This document shows, one piece after another, positions 1 to 64,000 of a stretch of DNA of 64,000 nucleotides. Each line of letters begins with the position of its first letter. The first letter of the stretch is position 1. The position numbers and the translations under genes were made by a program. The notes beneath the pieces were generated by a model. It saw only the letters and a program-made list of their open reading frames with translations, searched no databases and was not told where the DNA came from. Source of the DNA: Sedimentibacter sp. MB35-C1 (GTDB lineage Bacteria; Bacillota; Clostridia; Tissierellales; Sedimentibacteraceae); contig NZ_CP133188.1 of assembly GCF_030913635.1 (NCBI RefSeq), positions 2,356,001 to 2,420,000 on the forward strand, written 5' to 3'.

Positions 1-719
1 GAAATGTTAAAGCTTGATGATAAACCGTCACGTATTGCTGTTATGGACGTAACATCTGAAGATGTACCAGAATATTGAAATCCTAAAATCAAAAATGTTA
101 CAAGAGCAATTACATATGCTGTTACAGTTGTGGGAAGCATTGCCTTTACGTGAGTAAATACGTCAGTTCCTGAAACTGCAGGAGCAAGGTTTGTAGTATC
201 TGACAGTGGTGACATTTTGTCGCCGAAATATGCTCCGGAAATTATTGCTCCGGCAGCTACGGGAGCAGGTATTCCCAATCCCTTTGATATTCCCATCAGT
301 GCTATTCCTATAGTGCCTGCTGTACCCCAGCTTGTACCTGTTGCCAGTGATGTAATTGAACATATAATAACAGTGGCAACCAGGAAAATGCTCGGTTTTA
401 AAATGGCAAGCCCGTAATAAATCATGCTTGGAACAACACCTGCTAACAACCATGTACCTATAAGAACGCCTATGATGGCCAGTATAATTATGGCTTGCAG
501 AGCTTTATAAATACCGTCAAACATTGACTTTTCAATTTCATTCCATGAATAGCCCAATCTGAATGCTATTAATACAGAAAACAAAGTTCCTATCAACATT
601 GGGATGTGGGGATTAGCTTCGTATTTAGCTATGCCTATTCCCATTACAATAATTAAAAATCCAAAAGAAAGCAAAGCTTCCCATAAGTAAGGTTTTCTTA
701 CAACCTTTTCTTGTTTCAT
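1..719 (-). CDS. NhaC-type Na+-coupled transporter, N-terminal part (gene runs off the window)
   Basis: Integral membrane antiporter of the NhaC superfamily, whose members exchange Na+ for H+ or carry organic substrates such as lysine, methionine or malate/lactate. The 239 visible residues contain several hydrophobic helices and two family signatures: GTSWGTAGT (about 128-136) and GDKMSPLSDTTNLAP (about 166-180). The ATG at 719 follows a TTGGAGG ribosome site. The 3' half lies outside the window. A sigma-54-type promoter lies about 50 bp upstream, and the adjacent gene encodes a sigma-54 activator, so regulated expression is likely. The substrate is not decided by the sequence; an amino acid is plausible because the neighbouring kinase has an amino-acid-type sensor domain. 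Confidence 0.9.
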   Translation of the reverse strand, partial: MKQEKVVRKPYLWEALLSFGFLIIVMGIGIAKYEANPHIPMLIGTLFSVLIAFRLGYSWNEIEKSMFDGIYKALQAIIILAIIGVLIGTWLLAGVVPSMIYYGLAILKPSIFLVATVIICSITSLATGTSWGTAGTIGIALMGISKGLGIPAPVAAGAIISGAYFGDKMSPLSDTTNLAPAVSGTDVFTHVKAMLPTTVTAYVIALVTFLILGFQYSGTSSDVTSITAIRDGLSSSFNI

Positions 720-765
720 TAATATACCTCCAAGTATTTAATAAATTATTTCACATATAACATTC

Positions 766-781
766 AGCAATTACCATGCCA
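766..781 (-). promoter_or_regulatory. Sigma-54 (RpoN) promoter for the NhaC-type gene
   Basis: Read on the minus strand the site is TGGCATGGTAATTGCT. It matches the sigma-54 consensus TGGCAC-N5-TTGCW with one difference, and the invariant GG and GC dinucleotides have the required spacing. Predicted transcription start is near 755, leaving a leader of about 36 nt before the ATG at 719. A sigma-54 enhancer-binding protein is encoded directly upstream. Confidence 0.75.
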
Positions 782-846
782 GTTTTAGACAAAATTCGCT
801 AAGTTAACGTATACCCGACTTGTAGCAACGCTTTCATAAAATTAAA

Positions 847-882
847 ATAACTTGAAATATTTAAAAAAATATTTCAAGTTAT
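847..882. promoter_or_regulatory. Perfect 15-bp inverted repeat: activator site or terminator
   Basis: Arms 847-861 and 868-882 (ATAACTTGAAATATT and its complement) are perfectly complementary around a 6-nt loop. The repeat lies about 75-110 bp upstream of the sigma-54 promoter, the usual position of an enhancer for an NtrC-type activator. It also lies just after the stop codon of the regulator gene and is followed on the minus strand by a T-rich run, so it may be that gene's terminator. It could serve both roles. Confidence 0.6.
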
Positions 883-931
883 TAATTTGGGCAATTTTTT
901 TCCATGCGAGTGAAATTTTTTGCCTACTTTA

Positions 932-2272
932 TTATTTTAGGCCGTATTCTGCAATTTTATTAAAAAGTTGTCTTCTGCTTATGTCCATCATTTCTGCTGC
1001 CTTAGTTATATTACCGTTGCACTTTTCAAGAATGTACTTAATATACTTAGTTTCTGCAATTTGTCTTACATCTTTCAGTGTCTTTACTTCGAGGTTTTCA
1101 TCTCGAAAAATTCTTAAATCAGGAAGGTCAGCTTTTCTGATAGTACCGTTTTCGCTTAATACAACAAGTCTTTCAATAATGTTTTTCAATTCTCTTATGT
1201 TTCCGGGAAAATCGTAAATAATTAATGATTCTATTAAACCATCTTCTATTCTACTTATTTTCTTTTTCATTTCTTTTTGTGCTTGATTAAGAAAAAAACG
1301 AATTAATTCAGGTATATCCTCTTTTCTTTCTCTAAGAGGAGGCACCTCTATGGTAATAGTATTTATACGGTAAAATAAATCTTCACGAAATTTACCGTCC
1401 TTGATTTCTTCGGACAGCTTTTTATTTGTCGCACTTACGAGGCGAATATCTGCATAAATACTTTTGTTGCTTCCTATTCGTTCAAATGTCCTGCTTTCCA
1501 AGACTCTTAAAAGCTTTACTTGTGTATTCAGCGAAAGTTCTCCTATTTCATCCAGGAAAAGAGTACCGTTATCGGCTTCCTCAAATCTTCCCACACGTTT
1601 TTCTATTGCTCCTGTGAAGGCGCCTTTTTCATGTCCAAATAATTCTGATTCCAAAACACCTTCTGAAAAAACTTGACAGTTTACAGCAATAAAATTTTCA
1701 TTCTTTCTTCCGCTCGTCTGATGTATATACTTAGCAATAACTTCTTTTCCCGTTCCGGACTCTCCAAGTATAAGAATGTTGGAATTGCTTGCAGCAGCTT
1801 TCTCTGCTATTTTAAGCATGTTCTTAAATTTAGCATTATTGGAATCAATTAGATAATCAAAATTATTAAGTTTCGCGCGTATTGCCCTATTGCTGTTTTC
1901 CAGAGTTTTAATTTTTACGAGCTTCTCTATTTCTTTGAGTATTACTTCGGGGTCACTTCCTTTTATGAAATAGCTGAATGCTCCAAGTTTCATGGCGTTT
2001 ACGGCAGAATCAATCGTACCAAAGCCTGTTACTATTATTACTTCTGATGGTATATTGCTTTCTTTTAAATATTTTAAAAGCTCAATTCCATCCATACCGG
2101 GCATTTTCAAATCGGTAATAATCAGATCAAAGCTTTGCTCCTTAACTATTGATAAGCACTCTTCAGCAGATATTGCTACATATGTTTCGTATCCTTTATC
2201 TTCAAATATAATTTTATAAACATCTCTGAAGTCTTCTTCGTCATCGACAACCAATATTCTAAAATCAACCAT
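932..2272 (-). CDS. Sigma-54-dependent response regulator, NtrC/AtoC type
   Basis: Cytoplasmic two-component transcription activator of 446 residues, normal length for the family. The receiver domain (about 4-118) has phosphoacceptor Asp54, acidic Asp10/Asp11, Thr82 and Lys104. The AAA+ domain (about 140-375) has Walker A GESGTGKE (170-177), the sigma-54-contacting GAFTGA loop (217-222) and Walker B FLDEIGE (239-245). A Fis-type helix-turn-helix occupies about 405-445. The stop codon of the sensor kinase gene lies only 1 bp upstream, so they form one operon. The nearest sigma-54 promoter serves the divergent-function NhaC-type transporter gene downstream, the likely target. Confidence 0.95.
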   Translation of the reverse strand: MVDFRILVVDDEEDFRDVYKIIFEDKGYETYVAISAEECLSIVKEQSFDLIITDLKMPGMDGIELLKYLKESNIPSEVIIVTGFGTIDSAVNAMKLGAFSYFIKGSDPEVILKEIEKLVKIKTLENSNRAIRAKLNNFDYLIDSNNAKFKNMLKIAEKAAASNSNILILGESGTGKEVIAKYIHQTSGRKNENFIAVNCQVFSEGVLESELFGHEKGAFTGAIEKRVGRFEEADNGTLFLDEIGELSLNTQVKLLRVLESRTFERIGSNKSIYADIRLVSATNKKLSEEIKDGKFREDLFYRINTITIEVPPLRERKEDIPELIRFFLNQAQKEMKKKISRIEDGLIESLIIYDFPGNIRELKNIIERLVVLSENGTIRKADLPDLRIFRDENLEVKTLKDVRQIAETKYIKYILEKCNGNITKAAEMMDISRRQLFNKIAEYGLK

Positions 2273-2273
2273 T

Positions 2274-4256
2274 TTATTTTTCCTCTAATTTAAATTTTAA
2301 TTTAAACTCTGTTCCTTCGCCTGCTCTGCTTTCAACACTTATTTCTCCGTTTATTTTTGAAAGCTCATTGTAGACTATGAACAAACCCAATCCTGTTCCA
2401 TTACCGACATTCTTTGTGGTAAAAAACGGGTTAAATATGTGTTCTAAATTATGTTTTTCAATTCCTTGTCCGTCATCTTTAAAAATTATATATAAATAAT
2501 TTCTGCATGTACTGCAGCTGATTGTTATAGTTCCTCCATATGATACGGCATCAATTCCATTTGACAAAAGGTTTAATATTATATGCGTAAGAGATTCCAG
2601 CCTTGTGTAAAATTCTATACTGTCATCACATATAACAGTGACGTTAACATTTTTAGCTGTTATGGATTCTTTTTCCAATGCAATAATGTCATTAATTGTT
2701 TTCTTTAGTGGTATACACTTAATATCATCATTTTTTCTTGAAAAATTAAGGAGGTTTTCAACCATCTTACTTGCGCGAAGAACTGCGGATTCAATGCTTG
2801 TTAAAGCCTTATCCATCAATTCATCTCTATAAGGCATCCTGCTTTTAAGTACATATGAATAGTTTCTAATTATTCCTAAAGGATTTCTAATTTCATGAGC
2901 TAAACCTGATGCCAGCTGGCCGACAGCTATCATTTTATTTTGCTGCAGCAATTGTGTTCTGCTTATTATTTCGTTTGTATTATCTTCTATCGATATAAGA
3001 AGTCTGTTTTTTTCGGATTCAAGAACAGTAATATAGTAATTATAGTGCCTGCCGTTAAACACTGTTTCACTTACCTTATTAATCAGTTTTATATCAATTG
3101 TATCAAGAAGCGGAATATTATTGTAGCTGCATCCTATAAGATCATATTTGTTTTTATGAAGCATATCAGTAAATGATTTATTTATGTATTCAATGCGTCC
3201 GTATTTATCCAAAACAATTAAAAAATCAGACAATGCATCGAAAGTTAGTTGAAGGTCGTTCTTGCTTTTCGTAAGCTCAATGGTTCTTTTTTTTACCTGC
3301 TTTTTTAAAAAATAGGTCCATATAGAAATCCATCCCGCTATAGCTGCAAGAAATAACAATACTATTATCAGTAGAAACATAACCTGAGCATTTAATCTGT
3401 CTTTATGCACCGGTGTTGAAAGGCCAAACCATTTTTGCTGAATTTTAGGCGCGAAATCACTCTTTTTTAAATCAAGTATGGCTTTATTAAGAATGTTCAC
3501 CAGTTCGGGCTTTGACTTGGTTACCCCTATGCATATATCCAATTCATACAGTGGTTCGCTCAATATATTAATTTTATCTTCTATGCTTAAATCACCCATA
3601 AAATATATAATTATGGGTTCATCACCGATTATTGCATCAACTTCTCCTCTAAGGAGTTTATTAATGGCTTCAAGATAATCAACGGTAGTGATGATTTCAG
3701 CATCCGGCATGTTATTTGCCGTATAACTGGCGGCATAATCACCGGCTTCTATTGCGATTTTGTGTCCGTTTATATCTGATATATTTGTGATTTCATTGTT
3801 ATCACTTCTGGTTATAACTATTGCTCTGAGCTTGTATATACTTTTTGTAAATGACAGATATTCTTCCCTTTCTTTACTTTTAAATAATTCTATCATATCG
3901 GATTCGCCGGACACAACACTTTGCACTGCTTCTTCCCAAATTTTCGGAACAAATTCGATCTGAGTATTTAACTCGATGGACAATGCTGACACATAGTCCA
4001 GTATGAATCCTTTATACCTGCCGGTATATTTATCTTGGAACGAAAACGGAGGTGCATTATTATCAGTACAATAATATAATACACCTTTTTCATCCAGATA
4101 CTCAGTTTCCTCTGTTGAAAAGTCCTGCGAGTATTTTATATATTCATAAATATTTAAGTCATAGACAGTTTTAATAAATTGATTAACTGCAAAAGTAATT
4201 ACAGAAGAAGAAATCAATATCATTAAAAAAATCCATTGTTTTTTTGAATTATGCAT
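2274..4256 (-). CDS. Sensor histidine kinase with extracytoplasmic substrate-binding-protein domain
   Basis: Membrane sensor kinase of 660 residues. An N-terminal membrane segment (about 9-27) leads to an external SBP_bac_3 domain (about 50-275) of the type used by amino-acid ABC binding proteins. A second membrane helix (about 293-317), a PAS domain (about 330-430), a HisKA dimerisation domain with phosphoacceptor His454 in GLAHEIRNP, and an HATPase domain (N box NLLSN near 562-566, DDGQG near 594, GTGLGLF) follow. It pairs with the downstream NtrC-type regulator. The domain layout implies direct sensing of a small extracellular ligand, probably an amino acid or similar; the ligand is not known. 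Confidence 0.93.
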   Translation of the reverse strand: MHNSKKQWIFLMILISSSVITFAVNQFIKTVYDLNIYEYIKYSQDFSTEETEYLDEKGVLYYCTDNNAPPFSFQDKYTGRYKGFILDYVSALSIELNTQIEFVPKIWEEAVQSVVSGESDMIELFKSKEREEYLSFTKSIYKLRAIVITRSDNNEITNISDINGHKIAIEAGDYAASYTANNMPDAEIITTVDYLEAINKLLRGEVDAIIGDEPIIIYFMGDLSIEDKINILSEPLYELDICIGVTKSKPELVNILNKAILDLKKSDFAPKIQQKWFGLSTPVHKDRLNAQVMFLLIIVLLFLAAIAGWISIWTYFLKKQVKKRTIELTKSKNDLQLTFDALSDFLIVLDKYGRIEYINKSFTDMLHKNKYDLIGCSYNNIPLLDTIDIKLINKVSETVFNGRHYNYYITVLESEKNRLLISIEDNTNEIISRTQLLQQNKMIAVGQLASGLAHEIRNPLGIIRNYSYVLKSRMPYRDELMDKALTSIESAVLRASKMVENLLNFSRKNDDIKCIPLKKTINDIIALEKESITAKNVNVTVICDDSIEFYTRLESLTHIILNLLSNGIDAVSYGGTITISCSTCRNYLYIIFKDDGQGIEKHNLEHIFNPFFTTKNVGNGTGLGLFIVYNELSKINGEISVESRAGEGTEFKLKFKLEEK

Positions 4257-4365
4257 GATATCCTCGGAAACTAAAAAATTATTATTTACTTATTATTACC
4301 ATTATTAAAAATTATACCACATATGTGAGAGCCGCAACAGTATATTCAAGATTAATATATTCTTA

Positions 4366-4830
4366 TTATTTCTGCGTTTTTCCTGTAACATGATCTATGC
4401 TTATTTTATAAACTTTTGCTGAGTTTTTTGCTTTATCTATGTACTCCAGTCCCTTATCAAGATAGTCACCAGAATATTTTTTAATTAATTCCACAAGCGC
4501 ATTATATTTTTCTTCTTCGCAGGCTTCAGAGGCTTTTCCGAACAAAATTACACTTTTGTAATTAGTATCAAATTTTTCAGGCAGTAATTCAACATCATGA
4601 TATACGCAAAATGAAACTTTGCTGCTATTTTTTATGTTACTAAGCTTTTGTCCGTCCTTTGCACAGTGAAAATAAATGCTGTTGTTTAAATAAACGTAGT
4701 TTAAAGGTACTCCATATGGATATCCATTTTCACATATTGTAGATAGTATTCCTACTTCGCCCCTTTTTAATATTTCTATACTTTCTTCAGCAGACATTTG
4801 CTTGTCTTTTCTTCTCATTTTATGAAACAT
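4366..4830 (-). CDS. Pyridoxamine 5'-phosphate oxidase-like FMN-binding split-barrel protein
   Basis: Small cytoplasmic flavoprotein-fold protein of about 154 residues resembling the NimA/PNPOx-like family, members of which include nitroimidazole-resistance reductases. Typical features are the N-terminal MRRKDK followed by EVGILSTICENGYPYGVPLNYVY and the YFHCAKDGQK stretch. I chose the ATG at 4830, which sits 8 nt after GGAGG (4839-4843); an in-frame TTG at 4845 lies inside that ribosome site. It ends 109 bp before the sensor kinase gene start and follows the MFS gene closely. The substrate is unknown. Confidence 0.85.
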   Translation of the reverse strand: MFHKMRRKDKQMSAEESIEILKRGEVGILSTICENGYPYGVPLNYVYLNNSIYFHCAKDGQKLSNIKNSSKVSFCVYHDVELLPEKFDTNYKSVILFGKASEACEEEKYNALVELIKKYSGDYLDKGLEYIDKAKNSAKVYKISIDHVTGKTQK

Positions 4831-4854
4831 ATCGTTTTCCTCCAAAAATATAAT

Positions 4855-6000
4855 TTAACTTTTTTTTACTGACAAAACATTAAACCATTTATTCATTGTA
4901 AGCAACATAACCGCAAAAGCTGCAGAGCTAACTATAAAAGGAAGAGCTATATTATTTTGAAAAAGTAGTCCTGCTGCAACAGGTCCGATAATTGTTCCTA
5001 TGTTTCCCGCCATTGTGTATTTACCGATTGCTGTACCTCGTGATTCCATAATATCAGATGAAAACATTCCTTTTAATGAAATATCAAGCAAGACTACGGC
5101 TATGCAATAAACTGTCCAGAAAATGCCAAATGTGTAGATATTCTTAATAGCTGTAAGAACAATTAAACATAAAACAAGCATAATAAGTGATGTTTTAACT
5201 GCTCTATACCTACCGATTGTATCACTGATTTTTCCGAGCTTTTCATAAGCAAATGCAATTACAACTGCCGGAATTAAAAAAGCAATTCCTGTTTCCAGCA
5301 AATCCGAATTAAATTTATTGGCTATGTACAAAACAAATATTGATGAAACAATACTTGTAAAAATCTTAATTATTAAATTTAATATTAATATATTTTGCTT
5401 TAAAAAATTAAAATTAAATTTCGTATTAGTATAATCATATTTTACATTTTTAATAAAAATAATTGAATATATTGTTGAAATGAGTGCGGCTGCCGAACAA
5501 ATTTTAAAGATATAAGACCAACCATCCATGAAATCAGAGTAATTAAATATAATGAAGCAAAGGGCCACACCTACAAGGCCTCCTTTTTCTTCATATCCGC
5601 CGATTTTTCCATAATTATGTCCCAGGTTGTTGTTCAGGTCAGCCACCATACTGAAGCATGATATACTGAGGCATACACCTGCTATAGATTGAAAAACGCG
5701 TGCTGTGTAAAGATGACCTATATCTTTGGAATAGGAATATAGCAAATATGATAATGCATATAGCAGCAGCCCTGCTATAAGTACGGTCTTCCTTCCATAC
5801 CTATCTGATATTCTTCCTACATAAAGCCTCATTAAAACTAAAAAAAATGAAAAAATGGAAAAGAGCCCTGTAATTTGTACTGGTGTATATCCAAGACTCA
5901 TTGTATACATTGGAAGAAGCAAATCCATGAATGTCAAAGGTAATGACACTAAAATTAATGGAATTGCCAGTCTGTCTATCGATCCATTAGTGTTGTTCAT
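4855..6000 (-). CDS. MFS transporter (drug-efflux type)
   Basis: Major facilitator of 381 residues with about 12 hydrophobic helices. The loop between helices 2 and 3 carries the family motif GRISDRYGRKT (about 62-72). Length and motif suit a small-molecule/drug:H+ antiporter, but no substrate can be named. The ATG at 6000 follows a GGGGG ribosome site. It stands between acetyltransferase genes and the PNPOx-like gene, all on one strand with short gaps, so the group may be co-transcribed. Confidence 0.88.
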   Translation of the reverse strand: MNNTNGSIDRLAIPLILVSLPLTFMDLLLPMYTMSLGYTPVQITGLFSIFSFFLVLMRLYVGRISDRYGRKTVLIAGLLLYALSYLLYSYSKDIGHLYTARVFQSIAGVCLSISCFSMVADLNNNLGHNYGKIGGYEEKGGLVGVALCFIIFNYSDFMDGWSYIFKICSAAALISTIYSIIFIKNVKYDYTNTKFNFNFLKQNILILNLIIKIFTSIVSSIFVLYIANKFNSDLLETGIAFLIPAVVIAFAYEKLGKISDTIGRYRAVKTSLIMLVLCLIVLTAIKNIYTFGIFWTVYCIAVVLLDISLKGMFSSDIMESRGTAIGKYTMAGNIGTIIGPVAAGLLFQNNIALPFIVSSAAFAVMLLTMNKWFNVLSVKKS

Positions 6001-6027
6001 AAATACCCCCGAAACCTTAAATTATAA

Positions 6028-6534
6028 TTAAAATAATAGTTTTCCCATTAAATATTCGTTGCAGTATTTTTTGTCTATTAATATAGACATTTCTTTTGTA
6101 CCTTCAAGTTTAAAACCTAACTTATTGTACAATGAAAGGGCTCTCTTATTGTGGCTTACAACCGTAAGTTCAAGCCTTTTTACATCGTTTTCTGATGCCC
6201 ACAGAAATACTTGATGAAATAATTCACTGCCTATTCCCCTTCCGCAATATTTCTCAAGAATTCCTACAACTATGACGGCAGAATGCTTAGTCCTGATAAA
6301 TTTTTCTCTTACAGCAATAATAAACCCTATTATGCTTCCGTTAATTAAAGCAACATAACATGCATCCTTATTGTTTATAATACTTTGGATATTATTTCTT
6401 ACAAGATCCAGATCTAGTATTCGTTCCCCTTTCTCATACAGCATATATCTGGCTTCATTATCAAGAGTATTAAGAAAGCGGCAAAATTCTTGCGTATCTT
6501 CAACAGTTCTTTCCCGTATTTCTACATTTGTCAT
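6028..6534 (-). CDS. GNAT family N-acetyltransferase (RimI-like), GNAT 1 of 5
   Basis: Acetyl-CoA-dependent N-acetyltransferase of 168 residues. The acetyl-CoA pyrophosphate loop (motif A) is seen as CGRGIGSELF near residues 108-117, followed by the usual SHNKRALSLYNKLGF segment of motif B. The start ATG at 6534 has GGTAGGA upstream. First of five GNAT genes between 6.0 and 9.9 kb. The acceptor (peptide, amine or antibiotic) is not predictable from sequence. Confidence 0.9.
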   Translation of the reverse strand: MTNVEIRERTVEDTQEFCRFLNTLDNEARYMLYEKGERILDLDLVRNNIQSIINNKDACYVALINGSIIGFIIAVREKFIRTKHSAVIVVGILEKYCGRGIGSELFHQVFLWASENDVKRLELTVVSHNKRALSLYNKLGFKLEGTKEMSILIDKKYCNEYLMGKLLF

Positions 6535-6552
6535 AGCATCCTACCTTTGTTT

Positions 6553-7086
6553 TTAATCTATAAGCATGCCCATAAGCAAGGAATCATAAAATTTTCCGCT
6601 AATACATATATCCCTCTTTATAATTCCTTCCTCGGTAAAACCAAGTTTTTTATATAATTTTATTGCGCGTTCATTGTCGCTTCTGGTTCTTAAATTAATT
6701 TTTCTGATTATTCCCGAGCCCTTGCTCCAGTTTATCATATATTTAATAAACTCTTCACCTATACCGTATCCCCAGTAAGCTTTTGAAACGCTTATGCCAA
6801 ATTCTCCTGTATGCTCTGTTCTTTGTCTGTTCCCTGCATTGAAAGTCAAGTTTCCTACAACTTTTCCGTTTACTTCCGCAATAATGGACAGGGCATTATT
6901 TTTTTTTAATACTGTTTCAATATATTCTTCTTCCTGCTCTGCACTCATGCCGAACTGTCCTGCACCAAACGATAAAAAGTCAGACTCACTGCCTATGTAG
7001 TTCATGTATTCTACCAACGCTTTTGCATCTGATTTGTCAGTCTTTCTGATTACTACTTTTTCGTTATTAATGTTTAACTCTTTCAT
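6553..7086 (-). CDS. GNAT family N-acetyltransferase, GNAT 2 of 5
   Basis: Acetyltransferase of 177 residues resembling the RimL/ribosomal-protein-acetylase-like branch (Acetyltransf_3 style). Motif A appears as YWGYGIGEEF near residues 109-118 and motif B as SDNERAIKLYKKLGF. A strong AAGGAGG site precedes the ATG at 7086. It ends 18 bp before the next GNAT gene, which suggests a shared transcript. It is related to its neighbour in architecture, but the two are clearly diverged, not a recent duplication. Confidence 0.9.
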   Translation of the reverse strand: MKELNINNEKVVIRKTDKSDAKALVEYMNYIGSESDFLSFGAGQFGMSAEQEEEYIETVLKKNNALSIIAEVNGKVVGNLTFNAGNRQRTEHTGEFGISVSKAYWGYGIGEEFIKYMINWSKGSGIIRKINLRTRSDNERAIKLYKKLGFTEEGIIKRDICISGKFYDSLLMGMLID

Positions 7087-7126
7087 TATGTGTAACCTCC
7101 TTATTATAATTACAACATTCTATAAT

Positions 7127-7663
7127 TTAGGTTAATCTAAATTCCAGTTGGCAGTCAAATGGTTCATTTTCAACCATTTTTTTGTTATATTCCTCAGCTT
7201 CCCTGCATCCAAGTGATTTGTAAAATGTTTGCGTTTCTTGTGAAGAATGTGCAGATATATAAAGCTTTTTTGCCCCCATCTCCTTTGCGTTTTTACAGGA
7301 CAAGGAAAATAATTTTTTACCGATTCCTATCCCCCTTTTATCAAATGATACGTGAATGCTTGAAAGCTGCAAGTATTCATTTTGCCCACCGAACAAATTA
7401 TTTTCAACAGATGCAAATCCTGCAAGCAAATTATTGCAAAATGCACCGATAACTCTGCCTCCTGTAGCTATTGTATTCTGAAGACATTTGACTAGATACT
7501 CATATTCCTCAGAAGTCCACTGCTCAACAAAAGCAATATCCTTTAACTGCCATTTGCCGTTTTCTTTGCGCCAGCATTTTTTTACATCTTGATATCTGTT
7601 AAAATTTGCGAATAAATGAGTAGTTATTTCATTTATATTTAATTCTCTAATAGTTATATTCAA
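7127..7663 (-). CDS. GNAT family N-acetyltransferase, GNAT 3 of 5
   Basis: Acetyltransferase of 178 residues. Motif A reads KRGIGIGKKLF and is followed by AKKLYISAHSSQETQTFYKSLG, where the SSQE form is typical of one GNAT branch. The initiation codon is TTG at 7663, supported by GGGAG at 7671-7675 with 7-nt spacing; no ATG is better placed. The gene is separated by 53 bp from the nucleoside phosphorylase upstream. Acceptor unknown. Confidence 0.88.
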   Translation of the reverse strand: MNITIRELNINEITTHLFANFNRYQDVKKCWRKENGKWQLKDIAFVEQWTSEEYEYLVKCLQNTIATGGRVIGAFCNNLLAGFASVENNLFGGQNEYLQLSSIHVSFDKRGIGIGKKLFSLSCKNAKEMGAKKLYISAHSSQETQTFYKSLGCREAEEYNKKMVENEPFDCQLEFRLT

Positions 7664-7716
7664 TATTGTACTCCCAGTATAATTTTAAATCTAAAAATTA
7701 TGAATTTCAGCTGCTA

Positions 7717-8469
7717 TTATAGCATTGCGGCTATATTGAGAGCTGTACGAAGATATGCATCATATGTGTCCGAAGGCACTTTTCCCATTGTTCTTGAGTC
7801 CCAGCATATGCCGTCCAAGGTATCTTCCGCGTAAAGAAACTGGAAGACATCGACGTTTCTGAATTGTCCGACTGCCATAACAGATGCACATTCCATATCA
7901 ACGGCAAGACATCCTTCTGATTTCCTTTTTTCCATGTTACCTCTTGTTTCTCGGTACAGAGCATCCGTAGTCCATGTTTTTGTTATAATATTGGGAAGTT
8001 TCAATTCCTCAAAAATTTCTGAAATTTTGCTGGCAGTTTTAACATTTATATAATCCCCTTCAGGAGCATAATGGTAGCTGGTTCCCTCATCTCTGTAAGC
8101 ATCTGAAGGAATTATAAAATGACCTGGAGCAATATTTTTATCAAGAGTACCGCAGGAACCAAAAAAAATAAATTTTTCTCCGCCTCTTGCAATTACTTCT
8201 TCCATGCATGCAGCCGATCCGGCACCTCCCAGCAGAGTGTTGTATACGGCTATGCTTTTACCTTTATAGGTGACTTCATATATAGGAATCGTATAGCCCA
8301 TGTTCATTTCACCTATGCACTTTGAACCGTTCATTTCTTTTACAAGTTCAAGCACCTTATCTTTAAATGTCACTACAACAGTTTTCGGAAATCTGTCTGA
8401 TTTTTTTACTACGTCAGTTGCCTTTAACACTTCCTCTGAATTTATATCAAATGAACTAACTATGCTCAT
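7717..8469 (-). CDS. Nucleoside phosphorylase (uridine phosphorylase / PNP superfamily)
   Basis: Cytoplasmic enzyme of 250 residues that would cleave a nucleoside with phosphate to a free base and ribose 1-phosphate. The phosphorylase fold is evident from GGAGSAACMEEVIARG, FFGSCGTL and the substrate-binding VDMECAS motif (about residue 191) containing the catalytic Glu/Met pair. GDYINVKTAS and the late ED(T)LD segment also fit. The ATG at 8469 has AAGGGGG upstream. It is embedded between two GNAT genes rather than in a nucleoside operon, so its substrate (uridine or purine nucleoside) is uncertain. Confidence 0.88.
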   Translation of the reverse strand: MSIVSSFDINSEEVLKATDVVKKSDRFPKTVVVTFKDKVLELVKEMNGSKCIGEMNMGYTIPIYEVTYKGKSIAVYNTLLGGAGSAACMEEVIARGGEKFIFFGSCGTLDKNIAPGHFIIPSDAYRDEGTSYHYAPEGDYINVKTASKISEIFEELKLPNIITKTWTTDALYRETRGNMEKRKSEGCLAVDMECASVMAVGQFRNVDVFQFLYAEDTLDGICWDSRTMGKVPSDTYDAYLRTALNIAAML

Positions 8470-8487
8470 AAATCCCCCTTATATTAT

Positions 8488-9342
8488 TTATAAAGTTAAC
8501 ATCATTTCATATTGTCCGATGTGGTGTTCGAAGCCCATCTCATATAAAAAACTAATCAGCGAACTGCATTCTGAATCTACGTTTAGTATGGCAATTTTAT
8601 CTGATTCAGTATTGTTTAATAAATCTGCGATAATACTGGCTGCAATTCCTTTGCGCCTGAAATTTTTATTTACCGCTATCTGAGCTATATCTCCTGTTTT
8701 TCTTTCTATAATTCCGTAACCGGCTAATGTATTGTCTATATATACGACGGAATAGCAGAATAAGTCATGAACTGCATTGATTGAATCTGCAGAATTTTGC
8801 CAAGAGGGATTAAAATCCCAAAATTCACAAAATTCTTTCCAATCGCTTTGGCGTATTTCATCGATATGCTTAACATCGTATATTTGAGAAGCGGTAAAAC
8901 TGCTCTTGTCCAATTTAAAGCATTCAAGTTCACGCACTATTTCAAATTTTGACTTTTTATATAATTCGAATGCCGAAGTATTTGTTTTAATAACTTCCAG
9001 CTGATATTGAGAAACTTCGGATTCTATTAAAAGTGCCTTAATTTGTTTGATTAAATTGCTTGTTATTCCCTGTTTTCTATAACTGCCTGCTACGCCGGTT
9101 CCTACATCATAGGCTGTAAGCTTTCCGTTATAGTTTCGCAACCCGTTTAGAACAAATCCAACCAATTCGTTATTATCAAATGCACCCATTGAAATTTTAG
9201 GGTTGTATCCCCTTCTTGTAAGCATATTCTGAAATTTAACCAAAGGTAAATCAATTTTAACCTGATAGTCGGAGAATGCATTTACAAATGCATTATGTAA
9301 GGTTTTAATTTCAACATTTTTTAATAAATTATAATCAATCAT
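8488..9342 (-). CDS. Double-domain GNAT N-acetyltransferase, GNAT 4 of 5
   Basis: Protein of 284 residues with two GNAT folds in tandem. The N-terminal domain carries a motif A-like YRKQGITSNLI (about 91-101) and TNTSAFELYKKSKF; the C-terminal domain carries FRRKGIAASII. In comparable double GNATs often only one half is catalytic; both acetyl-CoA loops look reasonable here. The ATG at 9342 has AAAGGAAA upstream. It ends 18 bp from the nucleoside phosphorylase gene, suggesting one transcript. Function beyond acyl transfer is unknown. Confidence 0.88.
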   Translation of the reverse strand: MIDYNLLKNVEIKTLHNAFVNAFSDYQVKIDLPLVKFQNMLTRRGYNPKISMGAFDNNELVGFVLNGLRNYNGKLTAYDVGTGVAGSYRKQGITSNLIKQIKALLIESEVSQYQLEVIKTNTSAFELYKKSKFEIVRELECFKLDKSSFTASQIYDVKHIDEIRQSDWKEFCEFWDFNPSWQNSADSINAVHDLFCYSVVYIDNTLAGYGIIERKTGDIAQIAVNKNFRRKGIAASIIADLLNNTESDKIAILNVDSECSSLISFLYEMGFEHHIGQYEMMLTL

Positions 9343-9392
9343 TTTTCCAGTTTCCTTTCAATATAATTTTTATGCTTACTTTAAATCACAGT

Positions 9393-9869
9393 TTACTGTT
9401 CTTTCTTATTGTTTGTGCTGCACCAATCCGGAAGTGAGCCTTTTATTGCCCACCATGACTTTAAGTGGTTATCCGAAAATCCTAATTTTCTGTAAATGTT
9501 TGCAGCTTCCGGGTTATTAGTGTATAAATAGATAAAGCAATCACTATAATGTAAAATAATCTTATTTATTACAGCCATGCCGTAACCTTTGCGTCTTTCC
9601 GAAGGTGTAGTATAAACGTTGGATATGTAAACAGTATTATGATATTTTTCAGCCAGTGCCATGCTTACAGGTTTTCCTAGTACATTATATGCAAAAAACA
9701 TTTTATTTCCGGCAGAAATCTGTTTGTTCAGAAGAATAATACCGTATGTTTTACCGTTATCTTGCTCAATTGCAAGATTAAATTCCTGATCTTTCAAAAT
9801 ATTTCCTGTCATTTTTATATCATATTTACTGATATAATGCGGTTTGATGCAATGTGTATCCAATATCAT
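9393..9869 (-). CDS. GNAT family N-acetyltransferase, GNAT 5 of 5
   Basis: Acetyltransferase-like protein of 158 residues. Motif A appears as RRKGYGMAVINKI and motif B as NNPEAANIYRKLGF near the C terminus. It matches the short C-terminal FR47-type GNAT form. The ATG at 9869 has no convincing ribosome site, so the exact start is uncertain. It is the first gene of the GNAT run in transcription order, 51 bp before the double-GNAT gene. Confidence 0.82.
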   Translation of the reverse strand: MILDTHCIKPHYISKYDIKMTGNILKDQEFNLAIEQDNGKTYGIILLNKQISAGNKMFFAYNVLGKPVSMALAEKYHNTVYISNVYTTPSERRKGYGMAVINKIILHYSDCFIYLYTNNPEAANIYRKLGFSDNHLKSWWAIKGSLPDWCSTNNKKEQ

Positions 9870-9948
9870 TAAATCTATATCAAATTTTCTTATTGAATAA
9901 CAATATTTTTGAAAATAGTCTTTTAAAGCTTCTAGTTTTAATCACTCT

Positions 9949-9971
9949 GAACGGCACAGTAAGTGCCGTTC
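9949..9971. terminator. 9-bp hairpin after the M42 peptidase operon
   Basis: GAACGGCAC (9949-9957) and GTGCCGTTC (9963-9971) form a perfect GC-rich 9-bp stem with a 5-nt loop, 18 bp beyond the last M42 stop codon. The following bases on the minus strand are only moderately T-rich, so terminator strength is doubtful. Confidence 0.5.
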
Positions 9972-9988
9972 CAGCTATACTTTGATTA

Positions 9989-10975
9989 CTATTTTGATGC
10001 TGTGGCACTAACTAGTTTAATACATTCAAGTACGTCTGATTTATTGAAAATCTCTCCGGAAGAATGCAGATTTCTGGTTGGAATTGAAATAACACCGCTT
10101 GGGATTCCTTCTCTTGTTGTGTGTATTGGACCTGCATCTGTTCCTCCAAATTCAAGAACTTCATACTGATATTTTATACTGTGTTCCTCTGCAAGACCTG
10201 TAAGGAGAGTTTTTACTTCCGGATGAGTTATCATTGATTTATCCATTAGTTTAATGGCAGCACCTTCTCCAAGTTTAACATCCATTTTTATTCCATTTTT
10301 TGAGTCGCCTGTTGCGGTAACATCAAGAGCTATAGCTAAATCTGGATTTATGCTGTATCCTGCAGTCTTTGCTCCTCTGCATCCAACCTCCTCTTGAACT
10401 GAAAATACATAGTATACGTCATTATCTGTTTTAGAATGGTTTTTCAATGCTTCTATCAATATGTAACATCCTATTCTGTCATCTGCCGCCTTGCATATTA
10501 CACAATCTTCAGTCTCATAATAATGGGATTGGAAAACGCACATGTCTCCTATCTTGAAGTTGGATTTTACGAAATCCTTTGAAGTTGAAGCAACGTCCAG
10601 AAATAGATTGCTCATCTCAACTTGCTCTTTTTCTTTTACTTTTTCCGAACACACTACACCTTCCATACCGTTGTCAAAGATCATTCTGAGGCCTATTATA
10701 TCTTTTGCATGAATTCCTCCGACATTAGAGAATCTAAGAAATCCTTTTTCATCAACGTGTGTAATAATCAAACCTATTTGATCCATATGTGCGGAAAATA
10801 ATACTTTTTTGCCGTTTCCTTTTTTTCTTGCAATTACATTTCCAAGCACATCAACCTTTATTTCGTCTGCATAATCTTTTATTTCATTTAAAATAAATTC
10901 TCGAACGTTTTTTTCTCGCCCCGAAGGTGAAAAACAATCTGATAGTTTTTTCATTAACTCGCTGTTAAAATTCAT
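9989..10975 (-). CDS. M42 family metallo-aminopeptidase (third of three)
   Basis: Dinuclear metal aminopeptidase/endoglucanase-like protein of 328 residues (FrvX/YsdC/PepA-glutamyl type). Metal-site and catalytic motifs are intact: AHMDQIGL, ADDRIGC, the catalytic QEEVGCRGA, ALDVT and the late LHSSGE His/Glu. These enzymes form large dodecameric tetrahedra that trim N-terminal residues from peptides in the cytoplasm. The ATG at 10975 has AAAGGGG upstream and follows the previous M42 stop by 1 bp. Likely role: peptide utilisation in an amino-acid-fermenting cell. Confidence 0.93.
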   Translation of the reverse strand: MNFNSELMKKLSDCFSPSGREKNVREFILNEIKDYADEIKVDVLGNVIARKKGNGKKVLFSAHMDQIGLIITHVDEKGFLRFSNVGGIHAKDIIGLRMIFDNGMEGVVCSEKVKEKEQVEMSNLFLDVASTSKDFVKSNFKIGDMCVFQSHYYETEDCVICKAADDRIGCYILIEALKNHSKTDNDVYYVFSVQEEVGCRGAKTAGYSINPDLAIALDVTATGDSKNGIKMDVKLGEGAAIKLMDKSMITHPEVKTLLTGLAEEHSIKYQYEVLEFGGTDAGPIHTTREGIPSGVISIPTRNLHSSGEIFNKSDVLECIKLVSATASK

Positions 10976-10976
10976 T

Positions 10977-11990
10977 TTATTCCCCTTTCTGATTCTCTAA
11001 GATTAGTGCCTTTGTAAGGCTTACAACACTGTTATAATCATTTATACTGGCAACACTTGCAGGCGAATGAATGTACCTGCACGGTATTGAAACTGCAACT
11101 GCTTTTGCTCCTTCTTTTGTTTTATGTATTGGTCCGGCGTCATTTCCTCCGGCAGATGATGTTCTGAACTGGTATGAAATATTGTTTTTCAAAGCAATAT
11201 TTTCTACTCTTCGCACTTCTTCGATATCATAAAGCGTTGAATTGTCCATTAATGATAAAGCAGCTCCCATGCCTATACGAGTTACTTTGGAATAGTCTTT
11301 TATCTCAGGCATGTCGGCACATACAGTCCCTTCAAGAACTATGCCATAATCCGGCTCCAGAGCAAAAGCTGCAGTCTGTGCTCCTCTGCACCCCACTTCT
11401 TCCATTACAGTAAATACACCATAAAAGTCAGCATCAAGTTTCATACTTAAAACTTCAAGTAAAGCGCTGCAGCCTGCCCGGTCGTCCAATGCTTTTGCTT
11501 TTATGAGTCCATCGCCAAATTCTACATAATCGCTTTTGAAAACAATATAATCTCCTATGCTTACAAGCTTTTCTGTTTCTGATTTTGAATATGTTCCAAT
11601 GTCTATATAAAGCTTATCTATTGGCAGTGATGTCCCTCTTTCCTCGGAACTCATCAAATGAACAGCTTTTGATCCTATTACTCCGGGAATTTTATTATCT
11701 CCTACCAATACTATCTTTGAGTTTAGAATTCTCTGGTCTATTCCTCCCACAGCCTGAAACTTAATGAAACCGTCAGAATCTATATGAGAAACAATTAACC
11801 CTACTTCGTCCATATGTGCGGCAATCATAATGGTCTTATTTTTTTTACCTTTGTTATGTGCAATAATATTTCCCAGCTTATCAACGTAGTGTTCGCAGCC
11901 AATATCATTTAACTTATTTTTTATATAATTTCTCACTTCATATTCACAACCTGATACGCCGGAAAGTTCAGTTAATTCTTTTAAAAACAT
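10977..11990 (-). CDS. M42 family metallo-aminopeptidase (second of three)
   Basis: Paralog of 337 residues with intact motifs AHMDEVGL, ALDDRAGC, MEEVGCRGA, VLEGT and the late YIHSPAS His. The Glu in VLEGT, against Asp in its neighbours' VLDVD/ALDVT, suggests different substrate preference. The ATG at 11990 has GGAGGAAA upstream, and the gene overlaps the end of the first M42 gene by 10 bp, so translation is probably coupled. Confidence 0.93.
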   Translation of the reverse strand: MFLKELTELSGVSGCEYEVRNYIKNKLNDIGCEHYVDKLGNIIAHNKGKKNKTIMIAAHMDEVGLIVSHIDSDGFIKFQAVGGIDQRILNSKIVLVGDNKIPGVIGSKAVHLMSSEERGTSLPIDKLYIDIGTYSKSETEKLVSIGDYIVFKSDYVEFGDGLIKAKALDDRAGCSALLEVLSMKLDADFYGVFTVMEEVGCRGAQTAAFALEPDYGIVLEGTVCADMPEIKDYSKVTRIGMGAALSLMDNSTLYDIEEVRRVENIALKNNISYQFRTSSAGGNDAGPIHKTKEGAKAVAVSIPCRYIHSPASVASINDYNSVVSLTKALILENQKGE

Positions 11991-13021
11991 AATATTTCCT
12001 CCAAATCAGAATTATCCAGCTCATTTATGAAACGAGCTATTGCCTTGCCAGTTGTCTCAACATCTTTTATATCTATTGTTTCCACAGATGTATGCATGTA
12101 TCGCAGAGGAATGGATAATAGTATGCATGGGACACCCTCTCTGTTTATTTGAACTGCCTCGGTGTCAGTTCCTGTTTTTCCAGGAGATGCCTCATATTGC
12201 ATAGGATAATTGTATGTTTTGCAGACATCAATAAATTTTTTTGTCAATTTCGGATTCAATCTTCCTCCAAAAGCAACTATGGGCCCTTTGCCTAACTTAC
12301 ATGTTTCTGGGGGCATGCCTGGAGCCATTCCAAAATCAACGTCAAGAACAATCCCTATGTCAGGGTTTATTTTATAGCTGGCTGTTGTTGATCCCCTGTA
12401 ACCAGTTTCTTCCTGTGCCGTTGCAGCATAATATATGTTGCTTTTATGTGAAAGTTTTCTTAATTCTTTTGCTGTTTCAAGCATTACCGCTACACATGCT
12501 CGGTCATCCAGCGCTTTTGCTGAGACTATGCTTCCCTGAAGTGATACCGGTTCTCTTTTAACAACAGCTATATCTCCTATACTTACCAATTTCTTAAGTT
12601 TATCATTTGAATATCCGGTATCTATGTATAAATCCTTCAATTCCAGCGGCTTTTTTCTTTCCTCTGCAGAAGTGACGTGAGGAGGTTTGATCCCTATCAC
12701 TCCAAAGACAGTTTCCTTTCCGTATACTGTTATCTCCTGGGCAACCAGAGATGCTGGATTGATACCCCCTATTGATGTGAAGCTTAAAAAACCGTTGTCA
12801 AGTATTTTTGTTACCATCAGCCCAATTTCATCAATGTGTGCTGCTAGCATTATTCTTGTTTCCTTCATACCATCTTGTTTAAATATACAACTGCCCATTT
12901 TATCATTTTCGCAGGAGTCTGTATATGGTTCGAAATATTCTTTCAGCATTTCGGTGCTTGAATGCTCAAATCCGGAAACAAATTGATTAGAGCATGCTTC
13001 AATTAAAAATTGTTTTAACAT
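11981..13021 (-). CDS. M42 family metallo-aminopeptidase (first of three)
   Basis: First gene of the three-peptidase operon, 346 residues. Motifs AHIDEIGL, ALDDRACV, QEETGYRGS, VLDVD and YMHTSVE mark the two-metal active site. The ATG at 13021 has a strong AAAGGAGG site. The three paralogs together may assemble mixed or separate dodecameric particles with complementary specificities, as reported for archaeal M42 (TET) peptidases; that is an inference from the arrangement. Confidence 0.92.
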   Translation of the reverse strand: MLKQFLIEACSNQFVSGFEHSSTEMLKEYFEPYTDSCENDKMGSCIFKQDGMKETRIMLAAHIDEIGLMVTKILDNGFLSFTSIGGINPASLVAQEITVYGKETVFGVIGIKPPHVTSAEERKKPLELKDLYIDTGYSNDKLKKLVSIGDIAVVKREPVSLQGSIVSAKALDDRACVAVMLETAKELRKLSHKSNIYYAATAQEETGYRGSTTASYKINPDIGIVLDVDFGMAPGMPPETCKLGKGPIVAFGGRLNPKLTKKFIDVCKTYNYPMQYEASPGKTGTDTEAVQINREGVPCILLSIPLRYMHTSVETIDIKDVETTGKAIARFINELDNSDLEEILCF

Positions 13022-13087
13022 GTTACCTCCTTTGTAACTAAATTAATAAAAGCTAGCTGTCATTATTACTAATAAATGTAAAAAATA

Positions 13088-13130
13088 GCAATTGAGTAGC
13101 GATTGTTTAACCAATCGCTTAATCAATTGC
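13088..13130 (-). terminator. Terminator after ispH-S1
   Basis: Two stacked 8-bp stems, GCAATTGA/TCAATTGC outside and AGCGATTG/CAATCGCT inside, with a small internal loop. On the minus strand they are followed by TATTTTTT. It closes the cmk-plsC-ispH/S1 transcript upstream of the M42 operon. Confidence 0.8.
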
Positions 13131-13164
13131 CATTCAATTGTTTATCAATCGTTATTGCATTTTA

Positions 13165-15474
13165 TTATTTTAATAAATCTTCAAGTGCAGACCCTATAGA
13201 TTCACCTATTGTAAAGTTTGCTTCTTCCTGCTTGTATGAAGCATCTTCAGTTGCAAAATCATCGCTTTTATTTTCTAGTATTAATGTTAGATTAAGGTTT
13301 TTACCTTTCATATCTACGCCAAGCACTTTTGCGTCTTTTACTTCACCAACTTTGACTACTTGAGCGGGAGTTCTTAGTTTTTCGTTTGAAACTTTCGCAA
13401 TAGGTATAAAGCAGTCTATGTTTCCGTTAGCGCTGACATGGATTCCGTCAAGGAGTATACGAGTAACTTCTACAGGAATTATATCATCTTTTTTAAGGTC
13501 TTTAGCATATTTATCAAAAGGATGTTCAACAAGTTGCTTAAGTCCGAGGCCAACTTTTCTGTCTTTTCTAGTTATATTTAATATCTTAGCTGTAACTTCC
13601 TGACCTTCTTGCAGTACATCTGTAACTTTTTCAGTTCTTGCCCAGTCAAGGTCTTTAATATGAAGCAGGCATTCAATTCCATCTACTTCAACAAAAGCAC
13701 CAAAATCAACAATTCTTGTAACTTTACCTGTTACTACATCTCCTTTTTGGTGTTTATCAAGGAAAATCGCCCAAGGACTTTTTATTGTTGCTTTGTAGCT
13801 TAAGGACATTCTTTTGTTTTCTTTATCTACATTTTTAACTTTTACACTTATCTTATCGCCTGTTTTTAATACATCAGAAGGATGTTTTATCCTTGTCCAA
13901 GCAATTTCATTAATGTGAAGGAGTCCGTCAATTCCATTTATTTCAACAAATGCGCCGTAGTCCTGTAAATTTTTAACTGTTCCTTCGTATATTTCGCCTT
14001 CTTTGATAGTTTCCCAAGCTTCAGCTTCTCTTGCATCTTTTTCTCTTTTTTCAACTGCTCTTGATGTTAAGACCAGCTGTCTTCTTCCTTTTTTATTCTT
14101 AGTCTCTAATATCTGAACCTTAAGAACTTTTCCCACGTATCCGGAAGTATCTACATTCCTTGTAACGGAAATTTGGTTTCTTGGAATAAAACCTTTAATT
14201 CCTTTTACCTTTCCGTAAATTCCGTATTGAGAAGCTTCAATAATAGTAGTCTCTATTTCTGTTCCCTCGGATCTCATTTCTTCTAGCTCTTCCCAAATCT
14301 TTCGTTCTTCAAGAGGTCTTCTAGTTAAAACAACATTTCCATCCTGGTCAGAAATTTTTAATACTTGAGCTTCTATTTCATCTCCCTCTTTTACAACCTG
14401 AGTTAAATCTTGTACTTCTGCAAGGGAAAATTCATCTTTTGTAATTATTCCGTCTGATTTATATTTGATGTTTAATGAAATGGAATCAGGGCTTACATAT
14501 ATAACAGTACCTTTAACTATTTCACCTGTTCTGATATAAGATAATCCACCATAATTTTCAAGCAAATCATGCATTGTACCTTGTTCTGTTTGTTCTGCCT
14601 GTTCTTTCTTTTCAACCTGTTCATTCATGTTGTTATTTAGGTTTTCCAACATATTAATAACCTCCTCAATTATCCAGTCAGGTGCTGATGCTCCTGCGGA
14701 CACTCCCACAATAGTATTTTTATCAATATAGTTATAAGGTATATCCTTATAATTTTCAATTAAGAATGTTTTATGGCAGACTTCCTTGCTAAGTTCATAT
14801 AATTTTTTTGTATTTGAACTATTTTTTCCGCCTATTATTAACATTACATTACATCTAGAAGCAAGTTCAACACATGCTTCCTGTCGTTTAGAAGTAGCAT
14901 TGCAAATTGTGTTATGAATTTCAATATTTGAAAAATTATTTTCGATTATTTTATCTGATATTTTTCTGAATGTATCTGTGTTAAATGTTGTCTGTGATAC
15001 AAGACAGTATTTTTTATCCGGAGAAATATTTATATTTAAAAGCTGTTCGGGTTTATCTATGACGTAAGCTTCATTTTTACACCATCCTAGAATACCCAGA
15101 ACCTCAGGATGGTTTTTATCTCCGGTTATAATTATATCATAACCGTTATTTTTGTATTCTTCAACTATTTTATGTATTTTTTTAACTTTTACACAAGTTG
15201 CGTCAATGACTTCTAAGCTATTTTCTTCCATTTTATCGAAAATATCTTTTCCTACACCATGTGCTCGTATTAATAGTTTTGCATCAGTACTTGGTGGAAT
15301 ATCATCAACTACTACTAAGCCTTTGCTTTTCAATTTGTCTACGACGTATTTATTATGTATTATTTCTCCGTAGCTGTAAAGCTTTTTTTCATTGTCAAGT
15401 ATTTTGTCGGCTTTGTCAACAGCTATTTTAACTCCAGAGCAAAATCCGTTAAACTTTGATATCTCAATTTTCAT
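13165..15474 (-). CDS. ispH: IspH-ribosomal protein S1 fusion (HMBPP reductase + five S1 domains)
   Basis: Fused protein of 769 residues. Residues 1-285 are 4-hydroxy-3-methylbut-2-enyl diphosphate reductase, the last enzyme of the MEP isoprenoid pathway: [4Fe-4S] ligands Cys12, Cys94 and Cys191, with His40, His72 and His122 around the substrate. Residues about 315-735 hold five S1 RNA-binding repeats, the third and fourth the most canonical (YGAFVEINGIDGLLHI, FGAFVEVDGIECLLHI). This fusion is known from Clostridia. A low-complexity Glu/Gln linker joins the parts near 286-300. The gene follows plsC and cmk; the cmk-ispH/S1 linkage mirrors cmk-rpsA in other bacteria. Whether the S1 half binds the ribosome is not shown. 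Confidence 0.96.
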   Translation of the reverse strand: MKIEISKFNGFCSGVKIAVDKADKILDNEKKLYSYGEIIHNKYVVDKLKSKGLVVVDDIPPSTDAKLLIRAHGVGKDIFDKMEENSLEVIDATCVKVKKIHKIVEEYKNNGYDIIITGDKNHPEVLGILGWCKNEAYVIDKPEQLLNINISPDKKYCLVSQTTFNTDTFRKISDKIIENNFSNIEIHNTICNATSKRQEACVELASRCNVMLIIGGKNSSNTKKLYELSKEVCHKTFLIENYKDIPYNYIDKNTIVGVSAGASAPDWIIEEVINMLENLNNNMNEQVEKKEQAEQTEQGTMHDLLENYGGLSYIRTGEIVKGTVIYVSPDSISLNIKYKSDGIITKDEFSLAEVQDLTQVVKEGDEIEAQVLKISDQDGNVVLTRRPLEERKIWEELEEMRSEGTEIETTIIEASQYGIYGKVKGIKGFIPRNQISVTRNVDTSGYVGKVLKVQILETKNKKGRRQLVLTSRAVEKREKDAREAEAWETIKEGEIYEGTVKNLQDYGAFVEINGIDGLLHINEIAWTRIKHPSDVLKTGDKISVKVKNVDKENKRMSLSYKATIKSPWAIFLDKHQKGDVVTGKVTRIVDFGAFVEVDGIECLLHIKDLDWARTEKVTDVLQEGQEVTAKILNITRKDRKVGLGLKQLVEHPFDKYAKDLKKDDIIPVEVTRILLDGIHVSANGNIDCFIPIAKVSNEKLRTPAQVVKVGEVKDAKVLGVDMKGKNLNLTLILENKSDDFATEDASYKQEEANFTIGESIGSALEDLLK

Positions 15475-16063
15475 AATTGTACCTGCCGCTCAGACCGTAT
15501 ATATCCTGCAATATTTTTTTGCCTATTTTCGAATAAGTTTCAGAATTTATTTTACCTTCAATATTTTCAAAATAATTTTTTTCTTCTCCAAAAAATATTT
15601 CAATTTTCCCTCTGAATTTATACGATCCCTTTATATAAAAAGGAATAATATTAGATTTGGCTTTATTGGCTATTAGCCCAATTCCTGGTTTAGCATTGTT
15701 CTCGTCATAATTTTTTACTCTTGTACCTTCAGGAAATATTCCTAGAACTTCATTGCTTTTTAAGACAGATAAGGAACTTTTAATAGCAGACATTGAAACT
15801 CCTCCTCTATCAACTGGAAATGCTCCAAGTTTCTTAAACAAAAATCCAAGAATTTTATTATCGAACAATTCCTTTTTCCCCATAAAATGAATCTGTCTTT
15901 TAGATGATACTGCTAGAATAACAGGATCTATCATTGAAATATGATTGCCGCACGCAATTAATGCTCCGTTTGTGTTATCTATTCTGTCTTTATTATGTAT
16001 TTCCAAATCAAAAGCAATAAATACCAAGAACTTTAATATTGTAACAATAATCCTATAAAACAT
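15464..16063 (-). CDS. plsC: 1-acyl-sn-glycerol-3-phosphate acyltransferase
   Basis: Membrane-associated enzyme of 199 residues that makes phosphatidic acid from lysophosphatidic acid in phospholipid synthesis. The catalytic HX4D motif appears as GNHISMIDP and the glycerol-phosphate motif as FPEGTRVK. An N-terminal hydrophobic stretch (YRIIVTILKFLVFIAF) anchors it. The ATG at 16063 has GGAGG at 16069-16073; a longer TTG start at 16087 is less likely because it would contain that site. It overlaps the end of cmk by 11 bp and the start of ispH-S1 by 11 bp. Confidence 0.93.
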   Translation of the reverse strand: MFYRIIVTILKFLVFIAFDLEIHNKDRIDNTNGALIACGNHISMIDPVILAVSSKRQIHFMGKKELFDNKILGFLFKKLGAFPVDRGGVSMSAIKSSLSVLKSNEVLGIFPEGTRVKNYDENNAKPGIGLIANKAKSNIIPFYIKGSYKFRGKIEIFFGEEKNYFENIEGKINSETYSKIGKKILQDIYGLSGRYNYEN

Positions 16064-16712
16064 TGCTTCCTCCAATGATGTCGACAATAGCTTTTACTAC
16101 ATCATCCAAATTCATATTTGTTGTATCTATTAAAATTGCATCATCTGCTTTTACCAAGGGAGAAATCGATCTTGTTCTGTCATTTATATCGCGTTTTTTA
16201 AGATCTCTAAGTACATTTTCGAAATTAACATTATTTCCACCTTCAACAATTTGATTGTATCTCCTTTTGGCTCGTGTGGTTTCAGATGCGGTAATAAAAA
16301 ACTTAAAGTCTGCATTGGGAAAAACTTTAGTTCCTATATCTCTTCCATCCATAACTACGTTCTTATGGCCAGCTATTTTTCTTTGAAGTTCTACCATTTT
16401 AATGCGTACATTTTTCAGTGTGGAAATTTTAGATGCGCCAATTGATATATTTTCATCTCTTATTAAATTTTCTACATTTTTATTGTCTAGATATATACTG
16501 TTATTGTTGTAGTCAATTGTTGTGTTTTCAAGCATTTTGTCAATTAAATTTTCGTTGGATTTATTGATTTCATAATTGCACTCACAAGCTTTTAGCGCAA
16601 GAGCTCTATACATTGCTCCAGTATCTACATACTCAAAGCCTAATTTTTGGCTCAACAATTTTGCAACAGTGCTTTTACCTGCTCCTGAAGGACCGTCTAT
16701 GGCGATTATCAT
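16053..16712 (-). CDS. cmk: Cytidylate kinase
   Basis: Phosphorylates CMP and dCMP with ATP in pyrimidine nucleotide salvage and supply. The 219-residue protein shows the P-loop GPSGAGKST (6-14), VDTGAMYRA, MDGRDIGTKVFPNADFKFF and the RSISPL substrate segment, all diagnostic. Normal family length. The ATG at 16712 follows GAAAGGAA. First gene of the cmk-plsC-ispH/S1 operon, with a sigma-A-type promoter 40-70 bp upstream. Confidence 0.97.
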   Translation of the reverse strand: MIIAIDGPSGAGKSTVAKLLSQKLGFEYVDTGAMYRALALKACECNYEINKSNENLIDKMLENTTIDYNNNSIYLDNKNVENLIRDENISIGASKISTLKNVRIKMVELQRKIAGHKNVVMDGRDIGTKVFPNADFKFFITASETTRAKRRYNQIVEGGNNVNFENVLRDLKKRDINDRTRSISPLVKADDAILIDTTNMNLDDVVKAIVDIIGGSNVL

Positions 16713-16751
16713 ATGGTATTCCTTTCATGATAATTTAATAAATACTTAACT

Positions 16752-16780
16752 ATTATATTACAATTTTAAAAATATAACAA
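16752..16780 (-). promoter_or_regulatory. Sigma-A promoter for cmk operon
   Basis: On the minus strand -35 TTGTTA (16775-16780) and -10 TATAAT (16752-16757) are separated by 17 bp, and the -10 box is perfect. A transcript would start near 16745 and reach the cmk ATG after about 33 nt. Confidence 0.65.
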
Positions 16781-16815
16781 CAAATTTTTTAGTTAAAAAA
16801 CAATGGCAAATTTTT

Positions 16816-16864
16816 GGGGACGGTTCTTTCGGAGACTGATTTCAGCCTTAAAAGAACCGTCCCC
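16816..16864. repeat. REP-like palindrome GGGGACGGTTCTTT...AAAGAACCGTCCCC
   Basis: Perfect 14-bp inverted repeat (16816-16829 and 16851-16864) around 21 nt that contain a smaller CTGA-TT-TCAG stem. The GC-rich GGGGACGGTTCTTT end is unlike the flanking AT-rich DNA. The same type of palindrome is, to my knowledge, scattered in many Firmicutes genomes in association with IS200/REP-associated tyrosine transposases. It sits between cmk and the RpiR-type gene and may also act as a bidirectional terminator. Confidence 0.7.
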
Positions 16865-16882
16865 ATAGGGTGTCCACTAATG

Positions 16883-17749
16883 CTATTCGTTTTGGTAAAT
16901 GCTGTGATTGTCCCAAAGTTGTTCTAATTTATCGTAATACTCTACAATATCGTCTTTTTCCTTTAAGCTGATATTTGTAATTAGATTATTTATCATACAA
17001 AGAGGAACCACCAACGAATCTATAAAAGATACAATGTTGCTTTTTGCCAGCAGCGATACATCTGACATATTGTACACAGGTGAAGCTTCTGTATCTGTGA
17101 CGGCAACTATCTTTGCCTTTCTTTCTTTCACAAATTTCGTAGCGTCCACTGTTATTTTTGAATACCTTGGATAGCTGATTACTATAAGTACATCGGATTC
17201 TTTAATTCTTATAATTTCTTCGTATAATGAATTAACTCCGCTGTTGTTAAGTATTTTTACATTGTCTAGTATAACGTCAAGGTAGAACCCAAGGTAATTA
17301 GACAGTGTTGATGATGTTCTCAGCCCAAGTATGTAGACTTTATCTGCATTCATTATAAGTTCAGTTGCTTTGTCTAAAGCCTTAGTATCAATATTTTCGT
17401 ACAAACTTCTCATACTGTTCATTTCATTTTTAATGATCTTTTTGTGAAGTTTATCTATATCGTTTATAATGTCATCATCCAGCCCTATTCTTTGTACCGT
17501 AGTCAGTTTATTTTTTATCAATACCTGCAATGCTTTCTGTAACTCCGGAAAACCTGAGTAACCTATGGAACTGGCAAAACGAACTACTGTAGATTCACTT
17601 ACATCTACAGTTTCTCCTATTTTTGCCGCAGTCATAAACGCAGCTTTGTCATAGTGGTCAATAATAAACTGTGCTATTTGTTTCTGACCTTTGCTGAATT
17701 TATAGTAATTACTTTTTATATTGTGTAGTAAATCATTGTTATTGCTCAT
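16883..17749 (-). CDS. MurR/RpiR family transcriptional regulator
   Basis: DNA-binding regulator of 288 residues. The N-terminal HTH_6 domain (about 1-77) contains SESTVVRFASSIGYSGFPELQ, and the C-terminal SIS domain (about 120-255) is of the kind that binds phospho-sugars. The ATG at 17749 is chosen because AGAGG lies just upstream; an in-frame TTG at 17755 overlaps that site. It follows korC by 2 bp, so it is probably transcribed with the kor genes and may regulate them, but no effector is known. Confidence 0.9.
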   Translation of the reverse strand: MSNNNDLLHNIKSNYYKFSKGQKQIAQFIIDHYDKAAFMTAAKIGETVDVSESTVVRFASSIGYSGFPELQKALQVLIKNKLTTVQRIGLDDDIINDIDKLHKKIIKNEMNSMRSLYENIDTKALDKATELIMNADKVYILGLRTSSTLSNYLGFYLDVILDNVKILNNSGVNSLYEEIIRIKESDVLIVISYPRYSKITVDATKFVKERKAKIVAVTDTEASPVYNMSDVSLLAKSNIVSFIDSLVVPLCMINNLITNISLKEKDDIVEYYDKLEQLWDNHSIYQNE

Positions 17750-17751
17750 AA

Positions 17752-18291
17752 TCAACCTCTGATAAGTTTAATACCTTCTTCAAAAGCGCATAAGTTTTTT
17801 TCAACCGTAACAGGCGGAACCCTGTTAGATATTGAGCGAACCATAACATCCCTACTGATCACTTCTTCGCCAATCAAACCGTAGAGTGCTCCTACAGAAA
17901 TAATATTTGCTACCAAGTGAGTACCCAGTTTATTTTGAGCTGTGTCCAATATTGGCAGCTTAAATATTTTAAAGGGTGCGTTCATATCAACATTAACACT
18001 TTCGTCGACTACTAGTATACCATCTTTACTCAAAGATGCAACATATTTATCATATGAATTTTGCGTTAAGGCCAATAAAATGTTACATTCTGTAACTTTA
18101 GGAAATTTTATTTCATCGATGCTTATAATAACTTCAGCTTTGCTGGCACCGCCTCTTGCCTCCGGTCCATAGGACTGAGTTTGAATTGCATTTTTCCCCT
18201 CTTCAATTGCAGCATCTGCTAAAATTATTGCTGCTAGAATTACTCCCTGACCCCCTGAACCACTGAGTCTTAATTCTATTTTTTGAAACAT
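17752..18291 (-). CDS. korC: 2-oxoacid:ferredoxin oxidoreductase, gamma subunit
   Basis: Subunit of 179 residues of a four-subunit CoA-dependent 2-oxoacid:ferredoxin oxidoreductase. The family pattern GSGGQGVILAAIILADAA (about 11-28) and QTQSYGPEARGGASKAEVIIS near 38-58 are clear. Its ATG at 18291 immediately follows the korB stop, indicating coupled translation. The subunit lies with alpha and beta in the complex core. 2-Oxoglutarate is the usual substrate of this arrangement, but branched-chain 2-oxoacids (VOR) are possible. Confidence 0.92.
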   Translation of the reverse strand: MFQKIELRLSGSGGQGVILAAIILADAAIEEGKNAIQTQSYGPEARGGASKAEVIISIDEIKFPKVTECNILLALTQNSYDKYVASLSKDGILVVDESVNVDMNAPFKIFKLPILDTAQNKLGTHLVANIISVGALYGLIGEEVISRDVMVRSISNRVPPVTVEKNLCAFEEGIKLIRG

Positions 18292-19128
18292 TTACATTTC
18301 CCCCAACTTCTGAAATTTATCAATAATAACCTGATAACCTTCTGTATATTCTATCTTCGGATTATTATAAAATTCTCCTATAAGAATTTTATTCTTGCCT
18401 TTTTCAGGATCTTTGTCGACAACCCTTTTGTCTACGCAGTTGTCTTTCAAGAATTCATGCATTTTCAATGCATTTCCCTTTTTATTTTTTCGACCGTAAT
18501 ATGTAGGACATAAACTTAATCCTTCAATAAATGAAAAGCCTTTATTCTGCAGTCCTTTTTCGATGAGTTTCTGCATAAGCAAGGCATGGTATGCAGTTCC
18601 TCTTCCTACAAACGTTGCTCCGGCTCCCTGTGCCAGGTTACATAGGTCAAACGGTTTATCTATGTTACCGAAAGGAGCAGTTGTCGCAAAATCTCCGTGA
18701 GGTGTAGTAGGAGAAAATTGGCCTCCAGTCATACCATATATATTATTGTTAAATACTATTGTAGTAATATCTATATTTCGTCTTGCCGCGTGAATTAAGT
18801 GGTTACCGCCTATTGCCGAACTATCTCCATCTCCCATTATTACGATAACATGAAGCTTTGGGTTTGCGAGTTTGATACCTGTGGCAAATGCAAGCGCACG
18901 TCCGTGTGTTGTATGGAGAGTGTTAAAATCTAAGTACCCAGGTGCTCGTGATGAGCATCCTATACCTGAAACAACTACTACCTCATCTTTGTTTAACCCC
19001 AGCTTGTCTATTGCCCTGACAACAGTGTTCATCAAAGTTCCGTGACCGCAGCCTGGGCACCATATATGAGGCAATCTTTCGATTCTATAATATTTTTTTG
19101 TTATATCACTGCAATTTGTGCAACCCAT
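18292..19128 (-). CDS. korB: 2-oxoacid:ferredoxin oxidoreductase, beta subunit (TPP-binding)
   Basis: Thiamine-diphosphate subunit of 278 residues. WCPGCGHG (23-30) is the conserved N-terminal cluster region; GIGCSSRAPGY, TTHGRALAFATG and the TPP/Mg motif GDGDSSAIGGNH...NNNIYGMTGGQ (from about 99) identify it. It converts a 2-oxoacid plus CoA to acyl-CoA, CO2 and reduced ferredoxin. It begins at an ATG overlapping the korA stop by 1 bp. Middle gene of korDABC. Confidence 0.95.
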   Translation of the reverse strand: MGCTNCSDITKKYYRIERLPHIWCPGCGHGTLMNTVVRAIDKLGLNKDEVVVVSGIGCSSRAPGYLDFNTLHTTHGRALAFATGIKLANPKLHVIVIMGDGDSSAIGGNHLIHAARRNIDITTIVFNNNIYGMTGGQFSPTTPHGDFATTAPFGNIDKPFDLCNLAQGAGATFVGRGTAYHALLMQKLIEKGLQNKGFSFIEGLSLCPTYYGRKNKKGNALKMHEFLKDNCVDKRVVDKDPEKGKNKILIGEFYNNPKIEYTEGYQVIIDKFQKLGEM

Positions 19129-20270
19129 TATAAGCGACCTCCTGTTACTGCGTATGTAATTTCCTCAGGAGTAATTAACTCACCTGATATTTTATTTATT
19201 TTTTTGACAGGACATTTTTTTCCAGCTACTCTATCAACTTCCAGAAAATATTGTCCTAAGTTCATTTCTGCAACATATATTTCCTTTGCCTTATCAGCAA
19301 TCTGGTTTATTTGTTTATCCAAAAAAGGCCAGATTGTTATTGGTCTGAACATGCCTACCTTTATATTATTTTCGCGCATATGATCAATAGCACTTTTTGT
19401 TGCTCTGGAAACTCCTCCAAAGGCAATTATAACTATATCGGCATCATCCATTTTGTATTCTTCATAATATGTTATGTCATCTATATTTTTTTCTATCTTA
19501 TCAACCAGTCTTTGAACCAGTTCTCCTGAAATTATGTTGCTGTTAGTAGGAAATCCGGTTTCATCATGAGTCAGGCCGGTTACGTGATATCTATAACCAT
19601 TACCAAACGGGGCAAAAGGAGGTATCATATCTTCATCCGGTCTGTAAGCCTTATATTCTTCAGGTTTGCATGTTGGTTTCTTCCTGTTTACTGCTTCTAT
19701 TTCTGAAGAGCTTTTTACTTTCAACTTTTCTCTCATGTGACCAACTGTTTCATCCATCAAAAGGACAACAGGTGTTCTGTATTTTTCGGCTATATCAAAT
19801 GCTTTTATAGTATATTCATAAGTTTCCTGTACTGAGTTAGGAGTCAGTGCAACTGCCGGGTGGTCACCGTGTGTTCCCCATTTTGCCTGCATTACATCTC
19901 CCTGCGACGGTGATGTCGGCATTCCGGTACTTGGGCCTCCTCTTTGAACATTGACAACTACACAAGGAATTTCAGCAATTGCTGCATATCCGATATTTTC
20001 CTGCATTAATGAAAATCCGGGGCCACTTGTTGCAGTCATTGATTTAAGGCCTGTCAGAGAACCGCCTATGATTGCTGCCATACTTGCTAACTCATCTTCC
20101 ATCTGTATGAATTTTCCACCTACCTGAGGTAATTTTTGAGCAGAGATTTCTGCTATTTCAGTAGAAGGTGTGATTGGATATCCGGCATAAAACCTCATGC
20201 CGGCAGCCAGAGCTCCCTCAACGCATGCTTCATTGCCTTGAACTAACTTATATCCGTCTTTGCTACTCAT
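19128..20270 (-). CDS. korA: 2-oxoacid:ferredoxin oxidoreductase, alpha subunit
   Basis: Subunit of 380 residues with the pyrimidine-binding TPP domain. GNEACVEGALAAGMRFYAGYPITPSTEIAE opens the protein and carries the YPITPS signature; SGPGFSLMQENIGYA and VQRGGPSTGMPT follow; the C-terminal transketolase-C-like domain includes FRPITIWPF. The ATG at 20270 has AGGAGG upstream and overlaps the end of the ferredoxin gene by 8 bp. It works with korB, korC and korD in amino-acid-derived 2-oxoacid oxidation or reductive carboxylation. Confidence 0.95.
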   Translation of the reverse strand: MSSKDGYKLVQGNEACVEGALAAGMRFYAGYPITPSTEIAEISAQKLPQVGGKFIQMEDELASMAAIIGGSLTGLKSMTATSGPGFSLMQENIGYAAIAEIPCVVVNVQRGGPSTGMPTSPSQGDVMQAKWGTHGDHPAVALTPNSVQETYEYTIKAFDIAEKYRTPVVLLMDETVGHMREKLKVKSSSEIEAVNRKKPTCKPEEYKAYRPDEDMIPPFAPFGNGYRYHVTGLTHDETGFPTNSNIISGELVQRLVDKIEKNIDDITYYEEYKMDDADIVIIAFGGVSRATKSAIDHMRENNIKVGMFRPITIWPFLDKQINQIADKAKEIYVAEMNLGQYFLEVDRVAGKKCPVKKINKISGELITPEEITYAVTGGRL

Positions 20271-20469
20271 TTTTACTACCTCCTACAATATAAATAGCAT
20301 TATCTGGGCACCTAAGCTCACATTGACCACAGAAAATACATTTTTCAGGATAAGCTATTACACATTTTTCATTTTCAATTTTTAGAATTTGCTTCGGACA
20401 AAACCCTACACATATGCCGCATCCTTTGCACCAGTCTATGTTTTGCAGAAGCTTTTTATTATCAGCCAT
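20263..20469 (-). CDS. korD: Ferredoxin-like delta subunit, two [4Fe-4S] clusters
   Basis: Electron-transfer subunit of 68 residues. Cys14, Cys17, Cys20 and Cys24 (CKGCGICVGFC) and Cys44, Cys47, Cys50 and Cys54 (CIFCGQCELRC) form two CxxCxxCxxxC sets binding two [4Fe-4S] clusters. It passes electrons from the TPP site toward free ferredoxin. First gene of korDABC; strong AGGAGG before the ATG. Confidence 0.95.
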   Translation of the reverse strand: MADNKKLLQNIDWCKGCGICVGFCPKQILKIENEKCVIAYPEKCIFCGQCELRCPDNAIYIVGGSKNE

Positions 20470-20507
20470 TTTTTTATAACATCCTCCTATTTCCTATCCT
20501 TAAGTCT

Positions 20508-20535
20508 ATGATAGCACAAATATATAAATTTGCAA
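20508..20535 (-). promoter_or_regulatory. Sigma-A-type promoter for korDABC
   Basis: On the minus strand -35 TTGCAA (20530-20535) and -10 TATCAT (20508-20513), 16 bp apart, lie about 40-65 bp before the korD ATG. The -35 box is contained in one copy of a direct repeat, which suggests control at this promoter. Confidence 0.55.
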
Positions 20536-20566
20536 GAAAAATTTCAAAAATATGCAGATTTGCAAG
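20528..20566. repeat. Direct repeat ATTTGCAAG at the kor promoter
   Basis: Copies at 20528-20536 and 20558-20566 are exactly 30 bp apart (about three helical turns), each containing the palindrome TTGCAA. The first overlaps the -35 box. A poorer third element (AAATGCAAAA) occurs near 20579. Candidate operator for a DNA-binding regulator, possibly the RpiR-type protein of the same operon. Confidence 0.45.
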
Positions 20567-20738
20567 TAAAGATTCATTAAATGCAAAATCAATGTTTTAA
20601 GTAGAAACAAATCCATAAAAAATTATTTATGCTATAAGTAAAATAACATATTATATTCTTTTATGAACCTGTATATATTGAGAATAGCCGCTTTTGATAA
20701 AAAAAGTTTATTATACGCTTATGCATAAAATATAAAAA

Positions 20739-20769
20739 ATGCATGAAGGCTTTTTTGCCTATCATGCAT
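20739..20769 (-). terminator. Terminator of rluB-mnmM, overlapping the mnmM stop
   Basis: ATGCATGAAGGC and GCCTATCATGCAT pair around TTTTTT, with a U-rich tail on the minus strand. The mnmM stop codon lies inside the stem. The 292-bp gap 20470-20761 otherwise holds only the kor promoter and its repeats. Confidence 0.85.
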
Positions 20770-21337
20770 TTTTTTCTATAATAAACAGTTCCGGCGGAGT
20801 ATTTTCCTTGTTTATGAGGTTGATGTGAAGCACATTGTATTCTGTTTTGTCAAGAGAGCGTAGATAAAATAAGATATCTTTCATTTCTTCTCCTGTATCA
20901 TGAGTTATGTAAGTTGTTATAAAAATTCTGCCGTTCTTTTTTAGCAGCGGAAGCATATTTTGCACAGCTCGTATGGTTGTCTCACCATTGGTGGTAACTG
21001 TTTTGTCCGAATAAGGAAGATACCCAAGATTAAAAACAGCCGCATCGATGCTGTGGTTGATATACTTGCAAATATACTCGTGAGAATCATGAATAAGCTC
21101 ATAATTAACGTATTCCATGTTGGAATTTAAAAGATCTTTTGTTCTTGCTATGGCCTGCTCCTGTATATCAAATGAAGTTACATGACCATTCTGTCCGGCA
21201 ACCTTGCATAAGAAAAGTGTATCAAATCCGTTTCCGCATGTTGCATCAATAAACCTTAGATTTTCTGTTTCGCAGTAACTTTGTTTAATGAGAGAATGCA
21301 CAAAGTTCACAAGCTTTCCGTACTTACTGTCTTCCAT
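20762..21337 (-). CDS. mnmM: tRNA mnm5s2U34 methyltransferase (MnmM/YtqB family)
   Basis: SAM-dependent methyltransferase of 191 residues of the rRNA_methylase/YtqB family; B. subtilis YtqB (MnmM) methylates the wobble nm5s2U of tRNAs. SAM motif I is DATCGNGFDTLF (about 28-39), and the family hallmark FNLGYLPYSDK is present near 108-118. Normal length for the family. The ATG at 21337 has AGGAGG upstream and follows the rluB stop directly. Confidence 0.88.
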   Translation of the reverse strand: MEDSKYGKLVNFVHSLIKQSYCETENLRFIDATCGNGFDTLFLCKVAGQNGHVTSFDIQEQAIARTKDLLNSNMEYVNYELIHDSHEYICKYINHSIDAAVFNLGYLPYSDKTVTTNGETTIRAVQNMLPLLKKNGRIFITTYITHDTGEEMKDILFYLRSLDKTEYNVLHINLINKENTPPELFIIEKNA

Positions 21338-22060
21338 TTAGCCCTCCTGATTGTTTTTCAAAAATTGTATTTCTTCGTTATTCAAATATTTCCAGCAGCC
21401 GGGATTTAAATCTCCCAAATTGATTTTGCCTAAGGACGTTCTTTTTAGTTCCGTAACATTATGTCCAACAGCTTCAAACATTTTTCTGACTTGCCTGTTT
21501 TTCCCTTCATGAATACTAATCTGTACAATAGAGCTGTATTGTTTATATTTTATAAGCTTAACTCTTGCAGGTGCTGTCTTGTAGTTTTCAATTACCACAC
21601 CTGTTCTAAGTATATTCATGGAGTCTTCAGTTATTCTTCCTTTAGCTTCAGCTATGTAGGTCTTATAAATATTATATTTCGGATGCATGAGCTTGTTTGC
21701 CAAGTCTCCGTCATTTGTAAGCAGCAGCAGACCGGATGTGTTGTAGTCGAGCCTTCCTACGGGGTATACCCTCTCTTTCGCGTTAATCAAATCCATGACT
21801 GTCTTTCTGTTGAATTGATCCTTTACAGTTGTTACGTATCCTTCAGGTTTATATAATTTTATGTATACGTGGTTTTTCACCTCAAATATTTTTTGGTTAT
21901 TGACCAATACGATGTCACTTTCAGGATCTACTTTTGTTCCAAGTTCAGTTACAGTTTTTTCGTTAACCTTAACTTTGCCGGAAAGTATAAGTTCTTCTGC
22001 TTTACGTCTTGATGTAACACCGCTGCGGGCAATGTATTTTTGCAATCTTTCTGACTTCAT
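21338..22060 (-). CDS. rluB: 16S/23S rRNA pseudouridine synthase, RluB/RsuA family
   Basis: RNA-modifying enzyme of 240 residues. An N-terminal S4 domain (MKSERLQKYIARSGVTSRRKAEELI) precedes the catalytic domain with GRLDYNTSGLLLLTNDGD, in which the Asp is the nucleophile. I chose the ATG at 22060 because AAAGGCGG lies just upstream and the likely transcription start (about 22093) leaves a normal leader; the ATG at 22087 lacks a ribosome site. In Bacillus and Clostridia the gene is next to the scpAB/ytfI-J cluster, as here. Confidence 0.93.
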   Translation of the reverse strand: MKSERLQKYIARSGVTSRRKAEELILSGKVKVNEKTVTELGTKVDPESDIVLVNNQKIFEVKNHVYIKLYKPEGYVTTVKDQFNRKTVMDLINAKERVYPVGRLDYNTSGLLLLTNDGDLANKLMHPKYNIYKTYIAEAKGRITEDSMNILRTGVVIENYKTAPARVKLIKYKQYSSIVQISIHEGKNRQVRKMFEAVGHNVTELKRTSLGKINLGDLNPGCWKYLNNEEIQFLKNNQEG

Positions 22061-22099
22061 GTGTTTCCGCCTTTTTTGATTAAACATTATTTTATCTCT

Positions 22100-22128
22100 A
22101 TTATATCATTATAACGGCAATGTAACAA
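22100..22128 (-). promoter_or_regulatory. Sigma-A promoter for rluB
   Basis: Minus-strand -35 TTGTTA (22123-22128) and -10 TATAAT (22100-22105) with 17-bp spacing. It lies between the upstream terminator and the chosen rluB start, with a second TATAAT just upstream of the -10 box. Confidence 0.65.
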
Positions 22129-22150
22129 CTTTAAAATATACCGCAAAAAA

Positions 22151-22174
22151 GGCAGCTTTTTATAATTAGCTGCC
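22151..22174 (-). terminator. Terminator after D-Ala-D-Ala carboxypeptidase gene
   Basis: GGCAGCT (22151-22157) and AGCTGCC (22168-22174) pair with a 10-nt loop and are followed on the minus strand by TTTTTT. Confidence 0.85.
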
Positions 22175-22184
22175 CGATTTTACA

Positions 22185-23231
22185 TTATTTATTTTCAGTT
22201 ACAAGACTCCCTGTGTGAATCAATTCATTATTCAGGTATATATTGTATTCTCCGCAAATCGCTTTGTTGTCTTTGTTCAAAATATGGGGAGCCGTAATAT
22301 TTAATTCATAACGTATATTTTCTGTTTCATCTTCTGACAGCAGGTAACTGAAACTGTCCGATATGAAAACAGGATTTCCGCTTGACATTCTGCCCGCAAA
22401 CTGCCCTTCTTCAACAATCTGATAACTTTTATAATTTTCGAAAGCCCAGTCAAACAAATTGTAGCTGTCAGAAAACCAGTTGCTGTCGTTTAAAACTACC
22501 ACTATAATCTCAGTTCCGTCTTTTTCAGCTGATGCAACTAAGCATCTGCCTGCGGCTTTCGTGTAACCAATTTTTATACCGTTGCCGTACTCATAATCAT
22601 GAACAACCTTGTTTTTATTATAAAATATAGTATTAACACTTTCTGCTTTATACTTTTCAGCAGAAGATATAGTCTTAAATGTATCATTTTTCATGGCATG
22701 ACGGCTGATTAGAGCCAGGTCATATGCTGTGGAATAGTGGTTATCATTATGAAGACCGTGAGGATTTTCAAAATTAGTGTTGAAAGCCCCAAGTTCATAC
22801 GCTTTTTCGTTCATCATTTCCACAAATTTGTCCTCTGATGTTCTTCCTGCATAAAGAGCTAGTGCGCTTGCAGCATCATTGCCTGAGCGGAGCATAGTCC
22901 CATACAGCAAGTCCTTTATAGAAACTTTTTGTTTAGGCCTCAAATATATGCTGGAGCCTTCAATGCCTGTGCATGATGCCGGAACTTCAATTTTTTTATC
23001 TATGTCATCTATGTTCTCAATAGCTAAAATTGTTGTTATAATCTTTGTAGTACTTGCTATGGGTAATTTTTCATTTGGATTCCTTGAACATAGTATTCTT
23101 CCTGAATCAGAATCCACTACTATATAAGCTTGAGCAGATACTTCGGGTATAGCTTTGGCAATATTGTAATTTAGGCTACAGATTAACATAAGAGCCGTGA
23201 AAAATAAAATTTTTATATTTTTAATACTCAC
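22185..23231 (-). CDS. D-alanyl-D-alanine carboxypeptidase-like protein (S11), KTG box altered
   Basis: Exported penicillin-binding-protein-like carboxypeptidase of 348 residues that would trim pentapeptide side chains, probably in spore peptidoglycan given its position beside scpAB and a GerW-like gene. A signal peptide covers about 1-28. SxxK is S60-TT-K63 and SxN is S116-G-N118, but the third box reads K220-I-G222 instead of KTG/KSG. The start is GTG at 23231, with GAGGGAG about 10 nt upstream. The altered box may lower activity. Confidence 0.85.
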   Translation of the reverse strand: MSIKNIKILFFTALMLICSLNYNIAKAIPEVSAQAYIVVDSDSGRILCSRNPNEKLPIASTTKIITTILAIENIDDIDKKIEVPASCTGIEGSSIYLRPKQKVSIKDLLYGTMLRSGNDAASALALYAGRTSEDKFVEMMNEKAYELGAFNTNFENPHGLHNDNHYSTAYDLALISRHAMKNDTFKTISSAEKYKAESVNTIFYNKNKVVHDYEYGNGIKIGYTKAAGRCLVASAEKDGTEIIVVVLNDSNWFSDSYNLFDWAFENYKSYQIVEEGQFAGRMSSGNPVFISDSFSYLLSEDETENIRYELNITAPHILNKDNKAICGEYNIYLNNELIHTGSLVTENK

Positions 23232-23601
23232 AATCCTTTTTCTCCCTCACTTCTTTTATGAATGACATTATGTTTAGAATAGATGATGTCAGGTCGCCGG
23301 CAGTTGTTTCGTTATTAATGTTAATAGTCCTTACATCTTTGTTGATGGTTTCATAAATAAGTATTTGAGGATTAAGCTGTAAATTAACATAAGCAGCTCC
23401 TGCAAACGGCTTAAGGTCAACACTTCTGATTTTTTTATCTATATCGCTTCCTCCAATGACAAAATTCATGTTCAATTTGGAAATCGCAAGATAATTTGTG
23501 TTATCATAGGAAATTTTGCTGCTTATAAGTTTTTCATTTTCAGTCAGATTATTTATATTTTCCAAGGTTGTTTTAATAATACTTTGTATATCATTACTCA
23601 T
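23221..23601 (-). CDS. GerW/YtfJ-like sporulation protein (weak)
   Basis: Protein of 126 residues whose position between a DUF2953-like gene and a D,D-carboxypeptidase gene matches ytfJ (gerW) in Bacillus and Clostridia. The pattern NNLTENEKLISSKI...LAISKLNMNFVIGGSD recalls the YtfJ strand-rich core but lacks the usual Gly-rich GFGAGG segment, so it is divergent. The ATG at 23601 has AAAGGGG upstream; the in-frame TTG at 23616 lies in that site. Function inferred only from context. Confidence 0.55.
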   Translation of the reverse strand: MSNDIQSIIKTTLENINNLTENEKLISSKISYDNTNYLAISKLNMNFVIGGSDIDKKIRSVDLKPFAGAAYVNLQLNPQILIYETINKDVRTININNETTAGDLTSSILNIMSFIKEVREKKDCEY

Positions 23602-23667
23602 AATATCCCCTTTCAAAATGTATTTTAAATACAGTATGCCCTGAAAAAGGAGAAATATAACCGATTC

Positions 23668-24057
23668 TTATTTTCTTAGAATCGGTCTTTTTATAACATT
23701 ATTTACAATCATAAATTCAAATGCAAATGATGAAACGTCATCAATACATTCAGGATAAAAATATATATTTTTTACTATAAAAAGCCTTGCAGCTTTTTTT
23801 AGATGTTTTAAATAAGGATAAATTTTTTTCGATTTTATGCTGCTATATCGTTTTGCTGTTTTCCTGAAGAAATCTACATAATAAATTTTTTTGTTCTGTA
23901 CGTATTCTTTTTTTAATATCCTGTAGCTGATTTTAATTTTAATAAATGATATAGATATATTGCATTTAAGCCATATCTTAAAATTAAAATACACGAACAG
24001 CAGTCCCCCGACTAATACAAATACAATCCAAATCACCATATTGTAAAATAAAAGCAA
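23668..24057 (-). CDS. Short DUF2953-like membrane protein (YtfI position)
   Basis: Protein of 129 residues with one N-terminal membrane helix (MVIWIVFVLVGGLLFVYFNF) and a basic Lys/Tyr-rich remainder. Location after scpB and before the GerW-like gene matches ytfI (DUF2953), but that family is usually near 200 residues, so this looks shortened. The start TTG at 24057 has AGGAA upstream; an ATG at 24039 is possible. Its ribosome site lies in the loop of a hairpin. Confidence 0.5.
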   Translation of the reverse strand: MLLFYNMVIWIVFVLVGGLLFVYFNFKIWLKCNISISFIKIKISYRILKKEYVQNKKIYYVDFFRKTAKRYSSIKSKKIYPYLKHLKKAARLFIVKNIYFYPECIDDVSSFAFEFMIVNNVIKRPILRK

Positions 24058-24079
24058 CGCTTGTTCCTACGTTGCTTTT
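24050..24079 (-). terminator. Hairpin over scpB end and ytfI-like start
   Basis: AAAAGCAACG (24050-24059) and CGTTGCTTTT (24070-24079) make a perfect 10-bp stem with a 10-nt loop and a T-rich tail on the minus strand. The scpB stop codon and the AGGA of the next gene lie in or beside the loop, so it can act as a terminator or attenuator. Confidence 0.65.
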
Positions 24080-24597
24080 TTTCCCTCCTCAAATTCTATT
24101 TTCAATGCAGGAAGTTCATCGATGGAATTAAGACCGAAGTGCTTTAAAAATCCATCAGTTGTTGCATATAGAGATGGTCTTCCCGGTTTATCCAGCTTAC
24201 CAACCTCTTTAATAAGTCCCTTTTCTACAAGACCTTTAACTACGTTTGAGCACTTAACTCCTCTTATTAGTTCTATTTCAACTTTTGTAACAGGCTGTTT
24301 GTATGCTATTATAGATAATGTCTCCATTGAAGCGGTAGACAAGCTTCTATTTACAGTTGTTTGCAGCAGATTTTGAATAAATTCAAAATTTGCTTTTTTT
24401 GTTGTTAATTGATAAGAACTGCCAAACTTCTGGAGAATAAGACCTCTGTCAGTATCCATAGAAAATTGATCTGCCATTTCATCCAAGGCAGAAGTAACTT
24501 TGTGAGCAGGCATATTCAATAATTTTGATATTTCATTTACATTTAGAGGTTCTCCCCAAGCAAAAAGTAAGCTTTCAAGTACACTTTTTAAATTCAT
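24067..24597 (-). CDS. scpB: Segregation and condensation protein B
   Basis: Winged-helix kleisin partner of SMC, 176 residues, needed for chromosome condensation and segregation. LLFAWGEPLNVNEISKLL, STASMETLSIIAYKQPVTKVEIELIRGV and GRPSLYATTDGFLKHFGL are classic ScpB motifs. The ATG at 24597 follows TAGGAG; an in-frame GTG at 24603 is less well placed. It follows scpA by 8 bp. Confidence 0.95.
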   Translation of the reverse strand: MNLKSVLESLLFAWGEPLNVNEISKLLNMPAHKVTSALDEMADQFSMDTDRGLILQKFGSSYQLTTKKANFEFIQNLLQTTVNRSLSTASMETLSIIAYKQPVTKVEIELIRGVKCSNVVKGLVEKGLIKEVGKLDKPGRPSLYATTDGFLKHFGLNSIDELPALKIEFEEGKKAT

Positions 24598-24605
24598 ATA
24601 CACTC

Positions 24606-25325
24606 CTATGCAGCAATTATAATTATATCGCTGTATGTATCAGTTTGATAAATTTTTATATCCTGTTTGTTTGATACTTCTAGAACAGCAAGAAATGCAG
24701 TAATTACATACTCTTTTGTTATTTTGTCCTTCTCTCTGAACGTTTCAAACAATGAAACACGACCTGATATTTTTATTTTTTTTAAAAGTTCTTCCGTACA
24801 ATCCTTGACGCTGTAATTTTCTCTGTATACCTTTAGCTTTTCTTCGCCTGCTATTTTCAAATTATGATTTTTCAGCAATGAAATAAACACATTGTATAAC
24901 TCGTATATATTTATTTCGTTAAGCGAAAGCTGTTCAGTTTTTGAATCGGAAGTAACTGCTATTTCTTCCTTGGGTTTTGAAAAGTAATAGCTGTTTTCAT
25001 CCTCATATTTTTTCAGTGTTTCAGATATTTCCTTAAACAATTTATATTCCAGAAGTTTGCTGACCAATTCTTGTCTTGGATCTTCTTCTTTTTCCTTCTG
25101 GGGCAGCAGCATTTGTGATTTTATTTCAATGAGTGTTGAAGCCATTAAAATAAATTCGCTGGCAACATTCATGTTAAACTGCATCATTTGATTAATATAT
25201 TCAAGATATTGGTCTGTTATTTCTGCAATAGGAATATCATAAATATCTATTTCTTTTTTTTCAATCAGGTGGTACAGCAAATCAAATGGTCCCTGAAATA
25301 TGCTTAAACTCACGGAATAATCCAT
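24606..25325 (-). CDS. scpA: Segregation and condensation protein A
   Basis: Kleisin subunit of the SMC-ScpAB condensin complex, 239 residues. The N terminus SIFQGPFDLLYHLIEKKEIDIYDIPIAEITDQYLEYI and the segment LLPQKEKEEDPRQELVSKLLEYKLFKE are characteristic, with a C-terminal winged helix. The ATG at 25325 has AGAGGA upstream. It is 11 bp after the DacF-like gene and heads scpAB. Confidence 0.95.
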   Translation of the reverse strand: MDYSVSLSIFQGPFDLLYHLIEKKEIDIYDIPIAEITDQYLEYINQMMQFNMNVASEFILMASTLIEIKSQMLLPQKEKEEDPRQELVSKLLEYKLFKEISETLKKYEDENSYYFSKPKEEIAVTSDSKTEQLSLNEINIYELYNVFISLLKNHNLKIAGEEKLKVYRENYSVKDCTEELLKKIKISGRVSLFETFREKDKITKEYVITAFLAVLEVSNKQDIKIYQTDTYSDIIIIAA

Positions 25326-25336
25326 TGTTCATCCTC

Positions 25337-26494
25337 TTATTTCATTATAGTATTCAGTATATTATTAAGATAAAATTTAAAAAGTCCTTCCTTATCAATA
25401 TCCTTTTCAGGATAAAGATCGTACTCTCCAAGGACTTGACCGTTCCTTGAAAGAATAGCCTTTCCTATTGCAACATCTTTGCTTAAAGGTGCTTTTAAAT
25501 TTTCATCTATTAAATATTCTAAATTAAAATCTTCAATTTTACAATTACTTTCTGTAAAATAAAAAATATTTTCTTTACTTACAACATTGAAGTTTTCTTC
25601 CTTTCCGCAGTACACAGGTGAAGAGGAAATTGCTTCGCCTTTTTTATGAAATACAAGATTTTTATAATTAGCAAAGCCTTCGTTTAGCAGTTTTGTAATT
25701 TCATTAAAACGAATTTTTGTAGTGTCGCATCCCAGCACAACTGCTATTAATGTAGTATCATTCCTTTTGGCCGCAGCTGACAGGCAATACTTTGCATCTG
25801 TTGTATATCCGGTCTTGCCTCCCAAAAGTCCTTCGTAGTTGTTTATCAATCTGTTTGTATTTACAAGTACCTGCTCAGAGTCTTTCTCTTTGCCAACCCA
25901 CACAGAATCCATCCAAGTAAGCATATATTCGTTAACATAATTATATTTAAGTAACTCTTTTGTCATTATTGCAATGTCGTTAGCTGTTGTTAAGTGTTCA
26001 GGTTCCGGAAGTCCTGTAACATTTACAAAATTAGTATTGTTCATGCCCAGTTCTTTTGCCCGGTCATTCATTGCCTTAACGCAGCCTTCTTCTGAGCCGT
26101 ACATAAATTCAGCCATTGCAACTGAAGCATCATTTGCGGAACGCATTGATATGGCCTTCAGCATACTTTCAACATTTTGAGTTTCATTAGCTTCGAGATA
26201 TATTTGACTTCCGCCCATTCCGGCGGCATACTCTGAAATTGTCATCTCCTGATCGAGTTTTATTTCCCCTCTATCCATCTTTTCTGAAATCAGCAATAAA
26301 AGCATAATTTTTGTTATACTTGCCGGCGGCATTTTATCATTGCTGTTTTTTTCAAAAAGTACCTGACCGTCATCACCGTTTATCAGTATTACTGCGTTTG
26401 ACACTAAAGCATCAGGCTCAATTCCAAATGCGGGAATGGCAGTCAAATTTGCGATTAGTAACATCAAAAAAAACATGGCTATGTATTTCTTCAT
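25337..26494 (-). CDS. dacF: D-alanyl-D-alanine carboxypeptidase (DacF type)
   Basis: Exported serine D,D-carboxypeptidase (S11) of 385 residues, removing terminal D-Ala in cell-wall or spore-cortex peptidoglycan. All three active-site boxes are standard: SITK, SAN (RSANDAS) and KTG (GGKTGYT), followed by a C-terminal PBP5-like domain. A signal peptide covers about 1-24. The ATG at 26494 has a strong AAGGAGG; longer starts would include it. The gene follows deoB as dacF follows drm-punA in Bacillus. Confidence 0.93.
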   Translation of the reverse strand: MKKYIAMFFLMLLIANLTAIPAFGIEPDALVSNAVILINGDDGQVLFEKNSNDKMPPASITKIMLLLLISEKMDRGEIKLDQEMTISEYAAGMGGSQIYLEANETQNVESMLKAISMRSANDASVAMAEFMYGSEEGCVKAMNDRAKELGMNNTNFVNVTGLPEPEHLTTANDIAIMTKELLKYNYVNEYMLTWMDSVWVGKEKDSEQVLVNTNRLINNYEGLLGGKTGYTTDAKYCLSAAAKRNDTTLIAVVLGCDTTKIRFNEITKLLNEGFANYKNLVFHKKGEAISSSPVYCGKEENFNVVSKENIFYFTESNCKIEDFNLEYLIDENLKAPLSKDVAIGKAILSRNGQVLGEYDLYPEKDIDKEGLFKFYLNNILNTIMK

Positions 26495-26658
26495 AAAAAT
26501 TACCTCCTTTTTATGAATTAGAATAACCATATTTTGTTGATATATACAGTTGTCTTACATTTCGTGAGTTTTTTCATGAAATGTACAAAAACCGTTGAGG
26601 TATGAATATAATCGTATTATGCTTAACGGATGATTTCACGCAAAGTTTTATCTATAAA

Positions 26659-26703
26659 ATACATAAATCAGAGTTTTTTCAAGATATACTCTGATTTATG
26701 TAT
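26659..26703 (-). terminator. deoB terminator
   Basis: Perfect 16-bp stem, ATACATAAATCAGAGT (26659-26674) with its complement at 26688-26703, and a 13-nt loop followed by TTTTATAG on the minus strand. It lies 56 bp after the deoB stop. Confidence 0.85.
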
Positions 26704-26758
26704 TATTTCATATGTTTTTATGTCGAATTATTCAATATTTGGTCTATTTCCTGAAAAA

Positions 26759-27931
26759 TTATTTAAGTATATTTCCCAGCACGCTTGTTCCTTCGATGTG
26801 GTTTTCTATATTAAACATGTTAAGAATTGTCTTGCCTATGGATGCATAGGTATCTAGGATGCCTAAATTGTTATTTCCTTGAATGTTTTTTCCGTATAAA
26901 ATTAAAGGAATATACTCTCTTGAATGATCGGTACTTTCAGTTGTAGGATCGCACCCATGATCTGCAGTAATTATGAGTACATCATCTTCCTTAAGGTTAT
27001 CAATTATTTCCGGAAGCTTGTCATCAAAGTATTTCAAAGCATCGGCATAACCCTGCACGTTGTTTCTGTGACCATATACCATGTCAAAGTCAACAAGATT
27101 AGTAAAAATTAAGCCTTTAAAATCTTCTTTCATTGCATTCAATGTTGCTTCAATGCCTTCTTTGTTGTTGTGGGTATGGTTAGATTTCGTCATTCCCTTA
27201 TTAGCAAATATATCTTCAATTTTTCCTATGGCGAATACTTCCATACCGTTATTTTTAATATAGTCTAACATAGTGTCTTCAGGAGGAAGCAATGAAAAGT
27301 CTCTTCTGTTTTCTGTTCTTGTGTAATTTCCATCTTTGCCGATAAACGGCCTTGCTATAACCCTGCCTACACCGTGCTCTCCCTTAAGCATTTCTCTGGC
27401 AGTTGCACAGATTTTGTAAAGTTCATTTAGCTGTACAACCTCTTCATGAGCTGCTATTTGAAATACAGAATCTGCAGATGTATATACGATAAGATTTCCT
27501 GTTTCAATGTGCTCATTGCCTAATTCTTTGATAATCTCTGTTCCTGAAGCAGGATAGTTTCCAATTGTTTTTCTCCCTACTTTTTTTTCAAATTCATCTA
27601 TGAAATCTTTTGGGAACCCTTTTGGGTACGTTGGAAATGGCTTTTCAAGCACCAGGCCGCTTATTTCCCAATGGCCGGTTGTGGTATCCTTACCTTTTGA
27701 TTTTTCAGTACACTTGGCAACAGTACCGGTATAACTGTCGGATTTTTTTATATCCTCAAATCCATCAATATTTAAAAGACCTAATTTTTCTAAATTAGGC
27801 AGTGAAAAATCATCTATATTTTTATATATATTTTTTACTGTATTGCTACCGATATCTCCGTAATCTGCAGCATCTGGAAGTTCACCAACTCCCACGCTGT
27901 CCAATACTATTAAAACTGCTCTGTTTATCAT
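26759..27931 (-). CDS. deoB: Phosphopentomutase
   Basis: Interconverts ribose/deoxyribose 1-phosphate and 5-phosphate in nucleoside salvage. The 390-residue protein starts [26 protein letters not shown] and holds [16 protein letters not shown] and the late [20 protein letters not shown] metal motif of the alkaline-phosphatase superfamily. The ATG at 27931 has AGGGAGG upstream. It follows xerD as in Bacillus (ripX-drm). It could use ribose 1-phosphate made by the nucleoside phosphorylase elsewhere in this window. Confidence 0.97.
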
Positions 27932-27993
27932 AATGCCTCCCTAATTCTTATATCATAAACTTACACTAGTGCAAGTAAGTTAGTATACATATA

Positions 27994-28869
27994 TTATACT
28001 CTTGGAAATGTCTTTTTAAACACTTCCAATGATTTAAATTCAACGCTACATAAATAGTTCTGAGCTGCAGCAAGGCTGCTAAGTCCCATCAACTCCTGAA
28101 CGGTTCCGAGATCTGCTCCGTTAGAAAGCAAATGAACCGCAAATGAATTTCTTAATATCTGGGGCGACAATTCCTTGCCTAATTTCATTTTTTTCTCGTA
28201 AAACTTTAATATTTTCCAAATCCCCTGCCTTGAAATTGATTCGCCGGTAATATTGATAAATAGGAATTCATTGTCTTCTTTACATTTCTTATCCCTGAAG
28301 TTATTCATGTAATTGTAGATTGAATTGTTTGCATGTTTACTTAATGGAACTATTCGTTCTTTCTGTCCTGATATGTTAATTATGCCGGTATTAAGATTAA
28401 TGTCACTTTTTTTGATGTTTATCAGCTCAGTCACTTTAATTCCGGAAGAATACAATAATTCCAGTATTGCTGAATCTCTGCTTCCTTTGAATGTGTCTGT
28501 ATCCGGCTGTTTCATCAAAAGGGTTACTTCATTCTCGGAAAGTACCGCAGGAGATTTTTTAATTTGTTTAGGGCTGTGTATGCTTATTGCAGGATTGTTA
28601 TCTACAAGCTTGTCTTTTTTTAGAAATTCAAAAAAATTCTTAAGTGCTGAGATAGTTCTTGATATAGTTGAAGAACTTTTACCCTGTTTTTGAAGGTTCA
28701 CAAGATACGTAAGTATGTGAGCTTTTTTGGTTTTAACTAATCCAAGCTCATAATTATTGTAAAGATATTCTTTAAAGCTGTTTACGTCATAAATATACGA
28801 ACTTATGGTATTATCGCTTAATTTTTTTGAAATAAGATACAACTTATAGTTAACTATATTTTTATCCAT
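27994..28869 (-). CDS. xerD: XerD-like tyrosine recombinase with degenerate active site
   Basis: Recombinase-fold protein of 291 residues, normal XerC/D length, with SAM-like N-terminal domain (1-90) and catalytic domain (107-291). Aligned to E. coli XerD, the nucleophile Tyr272 and Arg240 are kept, but the first catalytic Arg is Lys145 (GIKVTEL), the first His is Gln237 (SPQILR) and the second His is Leu263 (MGLSS). Spacing is preserved (237/240, 263/272), so the changes are substitutions, not misalignment. Position before deoB matches ripX. Dimer resolution by this copy is doubtful. Confidence 0.9.
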   Translation of the reverse strand: MDKNIVNYKLYLISKKLSDNTISSYIYDVNSFKEYLYNNYELGLVKTKKAHILTYLVNLQKQGKSSSTISRTISALKNFFEFLKKDKLVDNNPAISIHSPKQIKKSPAVLSENEVTLLMKQPDTDTFKGSRDSAILELLYSSGIKVTELINIKKSDINLNTGIINISGQKERIVPLSKHANNSIYNYMNNFRDKKCKEDNEFLFINITGESISRQGIWKILKFYEKKMKLGKELSPQILRNSFAVHLLSNGADLGTVQELMGLSSLAAAQNYLCSVEFKSLEVFKKTFPRV

Positions 28870-29450
28870 TATCTCACCAACAATCTGCTTAATATTAGTA
28901 TATAATAGCTGTATAAAAAGCTGTAGCCTGCCACAATTAACAAATATACCAGAGACAGCTTTATGTAGCTCGATATAATTATATCAAATTTATGCGAAAT
29001 AGTCTCTATGTTTTTTGTTTTTTTGGTATATTTTGAAATAGTTCCTGATATAAAAGTAAAATAGAACAATAAAGGAAAAAATACAAAATAATCGGTGAAC
29101 GTCATGAAAAAGTATTGGCTGTCCATTCCGAGCGTTCTTATTAAAAAAATGACTGAAAGGCCATAATAAACCGATACAAACACAAACAGAGCAGTTATTA
29201 TGTTTCCGTACCCTAATATTGTCAGCACAATGACAGCTGCAAAATATATTAAATTTCTTTTTAGTGTTGCTGCAAATATCTCTGAGACTTTCATAGTGCT
29301 TATGCTTTCATAATTGATGTTTGTCAGGCTTGTCTCTCCGGCACCAATGTAAATAAGCGCTGACAGCATTAGAGAGAATATAAATACAGCTAATAAAAAT
29401 AAAAATCTTTTATTTTCTGACTGTATCAATTTCTTTAGTACATTGTTCAT
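28869..29450 (-). CDS. spoIIM: Stage II sporulation protein M
   Basis: Polytopic membrane protein of 193 residues, part of the SpoIIDMP peptidoglycan-remodelling complex that drives forespore engulfment. About five hydrophobic helices and the family-like SEIFAATLKRNLIYF...FTDYFVFFPLLFYFTFISG pattern support the call, as does the order nudF-spoIIM-xerD known from Bacillus. The ATG at 29450 has AGGAGG; its stop overlaps the xerD ATG by 1 bp. Confidence 0.85.
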   Translation of the reverse strand: MNNVLKKLIQSENKRFLFLLAVFIFSLMLSALIYIGAGETSLTNINYESISTMKVSEIFAATLKRNLIYFAAVIVLTILGYGNIITALFVFVSVYYGLSVIFLIRTLGMDSQYFFMTFTDYFVFFPLLFYFTFISGTISKYTKKTKNIETISHKFDIIISSYIKLSLVYLLIVAGYSFLYSYYILILSRLLVR

Positions 29451-29455
29451 AAAAA

Positions 29456-29500
29456 AACCTCCTGAAAAGCTTTATACAATATATGCTTGATCAGAAGGTT
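29456..29500 (-). terminator. Hairpin between nudF and spoIIM that covers the spoIIM ribosome site
   Basis: On the minus strand AACCTTCTGA (29491-29500) pairs with TCAGGAGGTT (29456-29465) with one G-U pair, and an inner AAGC/GCTT extends it. The right arm contains the spoIIM AGGAGG and is followed by TTTTTT, so the element works as a terminator and can also mask the ribosome site. Confidence 0.65.
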
Positions 29501-29525
29501 TAATTCTATTTATGATTTATCAAAA

Positions 29526-30050
29526 TTAAGAATTCAGCCAGTGTATGATTGCTATCAATGTCTTACTGTCTAAAATCTTTCCTGTTTCCAGCATTTTCTT
29601 TACTTCTTCTTTGCTGACTGAAATGCTTTCTATGAATTCATCTTCATCAAAATTTGTGGAAGTAAATGTCAGCTCTTCAGCTTTAAATAAAAATAATTTT
29701 TCGTTTGAAAACCCTGGTGAAGTATAGAATTCGAATAATTTTTTAATTTTTTTAGCTTCAAAACCTGTTTCTTCCTTTAACTCTCGCAAAGCACATTCAA
29801 TAGGTTCTTCAGCTATATTTATTATTCCTGCTGGAACCTCATACAGAAAATCCTCTACAGCCTTTCTATATTGTTTTACAAGCAGCATTTCATTTTTTTC
29901 GTTTACTGCCAAGATGGCAGAAGCATCTTTATGTTCTACTATTTCTCTTTTAGTATATTTTTTGTCTTCAAGCTCAACTGTATCTACTCTTAAATTTATT
30001 ATTTTACCTTCAAAAATTTTTTCACTTTTAACGGTTATTTCAGTATTCAA
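29526..30050 (-). CDS. nudF: ADP-ribose pyrophosphatase (Nudix)
   Basis: Nudix hydrolase of 174 residues that splits ADP-ribose and similar dinucleotides. The Nudix box is intact: G75-x5-E81-x7-REL-KEE (R89 to E94) -T-G96. The start is TTG at 30050, backed by GAGGAGG at the right spacing. It stands between spo0A and spoIIM as yqkG (nudF) does in Bacillus. Its own sigma-A-type promoter lies upstream. Confidence 0.92.
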   Translation of the reverse strand: MNTEITVKSEKIFEGKIINLRVDTVELEDKKYTKREIVEHKDASAILAVNEKNEMLLVKQYRKAVEDFLYEVPAGIINIAEEPIECALRELKEETGFEAKKIKKLFEFYTSPGFSNEKLFLFKAEELTFTSTNFDEDEFIESISVSKEEVKKMLETGKILDSKTLIAIIHWLNS

Positions 30051-30106
30051 AATTGCCTCCTCATTATTGCAATTTTTATATTCATTGTATTTTGTATATC
30101 CGCTTT

Positions 30107-30135
30107 ATTGTAATAATAATAAATGTTTTTGTCAA
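30107..30135 (-). promoter_or_regulatory. Sigma-A promoter for nudF
   Basis: Minus-strand -35 TTGACA (30130-30135, perfect) and -10 TACAAT (30107-30112) with 17-bp spacing, about 60 bp before the nudF start. Confidence 0.75.
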
Positions 30136-30168
30136 GCTTATTATTAATATCACTAGATTGTTACAAAA

Positions 30169-30201
30169 ATGCAATATACCGATACTATCAGTATATTGCA
30201 T
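30169..30201 (-). terminator. spo0A terminator
   Basis: ATGCAATATAC and GTATATTGCAT form an 11-bp stem, with a TTTTT tail on the minus strand, 12 bp past the spo0A stop. Confidence 0.85.
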
Positions 30202-30212
30202 TAAATAAATAA

Positions 30213-31007
30213 TTATGATACCTTTTGTTCTAGCCTAAGCTTATCAGCTATCATTGCAATAAATTCTGAATTAGTCGGCTTACCTTTATTATTATGTATA
30301 GTATAACCGAATATATTGTTAATAGTTTCTATTTTTCCTCTGGTCCATGCAACTTCAATTGCATGCCGGATTGCTCTTTCAACTCTGCTTGGAGTGGTAC
30401 TGTATTTTGAAGCTATCATTGGATACAATTCCTTAGTAATAGCTCCAAGAAGTTCAATATTATTTACCACATCTATTATTGAAGTTCTTAAGTATTGATA
30501 CCCTTTTATGTGTGCCGGTACTCCGACTTCATGAAGAATTTCAGTTATTTTAACTTCAAGACTTAATTCTGCATTTACTTTTTCGTTATATACAATTTCT
30601 CTGCTCTTATTTTGAGCTCTTGAAGTTTCAATATCCGACAATTGAATTAGTCTGTCCGCAAACGATTCAAAATTAAATGGTTTAACTATGTAGTAATCCA
30701 CACCCATATTAATTGCTCTTTGAGTGACTTTATCATGGCCGACAGCTGATAAAATAATAACTTTAGGAAATTTTTTAAGTTCCTTTTTGTGTAGTTTTTC
30801 CATTACCCCTAAGCCATCCAGATGCGGCATGATTATATCCAATATTAATATGTCAGGCTCATGCTTCTCGACTGCTTCCAGCGCCTTTATCCCATCATCG
30901 GCGACATCCACAACGTCAAATATGTTCTTACTTAGCAAAAAATCCTTAAGAATAAGCCGAAATTCCTTGTTGTCATCAGCAATAACTACTTTAACCTTTT
31001 TTTTCAT
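30213..31007 (-). CDS. spo0A: Master sporulation response regulator
   Basis: Transcription factor of 264 residues that commits the cell to sporulation. The receiver domain has Asp11/Asp12 and phosphoacceptor Asp57. The C-terminal DNA-binding domain carries the Spo0A-specific recognition segment [18 protein letters not shown] (near 215-232). The ATG at 31007 has a GGGGGA site 8 nt upstream; the longer ATG at 31064 has none. It is preceded by spoIVB as in all endospore formers. No 0A box was recognised upstream. Confidence 0.98.
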
Positions 31008-31217
31008 TTTGATTCCCCCATTGTTAATATTTTTATCTATAAGATATATACGCAGAATTTTCAAAAAAACCTTTTTTTTCCTAAAAATATTTTTTATTTT
31101 TTTAAAATATTTTTTTTTTCTTCTGCTTAATTCTATATATATTATGATTTTACAATATTATACTAAAATTTTCAGTAATCTATAAAAAATATGAATAGGA
31201 GCGGCATTTTGCCGTCC

Positions 31218-32309
31218 CTAACTGTTGGAATTACTGTAAATTTGATCAAAAATCCATTCAATATATATTCCGTATCCCTTTGTGGGATCGTTCATGAACA
31301 CATGTGTAACGGCACCTACAATTTTATTGTTTTGAATTACAGGGCAACCGCTCATGCCTTGTATTATACCGTTTGTAAGATTAAGTAAATCATTGTCAAC
31401 AATTTTGATTACAAAACTTTTTTCACCCGGTTTGTTTTGATAAAACATTTTTGTTATTTCTACATCATAAACCTGTATTTCATTGTTAACACAAGAAAAA
31501 ATTTGTGCCGGACCTATGCGCATTTCTTCCTTTTTACCAACTTCAATTAAATTACTGCTGAAATAACCCAGACTAGCCTTATTTATATTTCCATAAATAC
31601 CGAAGTTAGTGTTATTCTCAACTGTACCCAGACTGTTTTCATCCCTTATAATATATCCTATAATTTCACCAGGTTCACCCTTTTTTCCCGATTTTATGCT
31701 TGTAATGTTTGCTTTTGATATGGTTCCTGCTTCAATATCTATTAGGGAGCCTGTTTCCGAATCTGAAATGCCATGCCCGATGGCACTGAATTTACCTGTA
31801 TCAGGATCAATAAAAGTCACTGTTCCTATTCCCGCAATATTTTCTCTGGCCCAGAAGCCAAACTTTATTTCATCACTTTCATAAATTTTAACAGGCGTAA
31901 AATTTAAATCAATAATGCTTCCATGTCTTTCTATGGTGAAGTTATAGTTCTTAATTCCATGTTCTTCTGTGTACTTCAAAATATCATCAGTTGTTTCAAT
32001 AACAATTTCATCAATTTTAAGTATTTTATCTCCAATTTGCATTCCTGCTGCTTTAGCAGGAGATAGTGATAATTTATCGGTACCTATTATATCAGCCAAT
32101 CCTACTACCAATATTCCTGCAGTTTTCAATTCCACGCCTATGGTCTGCCCTCCGGGTATTATGTACTTACCTTCGGATTCCATTACCTCATTATCTAATT
32201 GTGTTAAGACATAGGGATTTGTTTTAAGATCATAGCCAAAATAAACCGCCGCCAGTAAAATTGCAATAAAAAAAATAAAGAATAAAACTCTTTTAGCGAA
32301 ATTTTTCAT
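31218..32309 (-). CDS. spoIVB: SpoIVB serine peptidase
   Basis: Secreted S55 peptidase of 363 residues made in the forespore, which starts the sigma-K checkpoint by cleaving SpoIVFA. It has a membrane anchor (about 5-23), a PDZ domain (about 60-140) and a peptidase domain with His179 in GHGIS and Ser320 in GMSGCPVI. The usual GMSGSP has Cys in place of the second Ser here. The ATG at 32309 follows GAAGGAGA; a TTG at 32324 overlaps that site. Confidence 0.96.
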   Translation of the reverse strand: MKNFAKRVLFFIFFIAILLAAVYFGYDLKTNPYVLTQLDNEVMESEGKYIIPGGQTIGVELKTAGILVVGLADIIGTDKLSLSPAKAAGMQIGDKILKIDEIVIETTDDILKYTEEHGIKNYNFTIERHGSIIDLNFTPVKIYESDEIKFGFWARENIAGIGTVTFIDPDTGKFSAIGHGISDSETGSLIDIEAGTISKANITSIKSGKKGEPGEIIGYIIRDENSLGTVENNTNFGIYGNINKASLGYFSSNLIEVGKKEEMRIGPAQIFSCVNNEIQVYDVEITKMFYQNKPGEKSFVIKIVDNDLLNLTNGIIQGMSGCPVIQNNKIVGAVTHVFMNDPTKGYGIYIEWIFDQIYSNSNS

Positions 32310-32430
32310 TATGCTCTCCTTCAAGTTTTATCTTTAATTTCTCCACTAGGCACTTTATTATTCGTGTGTCCTGCTTACTTAGCAGCCTTTTTTTCGAAAA
32401 TCTAGAACTTATGTTACTGAATTTACAGAT

Positions 32431-34098
32431 TTATGCAGTAATACTTGATTCAATTAAATCTTTTGCGTTATTTAAAGATTTTTCGGTAATTTTCATGCCG
32501 CTCAGTAATCTTGCAACTTCGTAAATTTTGCTTTCTTTATCAAGTTTTTTTACAGTGCTGTAAGTATTTCCATTAACAACTTTTTTTTCAATTAAAAAAT
32601 GATTTTTAGAAATTGATGCAATTTGAGGGGAATGTGTTACACAAATCACCTGGTGTTTATCTGAAATATAGTTCATTTTTATTCCTGCCATTTGAGCTGT
32701 CTTCCCGCTTATACCTGAATCAATTTCATCAAATACCATGGTTGTCTGGGAACTTTCAATGTCTGAACTAATTTTTTTAAATGCAAGCATAATTCGGGAG
32801 GCTTCTCCTCCCGATACCACTTTTTGCACAGAATTCAAATCACTTCCGGCATTGGTTGCTATAAGAAATTCCACATCATCAATACCGTCCGGCGAATAAT
32901 TGCTTTTTCTTTTAATGTTCACCTTGAAACTGATGTTTTTCATATTAAGATCGTTTAGTTCTTTAAGCAGCTTTGTTTCAAGCATTTTTGCAGCACTTTT
33001 TCTTTTGCTTGATATTCTTTCAGAATAACTTACCAGCTTGCTGAATATTTTATTTTTTTCTTCTGTCAGTTTATTCATTTTATATTCTGCTTCTTTTAAT
33101 AAATTTAATTCATTTTCTGAAGCATTTCTATAGTCACTTATTTTCTCAATTGTAAATCCGTATTTTCTCTTTAACCTGTTGATGAGAGACATTCTGCATT
33201 CTATTTTATCTAGTTCATTTTCATTAAACTCCGTTTTTTCGGAATAATCTCTTAAATCATAGTTTAAGTATTGTATTTCTTCAAGCAATATATCAAGCCT
33301 TTTTATAAAAGCTTCCAAATTTTCGTCATACGTTTTTATTCTATTCAGAATTGTGTAAACGTTATTCAGACTACTGTCCAGACTCAGTAAATTATTGGCT
33401 TCATACAATGAACTTTGAATCTCTTTGATATTTGAAAGCTTTTTAATTTCTTTAAGCAGTTCCTCTTCTTCAGATTCTTTTAAGTCAGCTTCGTCAATTT
33501 CATCAATTTCATATTGAAGTTGTTCTATTTTAGTATTTTTGTCAATGAGTTTTTTCTTAAGAAAGTCTATTTCACTTAACTTGCTGCTGTATTCTGCATA
33601 TATTTTAGAATACTCTGATAAGTCTTTATCCATATCTTTTTGGATAAGGCTGTCCAACAAAGCAATATGCCTTTCTTTTTTAAACAGGCTCTCGTGTCCG
33701 AATTGCCCGTAAATATCAATTAAATAGCTGCTTACTTCTTTTAGTGAGCTTAATGGTATAGTTCTGCCGTTTATTTTGCTTATACTTTTTCCGCTGTCCA
33801 GGATTTCTCTTGATATTATAAGATAATCTTCTGAATCGATTTCAATATTTATTTCATTCAGTATGTTTTGAACTGCTTTAAAGTCTTCAATATCAAAAAC
33901 AGCTTCAAGAAATGCACTATTCTTACCTTTTCTTATTAAATCTTTTGAAGCTCTTTCACCAAGAATCAGTGACAACGCTTCAATCAATATTGACTTACCG
34001 GACCCTGTTTCTCCGGTAAAAACATTAAATCCTTTATTAAATTTAATAGATTCTTCTTCAAATACAGCAAAATTGCGTATACTTAAGTTAAGCAGCAT
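32431..34098 (-). CDS. recN: DNA repair protein RecN
   Basis: SMC-like ATPase of 555 residues that gathers DNA ends for double-strand break repair. Walker A GETGSGKS (29-36), the signature VSGGEASRIMLAF, and Walker B VFDEIDSGISG near 460 flank a long coiled coil (about 150-380). Normal length. The ATG at 34098 has a GGTGAT site. The order argR-recN-spoIVB-spo0A is conserved in Firmicutes. Confidence 0.97.
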   Translation of the reverse strand: MLLNLSIRNFAVFEEESIKFNKGFNVFTGETGSGKSILIEALSLILGERASKDLIRKGKNSAFLEAVFDIEDFKAVQNILNEINIEIDSEDYLIISREILDSGKSISKINGRTIPLSSLKEVSSYLIDIYGQFGHESLFKKERHIALLDSLIQKDMDKDLSEYSKIYAEYSSKLSEIDFLKKKLIDKNTKIEQLQYEIDEIDEADLKESEEEELLKEIKKLSNIKEIQSSLYEANNLLSLDSSLNNVYTILNRIKTYDENLEAFIKRLDILLEEIQYLNYDLRDYSEKTEFNENELDKIECRMSLINRLKRKYGFTIEKISDYRNASENELNLLKEAEYKMNKLTEEKNKIFSKLVSYSERISSKRKSAAKMLETKLLKELNDLNMKNISFKVNIKRKSNYSPDGIDDVEFLIATNAGSDLNSVQKVVSGGEASRIMLAFKKISSDIESSQTTMVFDEIDSGISGKTAQMAGIKMNYISDKHQVICVTHSPQIASISKNHFLIEKKVVNGNTYSTVKKLDKESKIYEVARLLSGMKITEKSLNNAKDLIESSITA

Positions 34099-34108
34099 GC
34101 TATCACCA

Positions 34109-34561
34109 CTATCTAATATTCTTTTTAAATTCTTCTAAAACATATTCTACATTATCCATAGATCTTATTGCTACAAACACGGTATCATCTCCTGCAAGAG
34201 TTCCTACTATATCATCTACTCCCATGAAGTCAATCGCTGATGCACATATCTGAGCTGCTCCTGGTATCGTCTTAAGAACAATAATGTTAAGAGCATTGTC
34301 AATGGAAACAACGGAATTTTCAAATATTTTATACAACCTGTCTGTGATTCCTTCCTGACTTTGCCCTATTGTAGCATATTTGTATTTCCCACTTTTAGCC
34401 ATAACCTTTACAAGCCTAAGCTCTTTAATGTCTCTTGAAATGGTAGCCTGAGTAACGTCGATTCCCATAGCTTTCAAGCCATCAGCAAGCTCTTCCTGAG
34501 TTTCTACTTCTTTTTTTGAAATAAGCTCAAGAATTTTTGTTTGTCTTGTATACTTTTTCAT
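34109..34561 (-). CDS. argR: Arginine repressor
   Basis: Arginine-dependent hexameric repressor/activator of 150 residues controlling arginine metabolism. A winged helix (1-70) with VTQATISRDIKELRLVKV is followed by the arginine-binding domain with GAAQICASAIDFMGVDDIVGTLAGDDT. The ATG at 34561 has GAGGTGA upstream. It lies 10 bp before recN. Confidence 0.97.
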   Translation of the reverse strand: MKKYTRQTKILELISKKEVETQEELADGLKAMGIDVTQATISRDIKELRLVKVMAKSGKYKYATIGQSQEGITDRLYKIFENSVVSIDNALNIIVLKTIPGAAQICASAIDFMGVDDIVGTLAGDDTVFVAIRSMDNVEYVLEEFKKNIR

Positions 34562-34578
34562 TAGTCACCTCATAAAAT

Positions 34579-35388
34579 TCAATTTTTTTTATAATAATCA
34601 AAGGCTGTATTTATTAAGCCCTTGAAATTTGATTCAGAAATAACCGAGATTTGACCGGATTCTTTTCTGATGTATCCAAGGTATTCAATGTTGCCGTCGC
34701 CGCCCTTTACCGGAGAAAATGTCGCTTCCTTTAAACAAAGTCCGCTCTCAGCACAATAAATCTGAATATTATTCAAAACATCCAGATGAGTTTTTTTGTC
34801 TTTGATGATACCGTTTTTCCCTACACTATGTCTTCCAGCTTCAAACTGAGGTTTAATAAGTACGATTATATCTGTTGATTCATTGCTTATATCGTAGATC
34901 TTTGGAAAAATTAGTTTCAGAGAAATAAATGACACATCTGCAGTAATGATATTGATATCCTCTTTAAAAACAGCGGTGTCTATATATCTGAAGTTTGTTC
35001 CTTCAATATTTATTACGAGTGCATTTTTTTTTAAAGATTCGTGAAGCTGGCCATGTCCAACATCCACAGCATATACCATCTTTGCCTGGTTTTTAACAAG
35101 ATAATCTGTAAAACCTCCGGTAGAAGCACCTATATCCACCGCTGTTTTATTTTTTATATCTATATTAAAATGTTTAACGGCTTTTTCTAGTTTTGATGCA
35201 CCGCGTCCAACATATTCAAAATTATTTGTTATTTTTATTTCATCCAAATCAGTTACTCTACCAGATGGCTTAGTCTGTAATCTGTCATTAACATATACGC
35301 TGCCTCCGATAATTAATTGTTTGGCTTTCGCTCTGCTCTCAGTCAAACCTTTTGTTTGAAGATATACATCGAGCCTATATTCTTGCAT
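34579..35388 (-). CDS. tlyA: TlyA family 2'-O-rRNA methyltransferase (YqxC)
   Basis: Protein of 269 residues with an N-terminal S4 RNA-binding domain (YRLDVYLQTKGLTESRAKAKQLI) and an FtsJ-like SAM domain (AVDIGASTGGFTDYL). TlyA homologues methylate 16S and 23S rRNA; the role in Firmicutes is less certain. The ATG at 35388 has AAAGGG upstream; a longer ATG at 35403 lacks a site. In Bacillus the gene lies between dxs and argR; dxs is missing here. Confidence 0.92.
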   Translation of the reverse strand: MQEYRLDVYLQTKGLTESRAKAKQLIIGGSVYVNDRLQTKPSGRVTDLDEIKITNNFEYVGRGASKLEKAVKHFNIDIKNKTAVDIGASTGGFTDYLVKNQAKMVYAVDVGHGQLHESLKKNALVINIEGTNFRYIDTAVFKEDINIITADVSFISLKLIFPKIYDISNESTDIIVLIKPQFEAGRHSVGKNGIIKDKKTHLDVLNNIQIYCAESGLCLKEATFSPVKGGDGNIEYLGYIRKESGQISVISESNFKGLINTAFDYYKKN

Positions 35389-35582
35389 TAAATACCCTTT
35401 CATAACTTTACATAATTATTCTGTTCAGGATGAAAACATTTGAACAATTCAATAGAATTATAGCATAAAAATTTATAAATATCAATTGTATTTTTTTATT
35501 TTATTAGAAATTAAATACTTAAAATGAATAAATATTTTGTTTATTCAATATGGAGCGTGTACGCATACTGCACACATTACAA

Positions 35583-35777
35583 CTATTTAAACGTTTCGTC
35601 AATTACCTTGATTTTTCTTTGTGTGTCTTCAAGTTTTTTAGCACAATAAGAATATGCTTTCATTCCTTCTTCATAATTTTCCAGCAGCTGGTCTAAAGAC
35701 AAGCTGTCACTTGTTTCAAAATCCTGGACTATTTTTTTTAAGTTTTCTAATGCACTTTCAAAGCTGTTATATTCCAT
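35583..35777 (-). CDS. xseB: Exodeoxyribonuclease VII small subunit
   Basis: Small helical subunit of 64 residues that binds XseA to form exonuclease VII for single-strand DNA degradation. The pattern FESALENLKKIVQDFETSDSLSLDQLLENYEEGMKAY is diagnostic. Its ATG overlaps the xseA stop by 1 bp. After it, up to tlyA (35404-35582), I see only a weak hairpin (GAATAAA/TTTATTC near 35532-35551) and no gene. Confidence 0.95.
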   Translation of the reverse strand: MEYNSFESALENLKKIVQDFETSDSLSLDQLLENYEEGMKAYSYCAKKLEDTQRKIKVIDETFK

Positions 35778-36961
35778 TATTCCACCTCTTCAATTTTAAT
35801 TGCCTCTGCCGTAATTTTAAAATCTTTATATGTTATGTTAATTAAATCATTCTCCTCAACTTGGCTGGGTTTTTTTATAATCTTCCCTCTATTATCTGTT
35901 ACAAGAGCAAATCCTTTTTCCAAAAGCTTTTTATAATTGTAGCTGTTAAGCTTTTCGTTAAGGATTTCCAGACAGTTGGACCGACCATTGATTTCTGCGG
36001 TTACATGGCTTGTTATAGCATTCTTGCAGTTTTCAACTTGACTTTTAAGCCTATATATATCATCAATAGGAAGATAGCTTTTCAAAATATACTTTGATGA
36101 TTTGATTTCTGCCTGCTTAATTGTAATTATATTATGTGTCATATGTTTAAGTGCATATACATATCGTTCCAGCTTTTCTTCAACATCTTTATATCCTCTG
36201 ATAATTCTTTCTGCCGCTGCTGTAGGTGTATGACAATATATATCTGCTACGTAATCAGTCAGGGTTCGATCTGTTTCATGACCTATTCCGGTTACTACGG
36301 GAATACTTGATTTATATACTTCCTCGGCAACTTTTAAGTCATTAAAAACATTCAAATCCTCAAAACTTCCACCTCCTCTGGAAATAAGTATAACATCTGC
36401 ATTGTTTTCATTAAAAAAATTGACCCCGCTGATTATGCTGTCTATTGATTTTTCTCCCTGTACTAAAGTGTTGTAAATTATTACCTCAAAATCTGCCCTT
36501 ACGCTTTCAAATGTCTTTAATATATCTTTAATTGCTGCACCGGACTTTGAAGTTACTATTCCTATTTTGGAAGGGTATTCCGGCAGCTCCATATGTCTGT
36601 CAAACATTCCCTGAGACTTTAGCTTTTCCTTTAGTGATTCAAGATCGGATAATATTTTACCTAACCCTATTCTTTCTATGTTTCTTACTGTTAGCTGGTA
36701 GACTCCTTTTACCTCATATAAGGAAATTTCTCCGTCAGCGATAATTCTATCTCCGTTTTTTGAAATGTTGTCAGCAAAAAAAGCAACGCAATTAATACAT
36801 GACGCTCCGTCGCACAAGGAAAAGTATGTGTAACCGGTCTTACTTAACCGGATATTTGAAATTTCTCCTTCTACTCTGAGGTTGTTTAAAATTGAGTTGC
36901 TCATTAAATATTTTTTTATATATTGATTTAAAACTGATACCTTAATTGGTTTTATCTTCAT
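35777..36961 (-). CDS. xseA: Exodeoxyribonuclease VII large subunit
   Basis: Catalytic subunit of 394 residues. An N-terminal OB fold (about 10-105) is followed by the nuclease core with GIVTSKSGAAIKDIL, ISRGGGSFEDLNVFND and GIGHETDRTLTDYVAD, and a coiled-coil tail. The ATG at 36961 has CAGGTGG upstream and overlaps the TsaD-like gene by 20 bp, so translation is coupled. Confidence 0.96.
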   Translation of the reverse strand: MKIKPIKVSVLNQYIKKYLMSNSILNNLRVEGEISNIRLSKTGYTYFSLCDGASCINCVAFFADNISKNGDRIIADGEISLYEVKGVYQLTVRNIERIGLGKILSDLESLKEKLKSQGMFDRHMELPEYPSKIGIVTSKSGAAIKDILKTFESVRADFEVIIYNTLVQGEKSIDSIISGVNFFNENNADVILISRGGGSFEDLNVFNDLKVAEEVYKSSIPVVTGIGHETDRTLTDYVADIYCHTPTAAAERIIRGYKDVEEKLERYVYALKHMTHNIITIKQAEIKSSKYILKSYLPIDDIYRLKSQVENCKNAITSHVTAEINGRSNCLEILNEKLNSYNYKKLLEKGFALVTDNRGKIIKKPSQVEENDLINITYKDFKITAEAIKIEEVE

Positions 36962-37910
36962 TATACCACCTGTCCATTATGGGCATCAACGAAACTCCCA
37001 CGGCATTATCAGATGAATTTTCTTTTGTCGGAAAGATTATATTAAAATCATTTTTTAACTTATCAAAAACTGCATTTCTTATTATAACGTTTGAAGCTAC
37101 TCCTCCTGCAATTATTATAGTATCAAAATAATTGTTTTCTTTGATATAATTAATAATATGCACAATACAGTCAGCAACATATCCAAATATGGAGTTAATT
37201 ATTGATTCTCTGCTATATTTATCGGCAAGAATTAGATTTTTATAATAGTTCTCCATACCTGAAATATTTATATAAGAATCTCCGCTGATTGCAGGGAGCT
37301 TGATCTTTGCAAATTCATTAATTTTTACCATACAATTTTCCATATGCATTCCGCATGGAAACGGAAAACCCATAAAAGTTCCTAACCTGTCAATAAGCTG
37401 TCCGAAGGTTATATCTTTGCTTCCGCCTTTAACGAGGGCTTTATAACCTTTTTTAACTTTTCTTACGTCTAAAAATTCCGTTGTGCCGCCTGAAATATGT
37501 ATTGCTAATATATTAGATGTATGTTCTTGGTATTGTTCTATCAATGAAGCCGCTATATGGTTCTCCTGGTGAGAATATTCAGTATAATCACAGTTCAAAG
37601 TTTTTGCGATTGCTTTACCATAATTTTGTCCTACCGTAAAAACCGGCATATATGATCCTTCCACATTTCTCGGCTTTGAACTGACGCTTACTATTTTTAT
37701 GTTTTTTAAATCTTCTGTTAGCTGACCGTACAAAGTATTAAAATTTTTTAGATGTTGAAAAACAGCATCCTGCTGCCTCAATCCTTTCTGTCCTATAGGA
37801 ACATTCAGAATAATTCTATTATTGAATTTTATTTCTCCGGTTCTTAAATCGGCCAGTGCAATTGAAGTTGTATATGCGCTTGTATCTATGCCGAGTACAT
37901 ACTCTGTCAT
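36942..37910 (-). CDS. TsaD/Kae1-like paralog of unknown function (M22 family)
   Basis: ASKHA-fold protein of 322 residues related to the tRNA t6A enzyme TsaD. It keeps the N-terminal IDTSAYTTS, the metal-binding HxxxH (His114 and His118 in SHQENH), SGGTTEFLD, IDRLGTF and IIIAGGVASN...NSSDNA. Sequence differs from true TsaD (for example SGGTTEF where SGGHTQL is usual), so it is a separate paralog. It overlaps nusB by 4 bp and xseA by 20 bp. The position is where folD is in Bacillus. Function unknown. Confidence 0.8.
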   Translation of the reverse strand: MTEYVLGIDTSAYTTSIALADLRTGEIKFNNRIILNVPIGQKGLRQQDAVFQHLKNFNTLYGQLTEDLKNIKIVSVSSKPRNVEGSYMPVFTVGQNYGKAIAKTLNCDYTEYSHQENHIAASLIEQYQEHTSNILAIHISGGTTEFLDVRKVKKGYKALVKGGSKDITFGQLIDRLGTFMGFPFPCGMHMENCMVKINEFAKIKLPAISGDSYINISGMENYYKNLILADKYSRESIINSIFGYVADCIVHIINYIKENNYFDTIIIAGGVASNVIIRNAVFDKLKNDFNIIFPTKENSSDNAVGVSLMPIMDRWYNEDKTN

Positions 37911-38311
37911 TGTTCAACACGCCTTACGACTGTTCCCAATATTCCGTTAATGAATTTATGTGAATCTTCGTTCGAATATTTTTTGCTTATCTCAACAGCT
38001 TCGTTTATTGAAACAGATGCCGGTATTGAATCATTATATAAGATTTCTGACAGAGCAATCCTGAGCACAGCCAGATCAACCTTTGCAATTCTGTTTATTT
38101 TCCAGTCTTTTGAGTTTTCTGTAATACACTTGTCAATTTTGTCAATATTATCAATCATATCATCCAGTGTCTTGTTCAGATATTCGATATCAACACCCTC
38201 TATTTCAAAGTGGTTAATGTACTTGCAAGGAAGAGATTTATCAAATTCTTTGTTTACATCCATGCAATATGCGATTTTAACTGCTTCTTCTCTTGTTTCT
38301 TTTCGTTTCAT
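37907..38311 (-). CDS. nusB: Transcription antitermination factor NusB
   Basis: All-helical RNA-binding factor of 134 residues for rRNA antitermination. TREEAVKIAYCMDVN opens the protein; NRIAKVDLAVLRIALSEILYN and SVSINEAVEISKKYSNEDSHKFINGILG are diagnostic. I chose the ATG at 38311, preceded by CGGAGG; the open frame extends 30 codons upstream but lacks a ribosome site and similarity. Confidence 0.95.
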   Translation of the reverse strand: MKRKETREEAVKIAYCMDVNKEFDKSLPCKYINHFEIEGVDIEYLNKTLDDMIDNIDKIDKCITENSKDWKINRIAKVDLAVLRIALSEILYNDSIPASVSINEAVEISKKYSNEDSHKFINGILGTVVRRVEQ

Positions 38312-38430
38312 GCTTCCTCCGTTTGCAGGTATACAACTATCGGCTGTTTTCTTTATCCCGCTTGTGAAAATAATTATAGATTGACAACAGGAAAATGTCA
38401 ATCTATAATAGCTTTTTATATTTTATTCGA

Positions 38431-38820
38431 TTATTCAACTATCTCCGTTTCAATAACATCTTTATCTTTATCTTTTTCTTGGATTATGTTAAGTACATGA
38501 ACGTTAACGGCAGCTACAATCATGTCTGTCATCGTTTCTATTTCTTTTTTGACAGCGGCCTGAACTTCTTTTGCTACTTCGCTTATTTTATAGCCATATT
38601 CAACATTAATAAAAATGTCTAAAACAACCGTGTTTTCATTTATTTCAACCTTTATTCCTTTAGAATAATTATTTTTCGAGAATAGGTTTGAAATTCCCTC
38701 AGCCATGCCTGTTCGTGTTGTGCTTACGCCTTTTACACCGCTGGTTGCTATGCCAGCTATTATAATAACTACATCATCAGATATTTTCACCTGGCCGAAT
38801 TCTAAATTTTCGTTATCCAT
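38431..38820 (-). CDS. Asp23/Gls24 family envelope stress protein (YqhY)
   Basis: Small alkaline-shock-type protein of 129 residues. GQVKISDDVVIIIAGIATSGVKGVSTTR and the later VDIFINVEYGYKISEVAKEVQAAVKKEIE are family signatures. In Bacillus YqhY sits next to nusB and influences acetyl-CoA carboxylase; accB/accC are absent from the locus here. Strong GAGGAGG before the ATG at 38820. Confidence 0.92.
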   Translation of the reverse strand: MDNENLEFGQVKISDDVVIIIAGIATSGVKGVSTTRTGMAEGISNLFSKNNYSKGIKVEINENTVVLDIFINVEYGYKISEVAKEVQAAVKKEIETMTDMIVAAVNVHVLNIIQEKDKDKDVIETEIVE

Positions 38821-38862
38821 CTTAGCACCTCCTCAAATGATTATATCAGAAGTTGTAAATTT

Positions 38863-39642
38863 TTACAAATCAATATTATCAAATTTAACTATTTTTATTT
38901 GCTCAGGTTCATAGCTTGTTTCTGATACAATTACATCCAATATTTTTGTTGCATCCGCTTGCTCGATCTTATCATTTGTCACTACCTTAACAGTATCGGA
39001 ATCAACTATTACAGCAGTTTCGTTGTATCCTTTAGATTGAAGCATGAGCTCAATGTTGTTTTCTTTTTCTACAAAGTCATTTTTGTTTAGCAAAAGAGCC
39101 TCGAATTGACTTTTTGTTTCGGCAGAGATGGATTCATTGCTTATGCTTTCTTCGAGATGGTCAATTACATCCATATTTTTCTTATCCTTGTTTAATTTAA
39201 AATTAGCAAAGCTTGAATTAAGCATATCAAAGATACCTTCAGACGAAGCCGTCACTGCATCATCATCCAACAATATATCTGTTATATCACCAAGTATTAC
39301 ATAATCTGATTCTTCCTCAAGTATCTCAGCAATAGATGCTTCTGTGTCTGATTCGGAAGGTACTTCCGGTTCTTCAGTTTCACCAGAATTAACAGCTATA
39401 TCTGTTGTATCTGTCTGTTCCATTACTTCTACAAGCTCAGCCCCACTTATTTCCTCACTACTGTTTTCCAAAATCTGAGACAAATCACTGCTTGAATCTT
39501 CAGAACTAATTTCGTCCTGCAATTGTGCATAATCTTCTTCACTAAATATGTTCTCCGGCGTCATGGTCATATTTATATAACCAATGATAAATATTATTGC
39601 CAAAGAAGTTAAAAATACCAATGTTTCCTTTCTCATAATCAT
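38863..39642 (-). CDS. spoIIIAH: Stage III sporulation protein AH
   Basis: Membrane protein of 259 residues; SpoIIIAH faces the intermembrane space between mother cell and forespore and binds SpoIIQ to form the feeding-tube channel. It has one N-terminal membrane helix (about 7-27), an acidic low-complexity stretch (about 30-115) and a C-terminal YscJ/FliF-like domain. The ATG at 39642 follows GGGGG; an ATG two codons later is possible. Eighth gene of the operon. Confidence 0.9.
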   Translation of the reverse strand: MIMRKETLVFLTSLAIIFIIGYINMTMTPENIFSEEDYAQLQDEISSEDSSSDLSQILENSSEEISGAELVEVMEQTDTTDIAVNSGETEEPEVPSESDTEASIAEILEEESDYVILGDITDILLDDDAVTASSEGIFDMLNSSFANFKLNKDKKNMDVIDHLEESISNESISAETKSQFEALLLNKNDFVEKENNIELMLQSKGYNETAVIVDSDTVKVVTNDKIEQADATKILDVIVSETSYEPEQIKIVKFDNIDL

Positions 39643-39709
39643 AATTACCCCCTGAGTTAAATTCAAAAACTGCTTCGTAGATATCCAAACCGATAAAGTT
39701 AAACAAAAA

Positions 39710-40273
39710 TTATCTGTTGGAAACTACTATTTCAATATCGTTTAAGTTAATATCTAATAAAGTTTTTACACAGTTCATGAGAACCGGGTAAATATCTTTA
39801 TTGCCGCTGTATTTAACTACTACAAGTACACCTGAGATTTCAGGATATTCGTAGTATTTTGGTACAACTTGGTTATTGTTTCCAAGAACCATCTGATTTT
39901 GCTTTGTCTCTCTTTTTACCTCTCTTTTAGTACCGTCACCGCCCACTTCAACATTTGTTTCATTGCTTGTATTTTCATCATAAACAGGTTTCATTTCCGG
40001 AGTGTTTTTAGTATAAATCATAACATCCGCACTATTTACGCTTTCAATTTTTTCCAGTATTTGTTCTAATCTTTTTTCCAATGAATATACATAATTTTCT
40101 GTTGTCAAATCCGGGCTTTCATCGTTGCTCAAGGTAACATCAGAAGTTTTGGTACCTATTATACTGGAGGTATCAAGCTTGAGTATCAATGAAATAATAA
40201 CCAGCAATATAAATATATTTACTGCGTACTTTAGGTTTTTATTGTCCTTGAACATATTAAAAAAATTATTCAT
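39710..40273 (-). CDS. spoIIIAG: Stage III sporulation protein AG
   Basis: Ring-forming membrane protein of 187 residues of the mother-cell-to-forespore channel. One membrane helix (about 15-33) is followed by a domain with LEQILEKIESVNSADVMIYTK and the C-terminal EYPEISGVLVVVKYSGN...DINLNDIEIVVSNR typical of SpoIIIAG. The ATG at 40273 has GGGGG; a longer frame lacks a site. Confidence 0.93.
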   Translation of the reverse strand: MNNFFNMFKDNKNLKYAVNIFILLVIISLILKLDTSSIIGTKTSDVTLSNDESPDLTTENYVYSLEKRLEQILEKIESVNSADVMIYTKNTPEMKPVYDENTSNETNVEVGGDGTKREVKRETKQNQMVLGNNNQVVPKYYEYPEISGVLVVVKYSGNKDIYPVLMNCVKTLLDINLNDIEIVVSNR

Positions 40274-40348
40274 ATGTGCCCCCATTATTTTATTCATTTA
40301 ATGCAAAAGTTTCTGACACTTCATTTAAACGTAACAGTGAAACGAAGT

Positions 40349-40786
40349 CTATTGTATATATATGTTATCTGAACTTGTTTGCAAGATTTCAGCCATATCA
40401 GTTTTTAATCTGTTTACTTCATCCATACTGAGCAATTTGTTTAATGTAACTACTGCTTTTATATCCATGTCATCGTTAAAATTCATCGTTATATCCCTTA
40501 CTACATCATCTCCTTCAAATATTTTTTCATTTATTGAGTCAATAAAATTCTGATCAAAGTTTTGTATACTTACTTCTCTTTCATAAGCATAATCTTCAGG
40601 TTTGATATTATTTAATATATTTAAATCTATTCTTCCATTTAAAAATATATTATCCAGAATATAAATCATGATAAATATTTTAATAGTTATTCTGGAGAAT
40701 TTTTGCGTTTTTCCTTCCGGAAAAATTATCATTATAATGTTAAACATAAGAATTAAAATTAGTATGTTAATTATTGTATTTTTCAT
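40349..40786 (-). CDS. spoIIIAF: Stage III sporulation protein AF
   Basis: Membrane-anchored protein of 145 residues with two N-terminal helices (about 4-22 and 31-48) and a soluble ferredoxin-like C-terminal part, matching SpoIIIAF. Assignment rests on length, topology and position between AE and AG. The ribosome site (GGGTAGC) is weak. Confidence 0.85.
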   Translation of the reverse strand: MKNTIINILILILMFNIIMIIFPEGKTQKFSRITIKIFIMIYILDNIFLNGRIDLNILNNIKPEDYAYEREVSIQNFDQNFIDSINEKIFEGDDVVRDITMNFNDDMDIKAVVTLNKLLSMDEVNRLKTDMAEILQTSSDNIYIQ

Positions 40787-40789
40787 AAG

Positions 40790-41920
40790 CTACCCAAAAA
40801 TATTATTTATATAATTCAGTAAAATTGAATAGTAAACAGTCACGATTATAATAGGAGTCATAAGACATATTAAATATACGTAAAACATATCGGCCATCTC
40901 ATAAATAAGCTTGGATATATTTTCATTGAGCGGCTCCGTCAACACTCCCACTGTCTTGTACAGCACCAGAGCAAGTGATATTTTAATAAGAGATCCTCCG
41001 AATGCCGAAAACATAAATATTATTATCACAATTCCCAGAACATCCTTTATCATTAGAATACTTTTTAAAAATACTCCGAAAAATTTACTCACCGCATTTC
41101 CGATTATGGGTACGGCAGAAGGAGATAATGCTTTTATGGAATTAATAAAAATATTATCTGTCTTGTATAATATATATCCTTGTACAGAAAAATTTATGAC
41201 TACAATAATCATGTAACCTGACAAAAATAATAATGTTGCCTTTTTCAGAAACTTATACATTAATTTGGCATTTATCAGCTTGCTCATATTGTTTATCAAT
41301 ATAACCGTAATGAGAACAACAGTCATAACGTCGGTAAAGGAATAAATAAAACTTGTAGTTATACCTATAACATAATTCAATGACGTATAAAAAAACTGAA
41401 GTATGCTTAATTTGCCGAATGTAAGCATTGCAGCCATGAATACAGCGTTTATTTCTTCTGTTATTATTTTAAACTTAGCAAAGTCTGCCTTCATTATGTT
41501 TTTTATGCTCAAGACATCCTTTAAAACTATTGTAAATATTATCATAACCGAAAACAGAACAACTATATCGGAAACGCTGTGACTGGAAAATTCATCAGAA
41601 AAATACTTAATTATTGTTAAAATCATGCAGATTATCAATATATAGGTGCCGGTACTTACAATCTCTTTTATAAAATTTTTCTCGTTTTCGATCTCATACA
41701 GAAAATAATCCTTTATGCTGATATCCAGCCTGCCCTTAAACGCATTTCCTATAATTTCTCTTATATTTATATTGTTGTCACTAAAATAAGAGTTGTTACT
41801 ATTTATATATTCCTCTAGATTTCCAATGGGTATCTGGTCAATTGCCTCATCTGTTACAGCTGCAAACGCATTTGTAGATATTGATAATATTATAAAAAAC
41901 ATTATTATTATTTTTTTCAT
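40790..41920 (-). CDS. spoIIIAE: Stage III sporulation protein AE
   Basis: Polytopic protein of 376 residues with a signal peptide (about 1-20) and seven to eight membrane helices. It is a core membrane component of the SpoIIIA-SpoIIQ channel. The family segment TSFIYSFTDVMTVVLITVILINN and the SPSAVPIIGNAVSKFFG stretch fit. Position and length agree with SpoIIIAE of other species. Confidence 0.95.
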   Translation of the reverse strand: MKKIIIMFFIILSISTNAFAAVTDEAIDQIPIGNLEEYINSNNSYFSDNNINIREIIGNAFKGRLDISIKDYFLYEIENEKNFIKEIVSTGTYILIICMILTIIKYFSDEFSSHSVSDIVVLFSVMIIFTIVLKDVLSIKNIMKADFAKFKIITEEINAVFMAAMLTFGKLSILQFFYTSLNYVIGITTSFIYSFTDVMTVVLITVILINNMSKLINAKLMYKFLKKATLLFLSGYMIIVVINFSVQGYILYKTDNIFINSIKALSPSAVPIIGNAVSKFFGVFLKSILMIKDVLGIVIIIFMFSAFGGSLIKISLALVLYKTVGVLTEPLNENISKLIYEMADMFYVYLICLMTPIIIVTVYYSILLNYINNIFG

Positions 41921-41924
41921 TTTA

Positions 41925-42314
41925 TCACCCGTTAACCAGCAGCATTATTTGATCAAGAAATATCTTTATTACATCAATTGAATAAATAAGTATAATAAGC
42001 TTACCTGCTATTTCAACCTTCTTGCCTATTGATTCATAATTTAAATCTTTACAAAGGAGAGAAATAAAATCACAAATATACGCTATTCCAACGATTTTAA
42101 GTATAGTAGAAAAATACTCCGATTTTATGTTATACCTTACAAACAGATTTACGAATTCCTGTATATATCCCTTAAGCTCTCTGAAAAGTATGAGCATAAT
42201 CAGTATGCCGAAAATAACCGTAATATGGACTTTGAATTCTTTATTGAAGTTTGAAATTGTAATTCCGAGAATAACAGTGATTAAAGCAATAAATATTATT
42301 TTTGCCAGCAACAT
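41925..42314 (-). CDS. spoIIIAD: Stage III sporulation protein AD
   Basis: Small membrane protein of 129 residues with four hydrophobic helices. The segment KIVGIAYICDFISLLCKDLNYESIGKKVEIAGKLIIL is characteristic of SpoIIIAD. The ATG at 42314 has AAAGGAA upstream. With AC it is related to the flagellar/type III FliQ-like family. Confidence 0.95.
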   Translation of the reverse strand: MLLAKIIFIALITVILGITISNFNKEFKVHITVIFGILIMLILFRELKGYIQEFVNLFVRYNIKSEYFSTILKIVGIAYICDFISLLCKDLNYESIGKKVEIAGKLIILIYSIDVIKIFLDQIMLLVNG

Positions 42315-42327
42315 ATCATTCCTTTCA

Positions 42328-42525
42328 TCAATACAAGTTAAATACTGATTTTACCTCCATAAATAAATCATTCATCATTCCCACAATGAGAGCCATAACA
42401 ACTATAACTCCGGTAAGAGTAACAAACATAGCCTGCTCGTCTCTTCCTGTTTTAGATAAAATCTGATTAAATACAGCCACAACTATTCCTATAGCACCAA
42501 CCTTAAAAATTAAATCAATATCCAT
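42328..42525 (-). CDS. spoIIIAC: Stage III sporulation protein AC
   Basis: Two-helix membrane protein of 65 residues. LIFKVGAIGIVVAVFNQILSKTGRDEQAMFVTLTGVIVVMALI matches SpoIIIAC almost throughout. The ATG at 42525 has GGAGGAA upstream. Confidence 0.97.
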   Translation of the reverse strand: MDIDLIFKVGAIGIVVAVFNQILSKTGRDEQAMFVTLTGVIVVMALIVGMMNDLFMEVKSVFNLY

Positions 42526-42534
42526 AATTTCCTC

Positions 42535-43038
42535 CTAAATCAAAATAACCGCTGCTAAGCACCCCACCAATATAGAAATTCTGTTGTTAAGATTTTTTTT
42601 CTCAGTGTGTGACCTCACAAAGCCTTTCATTGAATTCTCCATTTCCCTGATTGTAAAAAGAAGTTTTTTATTCAGCACATCTGAATAGGCACTTCCGTAA
42701 TAATCAACAATATCTGAAAAATATTTGTTAAAGTCATCCGGTGTGTGTATTAGCTCCTTCATGAAATTTTCCAGCTCATATTTATTTTTTTTATGTATCA
42801 GGTGTTCTTGAAGTTTATTGCAGATTTTTTTGGTTTCATCATTTTTGTAATTGTATTTCAGGTATATTTCTTCATATGACAGCTTCATATCACATGAATA
42901 TGTTCTTAAATAGTCCGTGAAATTCAAAAGTTCTTCCATGCTTGCTATACATTTGTCTCCGTAATCATTTATGAATTTAAAAATTAGTTTTACGGTTACT
43001 ATAGTCAGGACGAACAACATCGATTTAATCCAAATCAT
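42535..43038 (-). CDS. spoIIIAB: Stage III sporulation protein AB
   Basis: Membrane-anchored helical protein of 167 residues with helices at both ends (about 5-22 and 150-166), structurally like GspF of type II secretion. The tail AYSDVLNKKLLFTIREMENSM and position after AA support the call. Its start overlaps spoIIIAA by 14 bp. Confidence 0.9.
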   Translation of the reverse strand: MIWIKSMLFVLTIVTVKLIFKFINDYGDKCIASMEELLNFTDYLRTYSCDMKLSYEEIYLKYNYKNDETKKICNKLQEHLIHKKNKYELENFMKELIHTPDDFNKYFSDIVDYYGSAYSDVLNKKLLFTIREMENSMKGFVRSHTEKKNLNNRISILVGCLAAVILI

Positions 43039-43957
43039 TAAATATCACCCTATTCTTTTCAAAATCGTAAACCTCTTTGACAATGCAGGGTTTTTTGTTA
43101 TTTTTTAAAATTATTGCTCTGTCAAAAAGCTTATTATCAATTATCGGCTTCATATATATGTTTTTTTTCAAGTCTTCCAGGCCGAAGCCGTGGGCAGTTG
43201 CTATTATATTTACACCACTTTTAATTGCATATTGAATAATTTCGAAATCTTCCTTTGAACCCAATTCATCAGATATTATTATTTTTGGAGAGAGTGCACG
43301 TATTCCCATTATAAATCCTTCTTTTTTCATGCAATATGAAAGAACATCCGTACGTCTCCCCACATGCATTTGAGGTGTACCATTGTATACCGCCGATATT
43401 TCTCCCCTTTCATCTATAAGAGTAATATCGCAGCCTTTATAATACGGTTTTGACGTTCCATCGCTGAGGTTTGCACATACATCCCTGATAAATGTCGTTT
43501 TACCAGACAGAGGGGGGCCAATTATTAAAGTATTGTAGATATTTTTGCTGGAGCTTATAAAATATTTTATATATTTTTCTGCACATCCGGGATATTCCCT
43601 CGCTATTCTTATATTTAATGAAGTGATATTTTTAAAACCTTTAAAGTGCTCACCTTCATATATGCAATCACCTCCAAGTCCTACCCTGTGACCACCTTCG
43701 ACGGTTATGTATCCGTTTCTTATTTCCTTTTCAAATGCATGAATTGAATTTCTTGTAAGATTTGAGATGGTATCATCTATATCTTTTTTGCTGATTATGT
43801 AGTTAAAATTCAAGAAATCGTCTAATTTTATTCTTTTTATCATTATGGGAAAATTAATCCTGAGTCTTACTTCAACAGTATCTCTGCCAATCAGATCTGA
43901 CTGCTTGGACATAACATTCCTTACACCGCTGCTTAAGAATTTTAAGATATCATTCAT
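43025..43957 (-). CDS. spoIIIAA: Stage III sporulation protein AA, secretion-type ATPase
   Basis: ATPase of 310 residues that powers or assembles the SpoIIIA-SpoIIQ channel; related to PilT/VirB11 ATPases. Walker A is GPPLSGKTT (about 166-174); TLIDERGEISAVYNGTPQMHVGRRTDVLS and ISDELGSKEDFE follow. First gene of the eight-gene spoIIIA operon, with CTTAGGAGG before the ATG at 43957. In Bacillus this operon is sigma-E-controlled; I did not find a convincing sigma-E promoter. Confidence 0.97.
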   Translation of the reverse strand: MNDILKFLSSGVRNVMSKQSDLIGRDTVEVRLRINFPIMIKRIKLDDFLNFNYIISKKDIDDTISNLTRNSIHAFEKEIRNGYITVEGGHRVGLGGDCIYEGEHFKGFKNITSLNIRIAREYPGCAEKYIKYFISSSKNIYNTLIIGPPLSGKTTFIRDVCANLSDGTSKPYYKGCDITLIDERGEISAVYNGTPQMHVGRRTDVLSYCMKKEGFIMGIRALSPKIIISDELGSKEDFEIIQYAIKSGVNIIATAHGFGLEDLKKNIYMKPIIDNKLFDRAIILKNNKKPCIVKEVYDFEKNRVIFNDLD

Positions 43958-44213
43958 TTTTCCTCCTAAGTACTAAATCTTGTCCCCTTAATCTATAATA
44001 TTATGAATATATAAAATTATGATAATTTGTATATATAATTTTATATAGATAAATCGCAGATGACACGTAAATAACAGCAGGAATGTAAACTCTTTAAATG
44101 GAATCGTCGAAGTTTTAAACTGAAATCTAACTGTGCCTTTTAAATTTAAAGAGACAGAATTTAATTTTTCAAATAGATAGATAAAAAATTATCAAATTAT
44201 TTTTAAAATGGTA

Positions 44214-44241
44214 TTTACAAATATAAAAAAGATGGTATAAT
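44214..44241 (+). promoter_or_regulatory. Sigma-A promoter for the FMN riboswitch-ribU transcript
   Basis: -35 TTTACA (44214-44219) and perfect -10 TATAAT (44236-44241), 16-bp spacing. Start near 44248, at the first bases of the riboswitch. The stretch 43958-44213 between spoIIIAA and this promoter holds a 10-bp inverted repeat (CTCTTTAAAT at 44090-44099 with its complement at 44144-44153) and nothing else recognised. Confidence 0.8.
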
Positions 44242-44250
44242 TACAGTGTA

Positions 44251-44365
44251 AATATCTTCAGGGCAGGGTGTAATTCCCGACCGGCGGTAAAGTCCGCGAA
44301 CCGAAAGGTTGAATTGGTGAAATTCCAATACCGACAGTAGAGTCTGGATGGTAGAAGAGATTACT
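44251..44365 (+). ncRNA. FMN riboswitch (RFN element)
   Basis: The conserved core is plain: TCTTCAGGGCAGGGTG, AATTCCCGACCGGCGGTA, AGTCCGCGAACC, GAATTGGTGAAATTCCAATACCGACAGT and a closing GAAGAGAT that pairs with the start. It binds flavin mononucleotide and shuts off the downstream riboflavin importer. A rho-independent terminator follows at 44402, so control is by transcription attenuation. Confidence 0.97.
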
Positions 44366-44401
44366 TGCCTAAAAGTGAGCAGAAATTTCTATCGAAATAA
44401 G

Positions 44402-44426
44402 CCTCTGAAGATCTCAGAGGTTTTTT
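44402..44426 (+). terminator. Riboswitch-controlled terminator
   Basis: CCTCTGA / TCAGAGG 7-bp stem with a 5-nt loop and TTTTTT run, 37 nt after the FMN aptamer. This is the expression platform of the FMN riboswitch. Confidence 0.93.
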
Positions 44427-44439
44427 GTATGCCCTAACC

Positions 44440-44530
44440 CCATTTTTTATAAAAAAATGGTTGGTAGGTCAACCGCAACGAATTCTCAAATTGTGTGAGC
44501 GATAGCGAGCAAAAAATTTGTTGAATGAGA
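44440..44530. repeat. Repeat-like structured block in the ribU leader
   Basis: The 163 nt between terminator and ribU are long for such a leader. They hold CCATTTTTT-AT-(A)AAAAAATGG (44440-44460) and a GAATTCTCAAATTGTGTGAGCG...GCGAGC...AATTTG segment with CAAATT/AATTTG arms (44487-44492 and 44515-44520). The GCGATAGCGAGC stretch is less AT-rich than its surroundings and looks like the remnant of a dispersed element. No coding potential. Confidence 0.4.
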
Positions 44531-44589
44531 CTGTGATATTTTTAAATGGTCTTAGTCCTCTGATATCTTTATAATTCTAGGAGGGAAAT

Positions 44590-45201
44590 ATGAAAAGTAT
44601 GATTTCAGCGAATCAAAGAAACAATGCAAAGGTAGTATCAAAAGTAGGTGTGTTGTCAGCGGTAGCGACAGTTCTGATGCTGTTTGAATTTCCGCTGTGG
44701 TTTGCGCCGAACTTTTACCAGCTGGATTTCAGCGAGGTTCCTGTACTTTTGGGCACGTTTGCTCTAGGCCCTGTAGCGGGAGTAGCAATTGAATTTGTAA
44801 AAATATTAATAAATTTTGTATTAAACGGAACAGATACAGGAGGAATAGGCGAATTAGCAAACTTTATAGTAGGATGCTCCTTTATAATTCCTGCCGGCTG
44901 TATATACAAACATAAAAAGTCCTTTGGGACAGCTATTATAGCAATGCTTGCCGGAACATTAACTCTGGCTGCTGTCGGTTCATTAATAAACTATTATGTA
45001 CTTCTTCCCGTATATGCAAAAATATATGGAGCACCTATACAGGCTTTCGTAAATATGGGAAATTTATTGAATCCTGCCATTACGGATTTAAAAACTCTTG
45101 TGTTGTACGCAGTTGTACCGTTCAATATATTTAAGGGTGTAGTCATTTCATCAATTACATTGCTGATTTACAAAAAAGTGTCACCTATTCTTCATAAATA
45201 A
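44590..45201 (+). CDS. ribU: Riboflavin ECF transporter substrate-binding subunit RibU
   Basis: S component of 203 residues with about six membrane helices, which binds riboflavin and works with the shared ECF energising module encoded elsewhere. FEFPLWFAPNFYQLDFSEVPVLLGTFALGP and GSLINYYVLLPVYAKIYG are typical of RibU. The ATG at 44590 has TAGGAGGG. The FMN riboswitch upstream confirms the vitamin. Confidence 0.97.
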   Translation: MKSMISANQRNNAKVVSKVGVLSAVATVLMLFEFPLWFAPNFYQLDFSEVPVLLGTFALGPVAGVAIEFVKILINFVLNGTDTGGIGELANFIVGCSFIIPAGCIYKHKKSFGTAIIAMLAGTLTLAAVGSLINYYVLLPVYAKIYGAPIQAFVNMGNLLNPAITDLKTLVLYAVVPFNIFKGVVISSITLLIYKKVSPILHK

Positions 45202-45221
45202 TTTTATATATTGCTGAGTTT

Positions 45222-45303
45222 AAGGCTCGTACTCTACTTTAGACTATGATCATGTCATTGAAACAACATGATATTTTAAGTCCAGGGTTTGAGTATGTGC
45301 CTT
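45222..45303 (+). terminator. Long imperfect hairpin after ribU
   Basis: AAGGC-CGTACTC pairs with GAGTATG-GCCTT at the base; GACT/AGTC and a perfect ATCATG/CATGAT stem lie inside; total span about 82 nt. TTATTTTG follows on the plus strand. It probably ends the ribU transcript, but it is larger and more branched than a simple terminator. Confidence 0.55.
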
Positions 45304-45395
45304 TTATTTTGTTTCTCTTGACTGAAAAATACATTGTGTATTATAATGAATAACGTTAACAAGAAAATTATACCAATTTTAGAAAGGAATTATAA

Positions 45396-46622
45396 ATGAA
45401 ACTCAAAATTTATTCTTTAATCCTTTTTCTCAATTATTACCTTACTGGACTTATTACTCCGGTACTAAGTTTGCTTCTCCTTGATAAAGGAGCAACCATC
45501 TTCAATCTTTCTATTTTACTAGGAATCTATGCGTTAACAGTTGTGGTGTTGGAGGTTCCAACCGGAATTATTGCAGATGTTTTCGGCAGAAAAAAAACAT
45601 TTTGCTTTTCTTTAATTATGTCAGCGCTGAGTTTTTTTGTGATTTTAGTCGGAAAAGGTTTTATTTTTTTATGTTTTGGAATGATAATTTACGGATTCAG
45701 CAGAGCTTTGGCTTCAGGTTCATTTGACGCAATTTTTATTGATTATTACATTGATAACTTCGGCAAGGACAAGCTTCACAACATTACTTCAAGGCTTGCA
45801 GTTCTTGAAGCGCTGGGATTATCTGCAGGCGCCTTATCCGGAGGTGTGTTTCCCAAAATTTCTAGCACATACTTTTTATCAATAGGAAATTATGATTTAA
45901 ATGTTATAATGAGGATAGCTCTTGCAATTGTAGTTACTATACTATCTGTTACATTTATACAGGATACTGGAAGCGCGGAAAATAAAGAACGCATAAGTAT
46001 AAAGCAACACATCAAAAACAGTTCAGCAATTATTTCCAAAAACAATACAATAATATGCATTTTTATTTCTGTATTTTCAACAGGCTTTTTACTCAGTAGC
46101 CTTGAAACCTACTGGCAGCCACACTTTATGACTCTTCTCTCAAGAAATGATTCTACAGAACTTTTGGGAGTTATGGCGTTTTTATATTTTGCCGCTGCTA
46201 CTCTAGGGAGCATTTCATCAAACAAATTGATTAAGAAATATAAATTTAATCCAAACAGAATGTACATAATATTCAGAATACTGATGGCTGTATCTTTAAT
46301 TTTAACTGCTCTTCAATCAAGTGTTCCTGTTTTTATTGTTTTGTATTCTTCTATTTATCTGCTATTTGGAATTGCAACCGTGCCGGAAGGAGTTATTTTA
46401 AACAGCGAGATTCCAAAAGAGATACGAGCCTCGGTATTGTCTGTAAATTCATTAGCCATCCAAATAGGAGGTCTGTCCGGTTCTTTCATGTACAGTATAC
46501 TGATACGTTATATAAGTATTCCAAGTATATGGATTTTAGCCGCATCGGTTGTATTGCTGGCAGTTGCAATAATAGCAAAAAAATTACTTATAAAACCGGC
46601 TTTATATGCACCGAAAAACTAG
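45396..46622 (+). CDS. MFS transporter (plus strand)
   Basis: Major facilitator of 408 residues with about 12 hydrophobic helices. The GIIADVFGRKKTF segment (about 59-71) is the loop 2-3 motif. SRALASGSFDAIFIDYYI marks helix 4 of a subgroup often found in Firmicutes. Substrate unknown. The ATG at 45396 has AAAGGA upstream. It lies between ribU and a small Trp/Cys/Arg ORF, with a strong terminator directly after its stop. Confidence 0.88.
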   Translation: MKLKIYSLILFLNYYLTGLITPVLSLLLLDKGATIFNLSILLGIYALTVVVLEVPTGIIADVFGRKKTFCFSLIMSALSFFVILVGKGFIFLCFGMIIYGFSRALASGSFDAIFIDYYIDNFGKDKLHNITSRLAVLEALGLSAGALSGGVFPKISSTYFLSIGNYDLNVIMRIALAIVVTILSVTFIQDTGSAENKERISIKQHIKNSSAIISKNNTIICIFISVFSTGFLLSSLETYWQPHFMTLLSRNDSTELLGVMAFLYFAAATLGSISSNKLIKKYKFNPNRMYIIFRILMAVSLILTALQSSVPVFIVLYSSIYLLFGIATVPEGVILNSEIPKEIRASVLSVNSLAIQIGGLSGSFMYSILIRYISIPSIWILAASVVLLAVAIIAKKLLIKPALYAPKN

Positions 46623-46630
46623 AACATAAA

Positions 46631-46657
46631 AAAAAGACGCATAAAGCGTCTTTTTTT
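46631..46657. terminator. Bidirectional terminator after the MFS gene
   Basis: AAAAAGACGC-ATAAA-GCGTCTTTTTTT, with A-run and T-run on the two sides, so it can stop transcription from either strand. It serves the MFS gene (plus) and the mini-ORF at 46656-46727 (minus). Confidence 0.9.
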
Positions 46658-46727
46658 AGCACCTTCTTCTACGGCGCGAACATTTTCCATATCCTATTCC
46701 AAGAATAAACCATGGCAGCCAGCACAT
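46656..46727 (-). CDS. Putative 23-residue Trp/Cys/Arg-rich mini-protein
   Basis: A tiny frame encodes MCWLPWFILGIGYGKCSRRR followed by RRC and TAA. AAGGGG lies 8-10 nt before the ATG at 46727, and the terminator sits right at the stop codon, an arrangement expected for a real gene. The N-terminal half is hydrophobic with two Trp; the C-terminal half is a run of five Arg bounded by Cys. I know no family. It could be a membrane-inserted or membrane-tethered peptide. Confidence 0.5.
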   Translation of the reverse strand: MCWLPWFILGIGYGKCSRRRRRC

Positions 46728-46835
46728 AAAATCACCCCTTATAACAGCTTGTCTTATACTATTCATGTTTTAGCTAATGTTGACATATTTTAAGAAACAC
46801 AGGTTTTTTTAATATTACCGTAAATTCTCTGTTTA

Positions 46836-46865
46836 TTGAATGTTAAAATTAAATTGTGGCATAAT
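46836..46865 (+). promoter_or_regulatory. Sigma-A-type promoter for the coiled-coil gene
   Basis: -35 TTGAAT (46836-46841) and -10 CATAAT (46860-46865) with 18-bp spacing, about 31 bp before the ATG at 46897. A weak sigma-54-like TGGCAT-N5-ATGCA overlaps it (46857-46872) but would start inside the ribosome site. Confidence 0.45.
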
Positions 46866-46896
46866 AAATGCACCTGAAATATAAGGAGAATAAAGT

Positions 46897-47136
46897 ATGG
46901 GAGCTAAAAATTATAATGAGAAAAGAGAAAAGATAAACAAAAAGAAAAACGATATTGAAAATGCAGAATTCAATTACAGACAAACTGAAAAAATGATGAG
47001 TACAATTGATGACGAGGCTTTTAAAACAGAGCTTCAGATTAAAAACATGCGAAGAGAACAGTCTCTTAAAAGCATGAAAAAAGATATAAAAAATGAATAT
47101 GACAAGGAAAATAATTTTAAAAACAACATGAAATAA
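46897..47136 (+). CDS. Small charged coiled-coil protein, function unknown
   Basis: Protein of 79 residues, about half Lys/Glu/Asp/Asn, with heptad-like spacing over residues 8-75 and no membrane segment or Cys. AAGGAG lies 8 nt before the ATG at 46897. It has its own promoter and terminator, so it is a single-gene unit. No family recognised; small cytosolic helical proteins of this kind occur in Clostridia without known function. Confidence 0.75.
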   Translation: MGAKNYNEKREKINKKKNDIENAEFNYRQTEKMMSTIDDEAFKTELQIKNMRREQSLKSMKKDIKNEYDKENNFKNNMK

Positions 47137-47152
47137 AGAGTAATAATAATAT

Positions 47153-47184
47153 AAAAAATAACTGTCTTATTGGCAGTTATTTTT
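47153..47184 (+). terminator. Terminator of the coiled-coil gene
   Basis: AAAATAACTGTC and GGCAGTTATTTT pair (with one G-U) around TTATT, followed by a T-rich run. It lies 18 bp after the stop and just ahead of the 3' end of rnpB on the other strand. Confidence 0.85.
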
Positions 47185-47218
47185 ATATTTAAATTTAAAA
47201 GTTATTAAATTTATGTAG

Positions 47219-47550
47219 CGAGTAAATATATAAGCCGAGTTTTGTATTAAACAGTCATCTATCTACGCCGGCTGTTACCAGCAGGCTCTAGCAACCTACC
47301 ATTTGGACTGTGACGAGCAGCCACTCTGCGGTCCGTTCTTGGTCTTGCTCCGGGTGGGGTTTACATAGCCAACCAGTCGCCTGATTGCTGGTGAGCTCTT
47401 ACCTCACCTTTCCATCCTTGCCGATTGCTCGGCGGTTTATTTCTGTTGCACTATCCTTGAGGTCACCCTCACCGGGTATTACCCGGCACCCTGCTCTTCG
47501 GAGCTCGGACTTTCCTCATGCCTAAGCATGCGACTGTACAATTTACTCTT
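47219..47550 (-). ncRNA. rnpB: RNase P RNA (class A)
   Basis: On the minus strand the conserved 5' block GAGGAAAGTCCGAGCTC, the AGGGTGCCGGGTAA region, GTGCAACAGAAA and the 3' AACTCGGCTTA are visible. The closing P1 helix is GAGTAAAT (47541-47548) with ATTTACTC (47220-47227). The RNA is the catalytic part of RNase P, which trims pre-tRNA 5' ends. Length about 330 nt is normal for bacteria. A near-perfect sigma-A promoter lies just upstream. Confidence 0.97.
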
Positions 47551-47555
47551 GTTCT

Positions 47556-47584
47556 ATATTACATGAATTAACACAGAAAGTCAA
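47556..47584 (-). promoter_or_regulatory. rnpB promoter
   Basis: Minus-strand -35 TTGACT (47579-47584) and -10 TAATAT (47556-47561), 17-bp spacing. Start falls about 6 bp downstream, at the first base of the P1 helix. Confidence 0.85.
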
Positions 47585-47613
47585 ATGAAGTATTATCCAT
47601 TTTTAAAGCATTT

Positions 47614-49545
47614 TTACTGTAAGTCTTCCAGCTGTTTCATCCACAGCGAGTATGATGCATCACTTGGCATTCTCCAGTCCCCTCTTGGAGATAAAGAAAC
47701 AGAACCAACCTTTACCCCGTCAGGTAGGCATGATCTTTTAAATTGCTGGGTAAAAAACCTTCTGTAAAATTTTTTGAGAGTTTCAAGTATAGTTTCATCT
47801 GTAAATTTACCCTTAAAGGCTATTTTTGCAAGAAAATATATTTTTGCAGGCTCATAACAGTTTCGAAGCATGTTGTAAAGGAAGAAATCATTTAAATCAT
47901 ACGAACCCACAGCTTTTTCCGTAAACTGAGCTATATTTCCTTCCTTATCAGGTGGAAGCAGCTCCGGACTTACCGGTGTATCTACAACATCAAGCAATGC
48001 TTTTTGGATTTCTCCGCATGTTGCTTCCTCTGCATACCATTTTACGAGATATTTCACAAGTGTCTTTGGAATACTTGCGTTAACGCCGTACATAGACATA
48101 TGGTCTCCGTTATAGGTAGCCCATCCCAAAGCCAGTTCGGAAAGGTCTCCTGTTCCTACAACAATGGCGTTTTCTTTATTTGAAATATCCATAAGTATCT
48201 GTGTTCGCTCTCTGGCTTGAGAGTTTTCATATGTAATGTTGTGCACATTCATATCATGGTCGATATCTTTAAAATGCTGAATACATGCCTCTTTTATGGA
48301 AATTTCCATCATTGTAACGCCTAATTCTTTCATAAGAATAAGCGCATTGTTGTACGTTCTTGATGTTGTTCCGAATCCTGGCATAGTTATAGCAACTATA
48401 TTATTCATAGGCAACTTAAGTTTTTTAAACGCTTCTACGGTCACCAGCAGTGCCAATGTGCTGTCAAGCCCACCGGATATTCCTACTACAGCCTTTTTCA
48501 AACCTATTTTATTTAATCTTTGATAAAGTCCAGTGGCTTGAATGTTTATAATTTCCTGGCATCGTTTGTTTCTTTCATCAATATTTGAAGGAACAAACGG
48601 CATGGGGTTAACTTCTCTTTCCAGTTCACCTATCTCCGATAGCCCAAGTTCAAAATCCACGTATTGATATGCTAATTTTTCAGATTTGTTCATATAAGTG
48701 TTAAATTTAGCTCTGTCGTTAGAAATTTTCTCTAAATCTATATCGCTGTATATAATATTAGATTCTGGAGAAAATCTGTTTTCGTTGAGTATAATTCCAT
48801 TTTCTGCAATCATAGAATGTCCTGGAAATACTACATCCGTCGTGCTTTCTGTTTGACCTGCAGATGAGTAGACATATGCTGTTATACATTTGGCAGACTG
48901 AACTTTTACTATTTCTCTTCTGTATTCAGGTTTTCCTATTGTTTCATTGCTTGCAGACAAATTTAAAATTAAATTTGCACCGTACAACGTGTGGTAAGAG
49001 CTTGGAGGAATGTTAACCCACAAGTCTTCGCATACATCAATTCCTATGCATAGGGATGAAAGAGAATCACTGAACAGCAATCTTTCGCTGAACGAAACTT
49101 CCTGTCCGCATAACTTAATCTTATCGCTAATCCTTGCGGTTGATGAAGCAAACCATCGCTTTTCATAAAATTCATTGTAGTTTGGAACATATGTTTTCGG
49201 AACTGCTCCAAGTATTTTTCCTTCTTTGAAAACCACTGCGCAATTGAACAGCTGATTGTCTGCTCTTATAGGCATTCCTACAGATACGAGAATGTTTAAG
49301 CTTTCTGTTTTTTTCAGAATCATGCCAAGAGCTTCTTCTGCTCCTCTTATAAGTGCTTTTTGATTAAATAAGTCTGCGCATGTGTAGCCGGTTATACACA
49401 GCTCAGGAAACAATATTACTTTTGCATTTTTTGTTTCTGATGCAGTTAGAATCATTGAAGATATTTCATCTGCATTAAACATTGGATCTGCTACCTTTAT
49501 TATGGGAACGGCAGAAGCAACTCTTACGTATTCAAAATTATCCAT
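47614..49545 (-). CDS. nadE: Glutamine-dependent NAD+ synthetase
   Basis: Two-domain enzyme of 643 residues that makes NAD+ from deamido-NAD+, ATP and glutamine. The N-terminal nitrilase-type glutaminase has catalytic Glu48 (FPELCITGY), Lys117 (VPKTYVPNYNEFYE) and Cys172 (DVCEDLW). The C-terminal synthetase has the PP-loop GISGGLDSTLALL near 352-364. An ammonia tunnel joins the two domains in the family. The ATG at 49545 has GAGGG upstream, and it follows nif3 by 10 bp. Confidence 0.97.
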   Translation of the reverse strand: MDNFEYVRVASAVPIIKVADPMFNADEISSMILTASETKNAKVILFPELCITGYTCADLFNQKALIRGAEEALGMILKKTESLNILVSVGMPIRADNQLFNCAVVFKEGKILGAVPKTYVPNYNEFYEKRWFASSTARISDKIKLCGQEVSFSERLLFSDSLSSLCIGIDVCEDLWVNIPPSSYHTLYGANLILNLSASNETIGKPEYRREIVKVQSAKCITAYVYSSAGQTESTTDVVFPGHSMIAENGIILNENRFSPESNIIYSDIDLEKISNDRAKFNTYMNKSEKLAYQYVDFELGLSEIGELEREVNPMPFVPSNIDERNKRCQEIINIQATGLYQRLNKIGLKKAVVGISGGLDSTLALLVTVEAFKKLKLPMNNIVAITMPGFGTTSRTYNNALILMKELGVTMMEISIKEACIQHFKDIDHDMNVHNITYENSQARERTQILMDISNKENAIVVGTGDLSELALGWATYNGDHMSMYGVNASIPKTLVKYLVKWYAEEATCGEIQKALLDVVDTPVSPELLPPDKEGNIAQFTEKAVGSYDLNDFFLYNMLRNCYEPAKIYFLAKIAFKGKFTDETILETLKKFYRRFFTQQFKRSCLPDGVKVGSVSLSPRGDWRMPSDASYSLWMKQLEDLQ

Positions 49546-49555
49546 AATCAGCCCT

Positions 49556-50335
49556 CTAAATTATCTGTTCCTTTACAGTATTTTTTGTTAACATCTTTAC
49601 CTTTAATTGTTCTTCCTTAAGTAATGCTTTTTTTATATTTTCCATTGATAAATATTCTGTGTAATAATGGCCTGCATCAATAATGCACAGATTATTTCGC
49701 AATGCACTTTGAGCCTGATGGTACTTTATATCGCCAGTTATGTACACATCAGCTTCTTTTTCAATTGCATTATCAATAAAGTCGCTTCCGCTTCCTCCGC
49801 AAAAGGCAACTCTTTCAATTACTCTTTCACTACTGTTACAGTAAAGTTTTACATGATCTGCACCGAGTTTGTTTTTTACTTGGTCGGCATATTCAATTAT
49901 ATTGACAGGAGCAATATTTCCAACGCCTCCATATCCGCTTAAGTCACTGCCTGAAACATGGAGCACATCATAATCCTTTATGCTTAACAATTCAGAAAGC
50001 TTCTTGTTAACTCCAACATCAGCCATGTCAAAGCTTGTATGAAGACTGTAGAGATTAATATTATTTTTAATGAGCTTTTGAATAATTTTACCTTCATAAC
50101 TTGCTAAATCAATTGATTTAATCGGCGAAAAGAAAAAAGGATGGTGTGTTATAATTAACTCAATATTATTGTCTGCCGCGTAGTTAACAGCTTCTAAATC
50201 GGCATCTAAGGTTAACATAATATTATTTATGTCTTTTTCCATACTACCAATTTGCAGCCCGCTGTTGTCCCATGGTTCCTGAGCTTTTATTTTTAGCTCG
50301 TCTTCCAATAGTTTTATAATTTTATCAATATTAAT
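49556..50335 (-). CDS. Nif3-like dinuclear metal center protein (YqfO); start codon probably ATT
   Basis: NIF3/YqfO family protein of about 259 residues, often annotated as a GTP cyclohydrolase 1 type 2 homologue; role uncertain. QEPWDNSGLQIGS, THHPFFFSPIKSI and GDIKYHQAQSA supply metal-binding residues. The first ATG/GTG/TTG in frame is TTG at 50308, which has no ribosome site and would remove the usual N-terminal helix (IDKIIKLLEDEL). The stop upstream of that helix leaves only ATT codons; ATT at 50335 has GGGAG (50346-50350) 10 nt upstream. The gene overlaps trmK slightly. Confidence 0.85.
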   Translation of the reverse strand: MNIDKIIKLLEDELKIKAQEPWDNSGLQIGSMEKDINNIMLTLDADLEAVNYAADNNIELIITHHPFFFSPIKSIDLASYEGKIIQKLIKNNINLYSLHTSFDMADVGVNKKLSELLSIKDYDVLHVSGSDLSGYGGVGNIAPVNIIEYADQVKNKLGADHVKLYCNSSERVIERVAFCGGSGSDFIDNAIEKEADVYITGDIKYHQAQSALRNNLCIIDAGHYYTEYLSMENIKKALLKEEQLKVKMLTKNTVKEQII

Positions 50336-51008
50336 TTTTCATCAGCTCCCTTATTCTTTTGTTTTTATATATCAAAGCTTCTATTTTTTTATTATAATCA
50401 TTATTACTGTTCTTTTCAAGGTTTCTGATTATATTTTCATTTATGTTCAGTGCTTTGTTCATGTACTCATGCATTAACGTTTCTTTTTTATCAATAAGTA
50501 TTCTGCTGAATTCATAATAAAATTCATCATCTTCTTCCACCGTGCCTGGCACAGCTTTAATAACGAAATAGTAATGGTGGAGCTCTTTAACAATATTTTC
50601 ATCTAAAATTTTAAAATTATTTTTAAACAAATAATGCCTCAATTTGTCTGCTGTTGTCATAGGCTGCAAGATAAGCTCTTTTGTATGTATTGCTATATTT
50701 TTTGAAGTTTCAATAATATCAGATATAAGTTCTCCTCCCATGCCTGCAATTATAACAGCATCCGCCTCTCCTTCATTGAGTACGGTCAATCCGCTGCCAA
50801 GCCTAAAATTACACTTATCTGCAAGATTAATAGATGTTAAGTGCTCAACAGCTCTGCTTAAAGGTCCTTCATTCAAATCTGTTGCAATTACTTTCTGGCA
50901 TATGCTGTCCTTTAAAAGCATTTCTGCAACATAACCGTGGTCGGTTCCTATATCTGCCGCCACACTGCATTTTGATACCATTGATTTTATGCATTCTAAA
51001 CGGTTCAT
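50331..51008 (-). CDS. trmK: tRNA (adenine-22-N1)-methyltransferase
   Basis: SAM-dependent enzyme of 225 residues that methylates A22 in the D-loop of some tRNAs (YqfN in Bacillus). MVSKCSVAADIGTDHGYVAEMLL is SAM motif I; NFRLGSGLTVLNEGEADAVIIAGMGGELI and LQPMT follow. The ATG at 51008 has AGGTGGG; a longer frame lacks a site. The order sigA-trmK-nif3 is conserved in Firmicutes. Confidence 0.95.
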   Translation of the reverse strand: MNRLECIKSMVSKCSVAADIGTDHGYVAEMLLKDSICQKVIATDLNEGPLSRAVEHLTSINLADKCNFRLGSGLTVLNEGEADAVIIAGMGGELISDIIETSKNIAIHTKELILQPMTTADKLRHYLFKNNFKILDENIVKELHHYYFVIKAVPGTVEEDDEFYYEFSRILIDKKETLMHEYMNKALNINENIIRNLEKNSNNDYNKKIEALIYKNKRIRELMKN

Positions 51009-51049
51009 TTTCCCACCTATATTTAAAAATTTATTGATTAAATAAAAAC

Positions 51050-51070
51050 GGGAGGGCATTATTCCCTCCC
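51050..51070 (-). terminator. sigA terminator
   Basis: GGGAGGG / CCCTCCC 7-bp GC stem with 7-nt loop, then GTTTTTATTT on the minus strand. A second hairpin with CGGC-TTTT-GCCG lies at about 51075-51097, closer to the sigA stop. Confidence 0.88.
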
Positions 51071-51116
51071 AGCAACGGAACGGCTTTTGCCGACCGTGTA
51101 TTTATGATTGTCAATT

Positions 51117-52283
51117 TTATTCCAGATAATCTTTCAATTTTTTGCTTCTGCTTGGGTGTCTGAGCTTTCTCAGAGCCTTTGCTTCAATCTGTCTTATTCT
51201 TTCTCTTGTTACATCAAACTCTTTTCCTACCTCTTCCAACGTTCTTGCTCTTCCGTCATCAAGTCCGAATCTCAATCTAAGAACTTTCTGTTCTCTGTCG
51301 GTCAAAGTATGAAGTACCGATGAAAGTTGTTCCTTAAGAAGAGTGAATGTTGCAACATCAGAAGGTGCTTGCACCTCATCATCAGGAATGAAGTCTCCCA
51401 AATGGCTGTCTTCTTCTTCACCTATAGGAGTTTCAAGTGAAACAGGCTCCTGAGCAATTTTTAATATCTCTCTTACCTTATCCGGTTCCATTTCCATTTC
51501 GAGAGCTATTTCCTCAGGGGTAGCATCTCTTCCCAATTCCTGAAGCAGCTGTCTTTTTATTCTTATGAGCTTATTAATTGTCTCTACCATATGAACCGGT
51601 ATTCTTATTGTTCTTGCTTGGTCTGCAATAGCTCTGGTAATTGCCTGTCTTATCCACCATGTAGCGTATGTGCTGAACTTGAAACCTTTTGTGTAATCAA
51701 ATTTTTCAACAGCCTTGATAAGTCCAAGATTTCCCTCCTGAATAAGGTCAAGAAACAGCATTCCTCTCCCTACATATCGCTTTGCTATGCTTACAACGAG
51801 TCTTAAGTTAGCTTCAGCCAGTCTTTTTTTGGCTTCCTCATCGCCATCCTGCATTCTTTTTGCCAGATCTATTTCTTCACTTGCGGTTAAAAGCGGCACT
51901 TTTCCGATTTCCTTTAGGTACATTCTCACAGGGTCATCAATATTTACACCCTTTAGTATATCATCATCCGTTTGGCTTACAAAAAAATCTGCATCTTCTT
52001 CCTTTGTTTCAGCGCCATCACCGTCATCAACTTTTTCAGGAATCATATCATCTTGGAACCCTAGTATTTCAAGGTCATTATCTTCTGCTTGCTTGTAAAA
52101 ATCATCAATAAATTCAGGATTAATATCCAATTTTTCAAATGATCTCAACACTTCTTTATATGTTATGAATCCGTTTTTTTTGCCTTTTTCTATTAATTTA
52201 TTTTTAATGGAATCTATTTTTTGAAGCATTTCAGCGTTTTTTTCAGACTCATCTTTGGAATTCACATTTTTAGTTTCACCCAT
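51117..52283 (-). CDS. sigA: RNA polymerase primary sigma factor
   Basis: Housekeeping sigma-70 of 388 residues (also called rpoD). Region 1.2 ([17 protein letters not shown]), region 2 with the -10-recognition helix [16 protein letters not shown], region 3 ([20 protein letters not shown]) and region 4 with the -35-binding [20 protein letters not shown] are all intact. The short region 1.1 is typical of Firmicutes. The ATG at 52283 follows GGAGGAGG. It follows dnaG by 3 bp. Confidence 0.98.
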
Positions 52284-52286
52284 GGG

Positions 52287-54053
52287 CTAATTAACCTCCT
52301 CCTTAGTTGATTTAATTTTTTTAGCGAGGCTAAAAATTTCATTCATAATTTCACCACTTTTTGATGTATTCTCAGATTGTGACAAAGCTTCCGTAAGCAA
52401 AGTTTTCTTATTTTCATAATATTTAATTTTTAATCTTTTAATACAATCTTTGAATAAAGCCTCTAAATTATCATAATCAACATCGTCATACTGCAATAAA
52501 ACTTTAACATCTTCCTTATTTTTTATAATATTATTCAAGCTTTCCTCATCTATACTCATATCATTGATTCTGTATTCATACATTTCTCTAAAAATATTAT
52601 AGTATTCCAAGTCCGTAAATGTGGCTTCATTGACTATCTCTTTTAACTGCAATGCAAAGTCATTGTTTAAGAGTATAAGTTTGATAAGCTTCTCTTCATG
52701 GGATGTTGTAATTTTATTTACCTGAGGCAAGTGCCTTGCAGGCTGTGCAGCTTTAACAAAAGTTTCTTTTCTGTTATTTTTTTTATTAAATTCTTTTATT
52801 ATAGACTCTTTGGAAACACCCACTTTTCTAGATAATTTTTCAAATATTAATTCTTTTTCAATTTCACTGTTCACATATACTATATTGTCAAAAAATTTGT
52901 TTATATATTCAACTTTGTTAGAATTTTCAAAAACTTCTTTATAATGTAATTCTAAAAAGCTATAATAATCAAGAGAATTTTCCAGTAATTTGTCAAATTT
53001 TATTTTTCCAAATTTGTTTAGATACTCGTCAGGGTCTTTGGCATCCTGCATTATTACAACCTTGGCATCAAGATTGTTTTGCTTGAACATATTCATAGCC
53101 TTCAGTGCTGCCTTTTGACCGGCACTATCGGAATCAAAAGTAACATAAAAATTTTTAGAATATCTTTTCATCAATTTAATTTGGTTGTTCGTTAATGATG
53201 TTCCCAAAGCTGCTACGGTGTTATTGTATCCGTATGAATGCATTTTGATTACATCCATGTATCCTTCAACCAAAATGAAATGTTTATCTCTTACATTACC
53301 GCGAGCCAAATTTAATCCGTATAAATTGTAGCCCTTATTAAAAATCTGTGTTTCGGGAGAATTTAAATATTTTGGAAGTGAATCATCCAGAACTCTACCT
53401 CCAAAACCTATTATTCTGTCTTTCAAATCAAAAATTGGGAACATTACTCTGTTTCTGAACCGGTCATAATAAGAATTGTAGTTCTTGCTCTTTATTATAA
53501 GTCCTGTCTTTAAAATTTCTTCTTCTATATAACCTTTATGTGTCAAATATTTTAGCAAATTATCCCATTGGTTTATAGCATATCCAATTCCAAATTTTTT
53601 TATTACAGGAACGTCAATTTTTCTGGATTTTAAGTACTTTATAACCTGTGGGCTGCTTTTCATGTTTTCAAAAAAATACAGTGCAGCATCACGGTTAATC
53701 TTATAAAGCCTCTCTGCAAGTTGGCGGCTTTCATTATTCTTTGAATACGAGTTTGTTTCCTCCAAAACTATTCCGGCTTTTCGCGCCAAGTACTCGGCTG
53801 CTTCTACAAATGTAAAGTTTTTATACTTTGTAAGGAAGCTTATACTGTCACCACTTTCACCGCAGCCGAAGCAGTGAAACATTTGTTTCTCCGGAGAAAC
53901 AATAAATGAAGGAGTTTTTTCCTTGTGAAAGGGGCAATTAGTGTTGTAATTACTGCCTGCCTTTTTTAGCGGCAAAAATTCTTCTATTACATCTACTATA
54001 TTGTTTTCATCCAGAATTCTTTTTATTACATCAGAATCCAATTTATAGGGCAT
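52287..54053 (-). CDS. dnaG: DNA primase
   Basis: Makes RNA primers for replication. The 588-residue protein has a CHC2 zinc finger (Cys40, His43, Cys61, Cys64), the TOPRIM core with LVEGYMDVIKMH and DSDSAGQKAALKAM, and a C-terminal DnaB-binding region. Normal length. The ATG at 54053 has a GGTGAT site. A consensus sigma-A promoter lies directly upstream and serves dnaG-sigA. Confidence 0.98.
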   Translation of the reverse strand: MPYKLDSDVIKRILDENNIVDVIEEFLPLKKAGSNYNTNCPFHKEKTPSFIVSPEKQMFHCFGCGESGDSISFLTKYKNFTFVEAAEYLARKAGIVLEETNSYSKNNESRQLAERLYKINRDAALYFFENMKSSPQVIKYLKSRKIDVPVIKKFGIGYAINQWDNLLKYLTHKGYIEEEILKTGLIIKSKNYNSYYDRFRNRVMFPIFDLKDRIIGFGGRVLDDSLPKYLNSPETQIFNKGYNLYGLNLARGNVRDKHFILVEGYMDVIKMHSYGYNNTVAALGTSLTNNQIKLMKRYSKNFYVTFDSDSAGQKAALKAMNMFKQNNLDAKVVIMQDAKDPDEYLNKFGKIKFDKLLENSLDYYSFLELHYKEVFENSNKVEYINKFFDNIVYVNSEIEKELIFEKLSRKVGVSKESIIKEFNKKNNRKETFVKAAQPARHLPQVNKITTSHEEKLIKLILLNNDFALQLKEIVNEATFTDLEYYNIFREMYEYRINDMSIDEESLNNIIKNKEDVKVLLQYDDVDYDNLEALFKDCIKRLKIKYYENKKTLLTEALSQSENTSKSGEIMNEIFSLAKKIKSTKEEVN

Positions 54054-54084
54054 ACTATCACCATTATGTTCACGTTGAAACTAA

Positions 54085-54113
54085 ATTATATTACAACAAA
54101 ATAAGCTTGTCAA
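54085..54113 (-). promoter_or_regulatory. Consensus sigma-A promoter of dnaG-sigA
   Basis: Minus-strand -35 TTGACA (54108-54113) and -10 TATAAT (54085-54090), both perfect, with 17-bp spacing. The transcript would begin near 54078, about 25 nt before the dnaG ATG. Confidence 0.88.
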
Positions 54114-54121
54114 CAATTTTT

Positions 54122-55135
54122 TTATTGTCGCCAAGGCTTTGGTATATACAATTCTTCAAATATCTTCATTGCATAGCGGTCTGTCATTCCCGCAATATAA
54201 TCTTTAATTATCTCACTTTTGCTGAAATTATTATTGTTATATATTTTTATATAAAAATCCGGGAGAGCTTCAAAATGCTTCGCGTAATATTCAAATATTT
54301 TACTTATTATAAAAATAGACTTATCTTCTTCACTTTTAGCTATCTTATTGTAATAGACGTTTTTAAACAGAAAATCTCTGAGCTTAAGAGTGTAATTATT
54401 TATTTCATCGCTCATGGATATAATATTTTTATCCATGCTGTTACTGATTATGTCTGTAATCATGGTATTGATTCTTTGACCGTGGGTAAAACCCAGGACG
54501 CTGAGATATATTTCCGGTATGTCACTGTGCTTTATAATCCCGGCTCTTACCGCATCATCTATATCGTGGTTAATATAAGCTATTTTATCAGAGATTCTTA
54601 CAATTTGCCCTTCTAATGTTTCAGGGCTGCCACCGAGGGGATGATTGAGAATTCCATCCTTCACTTCATATGTAAGATTAAGTCCATAATTTTCGTTTCT
54701 TAACTCCAAAAGTTCGACAACCCTCAGGCTTTGTTCATTATGCCTGAATCCTGTCTCGCACAACTTGTTTAATATTCTTTCACCTGTGTGACCGAATGGA
54801 GTATGCCCCAGATCGTGCCCCAGAGCTATTGCTTCTGTAAGATCCTCATTCAGGCCCAGACTTCTTGCAATTGTCCTGGAAATCTGTGATACTTCAAGTG
54901 TGTGAGTAAGCCGTGTTCTGTAATGGTCTCCTTCCGGCGACAAAAAAACCTGAGTTTTATGCTTAAGTCTTCTAAAAGCCTTAGAATGCAAAATTCTGTC
55001 TCTGTCCCTCTGGTATTCAGTCCTTATATCACATTTCGGCTCCTCATCTTTTCTGCCGCGGGAATATCTGCTTTTGGCAGCTAACGGAGATAAATGTTCA
55101 ATTTCAAACTGTTCGCATTTTTCTCTTATATTCAT
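54122..55135 (-). CDS. dGTP triphosphohydrolase-like HD-domain protein
   Basis: HD-superfamily phosphohydrolase of 337 residues, Dgt type, proposed to hydrolyse dGTP to deoxyguanosine and triphosphate. RDRDRILHSKAFRRLKHKTQVF, then THTLEVSQISRTIARSLGLNEDLTEAIALGHDLGHTPFGHTGE gives the metal-binding H...HD...D residues. The ATG at 55135 is preferred; two GTG codons precede it. It stands between ppsR and dnaG, an insertion relative to Bacillus. Confidence 0.92.
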   Translation of the reverse strand: MNIREKCEQFEIEHLSPLAAKSRYSRGRKDEEPKCDIRTEYQRDRDRILHSKAFRRLKHKTQVFLSPEGDHYRTRLTHTLEVSQISRTIARSLGLNEDLTEAIALGHDLGHTPFGHTGERILNKLCETGFRHNEQSLRVVELLELRNENYGLNLTYEVKDGILNHPLGGSPETLEGQIVRISDKIAYINHDIDDAVRAGIIKHSDIPEIYLSVLGFTHGQRINTMITDIISNSMDKNIISMSDEINNYTLKLRDFLFKNVYYNKIAKSEEDKSIFIISKIFEYYAKHFEALPDFYIKIYNNNNFSKSEIIKDYIAGMTDRYAMKIFEELYIPKPWRQ

Positions 55136-55149
55136 CCGCACCACTTTCC

Positions 55150-55959
55150 TTACTTGTTGTTTTCAGAAATATAATCAAGTATAATCGATGCCGTTTCCTC
55201 CACAGCTTTGTCTGTAGTGTCAATAACCTTGCACTTCAGACTTTTCATTACTCTTACGGCATATTCAAGTTCTTCGAAAATTCTCTCCATGTTAGCATAG
55301 TTTGCTGTATCTTTAAGTCCCATTGCCTTAAGTCGCTCTCGTCTTATTTTATTGAGATTTTCTATATTTAACGTTAATCCGATTATTTTTTTTGGCGATA
55401 TAAGCTTAAGTTCATCAGGAAGGCTTACCTCCGGAACAAGGGGTATGTTTGCGACTTTCAGGTTTTTATGTGCAAGGTACATTGATAGAGGTGTTTTTGA
55501 GGTTCTAGATACTCCCACAAGAACAATGTCTGCCAGAAGAATTCCTCGCGTATCTTTTCCGTCATCATATTTAACGGCAAACTCAACCGCTTCAACCTTT
55601 TTAAAATATTTTTCGTCCAGTTTTCTCAAAAGACCGGGTTCCTGCTTCGGAGAAACTCCCAGCTGTTTAACGAGCGGCAAAAGAACAGGTGTCATAATAT
55701 CCACCGCACCTATATTATGCTCGAACGCCCTTTGCATCAAATAATCTCTAAGATCTTCAACTACAAGCGTAAAAACAATAAACGAATTTTCTTTGGATGC
55801 TTTATCGATTAAATTATCAATTGCTTCCTTGTCATTGATATATGAAACTCTTTTTATATCAAAATCTGCTATATCAAACTGCCTTATAACAGCTTTAGAA
55901 ACTTGTTCGGCAGTTTCTCCCAGTGAGTCTGAAACTGCATAAATATTTATTTTTTCCAT
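55150..55959 (-). CDS. ppsR: PPDK regulatory protein, kinase/pyrophosphorylase (YqfL)
   Basis: Bifunctional regulator of 269 residues that inactivates pyruvate, phosphate dikinase by ADP-dependent phosphorylation and reactivates it by Pi-dependent dephosphorylation. The P-loop-like GVSRTSKTPLS (near 149-159) is the family mark; SDSLGETAEQV begins the protein. It is linked to ccpN and may regulate its activity, as reported for Bacillus. The PPDK gene is not in the window. Confidence 0.93.
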   Translation of the reverse strand: MEKINIYAVSDSLGETAEQVSKAVIRQFDIADFDIKRVSYINDKEAIDNLIDKASKENSFIVFTLVVEDLRDYLMQRAFEHNIGAVDIMTPVLLPLVKQLGVSPKQEPGLLRKLDEKYFKKVEAVEFAVKYDDGKDTRGILLADIVLVGVSRTSKTPLSMYLAHKNLKVANIPLVPEVSLPDELKLISPKKIIGLTLNIENLNKIRRERLKAMGLKDTANYANMERIFEELEYAVRVMKSLKCKVIDTTDKAVEETASIILDYISENNK

Positions 55960-55968
55960 AGCTACCTC

Positions 55969-56586
55969 TTACTTGGATATTTCCAAAAGAACTTTTGTTA
56001 TATTTGTCTTTGATATACGACCAAAGGCTTTGATTTTACCGTTTGGCATATTTGTAATTATCGGAACACAGTCTACCTCATTTTCAATTATTTTTTCTGC
56101 CGCATCTATTATCGAATCGTCCTCTGTGCAATATACAATTTTAGGCATCCTCGTCATGATTACGCCAACCGGTATACTGGTTAAATCTTTCCCTCCCATT
56201 GCTGATTTCAGCAAGTCTTTCCTTGATATTACTCCCTTGAGAGCATCATCTTCTACAACAAAAAGCGTGCCGACATTCTCAAGAAACAAAGTAACAATCG
56301 CATCATAAACACTTGTGTTCTCAGATACGTTTATGGGAAGTGATTTTATTTCCGATACTTTAATTGCAGATAGTTTTTCTATTATATCTTTGTTATTTTT
56401 TTTATTAGATATATAGTATCCTACTTTAGGCTTTGCATCAATCAAGCCGCACATTGAGAGAACTGCCAAGTCCGGTCTGAGGGTCGCTCTTGTAAGGCCA
56501 ATCTTTTCAGCAATAGACTCTCCGGTTATTGGCTGATGCTTTTCAATTATTTCAACAATTTTGTTTTGTCTATCTGATAATTTAAT
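55969..56586 (-). CDS. ccpN: CcpN-type repressor with HTH and CBS pair; start codon probably ATT
   Basis: DNA-binding repressor of gluconeogenic genes in Bacillus, about 205 residues. The N-terminal winged HTH (IVEIIEKHQPITGESIAE, then TRATLRPDLAVLSM) is followed by two CBS domains (about 70-200). The only ATG/GTG/TTG in frame that is open is TTG at 56469, which would delete the HTH. The homologous start position has ATT at 56584-56586, with an excellent AAAGGGGAG (56593-56601) 6 nt before it. The neighbours glyQS and ppsR match the Bacillus locus. Confidence 0.88.
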   Translation of the reverse strand: MKLSDRQNKIVEIIEKHQPITGESIAEKIGLTRATLRPDLAVLSMCGLIDAKPKVGYYISNKKNNKDIIEKLSAIKVSEIKSLPINVSENTSVYDAIVTLFLENVGTLFVVEDDALKGVISRKDLLKSAMGGKDLTSIPVGVIMTRMPKIVYCTEDDSIIDAAEKIIENEVDCVPIITNMPNGKIKAFGRISKTNITKVLLEISK

Positions 56587-56672
56587 AGGAATCTCCCCTT
56601 TCGCGACATCTGTCGAATAACAGAAAACTTATTTTCTATCCTTCGACAGATGCACACTATGTTATCATTTAT

Positions 56673-58067
56673 CTAAAAAGCTATTTTTTCATTTATAAAC
56701 TGTACTAAATCAGTTATTTTTACCCTTACCTGTTCCATAGTATCTCGATCTCTTACTGTTACAGATCCCTGCTCCATGGATTCGAAGTCATACGTTATGC
56801 AATAAGGAGTGCCGATTTCATCGTGTCTTCTGTATCTTTTACCGATGCTTCCCGCATCATCATAATCCACATTAAAATGTTTTTGAAGCGTATGGTACAG
56901 CTCAGTTGCAGGCTCGCTAAGCTTCTTTGTCAGAGGGAATATTGCTGCCTTATACGGAGCTAATGCAGGGTGAAGTTTCAGCATTGACCTTTCTGTTCCG
57001 TCTTCTAAAGTTTCTTCCTTGTACGCATCCAGTAATAATGCAAGCATTACTCTGTCAGCACCCAATGATGGTTCAATACAGTATGGTACGTATTTTTCAT
57101 TGGTAACAGGATCCTGATAAGATAAATCTTCTCCTGAAGTACTCATGTGAGCCTTTAAGTCAAAATCTGTTCTGTCCGCAACTCCCCAAAGCTCTCCCCA
57201 ACCAAACGGATACAGATATTCAATATCAGATGTTGCATTGCTGTAGTGAGATAATTCAGCCTGCTCATGATCTCTGAATCGAACATTTTCTTTCGTCATT
57301 CCAAGACTGAGCAACCAGTTCATGCAGAATTCTTTCCAATAATAGAACCACTCTAGGTCTTCTCCGGGCTTGCAGAAAAATTCAAGTTCCATCTGTTCAA
57401 ATTCTCTGGTTCTAAATGTAAAATTGCCGGGAGTAATTTCATTTCTAAATGATTTTCCTATTTGACCTATACCGAAAGGTATTTTTTTTCTTGTAGAACG
57501 TGCAACATTTTTGAAATTTACAAATATGCCCTGTGCTGTTTCAGGTCTCAAATATATCTCCGACTGAGAATCTTCAGTTACACCCTGAAACGTTTTAAAC
57601 ATAAGATTGAATTTTCTTATAGCAGTAAAGTTTGTTGACTTGCATTCCGGACATTTAATATTATTTTCTGCAATGTATTCTTCCATTTGATTATTTGTCC
57701 ATCCGTCAACCACTTGAAATTCATTTTTTTCATGCATATAGTCTTCAATCAATTTATCAGCTCTAAATCTGGATTTACAGTCTTTGCAGTCCATAAGAGG
57801 ATCGCTGAATCCTCCAACGTGCCCTGAAGCTACCCAAGTTGTAGGGTTCATCAGTATTGCTGCATCCAGTCCTACATTGTGCGGACTTTCCTGGATAAAT
57901 TTCTTCCACCATGCTTTTTTAACATTGTTTTTTATTTCAACGCCCAAAGGGCCATAATCCCATGTATTTGCCAATCCCCCGTAAATTTCTGATCCCGGGA
58001 ATATAATACCCCTTGATTTAGATAGTGAAACAAGTTTTTCTAATTTGTTCTTTTCTTTTTTTGCCAT
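56673..58067 (-). CDS. glyQS: Glycyl-tRNA synthetase (class II, dimeric)
   Basis: Charges tRNA-Gly with glycine. The 464-residue single-chain form has motif 2 [25 protein letters not shown], motif 3 near [12 protein letters not shown], and a zinc-ribbon-like insert (CKDCKSRF and CPECKST). The ATG at 58067 follows GGAGG; an ATG at 58079 would overlap that site. The T-box leader upstream confirms glycine-tRNA control. Confidence 0.98.
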
Positions 58068-58152
58068 GACAGCCTCCATTTAATGTGATATTTTCTAAGG
58101 ATAAAAAATTTTCGGTGACAAGCCAATTTAACGATCTAATTATGTAAACACA

Positions 58153-58352
58153 AAAAATCTTTCATCCCATATAGGGACGAAAGATTAATTCCGCGGTTCC
58201 ACCCTATTTGACAAAGCAATCGCTTTGTCCTCTTTAAACAAAGGACTCAAAAGCTCCCTTCACCTATGCGTTAATATCAGCTTTCACCTAATCTGACTCT
58301 CTAAGAATTTCTGCATAGATTACTCTTCTTTATCACAGTCTCAACATTAACT
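58153..58352 (-). ncRNA. T-box riboswitch, glycine
   Basis: The T-box sequence AGGGTGGAACCGCGG lies at 58191-58205 on the minus strand. Upstream are AGAGAGTCAG and GGTGAAAGCTG of stem I, a CTATGC/GCATAG helix, a stem III (GACAAAGC-GATT-GCTTTGTC) and GAAGGGAGC, where GGG or GGA can be the glycine specifier. The terminator is AATCTTTCGTCCC/GGGATGAAAGATT (58156-58186) with a TTTTTG tail. Uncharged tRNA-Gly stabilises the antiterminator and turns on glyQS. Confidence 0.95.
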
Positions 58353-58354
58353 AT

Positions 58355-58383
58355 AATGTAACAAAATTACGTTTTTATGTCAA
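58355..58383 (-). promoter_or_regulatory. Promoter of the T-box-glyQS transcript
   Basis: Minus-strand -35 TTGACA (58378-58383) and -10 TACATT (58355-58360), 17-bp spacing. It starts directly at the 5' end of the T-box leader. Confidence 0.78.
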
Positions 58384-58390
58384 GAACAAT

Positions 58391-58939
58391 TTAGAGTTCA
58401 TCTTTATTTTTATTGATTGAGTCGGATATATCCTCTTTAAAGTCGGTGGCTCCCTGTTTAATGTCATCTCTAAAGTTTTCGGCTCCGTGTTTCATATCTT
58501 GCATTACATCCTTGACTGCATCCATTCCCTGGTCAACTTTTTGACCAAGATCAACCACTTTGCCGTCAGTCTGTGTAATTTCAACCGAGCACTGAGTCAG
58601 AAGCGCTGCGGTAATACCTGCAGCCGATAAAAAAGGAGCAATAAAAGCACCTATCAATCCTGCTGTTACAGGTACATTGATTATAGTTTCGTTATTTTTC
58701 TTTATTGTCAATTTAGTTGCATTACCTTTTGCTAAAATATCTTTCAGCTGATTTAGTATCTGTTCACCTTTGTTTGGTCCGTTTTGAGAATTGCTCTGAT
58801 GTTTGCCTTGGTTTTCTATCAGAATAATTGCTTCAAGAACGTCTCCGTTTGCATCCTCAAGAGCCTGTTTAGCTGTTGAATAGTCAGTATTTGTTCGTTT
58901 AAGAATATCATCGATTTTTTGTAGTTTGTCGTTTTCCAT
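58391..58939 (-). CDS. DUF4342 domain protein with UBA-like N terminus
   Basis: Protein of 182 residues. Residues 5-45 resemble a UBA/TS-N three-helix fold (LKRTNTDYSTAKQALEDANGDVLEAIILIE), like the N terminus of EF-Ts. The middle has a DUF4342-like strand segment (ATKLTIKKNNETIINVPVTAG) and a Gly/Ala-rich hydrophobic hairpin (about 90-114), and the tail is an amphipathic Lys/Asp helix. It lies between recO and glyQS. Function unknown. Confidence 0.75.
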   Translation of the reverse strand: MENDKLQKIDDILKRTNTDYSTAKQALEDANGDVLEAIILIENQGKHQSNSQNGPNKGEQILNQLKDILAKGNATKLTIKKNNETIINVPVTAGLIGAFIAPFLSAAGITAALLTQCSVEITQTDGKVVDLGQKVDQGMDAVKDVMQDMKHGAENFRDDIKQGATDFKEDISDSINKNKDEL

Positions 58940-58955
58940 ATGTTATCCTTTCTTT

Positions 58956-59669
58956 TCATAGTAACTTTAATGTGGCAAAGCTGTTTTTACCGATATAATA
59001 AAACAGGAAATTCCTAATTAATTGTAAGAGCTTTTGGTTTATTTCAACAGAGCCAATATTTTCAAACCTTGTTCTTAAAATTTTTTCCATAGTTAGTATT
59101 TCACTATAAGTTACATTTATTCCATTTCCATAATTTACGCACTCATTGCAAAACAAGCCGCCATCCTTAATGGAAAACAATGACTGATTTTCAATTTCCT
59201 TTCCACAAGACAGGCAATACTTTAAGCCGGGCATGTATCCCAGCATGGATACAAGTTTAAGTTCATATGCCGCAGTCAATTTATCAAAATCCTTTGTAAA
59301 CACCGACAGGTGATGAAGCACAGCTACAGTCATATCAAAAATGCGCATATCATATTCATTTTCCTGAGCCACATAGCTAATAAGTTCTAAAATATAATTA
59401 CCGTAAAAAAAAGCGTCTATATTATTTTTTAGATTGTAAAAATTGTCTATAAGCTCAGCAGATGTCATAATATACATATCTCTGGATATTGTCATGGAAC
59501 ATTTGGAGTGCGCAAAAAGCTGTGAAGCATTTATTAAGCGAGAAATGCTTTTTTTTGAACCTTTTGACATAATTTGTATCTTTCCTCTTGTCCTTGACAG
59601 CGCATGAAGAATTTTATCATTTTCCTTATAGCTTACTTCCTTTACCACAAGAATTTCATCAGTTATCAT
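58956..59669 (-). CDS. recO: DNA repair protein RecO
   Basis: Recombination mediator of 237 residues that loads RecA with RecF and RecR. An OB-fold N-terminal domain is followed by a zinc-binding region with Cys pairs (CLSCGKEI...LFCNEC near 156-176). The ATG at 59669 overlaps the era stop (ATGA). The era-recO order is widely conserved. Confidence 0.95.
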   Translation of the reverse strand: MITDEILVVKEVSYKENDKILHALSRTRGKIQIMSKGSKKSISRLINASQLFAHSKCSMTISRDMYIMTSAELIDNFYNLKNNIDAFFYGNYILELISYVAQENEYDMRIFDMTVAVLHHLSVFTKDFDKLTAAYELKLVSMLGYMPGLKYCLSCGKEIENQSLFSIKDGGLFCNECVNYGNGINVTYSEILTMEKILRTRFENIGSVEINQKLLQLIRNFLFYYIGKNSFATLKLL

Positions 59670-60556
59670 TTTTTATCGTATCCCAGCGTTCTCAGCAGGT
59701 AGTTGTTATCTCTCCAATTTTCAGATATTTTTACAAAAAGCTGAAGGTTTACCTGACTGCCCAAAAGTCCTTCTATATCCTCTCTTGCGCTCTTTCCTAT
59801 ACCTTTGATTTTTCTTCCGTCCTTGCCTATGATAATACTTTTATGAGACTTTCTTTCGCAAAGTATATTTGCACGTATGTCCACAAGGTTCCTGTTCTTT
59901 CTCTCCTTCATTTCCTCAACTTCAATAGCTATGCCGTGAGGAACCTCTTCCTGAAGGTACATTAAAGCTTTTTCTCTTATTATTTCAGCAACCACGAATC
60001 TTTCAGGTCTGTCTGTTATATAATCCGAAGGAAAGTACATGGGGCCAGGTTTTAAATATTTTATTATAAGCTTTATTAATGAGTCCACGCCTACGTTTTT
60101 TAGAGCAGACATCGGAAGTATGTCATCGAACAGCTTATACTTATCAAACTCCTTTGCCATTCTTACTACATCTTCTTTGTCAAATTTATCTACTTTGTTT
60201 ATAACAAGTATTTTTTTAGCTTTTAGCCCCTTAATTTTTTCAATTATAAATTCATCTCCAGGCCCTATTTTATTAAATTCATCCGTAAGCATTATCAATA
60301 CGTCCATTTCTTCTAATGCCGTATCTACCTCATAATTCATGAACTCTCCCAGCTGATTTTTAGGCTTGTGAATACCCGGAGTATCTATGAAAACAATCTG
60401 AGCCTCATCATCGGTGTAGACTGTTCTTATTTTGTTTCTTGTAGTCTGCGGTTTATTCGACATTATGGAAATCTTTTCACCTATCATTGAGTTCATAAGC
60501 GTAGATTTTCCTACGTTTGGTCTTCCTATTATTGTAACGAATCCTGATTTAAACAT
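59666..60556 (-). CDS. era: GTPase Era
   Basis: Ribosome-assembly GTPase of 296 residues that binds 16S rRNA. The G1 motif is GRPNVGKST (11-19), then DTPG (58-61), NKVD (near 121-124) and SA; the C-terminal KH domain contains SIIIGKDGRKIKGIGKSAREDIE. Normal length. The ATG at 60556 has AGAGGA upstream. Confidence 0.98.
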   Translation of the reverse strand: MFKSGFVTIIGRPNVGKSTLMNSMIGEKISIMSNKPQTTRNKIRTVYTDDEAQIVFIDTPGIHKPKNQLGEFMNYEVDTALEEMDVLIMLTDEFNKIGPGDEFIIEKIKGLKAKKILVINKVDKFDKEDVVRMAKEFDKYKLFDDILPMSALKNVGVDSLIKLIIKYLKPGPMYFPSDYITDRPERFVVAEIIREKALMYLQEEVPHGIAIEVEEMKERKNRNLVDIRANILCERKSHKSIIIGKDGRKIKGIGKSAREDIEGLLGSQVNLQLFVKISENWRDNNYLLRTLGYDKK

Positions 60557-60574
60557 TCTTTTCCTCTTTCGTTT

Positions 60575-60967
60575 TTATTCTAAATCCTCCGGCCCAAAAC
60601 TATTAGGCAGGAGCTCATCTAATGTATATACTTTGTATGAATCTATGCTTTTGGCACATATAACCTTTATATTTCTTCCAAATTCAACTAAAAACTGCCT
60701 GCAAACTCCGCAAGGAAATGAAGTCTTTGTTTCGCTTCCGATAACGGCAATTTTTTCAATATCTCGGTAACCTTCGGATATGCACTTGGAAACGGCTACT
60801 CTTTCAGCACAAATTGTAGGAGAGTAGGAAGCCGATTCTATATTGCAGCCGGTAAAAACTTTGCCGCTTTTAGTAAACACAGCTGCTCCTACCTTGAATT
60901 TAGAATAAGGGCTGTAAGATTTTTCTCTCGCTTCTATAGCTATTTTTATCAATAATTTATCTTCCAT
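60575..60967 (-). CDS. cdd: Cytidine deaminase
   Basis: Zinc enzyme of 130 residues turning cytidine into uridine in pyrimidine salvage. The zinc and catalytic residues are Cys53-Ala-Glu55 (TICAERVA) and Cys86/Cys89 (PCGVC). The ATG at 60967 has AAAAGGATG upstream. It sits before era as in Bacillus, where dgkA precedes it; dgkA is absent here. Confidence 0.97.
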   Translation of the reverse strand: MEDKLLIKIAIEAREKSYSPYSKFKVGAAVFTKSGKVFTGCNIESASYSPTICAERVAVSKCISEGYRDIEKIAVIGSETKTSFPCGVCRQFLVEFGRNIKVICAKSIDSYKVYTLDELLPNSFGPEDLE

Positions 60968-60984
60968 ACTATCATCCTTTTTAT

Positions 60985-62049
60985 TTATTCAGCTGCAACG
61001 CAGCTAACGCTGTCCACTATTTGAATCCATGTATTTCCGGGGTTAAATTTAAGCTGTTCCCCATCTATGTAAAATCTTGTTCTTTCCTTTTCGGAATCCT
61101 TTTTCCAAGTAATATTTACAAATTCTCCATTCGTAAAATACATTCCTTCTCCCGTACCTATTGTTTTCAGTTTAAGCCTGCCTTCACTGTCCAGTACGCT
61201 CTTAGGAGCCTCTAAAACTATTATATTCTTAGTTTCAAGCTGCTCTTTGTCTAATTCATCCAAATGTTTTTCGTTGTCTTTAAAACGCAAATAAAGCCCT
61301 GATTCATCGTCATACACATATTCGGTAGTATTTTCTTTATTATATGCAATATTGATTTTTTTAGCGTTTACACTGTCATATTTTTTAGAAAGCGAAACAG
61401 ACTTATCATTGAAATCATATTTTTCAAATGATGCATCAGATCTGAAACCCAGTCTTTCCGATTCGTCTCGGATGGATTGCAAAGTTGTGTACATATTGTG
61501 GGGAGCAAACTTTCCCGTATCGTTGTAGCGCCACATAGCGCCTGAATACAGTCCGTCTACTTCTGCAGTGCCCAGTCTTCTTATTTCTGAAAAAGCCTCC
61601 TCACTTCCGCCAACATGCACAAACACAGCATCATTTTCCATTGCGTAATAAATTATATAAGGCCTTGCACTTCTTACCGGCCCTACAAGCTCAGGTTCCT
61701 TTGCCAGATACACAGCAAGGTATCTTGTATATGGATACTCTACCTCAAACTCATAGACTATTTCCGCGTCCTTCAATCCCGACTGCCACCTAGCATCAGG
61801 ATGATTGTCCAATGACAGGGCTACAGGTCTTTTAGACAATTCTTCAGGGTAATATTTCAAGCCGTCAAGAGGGGAAGCAATCTTGTTTGGGTCATCCTCC
61901 TGCTTTTCTGTTTCTTCTGTTTTTAGTATTTTTTCCTCTTCTGCCGGTGCTTCCGACTTCTCGGCATCCTGCGGTACAGACGTTCTGCTGCTGCAGGATA
62001 CAGCAAAGACCATGACTAAAACCATTATATAAGACAGTATTTTTTTCAT
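60985..62049 (-). CDS. DUF3048 (YerB-like) lipoprotein
   Basis: Exported lipoprotein of 354 residues. An N-terminal signal peptide ends in the lipobox VFAVSC near Cys19, followed by an acidic linker (about 25-50). Then come the DUF3048 features PVALSLDNHPDARWQSGLKDAEIVYEFEVEYPYTR and VGPVRSARPYIIYYA. The ATG at 62049 has AAGGAA upstream. It replaces the pgpH/dgkA segment of the Bacillus locus. Molecular function not established. Confidence 0.9.
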   Translation of the reverse strand: MKKILSYIMVLVMVFAVSCSSRTSVPQDAEKSEAPAEEEKILKTEETEKQEDDPNKIASPLDGLKYYPEELSKRPVALSLDNHPDARWQSGLKDAEIVYEFEVEYPYTRYLAVYLAKEPELVGPVRSARPYIIYYAMENDAVFVHVGGSEEAFSEIRRLGTAEVDGLYSGAMWRYNDTGKFAPHNMYTTLQSIRDESERLGFRSDASFEKYDFNDKSVSLSKKYDSVNAKKINIAYNKENTTEYVYDDESGLYLRFKDNEKHLDELDKEQLETKNIIVLEAPKSVLDSEGRLKLKTIGTGEGMYFTNGEFVNITWKKDSEKERTRFYIDGEQLKFNPGNTWIQIVDSVSCVAAE

Positions 62050-62059
62050 AAACAATTCC

Positions 62060-62509
62060 TTATTTATATATTTTAAGCCTTTTCATAATATCTTTTTCTT
62101 TTGAGCGCATTTCTTCCTTTTCGGATGCATTCATATGGTCATATCCTAACAGATGAAGCATGCTGTGCACTGACAGGTACAGCATTTCTCTTTCCAGACT
62201 GTGGCCGAAATCATTGGCTTGTTCAATTATTTTCTGAGTTGAAAGCACAATGTCACCAAGTATAATAACTCCGTTAAATTCGTCATCATCCATTGGAAAT
62301 GACAATACATCTGTTTCTGAGTCAACATTCCTGTAATCTCTGTTAAGTTCCTTTATTTCATCGTTGGTAACGAAGGAAACACTCACCTCGTAGTCTCCCT
62401 CACACCCTTCTTCTTCAAGCACAGCATCTACAGCCTTTTCAATAGCCTTCATATTTTCGTCTGTAATTTCCATTACATCCTGTCTGTTATCAAATAATAC
62501 ATTAATCAT
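62060..62509 (-). CDS. ybeY: Endoribonuclease YbeY
   Basis: Zinc-dependent endoribonuclease of 149 residues for 16S rRNA maturation. The metal-binding triad is His115, His119 and His125 in HSMLHLLGYDH, and TDVLSFPM is conserved. The ATG at 62509 lies inside the phoH coding end, with GAGGGA upstream. Order phoH-ybeY is conserved. Confidence 0.96.
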   Translation of the reverse strand: MINVLFDNRQDVMEITDENMKAIEKAVDAVLEEEGCEGDYEVSVSFVTNDEIKELNRDYRNVDSETDVLSFPMDDDEFNGVIILGDIVLSTQKIIEQANDFGHSLEREMLYLSVHSMLHLLGYDHMNASEKEEMRSKEKDIMKRLKIYK

Positions 62510-63467
62510 TTTTTCCCTCGTATCTTTCGTATGCTTTAATTATGTCTTGAACTAGCTTATGTCTTACAACGTCTGTAGTGTTAAAATACATGAATCCTAT
62601 ATCTTCAATATCTTTTAAAATCCTTGCAACGGTCTTAAGTCCGGACTTCTTTCCAGCAGGAAGGTCTATCTGGGTAATGTCCCCCGTTATGACTGCTTTC
62701 GATCCGTAGCCTATACGCGTCAAAAACATCTTCATCTGCTCATTTGTTGTGTTTTGAGCCTCATCAAGAATGATGAAGGACGAATCTAGAGTACGACCTC
62801 TCATATATGCGAGTGGAGCAACTTCAATAAGCTGCTTTTCTACGTTTTTTAGGTAATTTTCAGGTCCCATTATGTCAAACAGAGCGTCATAAAGGGGTCT
62901 AAGATATGGATCAACCTTGTCTTGCAGATCACCTGGCAGAAATCCCAGTTTTTCTCCTGCTTCCACCGCAGGCCTTGTGAGAATTATCCTGTCAACTTCT
63001 TTTTTTCTGAAAGAATTTACTGCTGCGGCAACTGCCAGATAAGTTTTTCCTGTACCGGCAGGGCCAATTCCAAATGTTATATCCTTCCTGTTTATAATAT
63101 CCATGTATCTCTTCTGCCCCACTGTTTTAGGTTTAATAATTCTACCCGATGCGGTGGTGACAATTACGTCTTTTAATACTTCACTATAGTCTATACCGGA
63201 ATTTGAATTGTTTGCTTCAATTAAATAAACTACCTTCTGGTCGCTTATCTCTCCTTCCGTGTCAATTACATTAATCATGTCTTTTAATATCTTAACGACT
63301 GCTTCTGTTTTCTTCTTATCTCCTGTAACCTTGATGACACCGCTTCTTATAAGTATATTGACGTCAAAATAGCTTTTTATTATTTTAATATTTTTGTCAT
63401 GAATTCCTAAAAGCTTTATAAGGTTATCTTCATTTGCCATTAAAACATTTTCTTCGTACAGCTCCAT
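62502..63467 (-). CDS. phoH: PhoH family ATPase
   Basis: Cytoplasmic P-loop ATPase of 321 residues, linked to RNA metabolism. A Walker A GPAGTGKT (near 138-145), the DEAQN Walker B (near 235-239) and TGDITQIDLP are present, after an N-terminal KH-like region (about 15-75). The ATG at 63467 has AGGAGGA upstream. It lies between yqfD and ybeY as in Bacillus. Confidence 0.96.
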   Translation of the reverse strand: MELYEENVLMANEDNLIKLLGIHDKNIKIIKSYFDVNILIRSGVIKVTGDKKKTEAVVKILKDMINVIDTEGEISDQKVVYLIEANNSNSGIDYSEVLKDVIVTTASGRIIKPKTVGQKRYMDIINRKDITFGIGPAGTGKTYLAVAAAVNSFRKKEVDRIILTRPAVEAGEKLGFLPGDLQDKVDPYLRPLYDALFDIMGPENYLKNVEKQLIEVAPLAYMRGRTLDSSFIILDEAQNTTNEQMKMFLTRIGYGSKAVITGDITQIDLPAGKKSGLKTVARILKDIEDIGFMYFNTTDVVRHKLVQDIIKAYERYEGKND

Positions 63468-63485
63468 TAATCCTCCTAGAATAAT

Positions 63486-64000
63486 CTATGTTGTTCCATC
63501 TTCGTTGTCGGCGGGCATCATTGGATACAATCTTACCTTTTCGCCTATGTCTTCGATAATTTCAATTTGCGCCCTGAGATAGTAATATTTTTCATCCTCT
63601 AAAAAATTTATGGATGATTTCAGTATTTTAGCATCAGCGCCGCATTTTTTCAATAGATCATCGTACATATTAACAGTCATAGTGTTTTTTGCTGTAGCTT
63701 CATCTATTTCAAACGGTTTGAGCTCCTGTTCATAGTATGTTCCTTTTACAAGCGCAATATCAGATAAATTTGAAATTATCGGTATGTTAATTATTTTCTC
63801 CCTATAATTATAATTTTCATAGGGATCTTTGTCACCTATTATTTTAATACCATTGCCATTTATTTGCAAGTAATAAACATTTTTACTTTTGTTTGTAGCT
63901 GTTTCAATTTCCCTGAGCTTTTCCTCCTTCATTTCAAAATTGTAATATGTCTTGCCGTAGATAGTTCCTTCAGAAGGGACCATCATAAATTCATCGGAAT
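63486..64000 (-). CDS. yqfD: Sporulation protein YqfD, C-terminal part (gene runs off the window)
   Basis: The 3' end of a gene whose product lies before phoH, the position of yqfD. The visible 170 residues show GTIYGKTYYNFEMKEEKLREIETATNKSKNVYY, NYREKIINIPIISNLSDIALVKGTYYEQ and an end like YqfD proteins. These are exported or membrane-attached and needed for efficient sporulation. The 5' end lies outside the window. Confidence 0.85.
   Translation of the reverse strand, partial: SDEFMMVPSEGTIYGKTYYNFEMKEEKLREIETATNKSKNVYYLQINGNGIKIIGDKDPYENYNYREKIINIPIISNLSDIALVKGTYYEQELKPFEIDEATAKNTMTVNMYDDLLKKCGADAKILKSSINFLEDEKYYYLRAQIEIIEDIGEKVRLYPMMPADNEDGTT

Follow-up and report, generated by a model that had tools for sequence, protein, structure and literature searches.

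XerD is usually taken as an obligate half of the XerC/XerD resolvase. A second function has been reported for XerD of B. subtilis, the unloading of SMC at the terminus (Karaboja 2021, as cited in PMC12322038 and PMC13342612). In the XerS/difSL, XerH/difH and XerL systems one Xer acts on a two-arm terminus site of roughly 30 bp; the site adjoins the xer gene in XerS and XerH, and in XerL it is a long perfect inverted repeat (PMC9765430, PMC5357621). MrpR (YopR) of phage SPbeta has a recombinase fold in which several catalytic residues are lost; it does not recombine, and it requires its Tyr to bind DNA (PMC10516654). In XerH a change of the first catalytic Arg alone to Lys (R213K) serves as a catalytic-mutant control (PMC5241119), and crystals of the corresponding control of Tn1549 Int, R225K, show that DNA is still bound (PMC5871717).

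The DNA analysed here, referred to as the window, is a stretch of 64,000 nucleotides from Sedimentibacter sp. MB35-C1 (contig NZ_CP133188.1, positions 2,356,001 to 2,420,000), whose genome is a single contig of 3.62 Mb. A preliminary description had placed at 27994-28869 a XerD homologue lacking three of its six catalytic residues. The open reading frame is real and encodes a XerD orthologue, on the minus strand, which had been left unstated. We hold with fair confidence that this is a non-catalytic DNA-binding XerD, that a lone Xer linked to lexA is the resolvase of the genome, and that unloading of SMC is the candidate role of the window protein. The gene and its neighbours are as follows:

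27994..28869, minus strand: xerD orthologue of 291 aa whose active site is degenerate (domain profiles, alignment, genus comparison)
26759..27931, minus strand: phosphopentomutase gene deoB, the syntenic neighbour (Pfam Metalloenzyme superfamily; deoB by synteny)
24606..25325, minus strand: scpA, condensin subunit, with conserved linkage to xerD (Pfam SMC_ScpA)
24067..24603, minus strand: scpB, condensin subunit (Pfam SMC_ScpB)

Active site of the window protein and of its relatives

The best-scoring family for the window protein is TIGR02225 (XerD), at 272.8 bits, which is below the curated equivalog cut-off of 329.6; the N-terminal SAM-like domain (PF02899) and the C-terminal integrase domain (PF00589) are both above their cut-offs. 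The protein is like XerD/RipX of E. coli and B. subtilis in its best family match, its two-domain fold, the synteny with deoB and the presence of Arg247 and Tyr279. It is unlike them in the loss of R148, K172, H244 and H270, in the sub-cut-off score, and in the lack of a B. subtilis-type dif in its genome, searched to 3 mismatches. Mapping of residues on E. coli XerD (PDB 1a0p) and relatives gave the following positions:

28435..28437, minus strand: codon of K145 (AAA), equivalent to XerD R148, the first catalytic Arg (DNA and alignment)
28357..28371, minus strand: shortened beta2-beta3 turn SGQKE, residues 167-171, without XerD K172 and with K170 nearby (alignment, model)
28159..28161, minus strand: codon of Q237 (CAG), equivalent to XerD H244 (DNA and alignment)
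28150..28152, minus strand: codon of R240 (AGA), equivalent to XerD R247, kept in 159 of 160 XerD relatives (alignment, class survey)
28081..28083, minus strand: codon of L263 (CTT), equivalent to XerD H270 (DNA and alignment)
28054..28056, minus strand: codon of Y272 (TAT), equivalent to XerD Y279, the nucleophile, invariant in the genus (alignment, class survey)

Active XerD carries the set R-K-H-R-H-Y, and in its place the window protein has K, no Lys at 172, Q, R, L and Y. The three substitutions described earlier, of Arg148, His244 and His270, are borne out by the alignment and by the codons, and so is the retention of Arg247 and Tyr279. The count of three was too low, as K172 had been missed. 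The GKGNKER of E. coli XerD, which carries K172, corresponds to SGQKER in the window protein, whose beta2-beta3 turn has two residues fewer and therefore no Lys at 172. This brings the number of altered catalytic residues to four of six, although K170 is only one position off.

The preliminary description had asked whether relatives have the same substitutions, and similarly degenerate orthologues, intact and of full length, were indeed found in 23 of 25 Sedimentibacter genomes (60-98% identity); window-type xerD was not found in the other two. R148 is kept in one of these 23 sequences and replaced by Lys in 18 and by Asn in 4; H244 is replaced by Gln in 21 and by Met in 2; H270 is kept in one, the other 22 having Leu. 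All 23 keep R247 and Y279, K170 is conserved in 22, and the alignment contains many invariant columns. A gene with 98% identity from an independent genome (L008/L037) has identical active-site residues. Sequencing error at the changed codons, which had been named as a possible source of the substitutions, was rejected because independent genomes carry the same residues. The sister genera (L076, L077) show R148K and H244Q and retain H270, so the active-site residues were lost stepwise. One genus member (L047, genome G020) is the only one to retain R148 and H270; its H244 position is Gln and its hairpin is short.

The median pairwise dN/dS of xerD in the genus is about 0.12 (0.17 for the N-terminal and 0.10 for the C-terminal domain), a value resting on the 36 pairs with usable dS, the remaining pairs being saturated at synonymous sites. 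The window gene is therefore under purifying selection. A wider survey took in 160 XerD sequences, drawn from the order and from class Clostridia. On a tree for which the trait columns had been left out of the alignment, at least 19 changes are required at R148, at least 23 at H244 and at least 12 at H270, compared with 1 at R247 and 3 at Y279; these counts are approximate, since the tree was made rapidly, its branches are long and the alignment is uncertain in the hairpin. Lys172 was excluded from the counting because the length of the loop varies. An order-wide loss of Lys172 was considered and rejected as an alignment artefact of this variable loop, many relatives keeping a Lys there. The replacements were mostly conservative, with 55 K among 60 changes at R148 and 55 Q among 78 at H244. 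In some Tissierellales the XerD orthologue is about 260 aa long and stops before the nucleophilic Tyr (L139, L141 and L142 in genomes G056, G066 and G028; L137 in G039). Repeated catalytic loss under purifying selection would mean that XerD in many Clostridia does something else, which depends on the fold and on the Arg and Tyr that bind phosphate and can do without the chemistry.

The recombinase fold is kept in the AlphaFold model of the window protein (pLDDT 87.8). The closest solved structures are XerA and XerH, and the structural neighbours include MrpR (Z 14.9) and SroF (Z 17.0). The window protein shares with MrpR the tyrosine-recombinase fold, the loss of several catalytic residues and the retained Tyr. 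It differs in that MrpR is a phage-encoded repressor, less than 25% identical to recombinases, which keeps the Lys and has lost the Arg that the window XerD kept.

Catalysis by the window protein is very probably lost or strongly impaired, as judged from its residues. Some weak activity is possible, given that K170 lies beside the lost K172, that the Tyr and one Arg are kept and that the changes are conservative. A stronger form of this idea is that the protein is still a recombinase or nicking enzyme, with K145 standing in for R148, K170 for K172 and Q237 for H244, perhaps at another site. The invariance of Tyr272 and Arg240 in the genus, nearly complete in the class, the conservation of K170 and the mostly conservative replacements would agree with it. 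However, changing the first Arg alone to Lys is how catalytic-mutant controls of XerH and Tn1549 Int were made, Leu at the H270 position is unable to hydrogen-bond, and MrpR keeps its Tyr for binding DNA without recombination, so that retained enzymatic function seems unlikely. Taking together the R-to-K controls, the precedent of MrpR and the kept fold, the window protein is most likely a non-catalytic DNA-binding protein. On this reading the XerD orthologue, catalytically dead or nearly so, would no longer resolve chromosome dimers and would persist as a sequence-specific DNA-binder gripping the phosphate via Arg240, Lys145 and Tyr272. Sequence pipelines that label such a gene as active XerD would mislead.

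The lexA-linked Xer and a candidate dif at the terminus

Seven integrase-family loci exist in the genome, the window gene included. The search for other Xer genes that had been proposed yielded one intact Xer-type gene, adjoining lexA (G000:C1:2336027-2336995), about 48 kb from the window gene, with R-K-H-R-H-Y and the GKGNKER motif. It is the only other intact chromosomal Xer-type gene, and its best profile is XerC, with a score below the cut-off. Another locus, at G000:C1:3584141 (L002), is related to this Xer gene and broken by an in-frame TAA stop, and the rest look like element integrases. The lexA-linked Xer is present throughout the order, including family f4, in which the order survey found no XerD orthologue, and the two genus genomes without detected XerD still carry an intact Xer of this type. 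Across most of the genus xerD is 60-81% identical as against 74-87% for the lexA-linked Xer, so xerD evolves faster.

A search pattern was derived from other families, in which 28-bp palindromes with a 6-bp centre precede the lexA-linked Xer. The own genome contains one such palindrome, TATGTCGCAAAA-TATCTA-TTTTGCGACATA, with perfect arms of 12 bp (G000:C1:2333753-2333782; L301 7754-7783). It is single-copy and intergenic, about 22 kb to the left of the window and 2.2 kb upstream of the lexA-linked Xer. The pattern TATGTCGCAAAA-N6-TTTTGCGACATA occurs exactly once per genome in 13 of the 25 genus genomes (reversed-pattern control, 0) and was unmatched at this stringency in the other 12, several of which are incomplete. 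The centre is nearly always TAGATA or its complement among the genus matches, and in all nine genomes in which both could be measured on one contig, 0.6-2.2 kb separate the palindrome from the start of the Xer gene downstream. In the one genome analysed for GC skew, the cumulative skew peaks at 2,336,500-2,338,000, and the window as well as all stretches sampled beyond it have negative skew; the palindrome lies within about 4 kb of this switch and is thus at the replication terminus. Variants of the form [AT]GTCRCAAAA-N6-TTTTGYGAC[AT] are found across the order, including family f4. In phage records the palindrome had only partial matches, of the kind expected by chance.

With regard to the dif search that had been suggested, no B. 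subtilis-type dif was found in the own genome with two patterns at up to 3 mismatches, a search that could miss a divergent site, and the palindrome emerged as a candidate instead. Matches to the B. subtilis patterns across the order at 3 mismatches were apparently no commoner than in the reversed control, and no more than two genomes of the class matched when 2 mismatches were allowed. The B. subtilis dif pattern may therefore not fit Clostridia, and a divergent XerC/D dif may still exist. For an order in which that motif gives no convincing match, the palindrome is a concrete dif candidate.

The palindrome is noncoding, about 28-30 bp long, with two arms and a 6-bp centre, as is expected of a single-recombinase site; the Legionella XerL site was proposed on the same criteria and tested afterwards (PMC9765430). 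The lexA-linked Xer resembles XerS, XerH and XerL in being one Xer with a two-arm terminus site of such length, XerS and XerH in the site adjoining xer, and XerL in the long perfect inverted repeat. It differs from all three in the sequence of the recombinase and of the arms, and in that a XerD orthologue coexists in the genome. We infer that the palindrome is dif and that the lone lexA-linked Xer suffices to act on it, and the two can be regarded with considerable confidence as a single-recombinase Xer/dif system. Dimer resolution would then have passed to this Xer, acting alone on a perfect terminus palindrome. The preliminary description had offered two possibilities, chemistry carried out by another Xer or a change of the window protein to a DNA-binding or structural role. 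The intact Xer with its terminus palindrome, and the kept fold under purifying selection, favour both together. It should be noted here that some Tissierellales with a related palindrome retain a XerD having R-H-R-H-Y, so the loss of catalysis is not a simple consequence of a single-Xer system.

A XerC/D pair with the window protein as its catalytically silent member is not supported: the arms are identical, and the family without XerD keeps the same Xer and site. In a related proposal, it would be a non-catalytic partner of the lexA-linked Xer in a mixed tetramer at dif, affecting strand order or the response to FtsK. Xer proteins interlock via their C-termini, and a C-terminal segment ending in FPR is conserved in XerD across the genus. 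In V. cholerae, integration of the CTX phage needs XerD, which does no chemistry there (PMC5357621). Against this, identical arms leave no separate half-site for a second protein, families and two genus genomes without XerD keep an intact Xer, and f4 genomes keep the site, which makes a mixed tetramer quite improbable.

Several minor features were observed around these sites. Second palindromes, AGTTTACATAA-N5/6-TTATGTAAACT, lie close to the Xer gene at L270 1408-1435 (G057) and L151 879-905 (G053), and repeat the TTATGTAAACT half of B. subtilis dif. Extra copies of such palindromes occur at six places in G187, at G064:C54:167005 and at L343 4270-4295 (an IMG/VR contig), some of them at contig ends or on a viral contig; these are possibly elements integrating at dif. 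In most of the genus (L255-L267, L059, L060) a half-site TTTTGCGACATT lies just 3' of the TATAAT box of the lexA-linked xer, possibly pointing to autoregulation; the own genome and G018 do not have it because the upstream gene differs.

Linkage to scpAB and the role of the window protein

In all 20 loci compared from the order and class, scpA is downstream of xerD, co-directional and within 9 kb, and scpB is there too in 18, while in one of the 20 scpB would fall beyond the stretch examined. The linkage suggests a condensin-related role for the window protein, as far as gene order can indicate; it could also be passive, an ancestral synteny of Clostridia. The window protein is the orthologue of the B. 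subtilis SMC unloader; in relatives as in the window, scpAB are linked to its gene, downstream of it. B. subtilis XerD is also an active resolvase, which the window protein would not be. By analogy with the function reported in B. subtilis, removal of SMC-ScpAB near the terminus is put forward tentatively as the leading candidate role of the window protein. The single half-site TTTTGCGACA occurs 15 times in the own genome, two of these belonging to the palindrome; enrichment at the terminus is not clear, and so there is no evidence for XerD-type half-site arrays. One such half-site is in the window near the terminus, at 18682-18691 on the minus strand.

A wider scheme, which we regard as rather doubtful, would be a natural separation of function in Clostridia, whereby a lone Xer with a palindromic dif took over dimer resolution, and the chemistry of XerD was lost repeatedly, the protein being kept as a dedicated DNA-binding unloader of SMC-ScpAB at the terminus. 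The degenerate XerDs would serve as natural separation-of-function alleles for asking whether the reported SMC role is independent of recombination.

A function as transcriptional repressor or regulator, like phage MrpR, would be suggested by MrpR and SroF being among the structural neighbours and by the signature of lost residues and kept Tyr that MrpR shares. However, no palindromic operator was seen near the window gene, and the gene is by synteny an ancestral chromosomal XerD rather than phage-derived; this role is very improbable. Slow decay of a gene with no current function, for which its faster evolution, its absence from two genus genomes and family f4 and the truncations before the Tyr could be cited, is extremely improbable for a gene that is intact in 23 of 25 genomes, with many invariant columns and a low dN/dS that is lower still in the catalytic domain.

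Two D-alanyl-D-alanine carboxypeptidase genes (peptidase S11) closely flank scpAB, at 22185-23231 and 25337-26530 of the window.
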